Positions 1 to 64,000 of a DNA stretch of 64,000 nucleotides are shown one piece after another; the first letter of the stretch is position 1, and each line of letters starts with the position of its first letter. The stretch lies in assembly GCA_024734495.1 (NCBI GenBank), contig JALMQS010000055.1, forward strand, positions 12,794,863-12,858,862, in the 5' to 3' direction. The notes below the pieces were generated by a model. The model was not told the DNA's origin. It did no database searches and worked only from the letters and a program-made list of their open reading frames with translations. Position numbers and translations under genes: made by a program. The DNA is from Forficula auricularia. Taxonomy: Eukaryota > Arthropoda > Insecta > Dermaptera > Forficulidae.

Positions 1-297
1 CAACAATCTTTAGTAATTTGTATCAGTCTTATTTGATAAAATTAGACAATTTTTAGTCTTTTAGTCTTGGGGCCTGATCTTGTATTAATCTATGAGCAAT
101 TTTCTGGGTTATCTGTGGTAAGACCTGGAGGATAGGTACTCTCCACAAGTCCCAGGCTTATTCAATTTATAGTGTATCAACTAAAAATATTGTAAATCAA
201 TTTGAACCGCGAAAGTTAAATAATGTAATCAATCATTTCTTATGTTAATTCTACATTTAGAAAATTATTTTATTATTTTTTGAAAAGAAAAAAATGA
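1..297. other. AT-rich sequence, no feature seen
   Basis: No coding frame, repeat terminus or RNA gene is recognisable in this left edge. Confidence 0.5.
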
Positions 298-299
298 AT

Positions 300-391
300 T
301 GAGCACCCGTCAGGATTCGAACCCGTGTCTCTCTCCTTTAGCCGAAGTGCGCCTTTACCAACTAGGCCACGGATGATCCCGCCAGGAATGC
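300..391 (-). repeat. tRNA-derived SINE head or tRNA pseudogene
   Basis: Read on the minus strand there is an A-box-like TGGCCTAGTTGG (near 377-366) followed by a B-box-like GGTTCGAATCC (near 323-313), the internal RNA polymerase III promoter arrangement. The acceptor arms do not pair and the anticodon stem is poor, so a working tRNA is unlikely. A short A-rich stretch follows on the minus strand (near 295-280). A SINE head or tRNA pseudogene is the best reading. Confidence 0.45.
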
Positions 392-461
392 TCTTTAGAT
401 TGAATGTCATTTTTCCTTTTCGCGGCTTTTTCTATTTAAAGTATAGTTACTTATTAAATTG

Positions 462-600
462 AAAGTTTTTTTGCCGAGGATAGCAGAATTTCTATATATT
501 GAAGGAGACAATAAAAGAGTGTGTCTTCTGCTGTAATTATAAATTTTATTTATTTATAACGTCGTTATAAGACACCCTCTTTTATTGTCTTCCTCAATAG
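462..600. repeat. Short copy of the GCCGAGAGTAGCAGA foldback family
   Basis: The copy starts with a variant of the family terminus (TTGCCGAGGATAGCAGAATT). It then carries the block with GGAGACAATAAAAGAGTGTG, followed by an inverted copy of that block ending near 595. The same terminus recurs at 3372, 4648, 7869, 14672 and 44897. This copy lacks the hammerhead motif that sits in the centre of the 7.6-kb and 14.7-kb relatives. Confidence 0.6.
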
Positions 601-764
601 TTACTTATGTTTTTAGACAGCTCAGTTTAAAAGTTAGTGTCTAAAAATAATGATTCAATGTCATGACGACATAATATTATTTTTTAAATTTAAAATATCT
701 TTAAAATTATGGAAATGATGATAAATATGGTTTAAAGGATATTCTCAAAAGACGAAGAAGGCAC

Positions 765-789
765 TTTATTATATTGAAAGATTTTTATT
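765..789 (-). terminator. Candidate poly(A) signals of gene 1
   Basis: Two AATAAA hexamers on the minus strand (784-789 and 765-770) lie 135-160 bases downstream of the gene 1 stop codon. The cleavage site itself cannot be placed from sequence. Confidence 0.4.
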
Positions 790-924
790 AATGAATTAAA
801 TAGGTTTTTTACATGAGATGAGAATTATCAAATGAATGAAATTTTATACTGGATTAAAATGGTGATTAACAACAAGTGAGTAATGCATGGTGGTGGTGAT
901 CATCGACTTCTTCCTCGGGTGCGC

Positions 925-1847
925 TTAGTTGCCTCCACTTCCATGATGTTTCTTCTCAATCTTGACAGGAACGGGGTGGTGTGCCTCAAGGTGCACTTGT
1001 TGGTAGGAGGTGGCTTTATGTTTATCTCCTCCTGAGCCACCACCAAGACCTTGGCCGAAGACGGCAGCGACCATGGCGACGAGGAGGGCGAGAACGAACT
1101 GAAACAAATAAACAAACAAAGTGATATAGAAATCATACCGAAAGTGTTTTCATTTCAATTATATTCCCTGATAAACCTTAGAATTCATCAGAAACTAAAA
1201 AGATGTAGTCCTGCTTTGGATACAAACACCACGTATAGCTCTTTTTGTGTTCATTTGAAACTGTCTTTTGAACATTTTGTCATAGAAAAGTGTCTAAGGG
1301 CCAGTTGTATGTCGGTTTGTAAAGTCTTTGTTAAGTTGACAGACGGTCAAACCTTAGTATTCACCAAGTGCCGTCCCAATCAGATGAAAGTGCGTGTCGG
1401 TGAATACTAAGGTTTGACCTTCTGTCAACTTAACAAAGACTTTACAAACCGACATGCAACTGGCCCTAAATAGACTTATGGCTTCATTAATTGTTTCTGG
1501 ATTTTTTCAGTTTTTAATCAACTGTGTATTTTGTATTTTTCAAAACAAAATAATTTTTAATTAAATTAGCAATTCATTTAAAAATTTTCAATTAAATTTT
1601 TTATTAACAGTCCTATTAAGAATTAAAATATTCATTACCCCATGAACGCTTAGAGAACCAAAGCTAAGAAAATTCTAAAGAATTAAAATACAAAATTTGG
1701 TTTCGATTTATGATTTAATTACAAAATTACAAAATCGAATGGATTAAAGCTCACTTACTTTAGGATTCAATCCTGAGAGTCAAATTAAAATCACTGGAAA
1801 TGTATTTCAAGTGTAATACCCAAATATATACTTACAAGGAATTTCAT
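925..1847 (-). CDS. Secreted short Gly/His-containing peptide, cuticle/ECM-type; two exons
   Basis: Two-exon gene on the minus strand. Exon 1 coding is 1836-1847 (ATG AAA TTC CTT) followed directly by GTAAG. The intron is 1099-1835, closing with a pyrimidine-rich tract and CAG. Exon 2 coding is 925-1098, ending in TAA. Splicing in phase 0 gives 61 residues: MKFL joined to FVLALLVAMVAAVFGQ, an ideal signal peptide. The mature chain of about 41 residues has a Gly/Ser run, a TSYQQVHLEAHHPVPVKIEK segment and a basic GSGG tail. Many insect cuticle and other secreted genes share this layout, with a 3-4-codon first exon and a phase-0 intron inside the signal peptide. No chitin-binding RR domain is present, so the role is unknown; structural ECM peptide or antimicrobial-like peptide are both possible. 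An unspliced start inside the exon (MFVYLFQ...) reads through the acceptor and is less likely. The intron carries a MITE. Confidence 0.72.
1298..1466. mobile_element. PIF/Harbinger-like MITE in gene 1 intron
   Basis: A 169-bp near-perfect palindrome. The arms run from GGGCCAGTTGTATG inward and return as CATGCAACTGGCCC. It is flanked on both sides by TAA, the 3-bp target duplication typical of PIF/Harbinger. GGGCCAGTTGCA-like ends fit that superfamily. It lies wholly inside the gene 1 intron, between splice sites, and would form a long hairpin in the pre-mRNA. Confidence 0.7.
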
Positions 1848-1927
1848 GATGAATGAAATAAGTTGGTTGTGGTGTGCTGGTTGGAAGCAAATGAGAAACT
1901 AGTTGCTTTTGACAGTGTTCAAGTTAG

Positions 1928-1935
1928 TATTTATA
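1928..1935 (-). promoter_or_regulatory. TATA box of gene 1
   Basis: TATAAATA on the minus strand, 81 bases upstream of the start ATG. A transcription start 25-31 bases downstream would fall near 1904-1910, giving a 5' UTR of roughly 60 bases. Confidence 0.6.
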
Positions 1936-1989
1936 CTAGCAGAGGCGAGCCTCCTTTCAGATGGATCACTGGATATTTAACTTTCGCTT

Positions 1990-2600
1990 AACTCAAATGC
2001 ATATTTGATTTTTTTTATTAGTATTTTAATTACGTATAGGAAATAAAAGAGCGAAGGGACCAATCATAAGCAAAATATAAACTGCATATAAAAGAGTGTC
2101 AAGTGGGGGTTCCAAGGCAATGGCCCCATTTTCAAAGCAAGTTACTTAGTTAGTGCCCTAGAACTGGCCTAAATTTGAATCTAGGATTTCTGATTATTAT
2201 ACTAAATTATTAACTATTTTGTAAATTGAGGCAAACAAAACTGAGTACGACATCAAAAAATAATTGTGTGAAACAAAACGATCCTCATTTGATATATCAA
2301 CGCGAAATTGGTGTTTTTAGGGCGTGAGAATAGTACCATTAATAGAATGATGTCTTGAGTTTTACTACCTATATATTCGTATGAAGAGTGTTTCAGAATT
2401 AAAACCACTATAAAAGACTAATTAGTTTTAAAATTTGACCAATAATGGTCCAACCCAAAAGAACCACTTAAGCCACCTAAGGCTATTTTGACAATTTTTT
2501 GACCCCCCTCCCCCTTGGAGAAAGATTTGACTCAACCCCCTCCCCCCAATCTCACGTGAGATTTTTCAAAATGCATATTTTTAGTGTAAATACGTTAATA
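1990..2600. other. No gene; C-rich TE-end-like stretch at 2500-2560
   Basis: Mostly featureless AT-rich DNA. The C-rich stretch with CACGTGAG near 2550 recurs in related form near 4385-4450, next to a 'ggggcgtccctt' type end, so it is probably the end of an unidentified interspersed repeat. Confidence 0.35.
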
Positions 2601-2601
2601 T

Positions 2602-2850
2602 TTTTTTTTTTTTTTGAATGATAATGATGTGAGAAGGAGATACACCAGAAGGTGGATCCCCTAAAGGCCTGTATGGGCTGGCCCCTCCATCGTGAAAAGA
2701 ACAGAGTAGAAGGAAAAGAAGCCGGGATCACGAGCCAATCTCAGAAACTTGGAGACACAATTTAATATCCAATTTACTAAGGTTTTAGGGGCTTCGAGCA
2801 GTGGTAAATTCTCCGCGCGATAAATTCGGTTAAATTTATCTCCCACTTAA
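2602..2850 (-). mobile_element. 3' tail of jockey-like LINE
   Basis: On the minus strand a segment with CATGATGGAGGGGCC-like and AGGCCTTTAGGGGAT-like motifs ends in CATTCAAAAAAA (poly-T at 2600-2614 on the plus strand). The same 3' UTR follows the reverse transcriptase relic at 25391-25490. Only the tail is present here, so this is a 5'-truncated insertion. Confidence 0.6.
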
Positions 2851-3094
2851 AATATGTGCTTGATTGCGTTAAATTTATTTAAAAAAACATACTTTCCTTA
2901 ATTATTTTTATTTAAGACTAGTATTTAAGATTACTAAGGACATAGTCGAGAATCACAATGAGAAAATCGAACAATAAAATATTTAAATAGGAACTACTAA
3001 AATTCGTAAAAGAAATCAATTTGCACTTCAACATAAAAATTATAGATTAATATTGTCTTAAATACATATGTACTTATATCTATATTATATTATA

Positions 3095-3450
3095 ATGTTG
3101 GAGAATGATAGAATGCAGCCCAAGAATAATGAAAAATAAAATTCCGAATAAAATAAATTTATTATAATGTCAATTTTGCAAGAAGGAGAGATCTTCCGAA
3201 ACGTCACTTTTTAAGAGGATAATAATGACTTTCCGATAAATTAATTTTGTTAAGAATTTTATTTTTTACATTATTCTTGGGCTGCCTTCCATCCATCCAT
3301 CCATATTTATATTTGATATATTGCATCAAGCAGAGGACAACCTCATTGATTTCTCTTTATGAATCAACAACGCTGCTACTCTCGGCAAAACAAAAATCTT
3401 TTCAAAGAAAAGTATTTGATTTTTTATTGATTTAATTTCCTTAGAATACT
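3095..3450. repeat. Foldback fragment of GCCGAGAGTAGCAGA family
   Basis: Inverted arms at about 3113-3150 and 3250-3285 share GCAGCCCAAGAATAATG. The 'aagcagaggacaacctc' block and the terminal CTGCTACTCTCGGCAAAA follow at 3330-3395. The copy is rearranged and has no hammerhead core. Confidence 0.5.
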
Positions 3451-3899
3451 GAAAATTTTAAGAAACATCTTATGTATTTAATAAAACAGAAAATTAATTT
3501 TATTTTGATTATCGCAAATCATATAGGCTTGAAGAAATAAATAAATAATTGTAAAGTTAAGAACAAATAATAAAAACACGAAAGGGGGCTTTTATAAGCA
3601 TAGATATAACGCCTGACCACTGCAACCTGTGCCAACTTGCAGCGAAACATGTCAGGACTTGTAGACTAAGGCGAACGCGAGCTGATGATTTATTGAAAAG
3701 AAATATTTATAATTATAAAAGGGCGTTTTTATCATCATCGCATGCTGATTATTGATGAAAAATAATTAAAATTATTCATTTAGCAGGGTCATTATTATCC
3801 TCAATAAATATTACATACATATTCAGTTTATTCAAAATATTTTATTTAATAAATTATCTATCTAGATACACGGCAGTGTGTCAGCCAAGTTCGGAAAGG

Positions 3900-4470
3900 A
3901 ACGGGCGGCCCACCGGTCATGTGTATGGTATATTTACAGGAACCATTTCTAGCTACTTTCGACCCCCCACATAACTCAAAAACTATTAGACCTATACACT
4001 TGAAATTTTGCATGTCTAATAAGGCCGACTGGAAAATTTCATGAATAAACCTATTATAGTTATTGAATTATTAAGGTCTGAGTGTCATTTTTAACACTGA
4101 CTCGCATATCAAAAACCTGGAGTACTTCCGCTGATCCTAAAATCTGAAATTTGGCATACTGGTAGAGTTTGGACTACAATTGTGAAACTTTCCCTTTTTC
4201 AGGACCTAAAATGAAGGGTCGAAATTTATTATATGCTTAATATATTACATATGTACTTATTTCTTTATTATATTATAACGATTATAGGTATGTTATATTT
4301 TTAGTGGAGAAACATGTTTTACTTAATTTAACCCAATTTTTACACTGTTTCTTGTGGTAAAAAAAATATGTGATATTTTCCCAAAACCCCCTTCTCCCCC
4401 ACGTGAGATTGGATGAGATTCGGCTCCCCCCCCCAAACGCCTCACGTAATTAAGGGACGCCCCTTAGTAC
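3900..4470 (-). repeat. Interspersed-repeat fragments
   Basis: The block near 4100-4200 (GAGTACTTCCGCTGAT, then GGCATACTGGTAGAG) is the reverse complement of the block at 5480-5560, so one repeat family is present in both orientations. A C-rich patch at 4385-4450 resembles 2500-2560. No coding frame is seen. Confidence 0.4.
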
Positions 4471-4635
4471 ATTACATTTTTATTCTTCACCCACAATAAT
4501 ATTTTATTTGTTACTTAAATGATATCTTAAAATTCCAAATATTATTTGGTACCGAGTAGTAGATGGAATGGATATTTTCTAGGTTTGATTGTATAAAAAT
4601 GGAAGTCGGCTCAAGTGATTAATATTAAATTGAAA

Positions 4636-5440
4636 AGTTTTTGTTTTTGCCGAGAGTAGCAGAGTTGTTGATTCACAAAGAGAAACAAAGAGGTTGTCCT
4701 CTGCTTGATGCAAATAAACATACACACACATATATCGAGATGATATATCTGTATATATGGTATATATTATTTATTATTATTATTATTATTTTGGACCCTT
4801 GGGATCACGCAAAGCTTGATGTTTCTTTCTGGTTGGACCTTCCACGCCTCTATCTTTTTCCGGAACGTCTTATCGAGATCCATGTTCAGGCTATGTAATT
4901 TTTCCTGGCCGGATTAGTGTGTTGTTGTTAAAGGTGCCCAGGTACATATGGATTTTTGGCGTTATTCTTCCATTGTTTCTTCCTTGACTTCGTGATGGTC
5001 CGGGTCCCCCAGAATCTGAATGCACGGTTGCCACTCGAGGGCGGGGTGGATTGGTTACCACCTGAGGTAATCTTGTTTTGTCTCTCACGATTCATGGTTG
5101 CTAGTTACGAAATTTTTGTCCTGTGCATGCGCGAGGTTTTGTAGAACCAGAGATTGTCAGTTTCTGGAGCCGAGGGGAGGGTTTTTTATTATTTTCAAAT
5201 AAATTCACTTTGCTTCTTGCTGGTATCGAACTGATGAAGTCTAGGTTGATGTTCTCCTAATCGGATTAGAAAAGTTGGTGATTTAACCGATTGCGCTACC
5301 TACCCCTCTATATATTATTTATTATATATAAACAAATAAATAATATATATATATACAGATATATCATCTCGATATATATGTGTGTATGTTTATTTGCATC
5401 AAGCAGAGGACAACCTCTTTGTTTCTCTTTGTGGAATAAT
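4636..5440. repeat. Foldback element split by a tRNA-SINE
   Basis: Left part: the family terminus TTGCCGAGAGTAGCAGAGTT at 4648, then AAGAGGTTGTCCTCTGCTTG and an AT microsatellite. Right part (about 5310-5440): an inverted copy with AAGCAGAGGACAACCTCTTT. Between the arms sits an unrelated SINE-like unit (4795-5310). The arrangement is an outer hairpin with an insertion in its loop. Confidence 0.6.
4795..5310 (-). mobile_element. tRNA-derived SINE
   Basis: Read on the minus strand from 5310, the head shows GGTAGCGCAATCGGTTAAAT (A-box-like) and AGTTCGATACC (B-box-like) within about 90 bases. A body of about 400 bases follows and ends at a TTATTATTATT repeat near 4770-4795. The chance frames in this body (for example 4891-5088 and 4956-5144) have no known motif. 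Confidence 0.5.
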
Positions 5441-5590
5441 ATTAACCTGAAAAAAGGAAAGTTTCGATTTTTCCCTTAAATTGTATCTCAAACTCTACCA
5501 CTATGCCAAATTTCAGCATTCTAGAATCAGCGGAAGTACTCTAGAATTTTGATGAGTCAGTGAGTGAGTGAGTGAGTGACGATAAATAAT
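5440..5590 (+). repeat. Repeat with GTGA microsatellite
   Basis: The unit has 'ctctaccactatgccaaatttcagc' type sequence followed by (GTGA)n at about 5555-5580. Related units occur as tandem copies at 27345-27890 and inverted at 4100-4200. Interspersed elements with an internal microsatellite are common in insects. Confidence 0.5.
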
Positions 5591-5804
5591 CTTTGGCTTC
5601 TCCTAACTTGGTCGGAAAAAGCAATAGGAAATTTGGTAATTTAAGCTTATGGACAAGTATTGTGAAAAAATCTTCCATGTAGAGGTTTTTATTGCCTTAA
5701 CCCTGTCAACTATTTGCAATATCCTGAGGGAGTAATAGGAACAACTTACACGTTTATTATTTGGCAATTTAAGTTCTTGAGTATGCGAAAACATATTAAA
5801 TACA

Positions 5805-6350
5805 GGGTGGGGGGTAAAGATCTACCACATTTTGAAGAGGTGTAAAAAAAATGAAAAAAATTAACTAGAAAAATCTGAATATATTTTTGAAAAGAACATT
5901 AAATTAAACATTATCAAAGGGGGGGGGGGGGTCAAAAATAAAAATTCTAGCCCTTTCGACCAAACTCAACCAAATTTTGTATACATATTCTGTGGGCCCC
6001 AAAAAGGCTAGAAATGTAAAAACCAACCACTCAAATGGGGGAGGGTCAAAAAGGAAAATTCTAGCCCTTTTAACCAAACTCAACCAAATTTTGTAAACAT
6101 ATTCTGTGAATCCCAAGAAGGCTAGAAATTCAAAAACTAACCAAATTTTGTATATGGTACATACACGAAAGGGGTAGAATTTTCATTTTTGACCCCTCCC
6201 CCTCTTTTTTTGTTTGATATAATGTTTAAAACACATTAAATAAATTTATGTTCTTTTCAAAAATATATTCAGTTTTTTTCTAGTTAAATTTTTTCATTTT
6301 TTTATACCTCTTCAAAATGTGGTAGATCTTTATGCCCCACTCAGAGAACA
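5805..6350. repeat. Foldback with internal ~110-bp duplications
   Basis: Inverted arms at about 5815-5915 and 6220-6345 share GATCTACCACATTTTGAAG. The loop holds two to three direct copies of a ~110-bp unit with AACTCAACCAAATTTTGTA. That unit is also found inside the ~730-bp elements at 22.9, 42.0 and 54.9 kb, so this foldback has captured a module of that family. Confidence 0.6.
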
Positions 6351-7560
6351 TATTAGATATTAATGAAAAATACTTTACTAATTTTTTATAATTTTTTTAT
6401 TTTTAAGTTCCATTGGAAATTTATAAAGTCTCTAAAAGTTAAATTTCTTTCATTCTTTTTCTTTTAATCTTATATCTTAAAAAAAAATTTCTATCTCTCT
6501 CTCTTTTATATATTTTTTTGAGATGTCTCCTAAATAAAATAAACGCTCATTTTTTAAAATACATCTAGAATCACAAGATATTCATTAAAAAGTTTTTTGG
6601 GTCAGATTTGAAGTCGCAGAAGGTTATTATTATCCTTAATTAAATAAGATTTTTCTCACTTAGCAAAATAAATGTACATTTTCAAAAGAATCAAAAGGTG
6701 TATCAGTCTTATTTAATGAAATTAGCCATTGACATTTAAAATACTCGTGCTTAAGGCGAAATAAAATAAAAAGTGACTTTTGAGATTGAGAAAACGCTTT
6801 TTCGAGAAAGAGGACAGTGATTGGTTGTTTATAAAAACAGAATGTCACCAACAGAACTAATCAATTTGCATTAACATTATAATTTATATAATTTCTATTT
6901 TTTATGTCTTGTCAATTCCATTTTAGGAATGTTCGATTTGAGTCAGCTTGTATTGACAGTGGCTTCTTGAAGGTCGCCTCGATCATTTTCTAGGTCAAAA
7001 AGATGTTCATCGCTTCATATGATTCTTATTTATTTTATTTTATATTTATCTATATATATATAATATATTTATAAAGTTAATAACAAAATGCAAATTGATT
7101 TTAAAATAGGAATACCTATCGATATTAAGAAAATCTTTTAACGAAATCTTTAGTAGCCAAACGCTTTTCTAAAATGCAATTAATAGTTAGAAAAAATTAA
7201 TACCACTCTCTTTTGAATTTTATATTTGAATCATAAATTTTATAATTAACTTTGAATTTTATCTTTTACGGTTTTAATTTAGATAAATGGAGCAGTTTAT
7301 CTATATTTAATCATTGTTGATACGCTCTAAAGAATAAAAGAAAAGGTAAAAATAATTTTGAAAAGGTGATTCGAATATCCACATTACTTGACTATACACC
7401 TGGCCCATGGGTGCTTTTCTACCGGTTTGCTTGAACCTTTCGATGTAAATCTTCAGGCGCATATCCACAAAATCAATTTCTACAAATGTTTATGTGGGTT
7501 TTCAAATATTTACAATCGAATGTTTCTCATTTTGTGTTAACCAACCAAAATATTTACCTA
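6351..7560. other. AT-rich DNA, no feature supported
   Basis: Only short chance frames. A near-repeat of the first bases of the window (a 'tatcagtcttattt' phrase) occurs near 6703, but no terminus was found. Confidence 0.4.
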
Positions 7561-7633
7561 CATTATTATATTGAAGGAGACAATAAAAGAGTGTGTCTTC
7601 TGCTGGAATTATAAATTTTATTTATTTATAACG

Positions 7634-7669
7634 AGACTATAGTTTCGAGGGCTTTGCCCTCTTCATCAG
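7634..7669 (-). ncRNA. Hammerhead ribozyme motif, type I, copy 1
   Basis: Minus strand order: CTGATGA, one extra A, helix II GAGGGC with loop AAA and GCCCTC, then GAAACTATAGTC. Core residues C3-A9, G12-A14 and the UH cleavage site (GTC) are all present. Helix III is the minimal ACT/AGT hairpin. Six perfect helix II pairs. The extra base between A9 and helix II is unusual but recurs in the sister copies at 14.8, 16.8, 37.9 and 51.9 kb. Activity is not shown. Confidence 0.7.
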
Positions 7670-7761
7670 TCTATTACAATGTATTCACAGGAATTAATTT
7701 ATGAATGAAAGGTTAACATCTTTCATTCATAAATTAATTCCTGTGAATACATTGTAATAGA

Positions 7762-7794
7762 CTGATGAGAGGGCAAAGCCTCGAAACTATAGTC
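7762..7794 (+). ncRNA. Hammerhead ribozyme motif, type I, copy 2
   Basis: Plus strand: CTGATGA, GAGG, loop GCAAAG, CCTC, then GAAACTATAGTC. All core residues are present. Compared with its mirror copy it has lost the extra base after A9 and one C in the 3' strand of helix II, leaving a 4-pair helix with canonical spacing. Flanking TAATAGA and TCGTTA allow a short interrupted helix I. Confidence 0.7.
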
Positions 7795-7930
7795 TCGTTA
7801 TAAATAAATAAAATTTATAATTCCAGCAGAAGACACACTCTTTATTGTCTCCTTCAATATATAAAAATTCTGCTACTCTCGGCAAAAACTTTCAATTTTA
7901 CATTATTATAGACAAACAATGAATTATTTT

Positions 7931-8640
7931 TGATGTTCCGACATTACTTACGCTGTGGTACGATGTCTGGCCGATGATTTGATCAAAAAGGGAATGCGTG
8001 TCGAGTTGGAGTACTTGTACTCCAGCTCGGCAGGCAATAGAAAGCCAGACATCGTGGCAAAGGATGTGTCGGGGGTGGTGTCGGTTTTGGACGTCCAGAT
8101 CGTCTCCGCGCTTGCAGGACTGGGTGTTGCCCACCGAAACAAAATAGAAAAATATAGGGGCAACTCCAGTCTGGTGGACAATATTGCGGAGCGATTTGGC
8201 GTCGGGGCGGGCTCGGTCAGGGTCGAGGCCATCACACTCTCGTGGAAGGGAGTGTGGTGGCATAAAGCGGTGGTGCCCCTCATCGCCCTGGGTATATTCC
8301 AAAAAACAATAAACGATTTGACATATTGGGCGATGAGGGGATCTCTTCTTAATTTTTACACTTTCGGCAAAAGAACATGGAGAGCGGGTGGCGTATGATT
8401 ATTTTTTGTGAATAAAAAAAAAAAAAAAGAAATGTGAAATGTGAGCCAGGATTAATCCTGGCTCTCTCAGCCACCCGCTCTGAATCTGAATTAATTTGTT
8501 CTGAAGCCGAAAGTGTGAAAGATTTGTATATAAATTTGTGTAATCATCTTTTGTCTTGTAAGAGGCGGCCCGCTCCTCGGAGGCCCAATAAATAAAATAA
8601 AATCAAAATAAAGCAGAAATTCATCAGTATGATTTTATAT
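7931..8640 (+). pseudogene. R2-like non-LTR retrotransposon 3' end (endonuclease domain)
   Basis: An open frame at 7955-8398 (first codon here is GTG inside the domain, not a real start) encodes the C-terminal restriction-like endonuclease region of an R2-clade LINE. The diagnostic stretch is RKPDIVAKD followed by VLDVQIV and H-N-K-x-E-K-Y, matching the PD...D-x-Q/K catalytic pattern of that family, then a Trp-rich end (WKGVWWHK). The usual upstream RH motif appears near 7940 in a shifted frame, so the copy is 5'-truncated and decayed. A ~200-base 3' UTR with a GGCCCGCTCCTCGGAGGCCC hairpin at 8567-8586 and A-rich tail follows. It is not in rDNA. Confidence 0.65.
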
Positions 8641-9735
8641 AGATAAACGTTTCCATATGAGTCTCCACCAAACAAATATAAAGGAACCTAAGTTATTAAT
8701 AACATAAATACCGCTAAAGAAAATCCCCATCCATTAACCAACCCTCCCACAACAATTCATTTAGGGAAAGCTCCGAAGAAAGGAGGTAACCCACACGAAT
8801 AACCTCACTATGGTTATTCTCGGTATAGAATTTTTACTTTCACATTTATATTCATATAATATAATATGGAAGTATTGCGATGGCGTATCTGGATCCTGAC
8901 TCTTTGAGAGCTTATATCTCAGAGAAGTAAAAGTTAATTTCATTTTATAACTAGGTGGAAGGATTCGATGCCCTTAATAGTTGGGAATCGGATTTCAGAC
9001 ATAAAACCGAAAATTGTGGCCCCCAGAGGCCAAAAAGGGGCCAAAAATCCATTGGCCCGTGAGTATGTACGCATGTACCCCCTGCGAAAACCATAAGACC
9101 CAGAGCTACGAAGTTCGAAACTTAAGCTTGATTTAGGCTAGAAAGGGTACAGCAAGCTTTTGGTTGAAATCAGAACACCGGAAGTGGACATTTAGATGAA
9201 GGATTTTTTTTTCTCAAAAACCGAACTAACAATTTTGTTTAAAATTGGTGTACTTATCAAGTGTCATAAATTTTAATCCAATTGAAATAAAGGAAGAGGG
9301 GTGTAAATTAGGAGTGTCGTGATGATTTCAAATAAAATGTGGTTGATTTATTTATCTAATTTATTTGGTATATTGAAATAGAGAAATATCTAAATTATTA
9401 TTAGAATGTATATTTTTTGGGAATCTTAATAAAATTTATTTAGGTCAAGCTTGAGAGTGAATTATTCCAGGGATCCGATTTATCTCTTTATCGAAATTAT
9501 CGATAGGAGGTGCGCAAACATTTATTTTCTCCTTATCCTTCCGTTGAATACCATTTTTTTTCCTTTACGATTTTTAATCTTAAGTTAAATATTTTTACTA
9601 AATACCCCAATTGATCTTCTTCTAGAGCCTGTCTAGTGCCCCCATTCAATCTACTCGTGCCCATATCCTGGCAAGATTATTTTTAATAAAAAACTATTTT
9701 ATTAATTTTTTTCTAAATTACACTTATTCTTTTTT
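8640..9735. other. No gene; two interspersed-repeat fragments
   Basis: The segment near 8885-8940 (CCTGACTCTTTGAGAGCTT) recurs at 30050-30110. The segment near 9245-9310 (ATTGAAATAAAGGAAG) recurs at 53650-53720. Both look like degraded repeat copies. No gene is seen. Confidence 0.45.
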
Positions 9736-9786
9736 AACCGACTTCAAATAACCGACTTCAAAAAAGGAGGAGGTTCTCTATTCGAT

Positions 9787-9818
<32 letters not shown>

Positions 9819-10470
9819 GTGCCTATGTTACCTCATATCTCCGCCAATTGTCAACCGATTTTGAAAATTTTTTTTGCATTGGGTCCAGTCTAGCTTCCGA
9901 TTGGTCCCATTTTTTTTTCGATTTTTTTCCATAGGTATTAGACCTTTTTTATTAGGTTTGTTTAGACCTAACCTCTTTGTTTATGAACCGATTTCGATGG
10001 TTCTTTTTTTATCCGAAAGGGGGTGTCTTAGGGATGGTGTCATATTAATTTGGTCAAGTTCTGATGATATAATCACTATTAATAACATCACTAAAAGAGA
10101 AAAATAAAAATTTTTAAGAAAAAATAAAAACCGACTTCAAAAAATTAAATGCAACAAATATAAAAATACACTAAAAGGTATAAAATAATTATTATCTTAT
10201 TTACTTACAACTAAACGACGAAAATTACTTTTTGAAGTTGGTGCCAAACATATACCTTTTATGAATCGCACTCGACGGATCTTACTTAGTACGTTTGGCG
10301 GGTACGCTCGCTTATAGGTATAGTTTGTTTGGCACCGACTTTAAAAAGTAATTTCGTGTTAATATTTCGTCGTTTAGTTGTAAGTAAATAAGATAATAAT
10401 TATTTTATACCTTTTAGTGTATTTTTATATTTGTTGCATTTAATTTTTTGAAGTCGGTTTTTATTTATTT
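9735..10470 (+). mobile_element. CCGACTTC foldback element, copy 1
   Basis: Starts with AACCGACTTCAAAAAAGGAG, has a long poly-T near 9790-9818, then a ~350-bp hairpin. The arms run from CCGACTTCAAAAAATTAAAT to its complement ending GAAGTCGG near 10455. The hairpin loop (10265-10318) is the asymmetric sequence around CGACGGATCTTACTTAGTAC and GGCGGGTACGCTCG, conserved in all five copies here. The frame at 9874-10107 is a chance frame. Confidence 0.7.
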
Positions 10471-10924
10471 CTTAAAGATTTTTGGTTAGTAGCCAAGTAA
10501 ACATATATACACTTTACGCTTGATCTAAGTGTAGCAAAACCGCCTGGTTTTTGTTGGGAGTTGCCCCTCCTAAGTAAGTTCTTTGACTTCTTACTAAAAA
10601 AAATTGGAACTAATATATATATTTCATTCAACCTCTCCTCTGATGCAATTTCTCATCAGTTCATAAAAATTTATTCAGGAATTACATTAAAATCCTAATC
10701 AGAATTATCAACAATAGAATTTTTGGCAGATTTTAAATAAAATAGAATCGGAATCGATTCTAAAATAAGAAAGAATATTTTTTAATAACTTTGCTTGACA
10801 ATCATTAGCTAATAAACATATCAATTAAACAATAAAATGTCAATTTCAAAGCTTAGATTGCACCAATGGACATATTTTAATTCAATTTTATCATATTTTA
10901 ACTGAATACAAGTCTTTATCAGAT

Positions 10925-11845
10925 AATTATTCTGTTTTGTTTTTTTTTTAATGCAATCGAATGCAAGAAGGGGTGCACCAGTAAAGATGTAGCCCCTATG
11001 GATCTCGAAAGACCCTTGCATTACCGAAGAGAAGGGAAAGTTGATTAAGAGAGAGGATGTAGACGCAGGTGTCTATGCACCCTGGTTTTGAAGGTTTGAA
11101 GATCATAGGTGCTGGGAAAGATAGAGGCTGGGAGAGAGTTCCAGTTCCTTGAAGTCATGGGGATATATGTATTCGCGAATGAAGTGGTCCGGCACTTTTC
11201 CAATTTGACAGCGAAAGAGTGTTGGGAGTCGGCAAAACGTGTGCTGCGTGCAAAGCATGCTTTGGGGGGAATTATTGATTTTATCTCGTCAGAGCACCTG
11301 CCGTGATAGTATCTATAGAAAAGGGAAAGGGCAGAGACATCTCTTCGATGAGCTAGCGAGTCGAGGGAGTCGGTGAGGGTAGAATCGTCAATTAGCCTGA
11401 CGGCTCGTTTCTGAATTGCATCAAGGGTAGCAAGAGAATATTTTGAGGCTCCTCTCCATAGATGAGAGCCGTATTCGAGACAGGGGCGGATTTGGGCCTT
11501 GTAGATGGTGAGAAGTTGTGGGGGTTTGTAAAATCGCTTGGACCTGAATAAGAAGCCAATCTTCCTTGCTGCAGATTTCGCCACAGAGGAGATGTGTTCA
11601 TTCCAAGACAGGTCAGATGCGACAGAGACGCCCAACATGGATAGGCTGTCACACATTTTCAGGGTATTCGAATCGAAGTGAATATCAGGGAAATCTCTAT
11701 TTTCGCGCCTAGAAATTAGACAACATTGAGTCTTATTTGAATTAAAGTTAACTAAATTTTGAGAGCCCCATTTATTCAGTTTGTCTAAGTCGAGAGTAAT
11801 TGAAGAGGCAATATTGATTCGATTATTTGGGAGAGAGGGTTTGCC
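10925..11845 (-). pseudogene. Jockey-like LINE reverse transcriptase C-terminal part and 3' UTR
   Basis: Minus strand open frame 11045-11656 continues in frame upstream to about 11845 (IASSITLDLDKLNKWGSQN, then FNSNKTQCCLISRR). This is the stretch that follows the catalytic YADD in jockey/CR1-like elements. Further motifs are MLGVSVASDLSWNEHI, IYKAQIRPCLEYGSHLW, LDAIQKRAVRLI and the C-terminal MTSRNWNSLPASIFPSTYDL. The catalytic residues are missing: 5'-truncated. The 3' UTR runs to about 10945, where the minus strand reads CATTAAAAAAAAAC. Homologous to 24557-25490 and tails at 2602 and 42735. Confidence 0.8.
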
Positions 11846-12274
11846 GTTTTCTACCCCTTGTGCTTAGAGCCTTGATACTTTACGAATCACATATGGTTGC
11901 ATAAAATCAGGCTCTTCAGGATAATTTATTTTTTATTTTATTATTAATATTTTTTTCCCAGGGCATTCTGTAAAGAAATGAAATATCAACTTTTATATAT
12001 ACATATGAAAAGATAGTTCTCATACATGCTGGCATGAGTTTTTATTAAATAATGAATATTGGAAAGAATTCACTCAAAGGGTTTCAATTTTTTTCTTGTA
12101 TATTCGTGTCTAGAAACATTCGAAATGCCAAGAAAAATAATTTTTAACTATATTTTTTTCTATTTGTATATCTGGGTATCTGTGTGCAAAGATATCCACG
12201 ATAACAGAAGAACGGAACCTCATAAAAAGAGAGTTTCGATGACAAAATATTTCAATTTAGTGTATCGCATCTAT

Positions 12275-12720
12275 AATAAATTTGTAACAGGAATAGCAGG
12301 GAATTGGAGAAAAATTAAAAACACAGAGTTTTTATTAAATGGGCCAGACGTTTCGTCAATTTATTTTGACTTCCTTAGTGGCTCGAATGATAAAACAGGA
12401 AAATCAGAAAAATTTATAAATACATTGATTACAAATAAATTTAAATTAGAAAAGGTTATAAATACCCCATTTCATCACTCTTTGCCAAAAAAAAACAATT
12501 TCACTATAGTGCAAAACATTATTCATCTTTTTTTTAATACATTGGAGAATGAATCAATTATCTTGGACTTTTCCTTAACATTTAAAAACACATTATTTTT
12601 TGTTGTTTTTATACAGAGATGGCATTTATAAACGTCTGGTCCATTTAATAAAATCTCTGTATTATTAATTTTTGTCCTATTCGCTGCTATCCCTGTTACA
12701 AATTTCAATTTAGATTGCAA
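12275..12720. repeat. Foldback with decayed hammerhead motif
   Basis: Inverted arms at about 12283-12350 and 12610-12702 share TTTGTAACAGG and ATTTAATAAAATCTCTGT-like sequence. The palindrome produces two look-alike chance frames on opposite strands. The loop side of the left arm holds a hammerhead-like motif at 12347-12378. Function is not expected. Confidence 0.6.
12347..12378 (-). ncRNA. Decayed hammerhead motif
   Basis: Minus strand: CTAAGGA in place of CTGANGA, helix II GTCAA with TTGAC, then GAAACGTC. The second half of the core and helix II are intact but G5 is lost, so it should be inactive. Confidence 0.45.
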
Positions 12721-13042
12721 AAACTAGATTTTAGGATCATTTTAGTTAGAGCTTCTACATAAAAAATACTGAAAATTAGATGACTATCGAATTGTATTTG
12801 TGAGCTCTTGAACTGTTGTAACTTAGTTGTAATATAGCTATGAGCTGAAAGTTGGATCAAAAGTGTATATTGAAAAGCTCCACCTTTGTGAAAATTTTAA
12901 TCTTTTCACTTAAACCAGACATGAACAAGGCCCGCGAAGCCATAATACTTAACCTCAGACTCAAAAGTATTTCTACAATTTTTTTCATAGATTATAAATT
13001 ATTTTTTGATTTCATCATCATCATTGAGTACACAGTCCTAAG

Positions 13043-14440
13043 ACTGGTTTGACGCAACCACCCGTCTCCAATCGACTCTGTCCCCCGCCACGCTGTTTGA
13101 CCTCTCTAAATGGCATCCCATATCCCCAATTATTTGATTGAAATATTCTAATCTGGGCCTTTCCCTTCCCCTTTTATTTCCCACCTCCCTCTCCAAGATA
13201 TTCCTAAGCAGTCCCCCATGCCTCAGTGTGTGACCCATCATCTGAACTCTTCTCTTCCTCAGACTCTTCCATAAGGTTCTTCTTTCTCCGATTCTTCCAA
13301 GAACTTGTTCATTTGTAATTCTACCATCCATTTGATATTCATCATTCTTCTATAGCACCATATTTCGAAAGCTTTCAGTCTTTTTCTCTCCGCTTCTCCA
13401 ATTGTCCAGGTTTCACACCCGCACATCGCTATTCTCCATACATATATGTTATCATCAATAGCATCTTCCTGTTTTCTTGGTGGTTGAGGAGGAGCATAGC
13501 AGATTTTATTTTGAATTAAATTTTTTCTTAGGAAATTCTTGATTTAATTTCGTTTTCGCTCTTCCCATCTCATTACTTCCTAGATAGCGGAATTCCTTAA
13601 CTCATTCTAGGTTTTCTTGGTTAATTTTGATGCTTTCCTGTCTCGTTTGTTCTTTCTTTGTACAAACTAGGACCTTGGTTTTATTCTTGTTTATTTTCAT
13701 TTTGATTTCTTCTATTAGGATTTGGTTAATTTCATTCAGAGCGTCCTCTAATTCTTTTTTGTTGCTTCCTAGAAGAGCAATGTCATCGGCAACATAGCGA
13801 TCTTATGTCCATGGATTTCGATACCTGTATCAATTTTGTCTTTAAATTCTTTTATTGCTTCTTCTATGTATAAGTTGAAAATAATTGGTGACAGGACACA
13901 TCCTTGTCTTACACCTTTTTACTTTACCATACAGGGTATGGTCAAGTATTGTAATCTTGCATGAAAAAAGTGGTTTTTTCCTTCATTTTTTCGAAATATC
14001 TCAAAAACGGCTTAAACTATTTTGATTAAAAAAATTGAGCGAATTCATGGCATTTCGGTCTACAAAAAAAGCCCTATTAAGTGAACATCGAAAAAATTAT
14101 ATTTTTCGAGATAATAATTGTTTTGTCAAAATGTCTGTTAGTCTGTCTGTTAGTCTGTTAGTCTGTGCGTTACCAAATTTTTGTGGAAGAGCTAGCTCAA
14201 AAACTAGTGTGAATTTCGAAACCGAAATTTTGAAGTTATGTGAGGTTAAGCTAATGGTCCTGAAATTTTCACATTTATCCGCGTCTGTCTTTTTGTGAAT
14301 TGTTACTATTTTGTTTTTTTGGAAATCTTTTGGAATGATTCCCAATTTATAGATTTTGTTACTTAGTTCAAAAAGTTTGTCAAGGGACTTTTCTCCACAG
14401 TTCTTTAGGATTTCAGCTTGTATATTATTGTCTATTAATT
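13043..14440 (-). pseudogene. Second-type LINE reverse transcriptase relic
   Basis: Minus strand pieces in correct order: EILKNCGEKSLDKLF and GIIPKDFQKNKIVTIHKK (about 14400-14290), RTISLTSH (near 14250), GVRQGCVLSPIIFNLYIEEA (about 13910-13850), YVADDIALLGSNKKEL around 13780 (the catalytic Asp pair), and the C-terminal GRIGERRTLWKSLRKRRVQM ... GHTLRHGGLL in the frame at 13038-13331. Several frameshifts occur. A ~310-bp foreign element splits it between the RTISL and GVRQGC blocks. This is a different clade from the jockey-like copies; I do not name it further. Confidence 0.75.
13917..14225 (+). mobile_element. Truncated copy of the ~730-bp TTTTTACTTTACC family
   Basis: Begins TTTTTACTTTACCATACAGG with the terminal hairpin CCATACAGGGTATGG, passes the AACGGCTTAAACTATTTTGA block and the (GTCTGTTA)n microsatellite, then stops near CAAAAACTAGTGTGAAT. 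It sits inside the LINE relic. Full copies occur at 22.9, 42.0 and 54.9 kb. Confidence 0.7.
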
Positions 14441-14652
14441 TATAAAATCAATATTTGTTTTACTATAATATAAAACAGGGGAATGTCATGGAATGAAATA
14501 CAAAGACTGACACAGGACAGAACGCAATGGAGGCAAAAATACTAGATTCAACTCCACCTGCCTTAGACCTAACGGTAACAAAGGCTTAGGACTAAGTAAT
14601 CAAGTAATATTTGTTTTTAACAAAATTTTATTTATAAATATAAAAATATTAA
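14440..14652. other. Short unassigned spacer
   Basis: AT-rich spacer with a small unique patch around 14480-14590. No motif recognised. Confidence 0.3.
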
Positions 14653-14800
14653 TTGAAAAGTTTTTTATTTTGCCGAGAGTAGCAGAGTTGTTGATTCATA
14701 AAGAGAAACAAGGATGTTTCCTCTGCTTGATCCAAATAAACACACATACATATATATGAAATATATTTATGTTTATATTATATATTATTTATTTGTTTGA

Positions 14801-14835
14801 GACTATACTTTGGAAGGCTTGGCCTTCGTCATCAG
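14801..14835 (-). ncRNA. Hammerhead ribozyme motif with one core change
   Basis: Minus strand: CTGATGA, extra C, helix II GAAGGC, loop CAA, GCCTTC, then CAAAGTATAGTC. The first base of the conserved GAA (G12) is C, which should abolish cleavage. The helix II pairs differ from the 7.6-kb copy in a compensated way (G-C replaced by A-T at the third pair). Confidence 0.6.
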
Positions 14836-15001
14836 TCTTTTTTAATTAGAAATATTATTTTTCATGGGCTCAATAAAGCGTGGATATTGAAATTTTTTTT
14901 CCTCTTACTCAGCCGGTAAGCCATTCTTAATTAAAAAAAAACAAATAAATAATATATATACAAGGGCAGTAGCTTATGCAAATAATTTTTATTTTTTGCC
15001 A

Positions 15002-15031
15002 ACGTTTCGTCAACTTTGTTGACTTCTTTAT
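15002..15031 (-). ncRNA. Decayed hammerhead motif
   Basis: Minus strand: ATAAAGA where CTGANGA is expected, then helix II GTCAAC with GTTGAC and GAAACGTT. Helix II is perfect while the first core strand is lost. Confidence 0.4.
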
Positions 15032-15179
15032 TTGTCCTTATTTCCCTACAACAACTTATTAATTTAATCGATGGACATAAATAATCAAAATAATATATAT
15101 ACAATATATATATATGTGTGTATGTTTATTTGCATCTAGCAGAGGACAACCTCCTTGTTTCTCTTTATGAATAAAAATA

Positions 15180-16690
15180 TTACATACAACGTGTCCAGTA
15201 ATCATAACGTTAAACCATGAAGGGGATAGGCCAGTTTATGACGGTCCAGTACCTAAACATTTTTGTTTAATAAAAGTCTCGTAGTTTTCGAGGTAGGTAT
15301 AGGCATTTTTTGAAACTGGTGAAAATCGCTACCTTGCTCTAAATAATAAGAAACTGTGACTACAAATTTCCATATTTTATAATCCTAATTTTTGTTACGC
15401 AATCCTTAATAACCCTATAATAATAGCTATTGATATCTTTTAGGCAAATAATTATTTCAATAGAAGCTATCATTTACGCTGAGAAAACGCAGATTTTTCT
15501 TAAATCTTTTCTTTCTAGGCGGTGTTGCCCTCTTTCGACAGTTTGTTTAAATATTAACCAGTGTAATTTCACTTAGGCTTAAAACATACGTATAAATTTA
15601 AATAATTTTATTTTCTAAAAATAGTGACATTTACCCAAGAAAGCATTTTTCAAATAGATAATTTTAGAAATGAATTTATTTTAAAAATGCAAAAGAACTG
15701 AAAGAAATTTGAAAATTAAAAGCTTAGAAATATTAGAACTTTTCTTTCTAGACAGTGTTGCTCTCTTTAGACTGTTCGCTTAAATATTAGCATTTGTAGC
15801 TTTTCTTGTGGGTTTAAAAGAAACATTTAAATATTTTTTATTTTCTACAAATAGCCAGACTACTACTACCGGGCAGGCAGGATCCGCAGTGCAAGGAGGC
15901 CATAAACCTAGGCGTGCCGTGAGGCTACCGTGAAGCAAGGAAAATTTGCTTGTTTTTTGTAATTAAATACTTCTTAGAAATATATATAGGGGCCTCACTA
16001 GAATTCTTGCGGAGGAGCCCAGGAAAAACTGACTCCTCTGCAAATAGCTATATAGCATATATCCAAGAATAATTAATTGAAATAACACATATGGTAGATA
16101 ATCTGATAATTTCTTGAATTTTTTGAAATATAAACAACGTTTCTGGTTGATGAATAAAAATAAATATATATTATTGAAAAAGGAATAGTTTTTATATTTT
16201 CTTTCATATTAAGAAAACTTCCTCTTGTCGTGTTCTATTCATTTTTGAGGATGATTTATTTTATCACGCGGCGTAACTAAAGCCTCCTACTAGTTTAAGA
16301 AGAAGATGGTTGATTTTGCCATATTCTTCGTTTTAAGTTCTATTGAGTGATTTTTAAAAAAAATATTTGTGTTTGTTTCTCTGTTTATGTGTAATGAAAT
16401 ATTTTCTGTATTTTACCTCAAAAAATAATAATAATATCTAAAAGAAATTATTTAGTATTTATATATTCCAGGGGTGTCCGCCTATCTTATGAATCACTCC
16501 CCTAGGTTCTAGGAAAGTACCCCCCCCCCTTCATTTTATTCACATCTAAAGAATTATAAGTGCCTTTTATTACATTTTGTTGAAGTTGTAAGACTTGACC
16601 GTTTTTTATTTTTAGCATACCTATAATGTTACTCTTGCAACAATTTTCAAACCCCCGCACTTTGCGTCTTAACCCCCCCTGTGGGCATTA
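15180..16690. other. No gene; one diverged direct duplication
   Basis: Two related blocks at about 15505-15620 and 15735-15860 share CTTTTCTTTCTAG followed by a 'gtgttgc(c/t)ctctttagac' phrase and TTAAATATTA. No other feature is seen apart from a small GC-richer patch at 15880-15930. Confidence 0.35.
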
Positions 16691-16822
16691 TTATTGTGAT
16701 TAAGAGTCGATCTCTTGAGATATCATTTTATTTCCATTGGCCATCAAATAAAATCGTACTAGATGAAGGAGGAGGTTCAGCCAAAGATGGAATCACTGGG
16801 TTCAATAAAACCCCTTTAATAA

Positions 16823-16858
16823 GACGTTTCGGCCTGAATTTTATTTGGCCATCTTCAG
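16823..16858 (-). ncRNA. Hammerhead ribozyme motif, complete core
   Basis: Minus strand: CTGAAGA (a valid CUGANGA), extra T, helix II GGCC closing with GGCC across a 12-base loop, then GAAACGTC. All catalytic residues are present. Helix III is only ACGT, the minimal form described for Penelope-type and retrozyme hammerheads that work as dimers. It lies in a short unassigned repeat at about 16760-16900. Confidence 0.6.
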
Positions 16859-17152
16859 TCAATTAGGTGTTATACACAAAATGCGGTACGCATATGTGAT
16901 CGAACCAAGCCTTGTCAAAAATAAAAAATAAATTTTTAGCTTCATGTGAATTTATAACGTGCCTGGACCCAAAAGTTTCAGAATGAAAGTTATTGCAAGC
17001 GATTAAGTTTCCAATCTAAATAACATGGGGTTTTGCAATCAACTCTTCTGACATAATAAAAATAATCCACAACTTCTCAGATCAAGTAGTAGACCACCTC
17101 TCTTGAATTTAAATAACGTTAAAATAATTAAAATGAAAATAAGTAGTGTGAC

Positions 17153-17400
17153 CTACAATTCTAAGCCGATTAATATTATCTCGGAAGATAAGCTAAGAAT
17201 AGCTTGGACTAATTGATCTCGAGGGGTATATATGGTGGAGAGATAGGGAGAGTAGGGAGGGATGTGAGGGGGTGGGGGTAGATAGGGGCAGTGGTGGGGG
17301 ATAGTGTGATGGCTATATAAGGGAGGGGGAGAGAGACATGGATAGTTGTCAGTGAGTGGCGGGTGAAACGTCAACTGGGAGTATTACAATAGGGCTTCTG
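17153..17400 (+). promoter_or_regulatory. Candidate TATA promoter
   Basis: A G-rich purine tract on the plus strand (17220-17340) contains TATATAAG at 17314-17321, and an arthropod initiator-like TCAGTG lies at 17349-17354. The spacing of about 37 bases is a little long. It may drive the candidate transcript that follows at 17.4-18.4 kb. The reverse-strand frame here is a low-complexity shadow. Confidence 0.3.
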
Positions 17401-17654
17401 GACCTTCATCCATCCTCTCACCCCACACTAATAACAACCCTTCATCACTTAAATTATTTTTAATAGCTGGGTAACGGGTAGGTGTGTACTTTATTGTTCT
17501 TATAGATAAAGATGTACAGACCTACTTCAGGGCCTGGCCTCCCTCCTCACTTGAACTCATGATTCTTCTTTTCTTTTTTCAAGAGAAACATGTCATGTCC
17601 CTAATCCTAACCAACTTTAATCCCTGTTTTCACATATCCTTATTCCTTCGAAAT

Positions 17655-18390
17655 GTTTCGCGAGTATATTTTTACTTGTGTGGGAGTGTAGGGTCAGAGT
17701 ATTCCAGGTCCAGGAACGAGACGTTGGCTGTTAAGGTAAGATATCTTTATAATACTCTATTCTTATAATTAAATAAGTAAGAAATATTCTAAATTTTTCA
17801 AGTACTCTTTTCGAGTTTAAAAAAAAAATATAAAATAAAATAAATAATATATTAAATATGATTTTATTACGAATATTTTTATAGAAAAAACTACTTTAAA
17901 TTCACTATATTATTTTGCTAATATTTTTTCTCTTTTTTCAGGTAGGTGGTCGTCCTACTAAAACTAACAGTTAGATTAAGTATTTGATTTTCTTATTTTC
18001 TGGAAAATCAAATCCTTTATCTTTTTAACATTTTATCCATTTTCCCGTAAATTCCTTAGTGTTTCCTTCTCGGATCGAATCGTGAGTATATTTTTTACTG
18101 TTTGCGGGTGCCAATGTGTTCCTGTGGAGTCAGTATCCCAGGTCTACACGAGATGTTGACTGTTAAGGTAATCTTTATAATACTCTATTCTTATAATTAA
18201 ATAAATAAGAAATATTTTAAATTTTGCAAGTTACTTTTTTTGATTTTTTCCCAAAATTAAATATAATTTTATTACGAATATTTATATAAAAAAATACTTA
18301 AATTCACAATATTATTTTACTAAGATTATTTTTTTCTTTTTCAGGTAGGTGCTCGTCCTACTAATACTAACATTTATTTTAAATGATTAA
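17655..18390 (+). other. Tandem-duplicated exon-intron-exon module (candidate gene part)
   Basis: Two related units (about 17655-17970 and 18070-18372) each contain a donor-like GTTAAG|GTAA (17736 and 18168), a short AT-rich intron (206 and 177 bases) and an acceptor-like TTTTTCAG|GTAGG (after 17941 and 18344). Joining them keeps one reading frame in both: ...ETLAVK + VGGRPTKTNS stop, and ...EMLTVK + VGARPTNTNIYFK stop. Preserved splice signals and frame suggest duplicated terminal exons of a small gene, but no start exon or known domain was found. A non-coding transcript or a plain repeat is also possible. Confidence 0.3.
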
Positions 18391-18399
18391 ATAGAAATA

Positions 18400-19960
18400 A
18401 TTAAATAAATTAAAACTCAAAATTATCTATATGCAATTTTGTAATCTTTTCTCTTATTTCTAAATTTAATTTGAGATATTTATATTTTTTTATATTTTAT
18501 TTTATTTATATTTTATATTTTCAGTTTAATAAAATTATTTCACATGGATAGATAATTAAATTTAAATTTTGTTTATAAAATAACATTCATGATTAAATAA
18601 TAAATAATTTACTTTTAAAAATAATCTTCTTCTATTTAAATATTCACCTCGAAACTTCAATCTAATTATTTTCTGTTTCTGATGTTATCCATAAGTCCAT
18701 TCTCTCAAATTATTATCCCTTAAATACGAAAAAACATTTAAAAAAAAACACTGGAGGTCAGTAGAAATATGGAGAACAGAAAAATCTTGATATCGAATGT
18801 TTCAGAAATATTTTAATATTTTAATTTTTATTATTGTTAATCCTTTTGTTCTGTAATAATATAAATAAAATATAAATATACAAGGGTAATCAGGTAGCTG
18901 GTAAATGATGTACACTAAAGATACGGTAAATTCGTGATATGCACGAATTTCGCCAGATTTTTTACTATGATTCTCATGTTATGTTTGTTTTTGAGTGAGA
19001 AATTTTCTATATGTATTTTATCAATTTACTATGTATGTTACATACCTTGATCATAACGTTCTTTCTTTAGAAATAGTGTTTTGATGAGCTCTAATTTCTT
19101 TGGAAATGTCTCTTGTTTTGTGATTGATATGAAATTTTACCTATGATTCATGAGTTATGAATCATAGGTAAATTGCCATTGTTCCTTGAGTTTGATTTAA
19201 TTGTAATTTTATTGATTATCTTATCCGGGCTTTGTTCAAGGCAACCGCTTCTTTCAATAAGCCAAGGCTTCTGATTTATATGTAAATTAGAAAATTATTA
19301 GAAAAGACAATTCTTGTCAATGGGAAAACTCTTCATTCGTTATCAGCTGAACCGTATTTCACTTGATGAATATAAAGAAAATCACTTTTAAATAAAATCG
19401 ATATATGTACAAAACGTACATTTTGTAAAAACTTTTCCCCGATTCAAAACGTTTTTTTTTTAATACCTCAAATTATTTGTTATTCACTTAAAAGAAAAGG
19501 TTATATAAGTAATAATATTTTTTGCGGTTTATGGTCAACTAATCTAATCAGTGATAGTACAGGAACTTAAACCAGAAACGTGAAAATTAAAAAAAAAATT
19601 ATAATTCTGTGTTTAAATATTTATTTTTAGGTATCCATCTTTTATTTGGAAAATCACAAGGATGTGTTCTACTGAATCCCATTTGTTATTATTGTGTTAC
19701 AAAACATAAGGGTTGTACCAGGGCCGGCGCAAGGCAGGTTCAACGTGTTCGCCGGAACTTGGCCCCGCGGTCTACGAAAATTACCCAATTAAAAAACACC
19801 GATTTTGTCTAAGATTTTAAAGAATGATGAAACCATTATCAGACGCAAGACACTTTTTTGGTAGAGAATTTATTTCATCGGTCCATTTTATAATCAAATA
19901 TAAAAAATATTAAAATTAACCAAAAAAATATTACAGTCATGCAAAAAAAATGTAAATATT
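18400..19960. other. AT-rich DNA with possible hAT-type end at 19719
   Basis: Mostly featureless. A 19-bp perfect hairpin stem (TTTACCTATGATTCAT-type) lies at 19135-19172. CAGGGCCGGCGC at 19720 resembles a hAT terminus, but no partner end or 8-bp duplication was found. Confidence 0.35.
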
Positions 19961-20640
19961 TTCGCGAAATGTTTTCAGGTATAAAGCTAAAATTTAGTAC
20001 AGTGTAATGTGAAAATAAAGAGATTCGAATCGAGTTTCATTAGATAAAATTATTTAAGATTGGCAATTTTTACTCACAAGAAACGTTTTCAGATATAAAG
20101 CTAAAATTTGGCACATTAAAATGTAAAAAATGCCTACCAAGTTTCAGCATATTAAATAAAACCATTCTATATTGACAATTCATTTTCGGGAGAGAAATTT
20201 TCGGATATATAGTTAAAGTTTGGTGCATTGTAACTTAGTTGCGTACCAATTTTTAGCCCATTAACTAAAATCATTAAAGATTGGCATTTTGTACTTTCAG
20301 GAAACGTCTTCAGGTATAAGAATAAAATTTGGTGACTTTTAATGTAAAAATATATATTTCCGTACCAATTTTCAGCTCATTAGCTAAAACCTTTCAAGAT
20401 TAGCATTTTGTACTCTCAGGAAACGCTTTCATGTAAAAAACTAAAATTTAGTGCATTGTAACATAGCTGCGTACTAATTTTCAGCTCATTAACTAAAACC
20501 ATTCAAGATTGGCTTTTTGTATTTTCAGAAAACGTTCTCAGGTAATAGATACAAATTTGGTGCATTGTAATGTGAAAATACATATTTGCGTACTAATTTT
20601 CAGCTCATTAGGTATAACTAAAACCATTTGTACCAAATGA
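19960..20640 (+). repeat. Diverged tandem repeat, ~112 bp x 6
   Basis: Units start near 19965, 20082, 20194, 20301, 20419 and 20527, each with a 'gaaacgttttcaggtataaa' phrase, AAATTTGGTGCATT and TTTTCAGCTCATTA. Units are 70-85% alike by eye. No coding potential is evident. Confidence 0.65.
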
Positions 20641-20760
20641 AAATAATTTATATCTTATATAGGTATCACTATTTTTTTTTACTTAATTGATATTTTTTTA
20701 TAAGAAAAAATGAATAAATTCGAAATATTTGAGAAAACATTTTTTTTCAAACTGATCCGC

Positions 20761-22091
20761 CAGGGCCGCGCCGACCCTCCACAGCGCCTGTGTGCGAAAC
20801 CTATGAAGCGCCTCTTTTTTTCACGAATCTTAATGATTCAACTAATTTTTATTTCTTATTTGTTAATTTTGACCGAAATAAATTTTCGTAAAGTAAAATA
20901 TTTACTTATTTTAGTTGTATTTTTATCACGTTCTTCTTCTTGTTTTCTTTTCCTTATTAAATTCTGGTAACCACATAATTTCTTTTTTTATCTTGATCCC
21001 TCATCGTGGAAACAAGTTAAAACAATCAGTAACACACAAACTATTTATTGTTTTTAGTGCTAGAACTTCTTCTTATTTCAATCAATTGTTTTGGCTCTCT
21101 CGTTCCTTAAAGTCGGGCTGTCAGGGAATCCCCGTGTACGGAAGCCTGGTTGGCTCACCGTCATTAAATAAAAAAGTGGCGCTCCTTTCGCCCAAGTTAA
21201 CTAGTGCACCAGTGCACAAGTTCACTAGTGGACCTGTGGCTGCGACGCGGCATTATTGAAAACGCACCTTTTTGAATGTGTCGTGATTTTGTCATGCGCA
21301 GAATTCAAAATAATTAGGGCTATACAATTTAACCGGCTAAGCCGGCTAAAAAAGTTAACTAAGCTAATTAATTAGCTAACCGTTCGGCTTAGCCGGTTAA
21401 ATGAAATTAGCTAAGCTAATCGGCTAATGGCTAAATTAGCTAAATAGTCTATTTAAGATTTTATTAATAAATGATTAATTAAATAATCATAATGCGATTT
21501 TTGAATTAGAAACTATGACGAAATGGTAAAATTGGGTTCAAGGTCAATAAAATTCAGAGTATTTTTTTACTTCATGATTATCAAACTTTTGGGTATAAAC
21601 TCAAGATGACTCAATTTTTTCGAACTGTCAGACATTTTTTTCTCGAAATTCATGAAAATTTTTTCAATTTTTCATGGCCAAAAATTATATAACCGTGAAA
21701 GTAAATAATTACCAAATTCAACGTCATACAATTTTACTATGATCTATTAAATTACATCGCAGGCATCACATCGGTCATTTAAACAAACTCCTGGCGGTTC
21801 TTTTGATTTTAACGCTGAGCTCGTAATTATTGTAAACTAAAACCCAAAGCGTAAAATTAAACCACAAACGTGAATATTATCTTGGGACATTTGTACAATA
21901 AACGCTATATTATGTTTTGTTGTTTACGAGGCATTTGTTGCGCCTATTATACATACTTACTTATCGATACTCCACTACAAAGCAATATGTTGTTTTGTAA
22001 GTGTGACAAAAATAATTTCGATAGCGGCGCCCTTATTGTTTTGGCGCCTGTGTGCGCCGCACACTTCGCACACAGGGGCGGCGCGGCTCTG
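20761..22091. mobile_element. Non-autonomous hAT element with exact 8-bp TSD
   Basis: Termini CAGGGCCGCGCC and GGCGCGGCTCTG form 12-bp inverted repeats with one mismatch. The flanks are TGATCCGC on both sides (20753-20760 and 22092-22099), an exact 8-bp target duplication. Subterminal 'gcgcctgtgtgcg' is found near both ends. The interior (1331 bp total) encodes no recognisable transposase. It contains an unusual palindromic patch at 21330-21450 built from GGCTAA/TTAGCC words. Confidence 0.85.
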
Positions 22092-22099
22092 TGATCCGC

Positions 22100-22720
22100 C
22101 AACATGTCTCAACTTGTCCATGCGTGTCTGGACTCGTTTGAAATAGTCTCGAAATTTCAACATTTAAAATCTATTAAATATTTGTAATTGGAAATGAGCA
22201 AAACCGGCAATTCTAGACCAATTGAGTACTGATACTATCTAATGGTTGACTTCTGACCATATTGACTTTATTTCTTTATTTATATTATTAAAACACAAAA
22301 ATATCCTTTGATGGCTTTTCTTTTAATTATTACGAGTGTTTACAATTTATTTGCTAATAAAGTTATAAGAGAGAGGGAAATCATTATATCGCCCTCTCTT
22401 TCCCACTATGAATGGGATTTTATATGAATATTAGTTGAACTTTGTACTCATAAATATAAGTATGTAATAAAAATTATCCATATCAGCTCGGATTCAATGG
22501 AAGATACCCTCGTGATTTTCCAAAGAATTCTAATCCTAATTATATCGGTAACATTAACTCTTTTATACCCAACTTTTAATTTTAAAACTTAAGAAAACCT
22601 TAAGGGTGTTAGCTAACTTTGGTCCATTTAAGGAAAATATGCCAATGTGATGCCATTGAATTAATTACACAAAATAATAACTAACCTGCAACATTATGAC
22701 AAAATTTTCATTTATTGTTC
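22100..22720. other. No gene seen
   Basis: AT-rich spacer between two hAT elements. No supported frame or terminus. Confidence 0.4.
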
Positions 22721-22728
22721 ATCTAAAT

Positions 22729-23801
22729 CAGTGATTCTTAACCTATGGGTCGCGAGCCAATCGCGAAGCATATTCTTTGGAGTTCCGCGGAGCTATTAAC
22801 CAAATATTTGACTAAATTTATTTTTAATAAGTTTAAAATATATTTGAACTTATTTACTACTATTAAAAGTAAACATTTTAAAACACGTGCTTTTCATTAA
22901 AATCAAAAGTAACTTTGTTTATCTTAATTGTTAAAAATAAGCTGACGTGTTCTGATGTGACCATTCACTTGACTTTACCATACAACCTGGCCCCTCACTT
23001 ATATTTACTATTTAATAAAAATATTTATAATCATGTAGGGGAGGGGGTTATTTTTTGAATTTTTAGACTCCTACTGATCATGTATATAAAATTTGGTTGA
23101 GTTTGGTAAATGGGCCAAGATTTTCATTTTTTTACCCTAGACCGCCACCCCCTTTTTGGGCGGTTAGTTTTTGCATTTTTAGACTTCTGGATTCTCACTG
23201 ATTATGTATACAAAATTTGGTTGAGTTTGCTCAAATGGCCTAGATTTTAAAATTTTTAACCCCTCTCTCCACCCCCCTTAAATTTGGGTCGATATGCACC
23301 AAAATCTAATGAGCTCTTAATCTCAATGGACCATAACTACGTGTGAAATTTGGTTTTGATATTCACACTAGTTTTTGAGCTAGCTCGACCACAAAAATTT
23401 GGTAACGCACAGTCTAACAGGCTAACAGACTGACTAACTAACTAACATTTTGACAAAACAATTATTATCTCGAAAAATATAATTTTTTCAATGTTCACTT
23501 ATTAGGGATTTTTTGTAGAGCGAAATGCCATGGTTTCGCTCAATTTTTTTAATGAAAATAGTTTCAGCCGTTTTTGAGATATTTCGAAAAAAAGAAGGAA
23601 AAAAAAGCACTTTTTTCATGCACGATTACAATACTTGACCATATCCTGTATGGTAAAGTAAAAAGATCATGATTGTAAAATTGAAGGAAATTGCTAATTG
23701 ATCTAAAAAAGGCAATGAAAAAAGTTTAGCTTTTTTTGGGTCTCGATCATGAACATATTTTTCAAATTTGCGTCGCGGCTTAAAAAGATTTAGAACCACT
23801 G
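22729..23801. mobile_element. Non-autonomous hAT element (CAGTGGTTCTTAACC type) with nested element
   Basis: Ends CAGTGATTCTTAACCT and ...TTAGAACCACTG. The flanks are ATCTAAAT at 22721-22728 and 23802-23809, exact 8-bp duplication. About 730 bp of the interior is a nested copy of the TTTTTACTTTACC family. The host element itself is therefore only about 340 bp and has no transposase. Confidence 0.85.
22932..23664 (-). mobile_element. TTTTTACTTTACC family, full copy
   Basis: Minus-strand copy of the ~730-bp family. It begins (right side) with ACTTTACCATACAGG and its terminal hairpin, and has GCGAAACCATGGCATTTCGC, the (GTCAGTCTGTTA)-type microsatellite, the ATCGACCCAAATTT block and the AACTCAACCAAATTTTGTA repeats. 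It ends near CAGCTTATTTTTAA. An internal ACTTTACCATACA (22972) mirrors the start. Confidence 0.75.
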
Positions 23802-24154
23802 ATCTAAATGAACCATTAGTGGTAGATTTCATTTTGAAATTTAATAATGAAGGCCATGGTAGATGGATGGACGAGCACTTTTTATAAAATTTGTAAGTAA
23901 ATACATAGTTTTTCCAGAAAAAAATTATTGGAAAATCTATTCCATTGATACTCTTTGTTATAGTTGCCTATAATTTATTAAGTCATATTTTTTATATTAT
24001 TAACCAGCGCCGTAGCGAGAAGGGAGGGGGCGAAATGGGGTCTTTTCATGCCCCGGGCGGCACTCGCAGATGGGCGGGCCAAATGGTCTCCAAGATATTT
24101 TTAGATAGATTTTTTGTCTCAAATTTAAAGCCTAACCTCAGCTAGTATATGGTA

Positions 24155-24550
24155 CAGTCGACTCTCAATAATTCAAAATCCAAGGGACTACAAGAAAAAT
24201 TCGAATTTTTATTATATTTTTGAAAATATATATGAGCTTACATAAATTTTATAAATAGCCTCAAGTATAAAAGTAAAAAGAACAACAAAATTACATATGT
24301 ATTAACATTCCAATAGACAATAACAATACCTAATTATAAAAATGAGGAGTAAACATTGCTAGGAAAAATTCGAAATTATAAAGAGGGGAAATGGCCTCAG
24401 TTCAAATTATAGAACGTTCTCTCACCTCTTGTTACGAAAAGGATTTCGAGTTATCGAGCGCATAAAATTCACAGCATTTTTTCGATTTACCGAAGTTAAC
24501 AGCTGAAGAGTTCGAATTATCGAAAAATTCGAATTATCGAGAGTCGACTG
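24155..24550. mobile_element. pogo/Tigger-like MITE
   Basis: Ends CAGTCGACTCTCAATAATTC and GAATTATCGAGAGTCGACTG form ~20-bp inverted repeats. A TA dinucleotide flanks each end (24153-24154, 24551-24552), as expected for Tc1/mariner-pogo elements. The 396-bp interior has further inverted GAATTTTTC-type words and no transposase. Confidence 0.8.
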
Positions 24551-24556
24551 TATTTA

Positions 24557-25490
24557 TACGGTACATTTGTTATTGACAGCACCCTACATAACGCCCTAGC
24601 ATCGCATAAAAACCGTGCAGACATTGCCTCTTCAATTAATTTAGACTTATGCAAACTTAAAAACTGGGGATCCCAAAACTTAGTTAACTTCAATGCAGTG
24701 AAAACTCAGTGTTGCCTTATTACTAGGCGCGTCGATAGAAACCTCCCAGACATATCATTCGATTCAAATTCACTGGAATTCAGGGATAAAATTTCAATGC
24801 TAGGCGTCACACTAGGGTCTGACCTTTCTTGGAATGACCATATCTCAACCACTGCTAAAGCTGCAGCGCGCAAGCTTGGTCTCCTATTTAGGTCTAGACG
24901 CTATTATACTCCCAGTCAACTTCTTACACTGTATAAGGCTCAAATTCGTCCCTGTCTCGAATATGGCTCTCATCTGTGGAGAGGGCCCTCCAAGCATTCT
25001 CTTGCCACACTGGATGCAATTCAGAAGCGAGCAATTAAACTAATAGGAGACCCGGCTCTAACCAACTCACTCGACTCCCTGGCTCACCGAAGAAACGTTT
25101 CTGCCCTTTCCCTGTACTACAGATACTATCATGGTGTCTGTTCAGTCGAGCTGAAATCAATTATCCCCCCTAAAGCCCTCTTTAAGAGAAACACGCGGTT
25201 TTCGAACGCTCAGCACCCCTTCGCTGTCAAATTGGATAAAAATCGAACAAGCGCTTTCGCCAACTCTTTTATTCCTATGACCTCCAGAGACTGGAACTCG
25301 CTCCCAGCCACCGTCTTCCCCGCGACTTATAACCTTCAGCTGTTTAAGACCCGTATCCACAGATACCTTCGACCCCTACCCAGCCCATAAAAACCCTTCT
25401 TCTTCTTCTTTTCATGATGGAGGGGCCAACCCAGGCCTTTAGGGGATGCACCTTTTTTTAACTCCTTCTCTCATCATTTTCATTAAAAAA
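24557..25490 (+). pseudogene. Jockey-like LINE reverse transcriptase C-terminal part and 3' UTR
   Basis: Open frame to 25390 (annotatable from about 24560). It starts just after the catalytic site, which should read YADDS but here is FVIDSTLHNAL, then IASSINLDLCKLKNWG, MLGVTLGSDLSWNDHI, LYKAQIRPCLEYGSHLW and MTSRDWNSLPATVFP. The C-terminal ~270 residues are uninterrupted, the best-preserved LINE copy in the window. The 3' UTR has CATGATGGAGGGGCC and AGGCCTTTAGGGGATGC and ends in a TCATTTTCATTAAAAAAAAA tail. 5'-truncated right beside the pogo-like MITE. Confidence 0.85.
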
Positions 25491-25499
25491 AAATTATCC

Positions 25500-26842
25500 A
25501 GAAGCTAATTTTAAAATCTCATTTTAATTCTTCGACTATAGATGACCCATCAAAGTAGCGTTTACGCGCTTTATCTATTTTATAGATAATATACTCCAGT
25601 GAATTAATATAACTAATTCTTCAAAGGCTTAAGTTGTGAGAACACGATTCCTGACTCCCAATATATTAAGTTGGACATGTGCCGAACCACTTCATTACCT
25701 AATACATTATCCCCATGACACCAATGAACTAGAGCTCTGTATCGGGCTCCCTCCATTCAAGCACTTAGCTTATATTAATTTATTCGTCAATTCTTCAAGA
25801 CTCAGATGTACAGACTACAAACACCTTCGTCTCTTCTCTTTCGATTGACCACTTTTCCTCTTCTCTTCGATAATAATTATTATAATACAAATGTCTCAAG
25901 ATCTATAGGGCCTTCATATTCTTGATGCACCCCGTTTTGCACTCGATCATATTAAAAAAAAATATGCTTCTGTGTCAAGATAAATAGCTTATCCTTAAAG
26001 CTGATCTTTTTTGAAATCTACTATAGTGCAACTTTTGACCTTCTTAAACCTCTATTTAAAAATAAATTGCACGTGAATGTTATATGTTACCCAGTCAAGT
26101 TTTCTTATTTAAGAACGAACGAAACCCCCAGAGTAAGTTTTAAAGTTGAAATGATTCAACTAGGTAGAGATTTAAATTATTTAAACATTGCCTATAATAT
26201 AAAAATAAGCCTCAAAATAGTTCATTTATATACTTTATTACATTTGGCCTGTGCACCTTTCCATTAATTTAAATACTAAAAATCACATTAAGTAGGTGCG
26301 AAAATGTTTGATTTGTAAATTCATTTCCTTTGGATTATGTTGGAATTTCCAATAAAATTTTTGTTACACAGACTCAATTTAGAAATTGACTGAAGAAATA
26401 TAAAATTAGAGAAAAAGTGATAGAGTAGATTCAATACCAAATTCAGAATATCTAGCCAGTTCTCAGACGTCCACTTCCTTTCCTTTGAATTACTTCCGGG
26501 TAGTTTTCCCAATCAACTTATTATAATATACAAGTATTTCTAAAAGACAGATAAATAATATAAAATATATATATATATAAAAATACTTTCGAAACGAAAG
26601 AGAAATAAATCACTAGTGGTTACTTTCTATGAATTTCAAAGAAACTCAGGTCAAAAAAGAAAACAAAAATTATTAATTTTGCTATTATATTTTTTTACTG
26701 AAAATTTATTTCAAGATTTTTAAATTTTGTTTTTTGCGTACAAACGTAAATCGGGATACTACTTACTCCTACTGTTACTGCAATGTCAGTCTATCCAACT
26801 ATTGAAGCCCGTAAATTAGAACCCAAAATATTTCTGTGAATA
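25500..26842. other. No gene seen
   Basis: AT-rich. Frames at 25636-25848 and 26067-26267 have no recognisable motif or composition bias. Confidence 0.4.
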
Positions 26843-27233
26843 AATTGCCCGTTCGAAAAACTAGTGAAATCTAGGAGGCAGCAAAGTTAAATTAACCAAG
26901 AATAATTAAGTTGAGAAAATAGCACTTTCAATTAAAATGCATTCTTTTCATTTTGAATGACAATCTATGGATTCTAAATTTTTAATTTAAATTATTTTCA
27001 TGAAACTAAGCTCGTCACTAATTTAGTTGATTTACCCTAACGGCATAATGCGTAACAGCCAAGTTTCATGAAAATAATTTAAATTAAAAATTTAGAATCC
27101 TCAAATCTAGATTATTTTTCAAAATGGAAAGAATGCATTTTCATTGAAAGTAGGTTCTATTTTCTCAACTTAATTAATTTTGGCGAATTTAACTTGGCTG
27201 CCTTCTAGATTTCATTACTTTTTCGAACTTATC
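26843..27233. mobile_element. Foldback MITE, ~165-bp arms
   Basis: The arms begin GTTCGAAAAACTAGTGAAAT and return ATTTCATTACTTTTTCGAAC. Inner arms share TTTCATGAAAATAATTTAAA. A ~55-bp spacer around 27010-27060 separates them. No protein or target duplication was identified. Confidence 0.7.
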
Positions 27234-27344
27234 ATGTTTTTTCAATGAAATATGTTTTGGGTGGGATTTCCCTTCTTTTTGTAAGCTAATATGTAGCGTT
27301 TATTTTTATTTATTTATTTTTGAAGGGGGTTAATTTAACCTACA

Positions 27345-27960
27345 AATTTCACTTCTTCAATTTAGAGGTTAAGGGTAGTAAAGTTTTTGTGATTAATTTT
27401 CACTTTTATTAATCCCCAAAACTCTACAAAATTACCGAATTTTAGCATCCTAGGGGTCATTGCATATTTAAAACTCATGAAAATTTATCCTATAATCTTC
27501 AACCCTTCATTTTAGGGATTGAAAGAGAGAAAGTCTGGGTTTTTCGTATTTTTCCTTTATTATTACCCCAAACTCTACTATTATGCCAAATTTTAGCATT
27601 CTAAATTTATTTTATATAAATAATAGATGCAAATTTACCCTACAATCTTCACCCCTTCATTTTAGGGGTTGAAAGAGAGAAATTCTAGGTTTTTTGTGTT
27701 TTTCCTTTATTATTACCCAAAACTCTATTGTTATGCCAAATTTTAATATTCTAGTTCATTTCATATATAATAGATGCCAATTTACCCTTCAATTTTAATC
27801 CCTTCATAAAAGAGAGAAAGTTTGGATTTTTTGAAATTTTTCTTTATTTGTGTCCCAAGCCCTACCAGCATACGACATTTCATTATGCTGGAATGGTTAG
27901 AAGTAGCCAATAAGCTTTGATGACTGTCAGTGAGTCAGTCAGTCAGTGCTAAAATTAGCC
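27345..27960 (+). repeat. ~150-bp tandem repeat plus microsatellite
   Basis: Three to four units with ACTCTAC-type and ATGCCAAATTTTAGCATTCTA phrases recur at ~150-bp spacing (near 27414, 27565, 27715 and 27853). They end in a (GTCA)n run at 27925-27950. Single copies of the same unit are at 5480-5590 and, inverted, 4100-4200. Confidence 0.6.
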
Positions 27961-28589
27961 ATTTTCTCAAGTCATATCTCAGAATGCATAGTATTTAAGC
28001 TATATTATTGAAATTTGGTACTCTCTACAATAACGATTACATAATTACATTTGTATAATTTCAGCTCTGTATCTCAAATGGATTCTGAGCTGCAGGAGGG
28101 TCAAAAGTGGTACGAAATTGTTCGTGTAAATAGCTTACAGCGTGTATGGCCAATGCTCGAAGTCGGCCTGCGCACGCTGTGCCCTAAGATAAACAAACTT
28201 AAAATTTACAAGTTATATACACACAGAATCAAAATTCATTTTAAAATTTTAATCGGATAATACTATATATTGAGAGATTAATTTTTGTAGGTCAAAAAAA
28301 TTATCCCTAGGTAAAAGAAAGTTGTGGTATATCAGTAAACAGATCTTATTAAGAAGAATAAGACTTTATTAAAAATAATAAAATAATTATCTTTAAAATG
28401 ACGATGTAAGTGGTTAACCATTTTTAGACGATTTTTTACCAAAATTAGTTAACTTAAAATTTTGAAAAAATCATAATCAAATCATAATCTGCCTATAAAA
28501 GACAAGTAAGAACAATTTGAATATGAGGCAATGGAAATTTAAACTCGAGAATTTCATTTTTTTAAAGAAATGGGGGTAAATGTACTAGT

Positions 28590-28895
28590 GAAGGAACTTT
28601 TTCAATTTAATCGAGAATGGTTGTTGCGAGTTGGCGAATCAGGTGCTACGCGGAATGTGCCTGCTTTGGGAAGGATATTATTGATTAAAATTTATCGGAG
28701 CATATGCCGTGATAGTATCTATAAAATAAAGAAAGCTTTGAAAGCTTTAAAAGAATTCTTCTTAGTGCCAGCGACTTGAGAGGTATGTAGTCTGTTCGAC
28801 TATTAGTCTGATAGCTCAATTCTGAATTGCATTTAGAGTGGCAAGAGAATGCTCTGAAAGCCCCTCTCCTCAGACGCCAATATGAGCAGGTCTTG
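28590..28895 (-). pseudogene. Heavily decayed jockey-like LINE fragment
   Basis: Minus strand retains YRYYHGICSDKF and LSLF (compare LSLYYRYYHGVCSVELKSII at 25.1 kb) and the 'gaattgcat..agagtggcaagagaatgctc' track of the IQKRA region. Several frameshifts. Confidence 0.6.
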
Positions 28896-28899
28896 TGGA

Positions 28900-30718
28900 G
28901 TGAAATAAGCATTAGATCATATTCTTTAAGATTCGGAATACGTTGATAGCTAGTTTTACTATCATAGCAAATTTATAATGTATGGACCTATAATTTACTT
29001 CAAAAAGGTGCGTAGTGGGGCCGGAAAGGCATTCCGGGATATTTTTTCTAAACCGAAATGTGTTCCATTACTTTTTCTAACTTTTAGAAATAATTTTTTT
29101 AATCTGTAGGAATAATTGACAAAAATCAAAAAAATTATATATCACTGGCGATTGGTGTCTTTTCAATCAGGGGATGCTGTCCAAAAAAGTACCCTTCATT
29201 TTTTGAAATTTTATTTAAACTTCGCTTTTTTTTGCAAATTTCATCGAATCCGGTATCATTTTCGTTATTTAACATTAGATTTTTTAAAAGTATATTTTGC
29301 GTCCTTCGCCTCAAACGGATACTGCTTTGTGTGAGTGAGGGTAGGAGTCAGAAATTAAATCTTGTGACTTAAACTCCACAGTCCCTGAGATGGAAATCGA
29401 CCATCTTCCACAATGAATCAGCCTGTTCTATGAGCAAATCTTTTTCTCCTAATTCTATTGCTATATGCAAGCTATGACTTGTCTATGGCTCTCTTAGTTA
29501 TTTCTGATCTTATATATTGAGAGGTCTTAGAAATGAATTATTCTATAGATTCTCGAATCATCTTTTATTTATTTTTATTTTGTATATTACTATTTTAATA
29601 GTTCTGCAGCGAGAACAATTTCTATTCGACTAAAACTCGTCTGGTCTTGTCTTTGACATGCTTGAACTGGAAGATATATCAGGCAAGGTCTTCAAACCTT
29701 CTATCCGCACTCTTTTCGGAAAAATTATTTATTTTAATTGCCCCTTGAAACTATGCAACAATTTTATTTCATTTCTGGAATCAATATAGATACTTTTCAA
29801 AACAAAAAATGTTTTTATAGAAATATTTGAAATAACGGATAATAATTTGAAAAATTAATGATCCTCCTGAAATTTTGAAGTCGACCTTATATATTTATGA
29901 TAATACTCTAAATGTTTGAAATTTTAGGTATGCGGTAGTCTAAACAAAAATAGTTTTTTTTGTATGTACATTCACATATATTCTATATTATGTAATTATA
30001 GGATGATATAGGATATAATATGAATTATTGTGATCGCCTGCCGGGACCCTGACTCTTTGAGAGCTTCTATCTCCAAGGTGAAAAAAGTTAATTTCACTTT
30101 GAAAGGAATTAATGTACCGTTGCGGGAATTCTTTTTTAGCATAATATTCCTGACTTAAAAATAGATTTTGTACAGATTAAAAGTACTTTTATACCATTAA
30201 TTGCGAATACTCTTTCAAAATCCATTATTCTTTGTGAATTTTTTTAAAAAACATCAGATATTTTTCATTTGGGTTCTTTATTGAACTGTCAAAAAACAAA
30301 TACCTTCTAAAGTCATGTAACAATTATTTTGTGCTGAATATATTCTAAAACTAGAGTTAGAGAGAAAAGCTACTAGCCTTGGCCTATTTTATCACGAACC
30401 ACAAGTGGGAGATTAGTTCAAAGATGAGTGACCCCCTTCCAATTCCATCCGTGCTTGCATTTTATCTAGCGAACTTATTTCAGAGGCCGGAACCGATATA
30501 TTAAAATTTGCGACTCTTTTTCTCCACTAAATAATAATTTTTTAAAGATGTGAATTCTTTTAAATTTTCCCTCATTAAGGTAATTGAAATTTAAAGACAT
30601 TGATGAACATTATGGATATGGACTTAAGAAAATTCAAATTTGTAGATAATTTATAATATAATTTTAATTTTAAAAATAAGCATGTTTTGTTAATTAAAAA
30701 ATAATTTTTATAAAAAAA
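28900..30718. other. No gene; one repeat fragment
   Basis: The segment at 30045-30110 (CCTGACTCTTTGAGAGCTTC) matches 8885-8940. The rest is AT-rich with no supported feature. Confidence 0.4.
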
Positions 30719-31625
30719 TAAAACCGACTTCAAAAAAATTAAATGAAACAAATAAAATAATAATAACTCAAAAATAAAATAAAATACACTAAAAGGTATA
30801 AAATCTTATCTTATTTAATTACAATTAAACGACGAAATATAAACATGAATTTACTTTTTGAAGTCGGTGTCAAACAAACTATATAAGCGAGCGTACCCGC
30901 CAAACGTACTAAGTAAGATCCGTCGAGTGCGATTCATAGAATGTTTATGTTTTGCACCGACTTCAAAAAGTGATTTCATGTTAATATTTCGTCGTTTAGT
31001 TGTAACTAAATTAGATAATTATTTTATAACTTTTAGTGGATTTTATTTTATTTTTAAGTTATTATTATTTTTATTTTTTTGAAGTCGGTTTTATTTTTTT
31101 ATAAAAATTATTTTTATTTTTCTCTTTTTTAGTGATGTTAATAATAGTGACTTAATATAATACCTTGCATGCATCTCGTAAGAGAAAGAGTCGGGCGAAT
31201 GAATCGGAAAATGATAATAAAATTCAATTCATATATATAGAAATTCTCTCGAAACGTTTGCGGGTTTTAAATGAATGTTTTAAGATTTCTTTATAAAAGA
31301 TTTTATTTATTATAATTTCGAATATTTGATCATAAGAATTGAAGATTTACGTTATTTCCTCATTGATCATATTTTCAGAACTTGACCAAATTAATATGGT
31401 ACCACACCTAAGGCACTCTCTTTCCAATAAAAAAGAAATAATTAAAACCGGTTCATAAACAAAGAAGTTATGCCTGTACAAAAATATAAAAAAAGGTAGG
31501 TACAATACCAATGCAAAAAAAATCATCAAAATCGATTCATAATTGGCGGAGATATGAGGTAACATAGACACAAAAAAAAAAAAATAAGTCCAATAGAGAA
31601 CCTCCTCCTTTTTTGAAGTCGGTTA
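30719..31625 (-). mobile_element. CCGACTTC foldback element, copy 2 (complete)
   Basis: Full-length copy in minus orientation. AACCGACTTCAAAAAAGGAG is at its 5' end (31625). A ~500-bp unpaired part follows with GAACCGGTTTTAATTATTTC, and then the hairpin with conserved loop (30888-30938, GTACGTTTGGCGGGTACGCT on the minus strand). The hairpin closes at 30719. The frames within it are shadows. Confidence 0.7.
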
Positions 31626-31629
31626 AAAA

Positions 31630-32930
31630 GAGTAAAAGAGTTTCTGTATATGCATAAGCTGATAAATATAATTAATATAGGGAAATGACAGAAAATTCCA
31701 ATGATCTTGCATCTTTGGTATTCATATGATATATCCGGATAAGAGAAATGGAAATTTTAAAGTGTTATTCACGTAAGAATCTTGACCTTCAAATTTATTT
31801 AACCTTCTACTTTCGTCGACGTAAGTGTCGGCTACCTTTTTAGGGTTCCGTTTAAAAAGTAAAAGTGGACCTTATTACTGTCGCTACAATGTTTGTTTAT
31901 CTATTCTTCCGTTAGAGAATTGAACTCATGAACTAAATAAGACACAAACGTCAAGTTTCCAAGTTAAATGTATTCATTTTCCAGGAAATAAAAATTCGTA
32001 TTTAAATTTTAATCAAACGATTATTTTGGTGAGGGTTGAATTTTATGTGGGGTGAAAAGTAAAAAATATTTTTTTGTCATCAAGTGTAAATTATATCCCT
32101 GTAAATATCTCTTTAACTCTTTAAGTAGAATTAAGTTTATTTTTACTTTATTTTTAAATTTATTTCTAATTAAAATGATGGGGTCTTCAACTTGGTCATT
32201 TTTAGGTGATTTTCGATTGGAATCGGCTTAAATTAATAAAAAATTCACCCATTACCTCCTTAGGTAACAATAAAAAATAAGGACTTTGTTTTGGGAGCTC
32301 CAAAGTACGAAACTTTCAGTTTATGATCCGACTCACACTTGTCTGCAGGTCTGCAGTGGGGTAACAATAGGGTGGCATATCGGGCAAAATGCCACGGACA
32401 CCCGGCCCCAGAGGGCCGCAAGCACAAGAGGATCCTAACATATATTATTACAAAAATTCGTGTCTCGTTTTTGAAGGAAATTCTCAGTTTTCGATTCACT
32501 TTTAGACACGAAATAGAAAAGTATAGGAGATCTTGCTGATTTTATTATCATAAAGAATCAACTTTATGTCTTCTTGCTTTCCTGAAGTGTGGACTGCATT
32601 TCTATGCCGAGGAATCATTTTCAAAATTAAAATTGATAAAAACTTATTTAAGGAGGTTTTTTCGCGACAATCCACAAAACAAGTTTTAGCCTCTTAACCA
32701 CTCTATAAATATGAACGCTGCTAAAATTTTACGTTATGTTTTTTAACGTGACTGTACTTTTTACACTACTATATTGTCTTTATGAATGGATCGTTTCCAA
32801 GTCATTGATATTATTTCTCCTCAACTAAAAATGTTTTTTTTGTTTTTTTTGTAATCAAAGCTACTAGGTAAATAATGTCAATTTTTTTTTTAAGTTACTC
32901 CGAATATATTATTTTAATACATATTATAGA
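31630..32930. other. No gene; possible TE end at 32353
   Basis: AT-rich, with one GC-richer patch (32340-32430, CAGTGGGGTAACAATAGGG) that resembles a hAT-type terminus but has no visible partner. The two overlapping frames there show no domain. Confidence 0.35.
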
Positions 32931-32934
32931 TCAA

Positions 32935-33842
32935 GAGCCCACGACTGCCAGACCTTCGTAATTTTATAAAAGCTGAAAGTTTTTCTGTGCATGTCCCCTA
33001 TACATGTAAGAACGACCAGCGACTATAGAGTTTGGGTTGTGGTTACTTTGGCAGGTAACAGATAATAAAGGTGTATAAAATAGTACTTTAAATTCGTTAA
33101 AGTATAAAGCTCAATTTTTTTATATTTTCTTCGGGATAGCTTTAGAAATCTCGTCATCCATTGCCGGACCCTTATGACAGTTGCTACCCCCTGCCAGACA
33201 CCCCTAAACTTTAATAAATTATAATTATACTTTCGTTATAATATAAAAGATAAATTTTATCTATGTAACTTGGCGACCTAGAAAAAATGTTACCTCAATA
33301 GGCGGATAGTTTTAATGGTTTTTACATAGATTTTTGACATTTCGGTTATTATTGATAACCATTGGTGAAGACATGGAGGAATCGACTTAAAATCAAAAAT
33401 AACCATCGATTCTTATCTAATACTAGAGGAATAACCTTATTGCATTCCATTTTTGTTGTTTTGACTATTAATGACAACTTCTACTGAAAACGTGGAAGAA
33501 TCGACTTAAAATCAAAAAGATTAAATTCTTTTATGGCAAACCACTCAAGCTTGAGTTTCTTAAAGTTTAGGGGTGTCTGGCAGGGGGTAGCAACTGTCAT
33601 AAGTGTCCGGCAATGGATGACGAGATTTCTAAAGTTATCCCGAAGAAAATATAAAAAAATTGAGCTTTATACTTTAACGAATTTAAAGTACTATTTTATA
33701 CACCATTATTACCTGTTACCTGCCAAAGTAACCACAACCCAAACTCTATAGTCGCTGGTCGTTCTTACCTGTATAGGGGACATGCACAAAGAAAATTTCA
33801 GCTTTTATAAAATAACGAAGGTCTGGCAGTCGTGGGCTCTTG
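32935..33842. mobile_element. Foldback with ~280-bp arms enclosing a ribozyme-array relic
   Basis: The left arm (32935-33216) and right arm (33558-33842) are near-perfect inverted copies (AGAGCCCACGACTGCCAGAC at the outer end, GGGGTGTCTGGCAGGGGGTA at the inner). The ~340-bp loop holds two to three units of the 119-bp array family and its AACCACTCAAGCTTGAGTT end. The frame 33533-33751 is a shadow. Confidence 0.75.
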
Positions 33843-34582
33843 GGCTATTAGTTTTTCATCAAGATGGTGAAAATCCTTCAATGAAAAAATAAAATCATGA
33901 TCATTTTCCCACCCAATCTACCATATGTAAAAAAATTTTAATTGCAATTATTTCATGTTTGGTATAGTAAATCGTCTTCAAATTATAACAGTGTGTTTAT
34001 TATGCTTTTAATGACTTATATTCCAAGTTTCGAAGACTTCTTGAATTTTTGCATTTGTGAAAGAACTACCTTAAGAAATTTTATTGGACAAGAAAGGTTA
34101 CACAACTATTCTATCCATCGAACATCCCATGACCCGAAATTTGAACTTTGATGTTGTCATTAAAACTTTTGCTGAACAGAAAACGTGAAAAATAGAATTT
34201 TAATAAATAAAATTTCGACTAAAAATAAAATTGTAAATTCAATTCAATACGCTCTTTAAATTAAAAGTTACTAGAAAATCAACGAAAAATTATAATAGCG
34301 TTTGTACGTACTTTACGTAGTGATTTATTAAAAAGAAACTACAACGTTGGTTTAGCTTCTTTACATTGAGGGAGGGCCCCATCCGATGAATTTGCCACGG
34401 TCCTCAACGTTATAGTTACGCCACTGCTTGGCCGGCTTATTTTTAAAGTGCGAATTCCAATAAATGATGACTATTTATTAACACGCTATATTTTCATTTA
34501 TAATTTGTTTCTTTAATTCTTACTACATGTTAGTTTTATTTTTTATCACCATAATACTGATATTAATACTCATTATGTAATT

Positions 34583-35755
34583 CAGGGGTGTCCAACCTTT
34601 TGGCTTACACGGGCTACATTTGAAGAAAAAAATTGTCTCGGACCGCGGATAAAATATTATAATTCTATTGATATTTGTTATTCAAAAAAAGATATTTAAT
34701 AATGTAGAAATAAGAACTTTATTATTTTTTTAGCCCATAGTGAGATTCTAATTTTACTTTTCAGAAATTTTATATTTGAAAAAAGCTTCTCGTAAATGTA
34801 AAATGATATTATAAAAGTATTAGTATTTGTTTATATTTTTTCCATGCTAGATAATTAATATAAAATTATAATAAAGAGACAATATTCAATCTTTCTTTCA
34901 GATCGGTATCTAATTATTGTTCTAGAACATTCAATCAGAAAGTTCGCAAGTAGAAAATTAATTTCTAATGAAAATGGAGTCGAAAATAGACCAAAATGAT
35001 GATTATTTTTTCGGAAATCTTGAAATCTAGTTCCAGATGCAAAATTTAAAATTAGCACTTTTATTTTTCGAAAACTTCACAGTAGATTTTCAAATTTTTT
35101 ATTTTAGAGAAAAAAATTATCAGGCCAAATTGTTGTGTGTTTTCCAGTATCTACATATAAATCTCAATGTTTTAAGGAATTTTATGACTTGATATTGGGC
35201 CACGGGTTGGACAGTCGTGGTTTAAATCGAATGGGATTAAAGAAGGATATGAGGAATGATAATTTATTTTTTAAAAAGATCACGGAATAATAATCCCTGA
35301 CTATCCATTTCTATTGACATGTAAGAACGTGCTAAGATCTAAAAGACAAGTCCTGACAAGTTTTAGGACAGGAGAGAAATTATCAAATAATTGTGATTGT
35401 TCTAGAAAACCCCAATTGCTTGTCTCCTTATACTAGAATGATCACTTATAGACTTGATTAGTGTCTTATCATATAAATTACTGAAATAATAAATATTTTA
35501 GAAAATGAAAATATGAGAAGAAAAAGAATTTTTAATTATTCGAAACTTCATTATTTTTTTATCTTATATAGTTGAGCTTATAATTTTGCTTTTAGTGAAT
35601 TTTATTCTTGAAAATTCATAATTCGAAAAAGGGAATAACTATTTTTCTACATATATATCTCAATGTTTTAAGGAAGTTTATGATTTTATGTTGGGCCATA
35701 CTCAGTGCAGTTCTGGGCCGCATGCAGCCCTCGGGCCACGGGTTGGACAGCCCTG
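34583..35755. mobile_element. Non-autonomous hAT (Charlie-type ends)
   Basis: Ends CAGGGGTGTCCAACC and GGTTGGACAGCCCTG. The flanks ATGTAATT and ATGTAATC match in 7 of 8 bases. Inside, near 35130-35220, there is a second copy of the right terminus (GGGCCACGGGTTGGACAG), so the right ~110 bp is duplicated in the element. No transposase is seen. Confidence 0.8.
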
Positions 35756-35763
35756 ATGTAATC

Positions 35764-36645
35764 CAATACATCATGTGCTAATAGATACTCTGCCATAGCA
35801 TATATAATTTCTCTTGAGGTTGGACAAGGAAAGTAAGAATATTTTTCTTGTATCAGACCTCACTCTGCAGGTTGCTGACCCCTCCTCAATAAAAATACTT
35901 AGTATGCTTAGTATGGTCAAGTTCGAAATATCGAACTTAGATATAGGTTTTCACAACAATAGGTGCAAAGTCTCGGTGTTAAAGTACATATAAAAAAATA
36001 AAATCTAGCACCTCTTTAATTAGAAACAAATCGAACTCAATGTTCAAACAGTATGCGTTTGGAATTCATACAAGATTTATTTATTTTTTCATTTGTTATT
36101 TATTTATGATAACTATGCTATAAAGAATGTGTAAAATCTCTAAGTCATGATAGAGTTGTGCATACCTGAAAAGCAGACATCCTTGGAGATCAAATTCTTC
36201 GACTTGAACCAAAAGGCTAATTAATTATTTATTATACTTTTCTCCGAAATTTAAGGTCAATCCAGACTTTTAATTCTTGATCATTCTTGCATCTATATCA
36301 TTAAAAACAAGTTATAAATCCATTAAATTCATTCGTTATTAGCAAAAACTCCATTTTCAGATATTATTTTTTAATATTAAAATAATACACTAGATTATTT
36401 TTTTCATTATGAATTTTTTATATGTATTTCAACAGTTATGTCATCAAGAATAATTACAATGTATCTTAACATTGATAAATGTTATGTTATATCTTTTCAC
36501 AGATTTAAAATTCGAGTTATAATAACATATTCTATAGGGATAACTTCTCTCTCACGGGTCGATCATAATATGCAATTTTTGACTTATATTCTATGTATTA
36601 TCATTGTTATCACTGTCGGCAAACAGCAGTAATGTTGGTAGAAAT
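35764..36645. other. No gene seen
   Basis: AT-rich. The frame 36438-36632 shows no motif. Confidence 0.4.
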
Positions 36646-36650
36646 ATAAT

Positions 36651-36900
36651 ACATTCACCCATCTTTTCAGTTAATCATGATCATTCAACCAAATGACAAT
36701 GTAATACTGAGAGCAAGGCAGATATTTTACTGGCCCTTGATGAACCAAGATATTGAGAACTTGATTAAAAAGTGTACCCCACACCTGACACCATGTATAA
36801 TTTTTTAATTTATTAAATAATATTGGTCAATTTATGTTACAAGTATTACATTGTCATTTGGTTGAATGATCATGATTAACTGATAAGAAGTGTGAATGTA
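36651..36900 (+). pseudogene. Ty3/gypsy integrase fragment inside an inverted repeat
   Basis: Between inverted arms (36651-36708 and 36839-36900, sharing ATTCAACCAAATGACAATGT) a short frame reads LRARQIFYWPLMNQDIENLI then KKC. This fits the zinc-binding (H2C2) region before the catalytic core of Ty3/gypsy-type integrases (R..FYWP.M..DI...I..C). Only about 30 residues are left. How a coding scrap came to be flanked by inverted arms is unclear. Confidence 0.5.
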
Positions 36901-37825
36901 ATATACAGGGTGATTCACGGTCGATGGCACGTTAGGCGTTTGTGGAAAACGGAAAGCAGGATTTTTCTGAAAATTTAGCACCTTACATTTTCTTACCTGT
37001 TCTATCGATCTAAAATATTTTCAGCATTGCGACGTTTTGGCTTCTATCGAAAAGTTGTAACAACTTTATTTTTTAAATGGAACACCCCGTATATTAACAC
37101 GTATTTAGAACCGCCCTTTTATTAAAATACTTTTTTGTTAATATTGTCCTATACCTATCTCTACCGGTTTTTGAGATAAAAAATAATTTGTATTAAATAT
37201 GATGCAAAACATGGCCCTAATTAAACTTAAATAAATTAGTACCTCAATTCATGAAAAGTTGATATTTTGGTGGTAGTTTAGATAGACCCGAAGTATTTAA
37301 TTTACGCCGAGAAATCGACTCCATATTATATAGGGCGTCCTAAAATTACTATTATTTCGTTATTCATAAAAGGAGTCAAAAGTTCTTTTTTTCAAATGAG
37401 ACCCCCCATATATTACTCAATAAATTGAAAGACGAAGAAAAATGCTTTAAGACGATATATCACTGTCTCTATACCTAAAACATCAGGTTTTCTTAATAAA
37501 GGCGCTTTTTCGCGAAAAATTACATTTTAATGAATTAAAGTTTAACTGACCATGAAAATATCAAGCTTATAACAGTTTGTTGACTTTATAAGTAACTTAT
37601 AAACAGTTTATTGACGATGTTCAAAAAATCTCCCAAAATGACCAGAAATATTGATTATTCAAACGAGTTCTTATGAAATTATTTATTTTGTACTATATAT
37701 TATATTTGTACTATATACTTTTATTCGAACGTCGTTTGAATAATCAATATTTGCGATCATTTTCGTAGATTTTTTTGAACATCGTCAATAAACTATTTAT
37801 AAGTTACTTATAAATAGTCAACAAA

Positions 37826-38042
37826 AGTTATATTCTAATCTCCCAAGAGGAAACATGAAGAAAAAGACATTATATATTTTTCAAAATTTTCAATGTATAA
37901 ATCTTAATTTGTAACTAATTTGAAATATTTGTGATAGACTGATGATGAAGGCAATGCCTTCGAAACTATAGTCTCTAGAAATAATTAAAAAATTATTTTA
38001 TTTAAAAAACAGAAGACTCTCTCATTTTATTTTTAACTTAAA
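37826..38042 (+). mobile_element. 217-bp hammerhead-bearing insertion with ~10-bp TSD
   Basis: Flanked by AGTCAACAAA at 37816-37825 and 38043-38052. The uninterrupted left arm of the palindrome (near 37580-37600) shows the single-copy empty site. The insert carries a hammerhead at 37939-37973 followed by a tail with ACAGAAGACTCTCTCATTTT, the same tail order as the 7.7-kb element (CAGAAGACACACTC). Confidence 0.75.
37939..37973 (+). ncRNA. Hammerhead ribozyme motif, complete core
   Basis: CTGATGA, extra T, helix II GAAGGC, loop AAT, GCCTTC, then GAAACTATAGTC. All core residues and the GTC cleavage triplet are present. Six helix II pairs. Helix III is the minimal ACT/AGT. Flanks TGATAGA and TCTCTA allow two to three helix I pairs. 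Confidence 0.7.
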
Positions 38043-38729
38043 AGTCAACAAACTGTCATAAGCTTGATATTTTCATGGTCAGTTAAACTTAAATTCATTA
38101 AAATGTAATTTTTCACGAAAAAGCGGCTTCATTAAGAAAACCTGATGTTTTAGGTGTAGGGTCATGATATATCGTCTTAAAGCATTTTTTTTGTCTTTCA
38201 ATTTATTGAATAATATACGGGTGGTCTCATTTAAAAAAAAACGAACTTTTGACCCCTTTTATGAATACAGGAAATAATAGTAATTTTAGTACGCCCTGTA
38301 TAATATGGAGTAGATTTCTCGGCGTAAATTAAATACTTCGGGTCTGTCTAAACTACCACCAAAATATCAACTTTTCATGAATTGAGGGTACTAATTTATT
38401 TAAGTTTAATTAGGGCCATGTTTCGGACCATATTTAACACAAATTATTTTTTATCTCAAAAACCGATAGAGATAGGTATAGGACAATATTAACAAAAAAT
38501 TATTTTAATAAAATGCCGGTTCTAAAAACATGTTAATATATGGGGTGTTCCATTTAAAAAAATAAAGTTGCTACGACTTTTCAATGGAAGGCGAAACGTC
38601 ACAATGCTGAAAATATTTTAGATCAATAGAACAGGTAAGAAAATGTATTGTGCTAAATTTTCAGAAAAATCCTGCGTATCCGTTTTCTATAAAAGTCTAA
38701 CGTGCCATCGACCGTGAATCACCCTGTAT

Positions 38730-39240
38730 TGGTACTAACATTACTGCTGTTTGCCGACAGTCATACCAATGATAATACATTCGAGTCTCCTCTTCTTTTT
38801 TTCTTCATATTAAAATTGATTGCAATCAATCTACTAGGATTTATATCAGCAAAGGATTCCTGAAATTATAACTGTCTAAAAATTATTTTCAATTCACTAT
38901 TGAGAGCTAGAATATTGTAGTATAATTTGGTCATTACATGTCCAACATCAAATTTACTATATCGAAAGATTTTAAAATAAATTTTTTAAAATACTTTCAT
39001 ATAAATTGCCATCATCTCAGATTTTCTTACTAGCTTGACCTCTAGCTCTAATTTTTCTTCTAATTAGCATTTGAGAAGGAAAATAATGTTCAAAGTTTAT
39101 CATCCTGCAGATTGCAAAATGACTTAAGATTTCTTCACAAGCTATTAAATAATCTGATTGAATGGCCTGAAAAATCATTTTTAAACTCTGGGTGACGTGA
39201 TAAAAGGTGAGGTGTTCAAATATAATAAATTAAAAGTTTT
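38730..39240. other. No gene seen
   Basis: AT-rich spacer between two palindromic elements. Confidence 0.4.
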
Positions 39241-39754
39241 AAATATACTTAGGGGGCTCCTTATTTTGGATATTTTCGAATATTTACGCGGACAGGGGCT
39301 CATTTGGCTCGAAATAAATAAAAAAAATTCCCTAAGTTTCTATCTAAATTTTAACCTAGTGCTACATACCGATTAAATTTCCCATCTAATTAACATGGGG
39401 CTTTTGGCAGTGAACGATCAATTTTTTTATTTCGGACAAAGTAATAGTTCAAAAAATTTGAAACTCTGTAGACTTTATCCTTGTAATAGTAGCTATCCTT
39501 CAGAATTTTTACAGATTTTTAGCTATTACAATTTTGCGGGATAGCTACTATTATAAGGATAAAGTCTACAGAGTTTCAAATTTTTGAACCATTACTTTGG
39601 CAGGAATAAATAAACTGCAACGGATCGTTGCTAAACTTTATCCAAATTCATTTGAAATATTAATATGTTTGTTCCTTTATTATTAATCAGATATCACTTG
39701 CAATTTGTAGTTCATATTGAAATTAATTCAAAAATAATTCTCATTTAAGAGTCG

Positions 39755-41135
39755 AGGAATAACCATTCTACATTGGATTTTTGACGTTTCGGTTTTTATT
39801 GGTAACCATTGCTGAAGACATAGAGGAATCGACTTAAAATCAAAAATAGCCATCGATTCTCATCTAATACTTGAGGAATAACAATTCTACATTAGGCCCT
39901 TGACGTTTCGATTATTATTGGTAACCATTGCCGAAGACATGGAGGAAACGACCTAAAATCAAAAATAACGATCGATTCTTATCTAATACTAGAGGAATAA
40001 CCTTATTGAATTCCATTTTTGATGTTTTGACTATTAATGGAAACCTCTACTGAAAATGTAGAAGTAATCGATTTAAAATCAAAAAGACTAAATTTTTTAT
40101 GGCAAACAACTCAAGCTTGAGTTGTTTACCAAAAAGAATTTAGTCTTTTTGATTTTAAGTCGATTCTTCTACATTTTCAGTAGAGGTTTCCATTAATAGT
40201 CAAAACATCAAAAATGGAATTCAATAAGGTTATTCCTCTAGTATTAGATAAGAATCGATCGTTATTTTTGATTTTAAGTCGATTCCTCCATGTCTTCAGC
40301 AATGGTTACCAATAATAATCGAAACGTCAAAAACCTAATGTAGAATTGTTATTCCTCAAGTATTAGATGAGAATCAATCGCTATTTTTGATTTTAAGTCG
40401 ATTCCTCTATGTCTTCAGCAATGGTTACCAATAAAAACCGAAACGTCAAAAATCCAATATAGAATGATTATTCCTCAAGTACTAGATGAGAATCAATCGC
40501 TATTTTTGGTTTAAAGTTGATTTCTCTATGTCTTCAGGAATGGTTACTAATAAAAACCGAAACGTCAAAAATCCAATATAGAATGGATATTTCTCAAGTA
40601 TTAGATGAGAATCAATCGCTATTTTTTATTTTAAGTCGATTCCTCCATGTCTTCAGCAATGGTTACTAATAAAAACCGAAACGTCAAAAATCCAATATAG
40701 AATGATTATTCCTCAAGTACTAGATGAGAATCAATCGCTATTTTTGGTTTAAAGTCGATTTCTCTATGTCTTCAGCAATGGTTACTAATAAAAACCGAAA
40801 CGTCAAAAATCCAATATAGAATGATTATTCCTCAAGTACTAGATGAGAATCAATCGCTATTTTTGGTTTAAAGTCGATTTCTCTATGTCTTCAACAATGG
40901 TTACTAATAAAAACCGAAACGTCAAAAATCCAATATAGAATGATTATTCCTCAAGAACTAGATGAGAATCAATCGCTATTTTTGGTTTAAAATCGATTTC
41001 TCTATGTCTTCAGCAATGGTTACTAATAAAAACCGAAACGTCAAAAATCCAATATAGAATGATTATTCCTCAAGTACTAGATGAGAATCAATCGCTATTT
41101 TTGGTTTAAAATCGATTTCTCTGTCTTCAGCAAAG
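39755..41135. repeat. 119-bp tandem array with inversion centre at ~40112
   Basis: The ATTCCTCAAG landmark recurs at 40351, 40470, ~40589, 40708, 40827, 40946 and 41065, giving a constant 119-bp period. Each unit contains TTTCGGTTTTTATTGG-type sequence, that is CCGAAACGTC on the other strand preceded by a GGTT/AACC stem. Units near the inversion centre are diverged variants, distal units nearly identical. Confidence 0.8.
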
Positions 41136-41857
41136 GTAACGGATAAGAAAACAACGCAGTTGCTATGGTTACTCATAAAAATTCCTCCCAAATTTTTAGC
41201 ATTTCACAGAGAGAAGCCTATCCATTCTTACTTAAGTTAGGTTAAATGAGCTATATTAAAACGATCAAATGAATAAATTTAAAATTTTTTTAAAAGTACT
41301 ATCTTACTTTAGAGTAAAGTACTTTAAAATATAATTTTACTAAAAACTTTATTTAACCTTTTTTGTGGTCCCCAAGGTACTTAATTAGGATATTAAATTT
41401 CATCAAAATTGGTTAAGTCATTTTCAAAATATTTAGAAAAAATAAAAAAGTACCGAAATAAAGTACTAATGTTTGTGGGCCGATATGTACCAAAAACTAA
41501 TCAGCGCTTCATTTTGTTAAACTAATGGTAGGTTTTCAATTTCATTTCAATCGGTGCAACGGTGTGGAAAAATCGTGGGCCAAAAAAGCGATAACATCCA
41601 TCCATACATACATCCATCCATACGCACGCACTAAATGAAAAAATCGCCCTTTTTGGCCTCTCGACGAGACCCCATGTAATTTTTGACAAAACCGTCACGT
41701 GTTAAAATTCAACCTATATGAATACTACAATTTGTGACTTTAATTGAGTCCATGGGTTCCGTAGTCTTTACCTGAGGACCCTTTGAAGCCACGCTTGCCC
41801 CGAGAGCGATTGCAATACTTTACCCATGCTTTGCATTGGATAAAGTAAAAATTTAGA
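41136..41857 (-). mobile_element. Hairpin-ended body with ATCC microsatellite
   Basis: Minus orientation. It begins at 41857 with TTTTTACTTTATCCAATGCA and the terminal hairpin CCAATGCAAAGCATGG, and has a GGGGTCTCGTCGAGAGGCC block, the (GTATGGAT)n microsatellite and ATCGGCCCACAAACATTAGT. It runs into the array at TTGCTGAAGACAGAGAAATC. The second copy is at 62077-62815. Confidence 0.65.
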
Positions 41858-42015
41858 TATGGAACTTAACCGCTGTGTAGCACTAGGTTAAAATTGAGAT
41901 AGAGACTTGAAAATTGGGGGTTATTATTTTATTTATTTAGAGCCATATGAGCTCCTGTCAGCGTAAATATTCGAAAATATCCAAAATAAGGAGCACTCTA
42001 ATATTCATTGGCACT

Positions 42016-42743
42016 TTTTACTTTACCATACAGGGTATGGTCAAGTATTGTAATCGTGCATGAAAAAAGTGTTTTTTCCTTCTTTTTTTCGAAATATCTC
42101 AAAAACGTCTGAAACTATTTTGATTAAAAAAATTGAGCGAAACTATGGCATTTCGCTCTACAAAAAAGCCCTAAAAAGTGAACATTGAAAAAATTATAAT
42201 TTTCGAGATAATAATTGTTTTGTCAAAATGTCTGTTAGTTAGTTAGTCTCTGTTAGCCTGTTAGTCTGTGCGTTACCAAATTTTTGTGGACGAGCTAGCT
42301 CAAAAACTAGTGTCAATATCGAAACCAAATTTCACACGTACTTTTGGTCCATTGAGATTAAGAGGGGATTAGACTTTGGTGCACATCGACCCAAAATTAA
42401 TGGGGTGGAGGGGGTTAAAAATTAAAAATCTAGGCCATTTGAATAAACTCAACCAAATTTTGTATACATAATCAGCGGGACCACAGAAGTCTAAAAATGC
42501 AAAAACTAACCGCCCGAAAGCTGTGTAGGGTCAAAAAATGAAAATATAGGCCCTTGTACCAAACTCAACCAAATTTTGTAACATAGTCAGTGGGACCCCA
42601 GAGTCTAAAAATGCAAAAACTAACCCCCCCCCCACACCCCTACATGATTATAAATAATTTTATTAAATATTAAATATAAGTAAGGGGCCAGGTTGTATGG
42701 TAAACTCAAGTGGATGACCACATCAGAACACGCAGCTTATTTT
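42016..42743 (+). mobile_element. TTTTTACTTTACC family, full copy
   Basis: Starts TTTTTACTTTACCATACAGG, with terminal hairpin, GAGCGAAACTATGGCATTTC, microsatellite around 42230-42265, ATCGACCCAAAATTAATGG and two AACTCAACCAAATTTTGTA units. Ends near CAGCTTATTTTTAA. ~728 bp. Confidence 0.75.
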
Positions 42744-42960
42744 TAATGCATTCGAATGTAAGAAGGACCAGGAAGATACAGTCCCCATGGATCTCGAAAG
42801 ACATTATTATACCAAAGAGAAGGAGAAATTGATCAAACGAAGAGTCGAGACATAGGTATCTGTGCACCCGGGTCTTGAAGTCTTGAAGGTTAAAAATGTC
42901 GGGAAATACTAGAATTAATTTATTGATTATTATTACTCGATATGCCCTGAAGCCTACATT
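42744..42960 (-). pseudogene. 3' end of jockey-like LINE
   Basis: Minus strand: VFPDIFNLQDFKTRVHRYLC, the extreme C-terminus of the jockey-like reverse transcriptase ORF (compare IFPSTYDLQTFKTRVHRHLR at 11.1 kb). A 3' UTR with GAGATCCATGGGGACTG and a CATTAAAAATAAG end follows. Confidence 0.7.
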
Positions 42961-42974
42961 GCAGGCAGAATTCA

Positions 42975-43300
42975 TTGATAAATAAAAAAAAAATGAGTTT
43001 ATTTATATTTTCTGCATGTCTGAAAGGGAGAGTGTCGTATCTCAAGGAAATTTATCAAGACCTGTATGCTACCGGAAAAAGCTATGACATATTCAAAGGG
43101 CATGCCGGATCAAGAGAGGAAAGGGAAATTGGATCGAGAATTCTAAAGAAAGAAATTCTTTTGGCAGGGGGATCAAGTCGAGAAACGCCAGTGAGAGTAT
43201 TGGAAAGAAAAGGGGGGTCGGGGAGGATTCCGTCCTCTGCTCCGCGATGTTCCGCGCCTAGTGAAAGTACCCCACCGACTCGCACCTGGATCACTTTTGA
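42975..43300. other. GC-richer promoter-proximal region of gene 2
   Basis: An open frame runs from 42975 through the TATA box of gene 2 to 43367. It has no recognised domain, and it overlaps a convincing promoter, so I treat it as upstream regulatory DNA with a chance frame. An unknown small exon cannot be excluded. Confidence 0.35.
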
Positions 43301-43306
43301 CCACTC

Positions 43307-43349
43307 TATAAAAACAGAACTTCCTTTTATTTTGATACATTTTTCATTT
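43307..43349 (+). promoter_or_regulatory. Core promoter of gene 2
   Basis: TATAAAA at 43307-43313 and an initiator-like TCATTT at 43344-43349 (spacing 37-39 bases). The predicted 5' UTR is about 65 bases and leads to the GCCATGG start context at 43409-43415. Confidence 0.6.
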
Positions 43350-43411
43350 CGGCTCCGAAGAAGTTAGTGCCTTACGGTTTCGACCGTCACCTTCTGTTTA
43401 CACGAGAAGCC

Positions 43412-46400
43412 ATGGAATTTAAGGTACGTTCAATCCGAACCAACGACTGAAATTTCTTCCGATTCTACTATAGCTACTTTGACTTATAGGTTTTATAAAT
43501 ATTGCATCTTTGGGAAATACCATTCAACATCAATATCAAAAAATTAAACTTAATTGGAAAGATATACCATGAGATATATAAGTATTTACATTTAAAAATT
43601 TTGGGTTTTCGAATATCTAAGGGATTTCGATAATAAATAACATTTGGTCAGAATTTTAGGATTTCACCTTTATTGTGTAAAACTTGTTAATTTTTAGTAG
43701 TAATGATCTGGAAAATATTTTTATAATATGATCATTGATCACCTATGCGAAATTAGGCAATAAAATAAAATTTTCCAGTTTAAATATTCTGAATAAAGTA
43801 ATATATTAGATATCATATTGAAAATAAACAAATACCTATACAAATAATATTAATATTATTTTTTGAAACTTCAATTTTTAATGGTTTTAACCTTCAATTT
43901 CCGAGGCCAATTATTATAAAAAAAAAAAAACTTTATTTCACTTCAAAAAACTTCAAGAACTTTTTGCCACGTGGACCGATTTTGATGATTCTTTTTTTAT
44001 TGGAAAGAGGGTACCTTAGGGGGGGTCCCATATTAATTTGGACAATTTATGATCTGATCATATGACGAAATAACGTAAATCTCCAATTGTTATGTGCAAA
44101 TAATTGAAATTTTAATAAATAAAATCTTTTTATAAAAAAAAAAAATCAATCTTAAAACTTTCATTTAAACCCACAAACGTCTCGGGAGAATTTCTCTATT
44201 TATGAATTGAATTTTATTATCATTTTCTGATTCATTCGCCTGACGCTTTCTCTTACGAGATCCATTCAAATTATTATCTTAAGTCACTATTAATAACATC
44301 ACTAAAAAGAGAAAAATAAAATAAATTTTTATGAAAAAATAAAACCGACTTCAAAAAATAAAATGCAACAAAAAAATAGTCAATAAGAAGTCAAAAATAA
44401 AATAAAATGCACTAAAAGGTATAAAATAATTATCTAATTTAGTTACTACTAAACGACGAAATATTTACATGAAATCACTTTTTGAAGTCGGTGCTAAACA
44501 AACTATATAAGCGAGCTTACCTGCTAAACGTACTAAGTAAGATCCGTCGAGTACGATGCATAAAAATATATTTTTGGCACCGACTTCAAAAAGTGATTTC
44601 ATGTTAATATTTCGTCGTTTAGTTGTAACTAAATTAGATAATTATTTTATACCTTTTAGTGCATTTTATTTGATTTTTGAGTTCTTATTATTTTATTTGT
44701 TTCATTTAATTTTTTGAAGTCGCTTTTATTTTTTTTTCATAATCAATGAGTAAATAACACTAATATTTATAATAGAGTTAAAGGAGACAATAAAAGATTG
44801 TTTATTCTTCTGGTGGAAAAATAAATTTTTTAATTTATTTATTTTTCCAGCATAAGACACACTCTTTTATTGTCTCCTTTAATTGATAAAAATTCTGCTA
44901 CTCTCGGCAAAAAGAAACTTTCATTTTATAATATAGTTTATAAGTCGAAATTGAATTTCCTTATTTCAATCCATAGAAGTCCTAGAATCTTATTATAATA
45001 ATCGTCATAAAAGTCTATGTATTACTCCAAATCATACCTAAAAAACCGAATTTTATTATTATTTAAATTCATTTCATAAATTATATTTTTATTAGAGTGA
45101 AAATGAAAGCAAACCATTTGAAAATATATTCTCAAATAAATAAAATTTAATTTTGTATATTTATTTTCATGAAACAGATCTCTTACAGCCGACATATTTA
45201 TTTATTTTTTAATAATAATACGAGAAAAGAGTTACACCATGAAAATGCAACTCCGAAAATCACACTTGATGTAGGAGTTGTCAGCAGAGATTAGTACATG
45301 GCTTATAGATATTTTGATCTATTTTTGTTTTCTAAATAACTTTAAAAAAATTCTTATATTGAAAATTTTTCAAATAAAATATTTCCCTGTTTAGTGGCGA
45401 TTACCTAAAGCAATTTCCAATCACTTAGTGATAATAGAAAAGCCAATAGGGGCATCCCATCTTCAATTTACGTATTCTTAAAAATTGTACTTCTCTAATT
45501 CTCTCGATAAAACATATTTTTAATTTTACGTTTGTTATTGATTGATATTTGCCTTAAAATCAAATACAGGAGCACTAGGAATTTTCATTCAATTTTCTAA
45601 TTTCATCATAGGTAATCTAACTAATTAGTTTTGGTCTTTTAAAATTTACAAATTTTTTCAAGAATTTATATATTTTTCTCCCTTTTATTTATTATGAAAA
45701 TAAATGCACATCTTGTTACTAAAAAAGTGAAATAAATTATTCAATAGTTCTACAGGATATAATAACATTATTATATATCTCTTCATTTGTTGGCTAATGG
45801 AAATAAAATGTATTTATTCGTAGTTCTTAATGATTGACTTTATCCGATGATATAGAATCATAAAGTGAATTAAACTAAGTGATTATTTGACATTGATTAA
45901 ATTATGTTATATTCTTTCAGTCGAATTTTAAGAAAATAGTATATTAGCGAAGTTAATTTTGAAATTCATGTGAAAGAATAAGAGTTTCATGATAAATTAA
46001 ACATCTTTGTATACGTTTCAAGGTTCAGTGAATCCAAATGAGTGAGTTTTAGAGAATTTGTGTGTGTTTGTAAACAAAGTACTGCCTAGACCAGTGGTTC
46101 TTAACCTTTTATTAGTCGCGGCCCCCTTAAAATCCGAAAGTATATTCGCGGCCCCCTTAAAATACTAAAATACACATTTTCGCGGCCAGTACCACCCCCC
46201 CTCCCCATTACTCTTATATACTCGTACAAAAAAAAAAAAAAAAAAAACTCTCAAATGTAACAATAATTCATAAATAAATAAAAAAGCAGAACTTAACATA
46301 ACATTTTTATATGTATATTTTTTAACGTTTTTTAATGAACAAAAAAATGCTTTATCAGATTGTCAGTAATTACATATTTCTTGAAAAATAAATATATTTG

Positions 46401-49400
46401 CAAATGAAAGAATATTTGCAAAAGTATAAAAATTGTAGACTTTTAAAAAGTATTTACACGGAAAAAAATAGTAATTATCATAGGACAACTATCAACTCGG
46501 TCTTATAATTTGTAGATTGAATAGAAATTTAAAATAAAAAATTATCAAAAAAATCGAAGAGTACATACATACAGTTTCAAAAACAAGATTAAAATATTCA
46601 AATATTTTTTTTGTATTTTTTTCTATAAAGTATGTAAAAAAACAAAAATTTCAAAAAAAAAATTTGAATTTGGACTATTTTCGAAGAATTCATGAGCGAA
46701 AAACCGAAATTCGATTTCTTTTCAATCGGTGATCAAAAAATTTCAAAATTTACCAGGAAGTGTTTTTAGATGGGTACTAAAAAATATCAAAAAAATGAAG
46801 GAAATCAAAAATTTAAATTTTTCAAACCGTCCGATTTGGCGTGGAATGCCTCATATGTATCACTTATAAAAACTAATAACATATTTTTTTTATTTGTAAA
46901 GATATAAAAACTTAAAAAATTCCAATTGTATTTTCGCGGCCCCTCTACATCCTCTCTGCGGCCCCCCTGTTAAGAATCGCTGGCCTAGACAGTTGAACCA
47001 ATAATATTTTGGAATTAAATTTTTGGTTATAAGTAATAGGAAAATAACGTTTGCTAAATTTTCCCTTAAAATTAAATTGTGAAACCTACCTAGTAGTCTA
47101 ATTCTAATTTTATTAGATATATTTTACCTCGAACCAACACCATGGTCCCTGAATAAAAGCGGACTTGGTTGTTCTGAAATCAGGTATTTGTGAAAACTAG
47201 TAGTCTAGCTTTCATTTTATTTTAAGTCTACTTTGACATTAGATCTTCCTACCCTGTTTGACATGTCTGGTAGTAATTATTTCATTTTTTTCATCATAAT
47301 TGATTATAGCTACTATAAGTCTTGGTTTAATTTAAAATTCATTAAAAAATAAAAACAAGAAGAAGTCAGGTTTTTCTTATTCATCTCTTAACTCGTCAAA
47401 ATTTAATTCGTATTGCATTTAAACTGAAAAACAAAAACATATATTTTTTGTACCGTCCTGGAAAAATATAATGGAGACAAAAACATGATTTCAAGTTAAA
47501 TCAAAATATAGTTCCAAATACACTTTTATAGACAAAACAATTAAATCAAGTAATGGATGACTAAATCGATGCTTATTGTTTATTTTCATAAAATGTTTTT
47601 CTCATTATAAATTTATATATCATTGAACGGAAAATCACAAATAAATAAATTCTCGAATATCAAATGAATATTTTTTTAAATATTTTTTCGAATTGATAAG
47701 TTATCTTGAGATATACGATTCTTAATACTAGTAGAAATCGTATTTGAATCATGAAATGCGCAAAAAGACATAAAATTAAATCGTTTTAAATGCATTCTTA
47801 AAGAAAATATTTAAATTAACTAAATTTTGCATTAAAAAAAAATATTCATTGAAGAACTCCACAATCAGATATCAATAGATTATATATTTGATTAAAATAG
47901 ATATCCATTTATCCACTAACTTGATGAAAACAAATCGTTAATGTATCTTAAACAAGAATCAATTTTTTAAACATTTATTCAAATAATAAAGGCATTAAAA
48001 GATAGTTCTCAATAAGAGACGAATTTCTATTAATGGACCAATTGCCAACTTATTATTATTATTATTTTTTAATTTAATGAATTATATTTTATACTTTAAT
48101 GGAAATTCGTCCATTATTGAGTACTACCTTTTTTTAATCTACATTATTTCAGCACAACTTATTTAGTTTTATCAAAATTTCCAATGCTAACTACTACAAT
48201 ACTAACGTATGGAGAACGCCGTTCCCGCACTGGTTTTAAGAGTTTTTTTTTTTATTTTATCTATTTATTTTAGGGGTTGACAATTTTCAGCGTTCCCACA
48301 GTGCTAAATTTGCGATAACAACACTGTTTTCAAACTATAATTGTCTTTCTAATAAATCTAAATATTTCAAATTAATATTAAAAAATATTTTAGCTAAAAG
48401 TAAATTTTTTAAATATTCATGTTAGATATTTATATTAAGCCGAGATACAATCTGCAATTTATTCTTTAAAAATTAAAAATTCTTCCTACTCTCGACAAAA
48501 TATAATTTTAATGCATTATGCAAATTAATTTTTAAAACGTTTACTCATTGCAAGGTACTAGACTCTGTATATTTATCGGAAAAACCCTTAAGTGATTAAA
48601 ATTATATATATGTACTTCACTTTTTTCTTCTCCAAGTGTCATACTCAATTCCGAGCGTCGCCGATTACTGTGAAGAGTATCCTCTCCATTGTAATTTTCC
48701 TGTGGAAATTTTTCACAGGGGTGGTTCCCCATTGCCTCCCCCTCACTAATTTAAACATAAAATCTTTTAAAAAAATGTCTGACAATTACATATTTTCTTC
48801 ACTATCTTAGTTCTAAAGACAAATCAACATATTTTATATGTGACCTAATTGAATGTAATTCTATTTTATACATGATTTAGGCAGTTTCAGTTGAAATTAT
48901 CATCAATAGATAGTTTTAGCTAATAATATTTTATTATAATAGTAAATATCATCATTTTAAGTAAAATTAGAAACAAACATTCTTAAATGGCGAGAGCTCA
49001 AGCCCTACTCCGTTCCTTAGCTACTGTTATTAACATAAACAGAACACACTCAAATTTATTTTTATAAATTAAGTAAATTTTGGTACAAAATATTAAAAAA
49101 TTGTCTAAGTAATATTCTAAATTACATTGAAAAACAAAAAAATTATAAATTTAACTTATAAATAAATAATGTTAAGCTATTGATAATATAGTAATTACGA
49201 CTTCATCGTGGGTTGGACTTTGTATATAGGTCTGTTTAAAAATGATATAATTCTAATTTTTAATTAATAAATTTCGCAACATCTATTTATTATGTTTTTA
49301 AATAACCTAAAAATCTCTTTATTTATATGTACCAAAACCCGGCCTATTTAAATTTCATTTTTTTTAATGATAGAAATATTTTTTTTTTTTTTTTTTTGTG

Positions 49401-51670
49401 GCTTTTCGGCCTTGCCAACCATAAGCCAATTTACGATACAATATATTTTTTAAATTTTGTCTCTACACCGGGGGTCAGATTTTAGCCGAATGCCTCGAGT
49501 CGGATTCGAACTCGGTTCCACTTGGTTAGCAGGATGATACGCTACCGATTAGCCTATCCGACCCCCCAATGATAGAAATATAATTAAGATTACAAATTCT
49601 AAATAAATATCTGAATCTTGTATCCAGGAAAGAAAATAGCGGTCAAGTTCGGGACGAAATTAACATACCCTACTGTATCATACGAAGAGCCCATTCGGAA
49701 AGCACACAAATACAATCTAGTCTTATCAGCTAGACTTAGCTTAGTTTTTAGAATTGTAAATTCAACTATCTACCAAGTAGCTTTTTTTTAAATTAACTCT
49801 TGGGCTCTAATACAGAAAGAATGTAGTAGCTATGGATTATATTTCATTAGAATAATGATTTTATTGAATTTTTGTAATAATTCAATCATTCATTTACTCT
49901 GGTATAGCATACATCTGTTTGATATATTTTTTACTGAAAGTCAAGGGTAAAGAAATTTCTAATCTTTTTTGATTGCCTTCAAATGAAATATTTGTTTTTA
50001 AATCTCTTGCTGAATATCAATATGGGAAAAGTAAAAAAACAATTTCTTCTTGGCAAGAATATCAGAAGGTTCAAATAACAACATCGGAAAATTTATTATC
50101 GTGTATGTTTATAGAAATATAATTTCAATATCAAATATAATTTGTTGTATATAGTTACTCTGGATATCAAACAATTGACAAACAACTTTAGTTAATTGTA
50201 GATTGTAATTTTATGTTTTTAGTTGAATTTGTTTTTTGCAATATAAAACTATTTTTCTTTAAAAAAAAAAATTAAAAATAACAAATTGTATGTTACTTAG
50301 CATATTAAATAAATTAATCGAGTAAAATTTTGTTGCGAATGTCTAATAATTTATTTTCCAATTAAATTCAGACTTAGTTTAAAAAACTCGTTTATGTAGT
50401 TTTTTGTTTTAGCAATAATTCTTCCTTGTTCTTATAAATGGAAGGAATGAAAAATCACATCTTTAGAATAAATTAAAAGAAATACATACTATATTTGCCA
50501 AATAGCTGATAAATTAATCATCAAGCTCTTTCCAAACCACAAATTTAAATATGACTTGTATGGGTCTTAATATTAGTAATATTTATTTCTTTGTTAGTTT
50601 TTGCACAATTAAAATTAATTTTATTAATAATATTTTTTTTAAAAATTTTAATTTTAAATTAACACATCGAAAATTATATTTCTTTGGCATGAAATTTTTA
50701 TCAAATGAATAGATTCGTATGATAATTCTGAATCTGGATACATCTTGAACAACATGAATAATTTTAGTTAAATATTCTCATGATAAAAATTATTCTTTTA
50801 TAAAATACTAAAAATAATATACTATTATATATAAATGACAATTTTCCAAATTAGATATGAAAAATGGAAATCTAATTATTATAAATTTCTTAATAAAAAA
50901 AAATTATTTCTTAACTTTACGATAAAACTTTCTCAATACAAAATTTTACTCTCAGAAAAGAAACTGAGGTTTAATTCAATTTCAATGATGAAATTACTGG
51001 AATATCAACTTTCAAACCATGTTAATTTGATTTAAATCTTTGTTGGGAATCCAATAAACTAGATCGGAAGTTTCTCCTGAGAGGTTCTACTTCCTTTTGC
51101 TCAGCATGTTTGTTTGGTTGCAGGGTCTATTGCTGCTGGTGGTCTCTGTGGCGGTCGTTTTCGCTGAAGGCGAAGTCGAAGCGCCGGTGAAACGGGGCGC
51201 GGTCATTGCTCCAAATTGAAGCCTATGCCTCCTCATATGGTCAAGAAACAGTAGTAGCCGCTGCCTCTGGGCATCACTTACCACCAGTACAACAAGCATT
51301 ACCCATTTCGCAGACCATCGAGATAACGAAACCTGTGGCTGTGCCGGTGGTACGATACGTGGGAGTTCGAATTCCCCAACCGTATGCAGTGCAGGTTCCA
51401 CATCCAGTGCCAGTGGCTGTTCCTCATGCAGTTCCAATCCATATTCCTGTACCACATCCGGTGCCCGTTACAATCATTAAGACGGTAGAGGTCCCCGTAG
51501 AGAAACCCGTACCATACCCTGTTGAAAAACCCGTGCCCTACCCTGTTGTCCATCATGTACCTATCCACGTGGAGAAACCAGTCCCTGTGCATGTCCCCAA
51601 GCCTGTACCAGTGCCAGTGCCAGTCTACAAAGTCATTCATCATTACACGAAAAAAGGATGGTGGTGGTAA
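43412..51670 (+). CDS. Val/Pro/His-rich secreted cuticle-type protein; two exons, one-base frameshift
   Basis: Exon 1 coding is 43412-43423 (ATG GAA TTT AAG, in GCCATGG context) followed by GTACGT. The intron is 43424-51123, ending TTGGTTGCAG. Exon 2 is 51124-51670 with TAA at 51668. Joined in phase 0 the start reads MEFK + GLLLLVVSVAVVFA, a clear signal peptide, then EGEVEAPVKR. Exon 2 switches from frame 1 to frame 2 between 51191 and 51217: frame 1 meets TGA at 51217, while frame 2 is open to the end. One surplus base (in GGGG at 51194-51197 or AAA at 51213-51215) explains this. The remainder (about 185 residues in all) is low-complexity: VPV, VPH, EKPVPYPV and HVPIHV repeats and a C-terminal YTKKGWWW. 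Such composition is known from insect low-complexity cuticle or matrix proteins; the exact role is unknown. Assembly error or recent pseudogene are both possible. Confidence 0.72.
43960..44735 (-). mobile_element. CCGACTTC foldback element, copy 3
   Basis: Minus-orientation hairpin (44343-44735, CCGACTTCAAAAAATAAAAT to GAAGTCG) with conserved loop at 44508-44560. The unpaired flank at 43960-44340 matches copy 2 and copy 5 (GAACCGATTTTGATGATT-type, GAATTTCTCTATTTATGAAT), but in the other relative orientation, so this copy is rearranged. Confidence 0.65.
44780..44925. repeat. GCCGAGAG-family foldback copy without ribozyme
   Basis: A GGAGACAATAAAAGATTG block, a short AT spacer, then an inverted ACACTCTTTTATTGTCTCC block and the terminal CTGCTACTCTCGGCAAAA. 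The same layout is at 462-600. The central hammerhead segment is absent. Confidence 0.6.
46092..46982. mobile_element. Non-autonomous hAT element with exact 8-bp TSD
   Basis: Ends CAGTGGTTCTTAACC and GTTAAGAATCGCTG. GCCTAGAC flanks both sides (46084-46091, 46983-46990). Subterminal GCGGCCCCC repeats near both ends. An A18-20 run lies at 46229-46248. No transposase frame in the 891 bp. Confidence 0.85.
48004..48135. repeat. Small foldback
   Basis: Arms GTTCTCAATAAGAGACGAAT and ATTCGTCCATTATTGAGTAC surround an ATT-rich loop. Probably a MITE; target duplication not resolved. Confidence 0.5.
49380..49567 (-). mobile_element. tRNA-derived SINE with 14-bp TSD
   Basis: Minus strand: head GGGGGGTCGGATAGGCTAAT with A-box-like TAGGCTAATCGG and B-box-like GAGTTCGAATCC, a short body with GGCAAGGCCGAAAAGCCAC, then a poly(A) tail (poly-T at 49379-49397 on the plus strand). 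AATGATAGAAATAT flanks both ends (49366-49379 and 49568-49581), an exact 14-bp target duplication of LINE-type retrotransposition. The anticodon arm is not tRNA-like. The insertion looks recent. Confidence 0.85.
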
Positions 51671-51867
51671 GATCACGACTTGTTTTACTTAAATTTTAAT
51701 TTTTTCAATCAAAACATACTATAACTATTAGTACCTTGACACTTCAATTCACATTTCTGTCTAATTTGCATTCATTTCTTAACTAGCCTACCTATTTTGA
51801 TTATTTGAACACAAGCTTTGATATTATTTATTGGATTCAAATTAGTAGCATTATATCAAAATTAGAG
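51671..51867 (+). other. 3' flank of gene 2
   Basis: AT-rich. No clear AATAAA within the first 150 bases after the stop, so the cleavage site is not placed. Confidence 0.4.
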
Positions 51868-52250
51868 GTAACAAATCGGAGGAAAAAATGAAACAATTAA
51901 ACACCGTGTTAAATCATAAGACCAATTGCAACGTTTCGCCAATTTATTGTGGCTTCATCAGGCTCTTGATCAAATTTTTAAAACACTTCGTCATTCAATT
52001 TTTTTTGCTAATTAGAATACATATACATAACAATATGAATACATTTATTTATATAACACCATTGATTCTCTAAACAATCAATGGTGTTATATTAATAAAT
52101 GTATTCATATTGTTATGTATATGTATTCTAATTAGCAAGAAAAAAATGAATGACGAAGTGTTTTAAAATTTGACCAAGAAGCCACAATAAAATTAATCGT
52201 ATGATTGAACACGGTGTTTAATTGTTTTCTTTTTTCTTCGGATTTGTTAC
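51868..52250. mobile_element. Palindromic hammerhead-bearing element
   Basis: Arms of ~180 bp meet near 52070 (AATCAATGGTGTTATA). The outer ends are AACAAATCGGAGGAAAAAAT and TTTCTTCGGATTTGTTAC. The left arm has a hammerhead motif at 51930-51961; the right arm copy (near 52185) has lost it. It sits 200 bases downstream of gene 2. Chance frame 51888-52073 not real. Confidence 0.7.
51930..51961 (-). ncRNA. Hammerhead ribozyme motif, complete core
   Basis: Minus strand: CTGATGA, extra A, helix II GCCA, loop CAATAAAT, TGGC, then GAAACGTT. All core residues are present; the cleavage triplet would be GTT. Helix III is minimal ACGT. Confidence 0.6.
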
Positions 52251-52254
52251 ATAT

Positions 52255-53055
52255 TGATAATGGAACTGAACAATAATAATGATTATATATAATTGACTCC
52301 TACATATTCTAATTGTAAATAATACTAATTATTTCATCTTTATAAGAATTGATTGAATTAACCTTACTATTTTATTGGATATTTAAATATTTGCCTCTGA
52401 AATTTGATTACGCTATCCACGATAACACTAGAATGGAAGCTTGTAAAAAGGTTTTAATTCCAAATTGTTTGTATTTTCAATTAAAAATTTAAATAGATTT
52501 TGCGATTTCTAACTTCCCAGATTTCAGATTATAAACGAATACAATCACAAAAATATTTAGTTTATGATGTGATGTCCGTATCAATCTTTAAGGAAAATTA
52601 TTATACTTTAAAAACTAATAAACGGTATATTTTAATTTTAATTTTGATCTCCAGTAAATAGACAGCTGACTTTTTGAATGAACATGCTTCTATCCAACTA
52701 TTGATAGCTTTCGAGTTCACAACTATTCAAATGATTCTTAGAATCTACAATTGATGCCAGTTCTATTTTATCCCAACTCTTTTTTTCGATTTTAAATTGT
52801 TTTTATTCAGTAATGTATACCTATTTTGTCTCTTAATAAAACAACAAAAAATTAGTTATAGTTTAAAAGGCTAGACAGGATATCTGGGGATTTCATTAAA
52901 TATTTTACTAAATAAATACCAAAATGTTCAGCCTTTCTCACTACTCGAACCTAGATAGTAAATTTCATTATTCAATCTTATAGTTCTAAATTTGATTCAT
53001 GATTTATATTTATATAGGGTTTAATTATTAGGAAAAATAAAACATTATAAATCTT
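52255..53055. other. No gene seen
   Basis: AT-rich DNA without supported features, ending in a (TA)n run at 53071-53092. Confidence 0.4.
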
Positions 53056-53173
53056 ATATTATTAAATGTATTATATATATATATATATATATGTTCAGTA
53101 AGGCTTCCGCCGATAGGTTCTATGTCATTAGAAGTTTTTCGGGGTTCTCCGCGTGGGTTTGAGAGTTTTACTC

Positions 53174-53208
53174 GACGTTTCAGCTCTCCTTTTGGAGCCA
53201 TTTTCAAG
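53174..53208 (-). ncRNA. Degenerate hammerhead-like motif, left arm
   Basis: Minus strand: CTTGAAAAT in place of CTGANGA plus one base, helix II GGCTCC with GGAGAGC (wobbled), then TGAAACGTC. The first core strand is not functional. Confidence 0.35.
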
Positions 53209-53509
53209 AGAGGGGTGGGTGGACTACGTGGTCTTAACCTTGTAGTCCATGGTTCGTTTTGGAGGGTGTCTTCCGAGTGAATTTCTTCAGTCGGAAGGTT
53301 GGGTAGATTTTGATATTTAGGAAGTTTTGGGTGTTTTGTGGTTGAAGGTGTATTGTATATAATGTAAGTAATACACCTTCAACCACAAACACCTAAAACT
53401 TCCTAAATATCCAAATCTACCCAACCTTCCGAATGAAGAAATTCACTCAAGACACCTCAGACGAACCATGGACTACAAGAGTTAAGACCACGTAGACCAC
53501 CCACCCTCT

Positions 53510-53544
53510 CTTGAAAATGGCTCCAAAAGGAGAGCCGAAACGTC
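53510..53544 (+). ncRNA. Degenerate hammerhead-like motif, right arm
   Basis: CTTGAAAAT, then GGCTCC, loop AAAA, GGAGAGCC and GAAACGTC. Helix II and the GAAA/GTC half are intact; the CTGANGA strand is not. Confidence 0.35.
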
Positions 53545-53639
53545 GAGTAAAACTCTCAAACCCACGCAGAGAAACCCGAAAACTTCTAATGACATATGTA
53601 TATATATACAATCGGGTTCTCGAAAACGGCTCTAACGAT

Positions 53640-53880
53640 TTCACTAAAAATTGGTGTAAGTACATATCAAGTATCATGAGTTGTGTCAAATTTTTAATTC
53701 GATTGAAATAAAGGAAGGGGGTGTAAATAAGTCATGTCGCAAAATAAATATTTTAATCGTTCATATCTCGTCTTCGGTAAGTCGCAGAGTCTTGGCATTT
53801 GAAACTTAAGTTATTAAGAGGCAGCAAGTTACCGAGCATCGCTCGGTGCTCCAGGAACTTTTTAGCTATGAGAACAATTT
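53640..53880 (+). repeat. Interspersed repeat fragment shared with 9.2 kb
   Basis: CGATTGAAATAAAGGAAGGG followed by GTGTAAAT and a GTCGCAGAGTC block. The first part matches 9245-9320. It ends in ACCGAGCATCGCTCGGTG, a short perfect hairpin at 53831-53848. Confidence 0.5.
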
Positions 53881-53889
53881 TATACTTAA

Positions 53890-54880
53890 AATTTTTTTAA
53901 ATTTAATTCATGTCAATGAAATTTATTTTTAATAAGATTAAAAAACTACTCAATCTTATAAAGATGAAATAATTAGTATAAATTACAATAGGCAATACGC
54001 AAATTTAAATAATAAGTTGCCTTGGATCGGTATCTATAAATGTTTCATGAGCTATTTAATTAATTCTCAATATCTTAATCGGTATGCTATAGGAGAAATG
54101 AAGAAAAAAATAAGTGACATTTCTGAACTTCATAGTTTTTATATCGTACTGCATAAATGAACTTGTAGATTGTTTACAGTCTTAGTTGATAGCTTGTAGA
54201 ATATAAATTTAAGACTCCCAATTCATTTTCAGGAGAAGACAGCATCTATTAATCAAATTATAAAGACATTTTTTTAAGACTTATGTTTTTGAAAATTCCT
54301 TTATTATTTGAAATCCGTGCATGTGTTTCAAAATTTGTTGTTAGGACGAGATTTAAGCTTAAGCACATTACGTCAAAGTGAGGGAAGCTAATTTTAAAAG
54401 TCTTTTTAACATGGAAATAGCTTAAAAAATGAAATCTTTACTGATAAAGCAAAAAACAGAAAATTTTGTTTAGCATAAATAGTTTTCAAAATATTAAAAT
54501 TTTGTTCAAACTTAGGAAACGCGGTTTTTTTTTATAGTGAAACATTATAAAAATTATATTAGGTTGAAGTTGATGGTGGTGTTTCACAAAGAGTCTTTAC
54601 CATATCAAACGATCCTAGAAAAAAAATATTTTCCACGCAATTAATGTAAGCTAAAACCCCCTATATACTGGGCTATTGTGGGGTTTTCTAACAAAATGTA
54701 TAAATCGACCTGAAATTTTTAAATTGCGTTAACTCTAGACGATTTGAAAATAAAATCGTAAATGTATATATCATTTTAAAGGAAATTGAATGCTCTACAA
54801 CTTCTTTCCTGAAGACTTTTACTGTAAAACGAAAGGCTGAGGTGCTAGAGGCAAAAGTTTGACGAAAAATATAGGAAATT
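53890..54880. other. No gene seen
   Basis: AT-rich. No supported feature. Confidence 0.4.
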
Positions 54881-54885
54881 TTATT

Positions 54886-55617
54886 TTTTATTTTACCATA
54901 CAGGGTATGGTCAAGTATTGTAATCGTGCATGAAAAAAGTGATTTTTTTCTTCTTTTTTTCGAAATATCTCAAAAACGGCTGAAACTATTTTGATTAAAA
55001 AAATTTAGCGAAACCATGGCATTTCGCTCTACAAAAAAGCCCTAATAAGTGAACATCGAAAAAATTACATTTTTCGAGATAATAATTGTTTTGTCAAAAT
55101 GTCTATTAGTTAGTCTGTCTGGTTGTCTGGTTGTTTGTCTGTGCGTTGCCAAATTTTTGTGAACGTACTAGCTCAAAAACTAGTGTGAATATCGAAACCA
55201 AATTGCACACGTAATTTTGGTTCATTGAGATTAAGAGCTGATTAGATTTTGGTGCATATCGACCCAAGGGAGGGGGGGGGGGGTAAAAATTAAAAATCTT
55301 GGCCATTTACCAAACTCAACCAAATTTTGTATACATAATCAGTGGAACCCCAGAAGTCTAAAAATGCAAAAACTAACCGCCCAAAATGGGGGGAGGGGGT
55401 CAAAAAATGAAAATATAAGCTCTTGTACCAAACTCAACCAAATTTTGTATACATAATCAGTGGGCCCCCAGGAGTCTAAAAATGCAAAAACTAACCCCCT
55501 ACCCTACATGATTATAAATAATTTTATTAAATATTAAATTTAAGTGAGGGGCCAGGTTGTATGGTAAAGTCAAGTGCATGGCCACATCAGAACACTTCAG
55601 CTTATTTTCATACATAA
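54886..55617 (+). mobile_element. TTTTTACTTTACC family, full copy
   Basis: Starts TTATTTTACCATACAGGG with the terminal hairpin, has GCGAAACCATGGCATTTCGC, microsatellite near 55105-55140, ATCGACCCAAGGGAGG and two AACTCAACCAAATTTTGTA units. Ends near CAGCTTATTTTCA. ~732 bp. Confidence 0.75.
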
Positions 55618-55689
55618 ACGATATTCGCGGGCAAATATCTCAAAAACCATAAAGAATAGAGAAAATTAAATAGAAGCAATCTTATAGTA

Positions 55690-56250
55690 AACTAGCTGCA
55701 AGGCACGCCCCCTGGACCCCCAGCCCTTGAACCCCACCCTCACCCCCCACTCCCACCCAGCACCACGCCCCCAACCCCTCCAGCACCCCCACCCCTGCAC
55801 CATGCATCCGTTTCCCCCTTTTTGGGTGGTTTTTTGGGGAAATTTTTTTAAACAAAAGTTGTCAGAAATCACATCCCCTACAACTTTGTTTATTATAAAA
55901 TTTACCGTAGGGTTAATAGTTTAGGAGTTATTTGATAATTTTCATTCGTGCGCCCCCCCAAACCCCCTTCTGGGGTCTAAATATCAAAACGTTATATAGC
56001 TAAAAACGTAAGTTAGAAGACATCTGATGTAAATATGAAATTTCATAATAATCCCTTAAGCAGTTTTTACGTGAATCGTGAGCAACTTTTCGGAAACGAC
56101 GGAACAAGACAGACAGACAGACATACATACATACAGACAGGAATTTTGTTGAGGGTGTTTTCGTTCATAACTTTGCTTGAAACGTGTGCAACCAAAATTT
56201 GGCGTGATTTGAACCAATGTACAGACAAAACCTTAATTTTATATACATAG
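55690..56250 (+). repeat. C-rich tract and (ACAGACAT)n microsatellite element
   Basis: A ~120-bp tract (55700-55820) is almost free of G on the plus strand. It is followed by a phrase with TTGGGTGGTTTTTTGGGG and, at 56106-56135, an ACAGACAGACATACATA run ending in TTTTATATACATAG. This looks like the end of an insect interspersed element with an internal microsatellite. Opposite-strand Gly/Trp-rich frames are artefacts of base composition. Confidence 0.45.
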
Positions 56251-56569
56251 ATTTATTTTGCTAAGAGTAACTTTTTTCCTACGACCTACCGTTTTTGAGA
56301 TATAAGCAAAAAATCAAATACGGGACATTTCCACCCCCCTTCCACCCCTATGTCCGGTAGCTAGGACTAGGGACTTTTAGTATTTTTACCTCCTAACTAG
56401 CCCAAGCACATTCCCCTCGGTTTTCTATAACCCATTCGTTGACTGGATTATATATACAGAGAGAGAGAAACCCCTCTTTACTTCCAAAATTTGCATTTGT
56501 ACCCTACTTGATTTAATTTACCTCGGTTCGCCGACACCTGCCGAGTCTTGATTTTATTATAAATGTAAT

Positions 56570-57117
56570 CTTTTTATTTATGAATTTTCCATTGGGTTCA
56601 GTCTAGCTTCTGATTGGTTCCGTTTTTTTCATTGGTATTGGACCTTTTTTTATATGTTTGTTCAGGCATAACTTCTTTGTTTATGAACCGATTTTAATGA
56701 TTCTTTTTTATCGGAAAGAGGGTACCGTAGGGGTGGTAAACAAATAAAATAATAATATGTAACTTAAAAATAAAATAAAATACACTAAAAGGTATAAAAT
56801 AATTATTATCTTATTTAGTTACAACTAAATGAAGAAATATTACCATGAAATTACTTTTTGAAGTCGGTGCCAAACATATATACATTTTATGAATCGCACT
56901 CGACGGATCTTACTTAGAACGTTTGGCGGGTACGCTCGCTTATAGGTATAGTTTGTTTGGCACCGACTTCAAAAAGTGATTTCATGTTAATATTTCGTCA
57001 TTTAGTTTTAACTAAATATGATAATAATTATTTTATACCTTTTAGTGTATTTTATTTGATTTTTAAGTTATTATTATTTTATTTGTTGTAGTATCTAATT
57101 TTTTTGAAGTCGGTTTT
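56570..57117 (+). mobile_element. CCGACTTC foldback element, copy 4
   Basis: Unpaired flank with GAACCGATTTTAATGATTCT, then the hairpin with conserved loop (56890-56945, CGCACTCGACGGATCTTACT) closing at TTTTTGAAGTCGG (57105). The inner end of the left arm is shortened. Confidence 0.7.
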
Positions 57118-57119
57118 AT

Positions 57120-58078
57120 TTATTCTTTTATAAAAATTATTCATGTTACAATCTTACGAAAAAATCCTGGACAAGACTCTGTAATTACATTATAATTTCA
57201 AATTTGCTGATGTAACAGTGTATAATTTGTTTTTAAATCTTATTCGAAATTAGGATTCTTATTGACAATTTAACTTGAGTACCTACTTATGATTAATTAT
57301 TTATTTTTTATTCTTCAACAACACTCTTAATCCATTAAGATACTAATTTACAAATTTAAAATTTTTAATATTATTATCATGTTTTTAGTAATTGACAATT
57401 CATTTTTTTCAATCTCAATATACAAATTTATTATTCGAATCTTTTTTTCTTTTACATTTGCAAATTTCAATAATGTTCTTGAGTAAAACCTTTATTTCTC
57501 GTTTACCTCTTTTTGAAATCGGGGTTTATATAATAGAAATGACTTCTATCTTAGAGGTCATCTTTGTGACAGAAAGTAACCTTTGCTTAAAACGAGAAAC
57601 AGATATTTATAATATATATTATAATTAACTTACCAATTAACAATAATATAATTAATTATATATAGTTAAATTTGTATTATTCATTTATTGGGGAATCTCG
57701 TTCTTCACGATTTATTGTTATAATCAAAGATTTTATAAAGTTTTGTAAACTCTTTTTGATTATAAAAACAATAAAATTCGACACCCATATAAAACTAATA
57801 TTTTCTCGATAAATAAAATATTTGCCCATGAAAATTTTAACACTAATTAAAAGCTTTGTTGAAAATATTTAATATGTATTTCCCAAGGCCAAAGAGGGTA
57901 AGTTTTCAAAGATTGATTCTTAATTTAAGACAGACCCCATTTTTATCTTTTTAGTTCATTTTAATTTTTTTTTATTTTTTATTTGAACTCTACGTCACAT
58001 CAGTGAATCTAGTTTTGTCCATAACATTTTACTTCAGCAGGTTGCCTACCGGGCAGGCTGACGTATTACATTAAGAAG
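57120..58078. other. No gene seen
   Basis: AT-rich. The frame 57392-57628 has no motif. Confidence 0.4.
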
Positions 58079-58086
58079 GTCTAAAT

Positions 58087-58732
58087 CAGTGGTTCTCAAC
58101 CTGCAGGCGATCGCCTCCAAGTGGGCGATTTGGGTTATCAGGCGGGCAATAAATAAGTGGGGGGGGGGCGATTTGGGCCCGATGACTATTCAAAGGCGTG
58201 GAAAATTAAAAACTGACATGGAATCACGATTTGAAAATTTGACCAAGTTACAAATTCCGGATTGGATTCTAGATCCATTCTCGTTTGAAGCTGATAAACT
58301 TGATAACTCTTTGCAGACGGAGTTTCTAGATTTGAAGTATGACTGTGAGGCGAAAATCATTATCAAGCAGAGCGGTCTTTCTTAATTTTCCCAGATTCCA
58401 ATTTAAAAATGAAAACATGTATTCCTGTTTTTTAAATGTACGTCATTGTAGGTCAATGTTCTTAGTTAATTATATTCCCTTCTTTGTTCTAAAAAAAATC
58501 TGCAAAACTTGTACATTTTAATTTTTTTCTATTTTACTTAAGAGTGACCGGATAAAACTGCTTTGGTTGTTTTTATATACGGTAATAAAATTGTTTAAAA
58601 TATAAAACTGCTTTATTATTTACAATTTACTTCAAATTAAAATTAGTCATACAATGAAAAGTAAAAGGGGGCGATAGGTGTTAGTCAACCTCCAGAAAGG
58701 GGAGATTTTCCACAAAAGGTTGGGAACCACTG
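58087..58732 (+). mobile_element. hAT element (ZBED5-like group) with transposase remnant
   Basis: Ends CAGTGGTTCTCAACCT and GGTTGGGAACCACTG. GTCTAAAT flanks both sides exactly (58079-58086, 58733-58740). The plus strand carries a ~60-residue transposase remnant. 646 bp in total, so an internally deleted copy. Confidence 0.85.
58206..58385 (+). pseudogene. hAT transposase C-terminal remnant
   Basis: In frame to TAA at 58383: DMESRFENLTKLQIPDWILD, then PFSFEADKLDNSLQTEFLDL and KYDCEAKIIIKQSGLS. The order 'M.SRF..L..L.IP.WI.DPF....... LQ.E...L..D' is typical of the hAT transposases related to ZBED5/SCAND3. The catalytic DDE residues and BED finger are absent. Frames upstream in the element are not transposase. 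Confidence 0.65.
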
Positions 58733-58744
58733 GTCTAAATGAAA

Positions 58745-60645
58745 GCTTTTTTAAGGTTCGATAAAATCTCCTTAAATTTTGCAGATGTTAGGAGGGCGGG
58801 AGGTTGAATTGTCACAGGCATCATGGAGATAAAGAACTTCCTAAAAATAAATTTATAAATAAAATAAACTTTATTTTCTTGAAACGTCTGTTTGTTTGAT
58901 TGTGTTTCACCTGGTAAAAAAAACTCAATAAATTCACCGAATAAAAGTTAATTTGTGAATTTTTCAATCGAAAGTTCTGATGCTAAAACCCAAGTTCTTA
59001 TCATTTCTCCGAGGGGAAATTTAAGCATATTGGCGCCAGAACAGGTCCTTCATAATTATGTTCTTGCGTTCTCGTGGGTATCAGAAATGAGTTAAATAAA
59101 CAGGCAGATCTTTCAAGAAGTAACCATTTTTGTTAGTTTATTATTTTTAGATTTATTACTTGAGAAGATTACCTCCTAGCTGCCTTCGGCAGTCCCAATA
59201 TCAGCAAAATTTGCAGAGATCTTATCGAGTCTTGAAAAAGTGTTCATATTTTCCTACAATTTATTATTTGAAACAAAAAATACCTTAATATTCAATAATT
59301 TTAATTTAATTGTCGATTAATTTAAAAAATTGTGTGACTACTTCTTATTAGATTCTCCTATAGTTAAATTTTATTCTCCGAAATTGATTACATCCCACTA
59401 AAACTCTGGGCTCAATTATCTTCCATAGATCGACCCATAAATAGATTTTTGCAATTTTTGAATTTTCTGGGAATCTAGATCATATTAGTTGCATTTTGAG
59501 GTAATTTCATTTTATTACCCTCCATAAATTGGCCCCTACAAAATTATATGAAATTTGCGGTTTTTATTGATTTTGAGAAAGAACCTACTTTAAGAAACTT
59601 AAATATCAACATTCTTTGGTGATTAAAAGTACTTCATTTAGCCATTTAGAGCTTTTTTAGAATTCCCCCATAACTTTGCCCGAAAGAATAATTTTCAAGA
59701 TTTTCAATTTTTCTAGAATTTAGGGTACTATCAGCTTTATGTTCTGAAATTTTCAATTATCTAAGATTACGGAAAGAGTCTCGTCAAAGCATGTCTTTTT
59801 TCAACCGTTAGCAATTATATATATAGATATGATCTTAAATTTCAATAAAATCAATGACAACATGATATTTTCTGCACTTAAAGTCCAGAATCTAATCAGT
59901 TTTCTGAAGTGAAAATACAAACATTTTGGGACAAGAATGAACTTTCTACGACTTTTCGTTCTTGGATTTTAATTGGCATCGAAATCCAAACACACGAGAC
60001 TAAGAAAGACAGAAAAAATATGGTTTAAAATGACTTTTCTTCACCTTTCAGACAATTTTAAAACGCAAAGAACAATAAAATTTAGAGTGAAGCTTCGTCT
60101 GCGTTCCGGGTGTACCGAGTAGAAACTGACTAGATTTTGAATTTTCTAGCTTCTTAAATTCCGTTTTGAATGCAGAAAATCAGAAAATAATCGAATTACA
60201 AATATGGTAAACTAATCATGTATCGATTTAGTTGAAACACAAGTTTGTATCACTGCTTACGTTATATGGTTCAACTTTACGGTTTAAATGCAAAAAATCA
60301 GGAAATAATACGAACAACCGTTGGTTGACAAAAAAATTACTGTCACATTTTATATTTAATCAGATAATAATTCTTTTTTCTTGTTGATATTTAATGTCAT
60401 CAATGTGAGATTTATTTTTTGATTGATATAAATGGCTCTGAAGTCAGTGGGATTATTTTTTATATATAAAAAGTGTGGTTGTTTTCATTCATGATTTATT
60501 CAATGCTATTTCTTTCAATATTAGCATTCCTTGATCTGTTGTTTTACAATGATCACTTATCTCAGCAAGATCCGAGGTTACGGCACCTTTTTTTAAGGTC
60601 TTAGACTCTTTGATTTTAGTGCATTCATTTTGCTTTGATACTTTG
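58745..60645. other. No gene seen
   Basis: AT-rich, with no repeat terminus, RNA gene or coding frame that I can support. Confidence 0.4.
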
Positions 60646-61297
60646 CATTTTTAACCGACTTCAAAAAAGGAGGAGGTTCTCTATTCAACTGATACCTTTT
60701 TTGTTAGGTTTTTTCAGGCCTAAATTCTTTGTTTATGAACCGATTTCGATGATTTTTTTTTATTGGAAAGGGGGTATCTTAGAGATGGTGCCATATTAAT
60801 TTGGTCAAGTTCTGATGATATGATAAACGACGAAATAACGTAAATCTCCAATTCTTATGAGCATATAATCGAAATTATGACAAATAAAATCTTATAACAT
60901 TCACTTAAAACCCGCAAACGTTTCTAGAGAATTTCTATATTTATGAATTGAATTTTATTATCATTTTCTGATTCATTCGCCTGAAACGCTTTCTCTTACG
61001 AGATGCATGCAAGATATTATATTAAGTCACTATAATAACATCACTAAAGAGAGAAAAAATAAAAATAATGTTTATAAAAAAAAAAATAAAAAACAAAACG
61101 AACTTCAAAAAACTGAAATGCAACAAATAAAATAATAAGAACTCAAAAAATAAAATAAAATCACACTAAAAGGTATAAAATAATTATCTAATTTAGTTAC
61201 AACTAAACGACGAAATATTAACAATGAAATTACTTCTTTGAAGTCGGTGCCAAACATATACATTTTATGAATCGCACTCGACGGATCTTACTTAGTA

Positions 61298-61567
61298 CTA
61301 ACTTTTAAGGAGTTCGGTGTTGGTTCAAGGTGAAATGCATTTTAATATAATAATAAAACTTGAAAGATATATTTCACAAAAAGAAATATGGGTCAAAATT
61401 GAGTTTTGAATTCGATATATTTCGGAAGAGAGAGAGAAAACTTAGACTTAGAGTCTTAGACTCCTGATGATGGGCTAGCCCCCGAAATATATCGAATTCA
61501 AAACTCAATTTTGTTTTATTTCTTTTGTGAAACCTACCTCGTATTTTACTCAAGTTTTATTATTATA
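61298..61567 (+). mobile_element. 270-bp hammerhead-bearing insertion with exact 11-bp TSD
   Basis: Flanked by CTTACTTAGTA at 61287-61297 and 61568-61578. The other four CCGACTTC copies carry this 11-mer once, so they are empty sites. The insert has ~45 unique bases (CTAACTTTTAAGGAGTTCGG), then inverted arms (ATAATAATAAAACTTGAAAG ... CAAGTTTTATTATTATA). CGATATATTTCGG and CCGAAATATATCG frame the central hammerhead. No protein, no poly(A) tail. Confidence 0.85.
61464..61493 (+). ncRNA. Hammerhead ribozyme motif, complete core
   Basis: CTGATGA, T, helix II GGGC-TA-GCCC, two extra C, then GAAATATATC. Core residues are complete; the UH site is the TC of ATC. Helix III would be the minimal AUAUAU hairpin. 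The bases next to helix II (T and CC) do not pair, a weak point. The flanks GACTC and GAATTC allow interrupted helix I. Confidence 0.6.
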
Positions 61568-62076
61568 CTTACTTAGTACGTTTGGCGGGTACGCTCGCTT
61601 TTAGGTATAGTTTGTTTGGCACCGACTTCAAAAAGTAATTTAATGTTAATATTTCGTCGTTTAGTTGTAACTAAATAAGATAATTATTTTATACCTTTTA
61701 GTGGATTTTATTTTATTTTTAAGTTATTGTTATTTTATTTGTTGCATTTAAGTTTTTTGAAGTCGGTTTTATTTTTTTATAAAAGTTATATATATTCTTA
61801 ACCTATCTTCACATTCTTTTCGATGACTGCTAACAGATTACTGTCCTGGAAAAACAGTTTATTGAAACTATACTTATCTAAAAGTTACTTCTACCTTTCA
61901 ACTCTAAAATTTCCTAAGTATCGTCTTCGAAAATATCAAAGCAGACTCTCACTTTCTATAGTAAAAACAATTTATTTTTGTTTTCAATAAATAATAATTA
62001 ATTAAAATAAAAATATTTATCTTCAAAACTAAAATAAAATGAAATTTTTACAAATATATACGATAAATACCGGGTG

Positions 62077-62815
62077 AGTTTTTTTACTTTATCCAATGCA
62101 AAGCATGGGTAAAGTATTGCAATCGCTCTCGGGGCAAGCGTGGCTTCAAAGGGTCCTCAGGTAAAGACTACGGAACCCATGGACTAAATTAAAGTCACAA
62201 ATTGTAGTATTCAATTAGGTTGAATTTTAGCACGTGACGGTTTTGCCAAAAATTACATGGGGTCTCGTCGAGAGGCCAAAAAGTGCCATTTTTTCATTTA
62301 GTGCGTGCGGATGTATGTATGTATGTATGGATGGATGTATGTTATCGTTTTTTTGGCCCACGATTTTTTTCCACACCGTTGCACCGATTGAAATGAAATT
62401 GAAAACCTAGCATTCTTTGAACAAAATGAAGCGCTGATTAGATTTTGGTACATATCGACCCACAAACATTAGTACTTTATTTCAGTACTTTTTTAGTTTT
62501 TTCTAAATATCTTGAAAATGACTTAACCAATTTTGATGAAATTTAATATCCTAATTAAGTACCTTGGGGACCACAAAAAAGGATAAATAAAGTTTTTAGT
62601 AAAATTATATTTTAAAGTACTTTACTCTAGAGTAAGAGAGTACTTTTTTAATTTTTTTAATTCTTTAAAATTTATTCATTTGAACCTTTTAATATAGCTC
62701 ATTTAGCCTTGCTTAAATAAGAATGGATAGGCTTTCTCTGTGAAATGCTAAAAATTTGGGAGGAAATTTTATAAGTAACCATAGCAACTGCGTTGTTTTC
62801 TTATCCCTTACCTTT
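62077..62815 (+). mobile_element. Hairpin-ended body with GTAT microsatellite, second copy
   Basis: Plus-orientation copy of 41136-41857: TTTTTTTACTTTATCCAATG, hairpin CCAATGCAAAGCATGG, GGGGTCTCGTCGAGAGGCC, a (GTAT)n/(GGAT)n run at 62311-62345, ATCGACCCACAAACATTAGT, ending at TTGCAGAAGACATAGAGGAA where the array begins. Confidence 0.75.
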
Positions 62816-64000
62816 GCAGAAGACATAGAGGAACCGACTTTAAACCAAAAATAGCGATTGATTCTCATCAAATACTTGAGGAATAACCATTCTATATTGG
62901 ATTTTTGACGTTTCGGTTTTTATTGGTGACCATTGCTGAGGACATAGATGAATCGACTTTAAACCAAAAATAGCGATTGATTCTCATCAAATACTTGAGG
63001 AATAACCATTCTATATTGGATTTTTGACGTTTCGGTTTTTATTGGTGACCATTGCTGAGGACATAGATGAATCGACTTTAAACCAAAAATAGCGATTGAT
63101 TCTCATCAAATACTTGAGGAATAACCATTCTATATTGGATTTTTGACGTTTCGGTATTTATTGGTGACCATTGCTGAAGACATAGAGAAATCGACTTTAA
63201 ACCAAAAATAGCGATTGATTCTCATCAAATACTTGAGGAATAACCATTCTATATTGGATTTTTGACGTTTCGGTTTTTATTGGTAACCATTGCTGAAGAC
63301 ATAGAGGAATCGACTTTAATCCAAAAATAGCGATTGATTCTCATATAGTACTTGAGGAATAACCATTCTATATTGGATTTTTGACGTTTCGGTTTTTATT
63401 GGTCACCATTTCTGAAGACATAGAGGAATCGACTTTAAACCAAAAATAGCGATTGAGTCTCATCAAATACTTGAGAAATAACCATTCTATATTGGATTTT
63501 TGACGTTTCGGTTTTAATTGGTAACCATTGCTGAAGACATAGAGGTATCGACTTTAAACCAAAAATAGCGATTGATTCTCATCTAGTACTTGAGGAATAA
63601 CCATTTTATATTGGATTTTTGAGGTTTCGGTTTTTATTGATAACCATTGCTGAAGACATGGAGGAATCGACTTAAAATCAAAATAGCCATCGATTCTCAT
63701 CTAATACTTGAGGAATAACAATTCTACATTAGGTTTTTGACGTTTCGATTATTATTGGTAACCAGTGCTGAAGACATGGAAGATCTAAATCAAAATAACG
63801 ATCGATTCATATCTAATACTAGAGGAATACCTTATTGCATTCCATTTTGATGTTTTGATTATAGAACCGCTGGAAGAATAGACTTAAAATCAAAAAGACT
63901 AAAATCTTTTGGTAAACAACTCATGCTTGAGTTGTTTGCCATAAAAGAATTTAGTCTTTTTGATTTTAAGTCTATTCTTCCACGTTTTCAGTAGAGGTTG
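62816..64000. repeat. 119-bp tandem array, second copy, cut by window end
   Basis: GAATAACCATTCTATATTGG recurs at 62881, 63000, 63119, 63238, 63357, 63476 and 63595: exactly 119 bp each step. The last units (63640-63900) match the diverged variants next to the inversion centre of the first copy. A second centre, ACTCATGCTTGAGTTG, lies at about 63923, after which the array turns back and continues past 64000. Confidence 0.85.

What the first reader, a model, noticed from the sequence alone, without database searches (positions are those of the whole stretch)
61287..61578. 270-bp ribozyme element dated by an 11-bp target duplication and four empty sites
The insert at 61298-61567 is bounded by exact CTTACTTAGTA repeats. 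It splits the conserved loop of a CCGACTTC foldback, and the other four copies in the window (9.7, 30.7, 44.3 and 56.6 kb) show that loop unbroken with one CTTACTTAGTA. This gives exact ends for a new short element with inverted arms around a complete hammerhead and no poly(A) tail. A TSD of 11 bp does not fit hAT (8), Harbinger (3) or Tc1/mariner (2), and suggests target-primed insertion.
Basis: seen in the sequence. Interest (0 to 1): 0.9.

Follow-up and report, generated by a model that had tools for sequence, protein, structure and literature searches.

The report
Palindromic by-product of a Penelope retrotransposon
The 270-base insert is best read as two short reverse-transcribed copies of the front end of a Penelope-type jumping gene, joined head to head, and dozens of similar copies in the same genome suggest that this enzyme starts copying from both cut DNA strands.

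Summary
The insert at 61298-61567 and its target duplication are real. It is not an independent new element. Its arm plus its one-sided 45-nt end match, unbroken (183 nt, 96%), the 5' leader and first codons of a Penelope-like retrotransposon (PLE) locus in the same genome, with an 826-aa open frame ending in a GIY-YIG-like motif. The 40 best-scoring copies (window's own included) are head-to-head palindromes. Target duplications of 9-15 bp: 37 of 40, against 7 of 240 controls. The 45-nt 'tail' is at one end only in 40 of 40. Five private changes sit in both arms together (about 0.12 expected), beside 69 one-arm changes. Centres are remade: 34 distinct junctions in 40, differing even between copies without arm substitutions. 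52 of 80 arm ends lie near an initiator-like TCAGTT, the presumed RNA start.

Best explanation: reverse transcription starts at two adjacent internal RNA sites, one from each nicked strand, runs to the RNA 5' end, and the two short cDNAs are joined. The hammerhead is a motif of the PLE leader without significant Rfam support. New variant of a known kind.

The parts
61287..61297 (+). left target-site duplication CTTACTTAGTA
   Evidence: read as 12 bp with the following C
61299..61345 (-). 'tail', antisense on the top strand: first codons of the PLE frame (between RT start sites 1 and 2), present at this end only
   Evidence: 40 of 40 copies at this end, 0 of 40 at the other
61346..61425 (-). 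left arm: antisense cDNA of the PLE 5' leader (shortened in this copy)
61426..61453 (.). junction between the two cDNAs (28 nt of filler by the junction script in this copy)
61454..61567 (+). right arm: sense copy of the PLE 5' leader from about +6 to RT start site 1 (...TTATTATTATA)
61464..61493 (+). hammerhead-like core CTGATGA...CGAAA; cut inferred after 61493
   Evidence: sequence; Rfam 14.0 bits, cut-off 48.5
61568..61578 (+). right target-site duplication CTTACTTAGTA
61237..61632 (.). GAAGTCGG/CCGACTTC foldback that was hit (inner arms 61237-61256 / 61613-61632; outer arms 61147-61228 / 61639-61720)

Best explanation
The insert is a by-product of a Penelope-like retrotransposon (PLE). 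The PLE RNA starts near an initiator-like TCAGTT. The PLE enzyme nicks both target strands about 12 bp apart. Each free 3' end primes reverse transcription inside the RNA: one at site 1, just before the first ATG of the long frame, the other at site 2, about 45 nt further on. Both cDNAs are short because the RNA 5' end is only about 120-165 nt away, like a retroviral strong-stop product. The two cDNA ends are joined, giving a head-to-head palindrome with the 45-nt tail on one side and a target duplication. SHOWN by sequence: parent leader, ends, target duplications, tail on one end, arm symmetry, junction diversity. INFERRED: that the two cDNAs were primed separately in one event, the RNA start, the joining step, and that this PLE's own protein did it.
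For: Parent: the arm+tail composite matches L073 unbroken (183 nt, 96.2%) and the frame continues past the tail (MFHLEPTPNSLKVIDD...); by coordinates this is the start of the 826-aa open frame, whose 3' part has SGVYKLTC...FYIGQTGR. Relatives exist that carry PF00078 and PF01541. At least 5 of the 40 leader hits lie 160-170 nt downstream of a GIY-YIG-like frame listed (both lists capped); L072 is one. L073 is nearest on average to subfamily C (2.0 mismatches; A 3.9, B 7.2) and shares its 5-nt deletion; L072 is nearest to B (1.4; C 2.5, A 4.0; best B copy 0). Ends: tail at one end in 40 of 40 and in five further palindromes, four seen in sequence (L041/L047, L050:307, L064:4481, nested one in L072) and one from match coordinates (L058:2714). 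Target duplications 37 of 40. Symmetry: subfamily changes in both arms; 5 private complementary double changes, 0 non-complementary, about 0.12 expected. Junctions: 34 distinct in 40; five copies without substitutions over 201-212 compared columns have five junctions; junction-sharing pairs are no closer than average (0.033 v 0.036). Arm ends: 52 of 80 within -3..+6 of the TCAGTT A. Nick context: T at +2 and +3 on both strands, 19-23 of 37 each, background 35%. PMC11167929: a purified PLE protein cuts and extends both strands and starts internally at two adjacent sites.
Against: The 40 copies are the best-scoring of 2110 candidates with a query that has one tail, so tail-less (site1/site1) copies are under-sampled. 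A single-arm copy with no tail exists (L041:1832-1952); other tail-like matches (L047:6811, L050:9738, L055:6221, L058:8676, L062:824) and a related palindrome (L042:2229-2435) were not resolved. PMC11167929 states no apparent difference in start site between top and bottom strands; that excludes a fixed strand rule, though not one site each per event. There the start sites are 111-118 nt into the frame; here site 1 is just before the long frame's first ATG (98 nt from the hammerhead ATG). Junction overlap is not above chance (at least 1 nt in 17 of 40 v 45% of the null; at least 2 nt in 9 of 40 v 15%; filler in 22 of 40). Five of 40 copies differ between arms at marker M4 (L001, L008, L030, L031, L039): later mutations or two templates. 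The nick p-values (0.0007-0.03) are for positions picked by eye from 32, uncorrected, and A is not enriched at +1, so ATT itself is not reproduced. Three of 40 have no convincing target duplication. Loss at palindrome centres after insertion could create part of the junction diversity. The parent's GIY-YIG match is below Pfam's cut-off (16.9 v 22.6 bits) and its RT region was not read.
Confidence: 0.8

Rival explanations
1. Self-priming: one cDNA (or an antisense RNA) folds back on itself and is extended, making the palindrome from a single template. Self-priming on an antisense template was proposed for inverted pLTRs of rotifer PLEs in PMC3846280.
For: Gives matched arms and private symmetric changes; palindromes at PLE inverted junctions were read this way.
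Against: Self-copying of one cDNA would give equal outer ends, but the tail is on one end in 40 of 40. L011 carries the subfamily-C 5-nt deletion in one arm only, as two RNA templates would give, though this is one copy of 40 and a second event is possible.
Confidence: 0.1
2. A palindromic non-autonomous element (mini-PLE) that is transcribed and copied as a whole, with arms kept alike by gene conversion and centres altered by deletion after insertion.
For: Many copies with uniform ends; long palindromes are unstable (recalled).
Against: Copies without arm substitutions have different centres; in L008, L009, L013, L024 and L040 one arm runs past the presumed RNA start. Two subfamilies match PLE loci with coding sequence.
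Confidence: 0.1
3. A metazoan retrozyme: a small ribozyme element moved through circular RNA.
For: Hammerhead-like core; animal retrozymes have target duplications longer than 4 bp when present (PMC7229834 passages).
Against: No tandem monomers among the 40 alignments; the copies' arms read through the inferred cut site; parent is a coding PLE; Rfam match 14.0 bits.
Confidence: 0.03
4. A DNA transposon or MITE with long inverted repeats.
For: Long inverted arms.
Against: 45-47 nt lie outside the inverted repeat on one side only; target duplications vary from 9 to 15 bp; parent is a retroelement.
Confidence: 0.01

Closest known systems
PLEs with inverted pLTR and tail (Penelope families of Adineta vaga, PMC3846280; passages and the Discussion seen)
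   Same: Head-to-head inverted pLTR; optional 31-bp tail on one of the inverted pLTRs; pLTR reaches into the frame's first codons; 8-10 bp target duplications in several cases described (others had none)
   Different: There the inverted pLTR adjoins a coding body or captured sequence and self-priming is preferred; here leader arms alone form the insert, in at least 40 similar copies, with arm ends near the presumed RNA start
Poseidon_Ac in vitro (PMC11167929; main text parts 1 and 2 of 4 seen)
   Same: Two adjacent internal RT start sites whose spacing is the tail; hammerhead across the leader-frame junction; AT-rich targets; both strands cut and extended
   Different: Start sites lie 111-118 nt into the frame there, at its very start here; no strand difference in start site reported; palindromic leader-only insertions not described in the parts seen
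L1 twin priming (recalled; the term occurs in papers listed, not read)
   Same: Two target strands prime on element RNA and give an inverted junction
   Different: L1 twin priming inverts a 5' segment from distant internal priming; here both primings lie about 45 nt apart
Metazoan retrozymes (PMC7229834; passages)
   Same: Hammerhead motif, short length, target duplications longer than in plant retrozymes
   Different: No tandem or circular-RNA evidence here; the parent is a coding PLE

Membership tests
Penelope-like element (the parent) | Reverse transcriptase plus C-terminal GIY-YIG endonuclease in one frame | tested here: inconclusive
   826-aa open frame; GIY-YIG motif by eye and 16.9 bits v cut-off 22.6; some relatives carry PF00078 and PF01541. 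The RT region of the parent itself was not read.
Penelope-like element (the insert as derivative) | pseudo-LTR that includes the frame's first codons, in direct or inverted order, with an optional 30-40 nt tail | tested here: met
   (tail 45 nt here)
Penelope-like element | Short variable target duplication in AT-rich DNA | tested here: met
   37 of 40, 9-15 bp; duplications richer in A+T than flanks
Penelope-like element | Hammerhead motif at the leader-frame junction | tested here: inconclusive
   Core letters present; layout compatible; Rfam 14.0 bits, not significant; no hammerhead listed for L073, L065 or L066 at E <= 5
Metazoan retrozyme | Tandem or dimeric monomers with type I hammerhead | tested here: not met
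   The 40 copies are head-to-head palindromes
Metazoan retrozyme | Circular RNA | not testable with these tools
   no expression data
DNA transposon / MITE | Inverted repeats at both extreme ends and fixed-length target duplication | tested here: not met
SINE | Internal RNA polymerase III promoter | not tested
   only inspected by eye

The most novel reading that the evidence does not exclude
PLE integration is obligately two-sided: a dimeric enzyme nicks both strands in a similar sequence context, and each subunit primes at a different one of two adjacent RNA sites, sometimes on two different RNA molecules (L011). The classic 'pLTR plus inverted pLTR plus tail' layout is then the normal outcome of one long and one short cDNA, and the palindromes are the case in which both cDNAs are strong-stop products. 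The insert family would be a genomic record of this step.
Probability: 0.5. Interest if true: 0.78.

Novelty: new variant of a known kind. Interest (0 to 1): 0.6.

Why it matters
How PLEs insert, and why they often carry inverted terminal copies with a tail on one side, is open; published views are self-priming on an antisense template (PMC3846280) and in vitro two-strand extension from two internal sites (PMC11167929). This genome offers at least 40 comparable insertions, 37 with target duplication, in which both outer ends and the junction can be read, so the views make different predictions that can be counted. It also shows that what looks like a new ribozyme element can be a by-product of a coding retrotransposon.

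Tried and rejected
Rfam on the insert and on palindromic loci returned mostly microRNA-like hairpin matches below their cut-offs, as a long hairpin may; not pursued. A SINE reading of the 45-nt head was dropped when it proved to be the start of a coding frame. Joining by microhomology was tested and is not above chance. Six stretches fetched as PLE 5' regions (L065-L070) did not match the arm (0 of 6). The 119-aa and 173-aa fragments gave no Pfam match at E 0.01; the longer L074 piece gave GIY-YIG below cut-off. One viral contigs pattern scan gave 0 matches. Literature: no paper in the library holds Penelope + hammerhead ribozyme + Lepidoptera; one holds Penelope + strong-stop, a fungal Copia paper, not read; one holds Penelope + non-autonomous + palindrom + Lepidoptera, not read. 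PMC12910113 (D. virilis elements): 12 passages seen, none on palindromes or hammerheads. Two papers looked up were not held.

Not answered: genome-wide count of the site1+tail pattern (six requests; machine busy each time).

Full report
WHAT WAS CHECKED. The insert at 61298-61567 lies between two CTTACTTAGTA copies inside a GAAGTCGG/CCGACTTC foldback. Three of the four other foldbacks in the window show the loop unbroken with the exact 11-mer; the fourth, at 56.9 kb, has one mismatch. Host group not established; an insect, probably a moth or butterfly, is my inference (one relative of the parent's protein is named Cydia pomonella, 40% identity).

COPIES. A search with the insert scored 40 of 2110 first-look candidates; all 40 match nearly full length, 39 at 80-86% and the window itself at 100%. 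All 40 were fetched and aligned. The window copy is a divergent one. The majority sequence is a hairpin with 117 pairs and about 45 nt outside it at one end; 23 of 40 copies keep at least 100 of the 117 pairs unchanged, the window copy keeps 76. Exact target duplications of 9-15 bp are found in 37 of 40, against 7 of 240 shifted controls at 9 bp or more and 0 of 240 at 11 or more. The tail is at one end in 40 of 40 and at the other in 0 of 40. Selection by score, with a query that has one tail, favours such copies.

PARENT. A PF01541 search scored 150 of 3423 candidates in this genome. A search with the leader plus upstream sequence scored 40 of 2061. L072, one of these 40, has a frame with YVGQTGRSF..., a stop, a spacer, this leader and the tail; another PLE palindrome with its own target duplication (TTTGTTTTATTT) is nested in it. 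The 119-aa frame of L072 scored 150 of 8657 candidates. Comparing the two capped lists by coordinates, at least 5 of the 40 leader hits (C137 twice, C173, C11, C60) lie 160-170 nt downstream of a listed frame. One frame hit lies in an 826-aa open frame on C32. The 5' stretch of that locus (L073) contains arm and tail without a break, and the frame continues through the tail (MFHLEPTPNSLKVIDD...). Its 3' stretch (L074) encodes SGVYKLTCQDCDAFYIGQTGR, Pfam GIY-YIG 16.9 bits, below the cut-off of 22.6. Of 95 relatives found, several carry PF00078 and PF01541. L073 shares the 5-nt deletion of palindrome subfamily C and is nearest to it on average (2.0 mismatches v 3.9 for A and 7.2 for B); L072's 3' part is nearest to B (1.4 v 2.5 for C and 4.0 for A). 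Only these two coding loci were compared.

ARMS. Three subfamilies (21, 11 and 8 copies) differ at paired positions. Marker M2 has the B state in both arms in 11 copies and in one arm alone in none; M3 in both arms in 10; the 5-nt deletion is in both arms in 8 and in one arm in 1 (L011); M4 agrees in 34, differs in 5 and has a gap in 1; M5, close to the centre, is readable in both arms in 22, with 21 agreeing. Beyond these, over 83 outer pairs, five private changes sit in both arms and are complementary; none is non-complementary; 0.12 complementary expected if the arms mutated apart; one-arm changes number 69 (37 left, 32 right). So the arms were alike at birth and aged apart. L011: two templates, or a second event.

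CENTRES. The junction script finds 34 distinct junctions in 40 copies. L003, L005, L021, L034 and L039 have no substitution between them over 201-212 compared columns (gaps ignored), and five different junctions; L021, L034 and L039 also share the 5-nt deletion. Pairs that share a junction are not closer than average (9 pairs; 0.033 v 0.036). Overlap at the junction is not above the null; 22 of 40 have filler. 52 of 80 arm ends lie between -3 and +6 of the A in TCAGTT (22 of 40 tail-side, 30 of 40 other side); 23 of 80 are shorter and 5 of 80 longer. TCAGTT as an arthropod initiator is recalled. The longer ones (L008, L009, L013, L024, L040) run into sequence like that upstream of the leader in L041, L072 and L073. 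L041 holds, within 6 kb, one of the 40 (L030), a single arm without tail, and an asymmetric copy whose left arm runs past the start into the upstream sequence.

NICKS. Read on its own strand, each nick has T enriched at +2 and +3: 19 and 23 of 37 on the top strand, 21 and 22 of 37 on the bottom; background 35%; p 0.03, 0.0007, 0.006, 0.002, for positions picked by eye and uncorrected. A is not enriched at +1 (16% and 32%), so the ATT of PMC11167929 is matched only in its T's. The likeness of the two strands fits one enzyme cutting both, as a hint.

HAMMERHEAD. The core CTGATGA...CGAAA is present, with an ATG starting at its last A; a cut inferred after C at 61493 falls 24 nt from that ATG. [quoted passage not shown] here that ATG is soon closed by a stop in the majority sequence and the long frame starts about 100 nt later. 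A pairing AGUUUU/AAAACU, usable as stem I, appears in the predicted fold of the majority leader (-5.7 kcal/mol), but the predicted fold is not the hammerhead fold, and the pairing is absent from those of L073 and subfamily B. Rfam gives 14.0 bits for the window arm and no hammerhead for L073, L065 or L066. Activity is untested. The scored copies read through the inferred cut, so their templates were uncut there.

MECHANISM. Two priming events, one per nicked strand, at two internal sites about 45 nt apart, each running to the RNA start, account for the tail on one end, the target duplication, matched arms, new junctions and the arm ends. PMC11167929 reports internal starts at two adjacent sites and extension of both strands, with no apparent strand difference in start site; one site each per event, in either assignment, agrees with that, but the paper does not show it in the parts seen. 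Self-priming accounts for matched arms but not for the one-sided tail. Copying of a palindromic master accounts for copy number but not for centres that differ among copies without arm substitutions. What remains inferred is listed under Best explanation.

NOVELTY. Inverted pLTRs and one-sided tails are known for PLEs (PMC3846280; PMC8969392 passages). In the papers seen in part and the nine searches made I saw no description of leader-only palindromes formed anew with one start site per strand; most listed papers were not opened.

On re-reading the calls I corrected wording and added counter-evidence (marker M4, strand statement of PMC11167929, uncorrected nick test, unresolved matches).

Noticed in passing
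window 47077-47166: Second, decayed match to the PLE leader/tail (79% over 72 nt, E 8e-7), apparently from a related PLE family.
   Followed up: partly
window 10.2, 30.9, 44.5, 56.9 and 61.2 kb: Five copies of a GAAGTCGG/CCGACTTC foldback element; 10 motif hits against 0.06 expected.
   Followed up: partly
L072:1698-1976 and flanks: A palindrome of another PLE family nested in a PLE leader with a 12-bp target duplication and its own one-sided tail.
   Followed up: partly
L050:307 and L064:4481-4573: Small palindromes of a further PLE family, tail on one end only; in L050 the arms are very short.
   Followed up: partly
L042:2229-2435: Related palindrome with the same hammerhead-like core in a different arm sequence; outer ends not resolved.
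   Followed up: no
G000:C563 about 410889-416831: Three GIY-YIG hits at about 2.9-kb spacing on one strand, which looks like a tandem PLE array of another family; the stretch read (L065) contains ACTGATGATGAAGACC...CGAAACTATAGTC, hammerhead-like in a predicted fold but without an Rfam match.
   Followed up: partly
L041:1832-1952: Single leader arm without partner or tail, ending near the presumed RNA start, inside another inverted repeat.
   Followed up: no
L052, last kb (C337 about 399.3-399.8 kb): Broken PLE-like frame with a YIDD motif near one of the palindromes; no Pfam match for a 173-aa piece at E 0.01.
   Followed up: partly
window 302-376: tRNA match on the minus strand at 29.8 bits, just above the cut-off of 29.
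   Followed up: no
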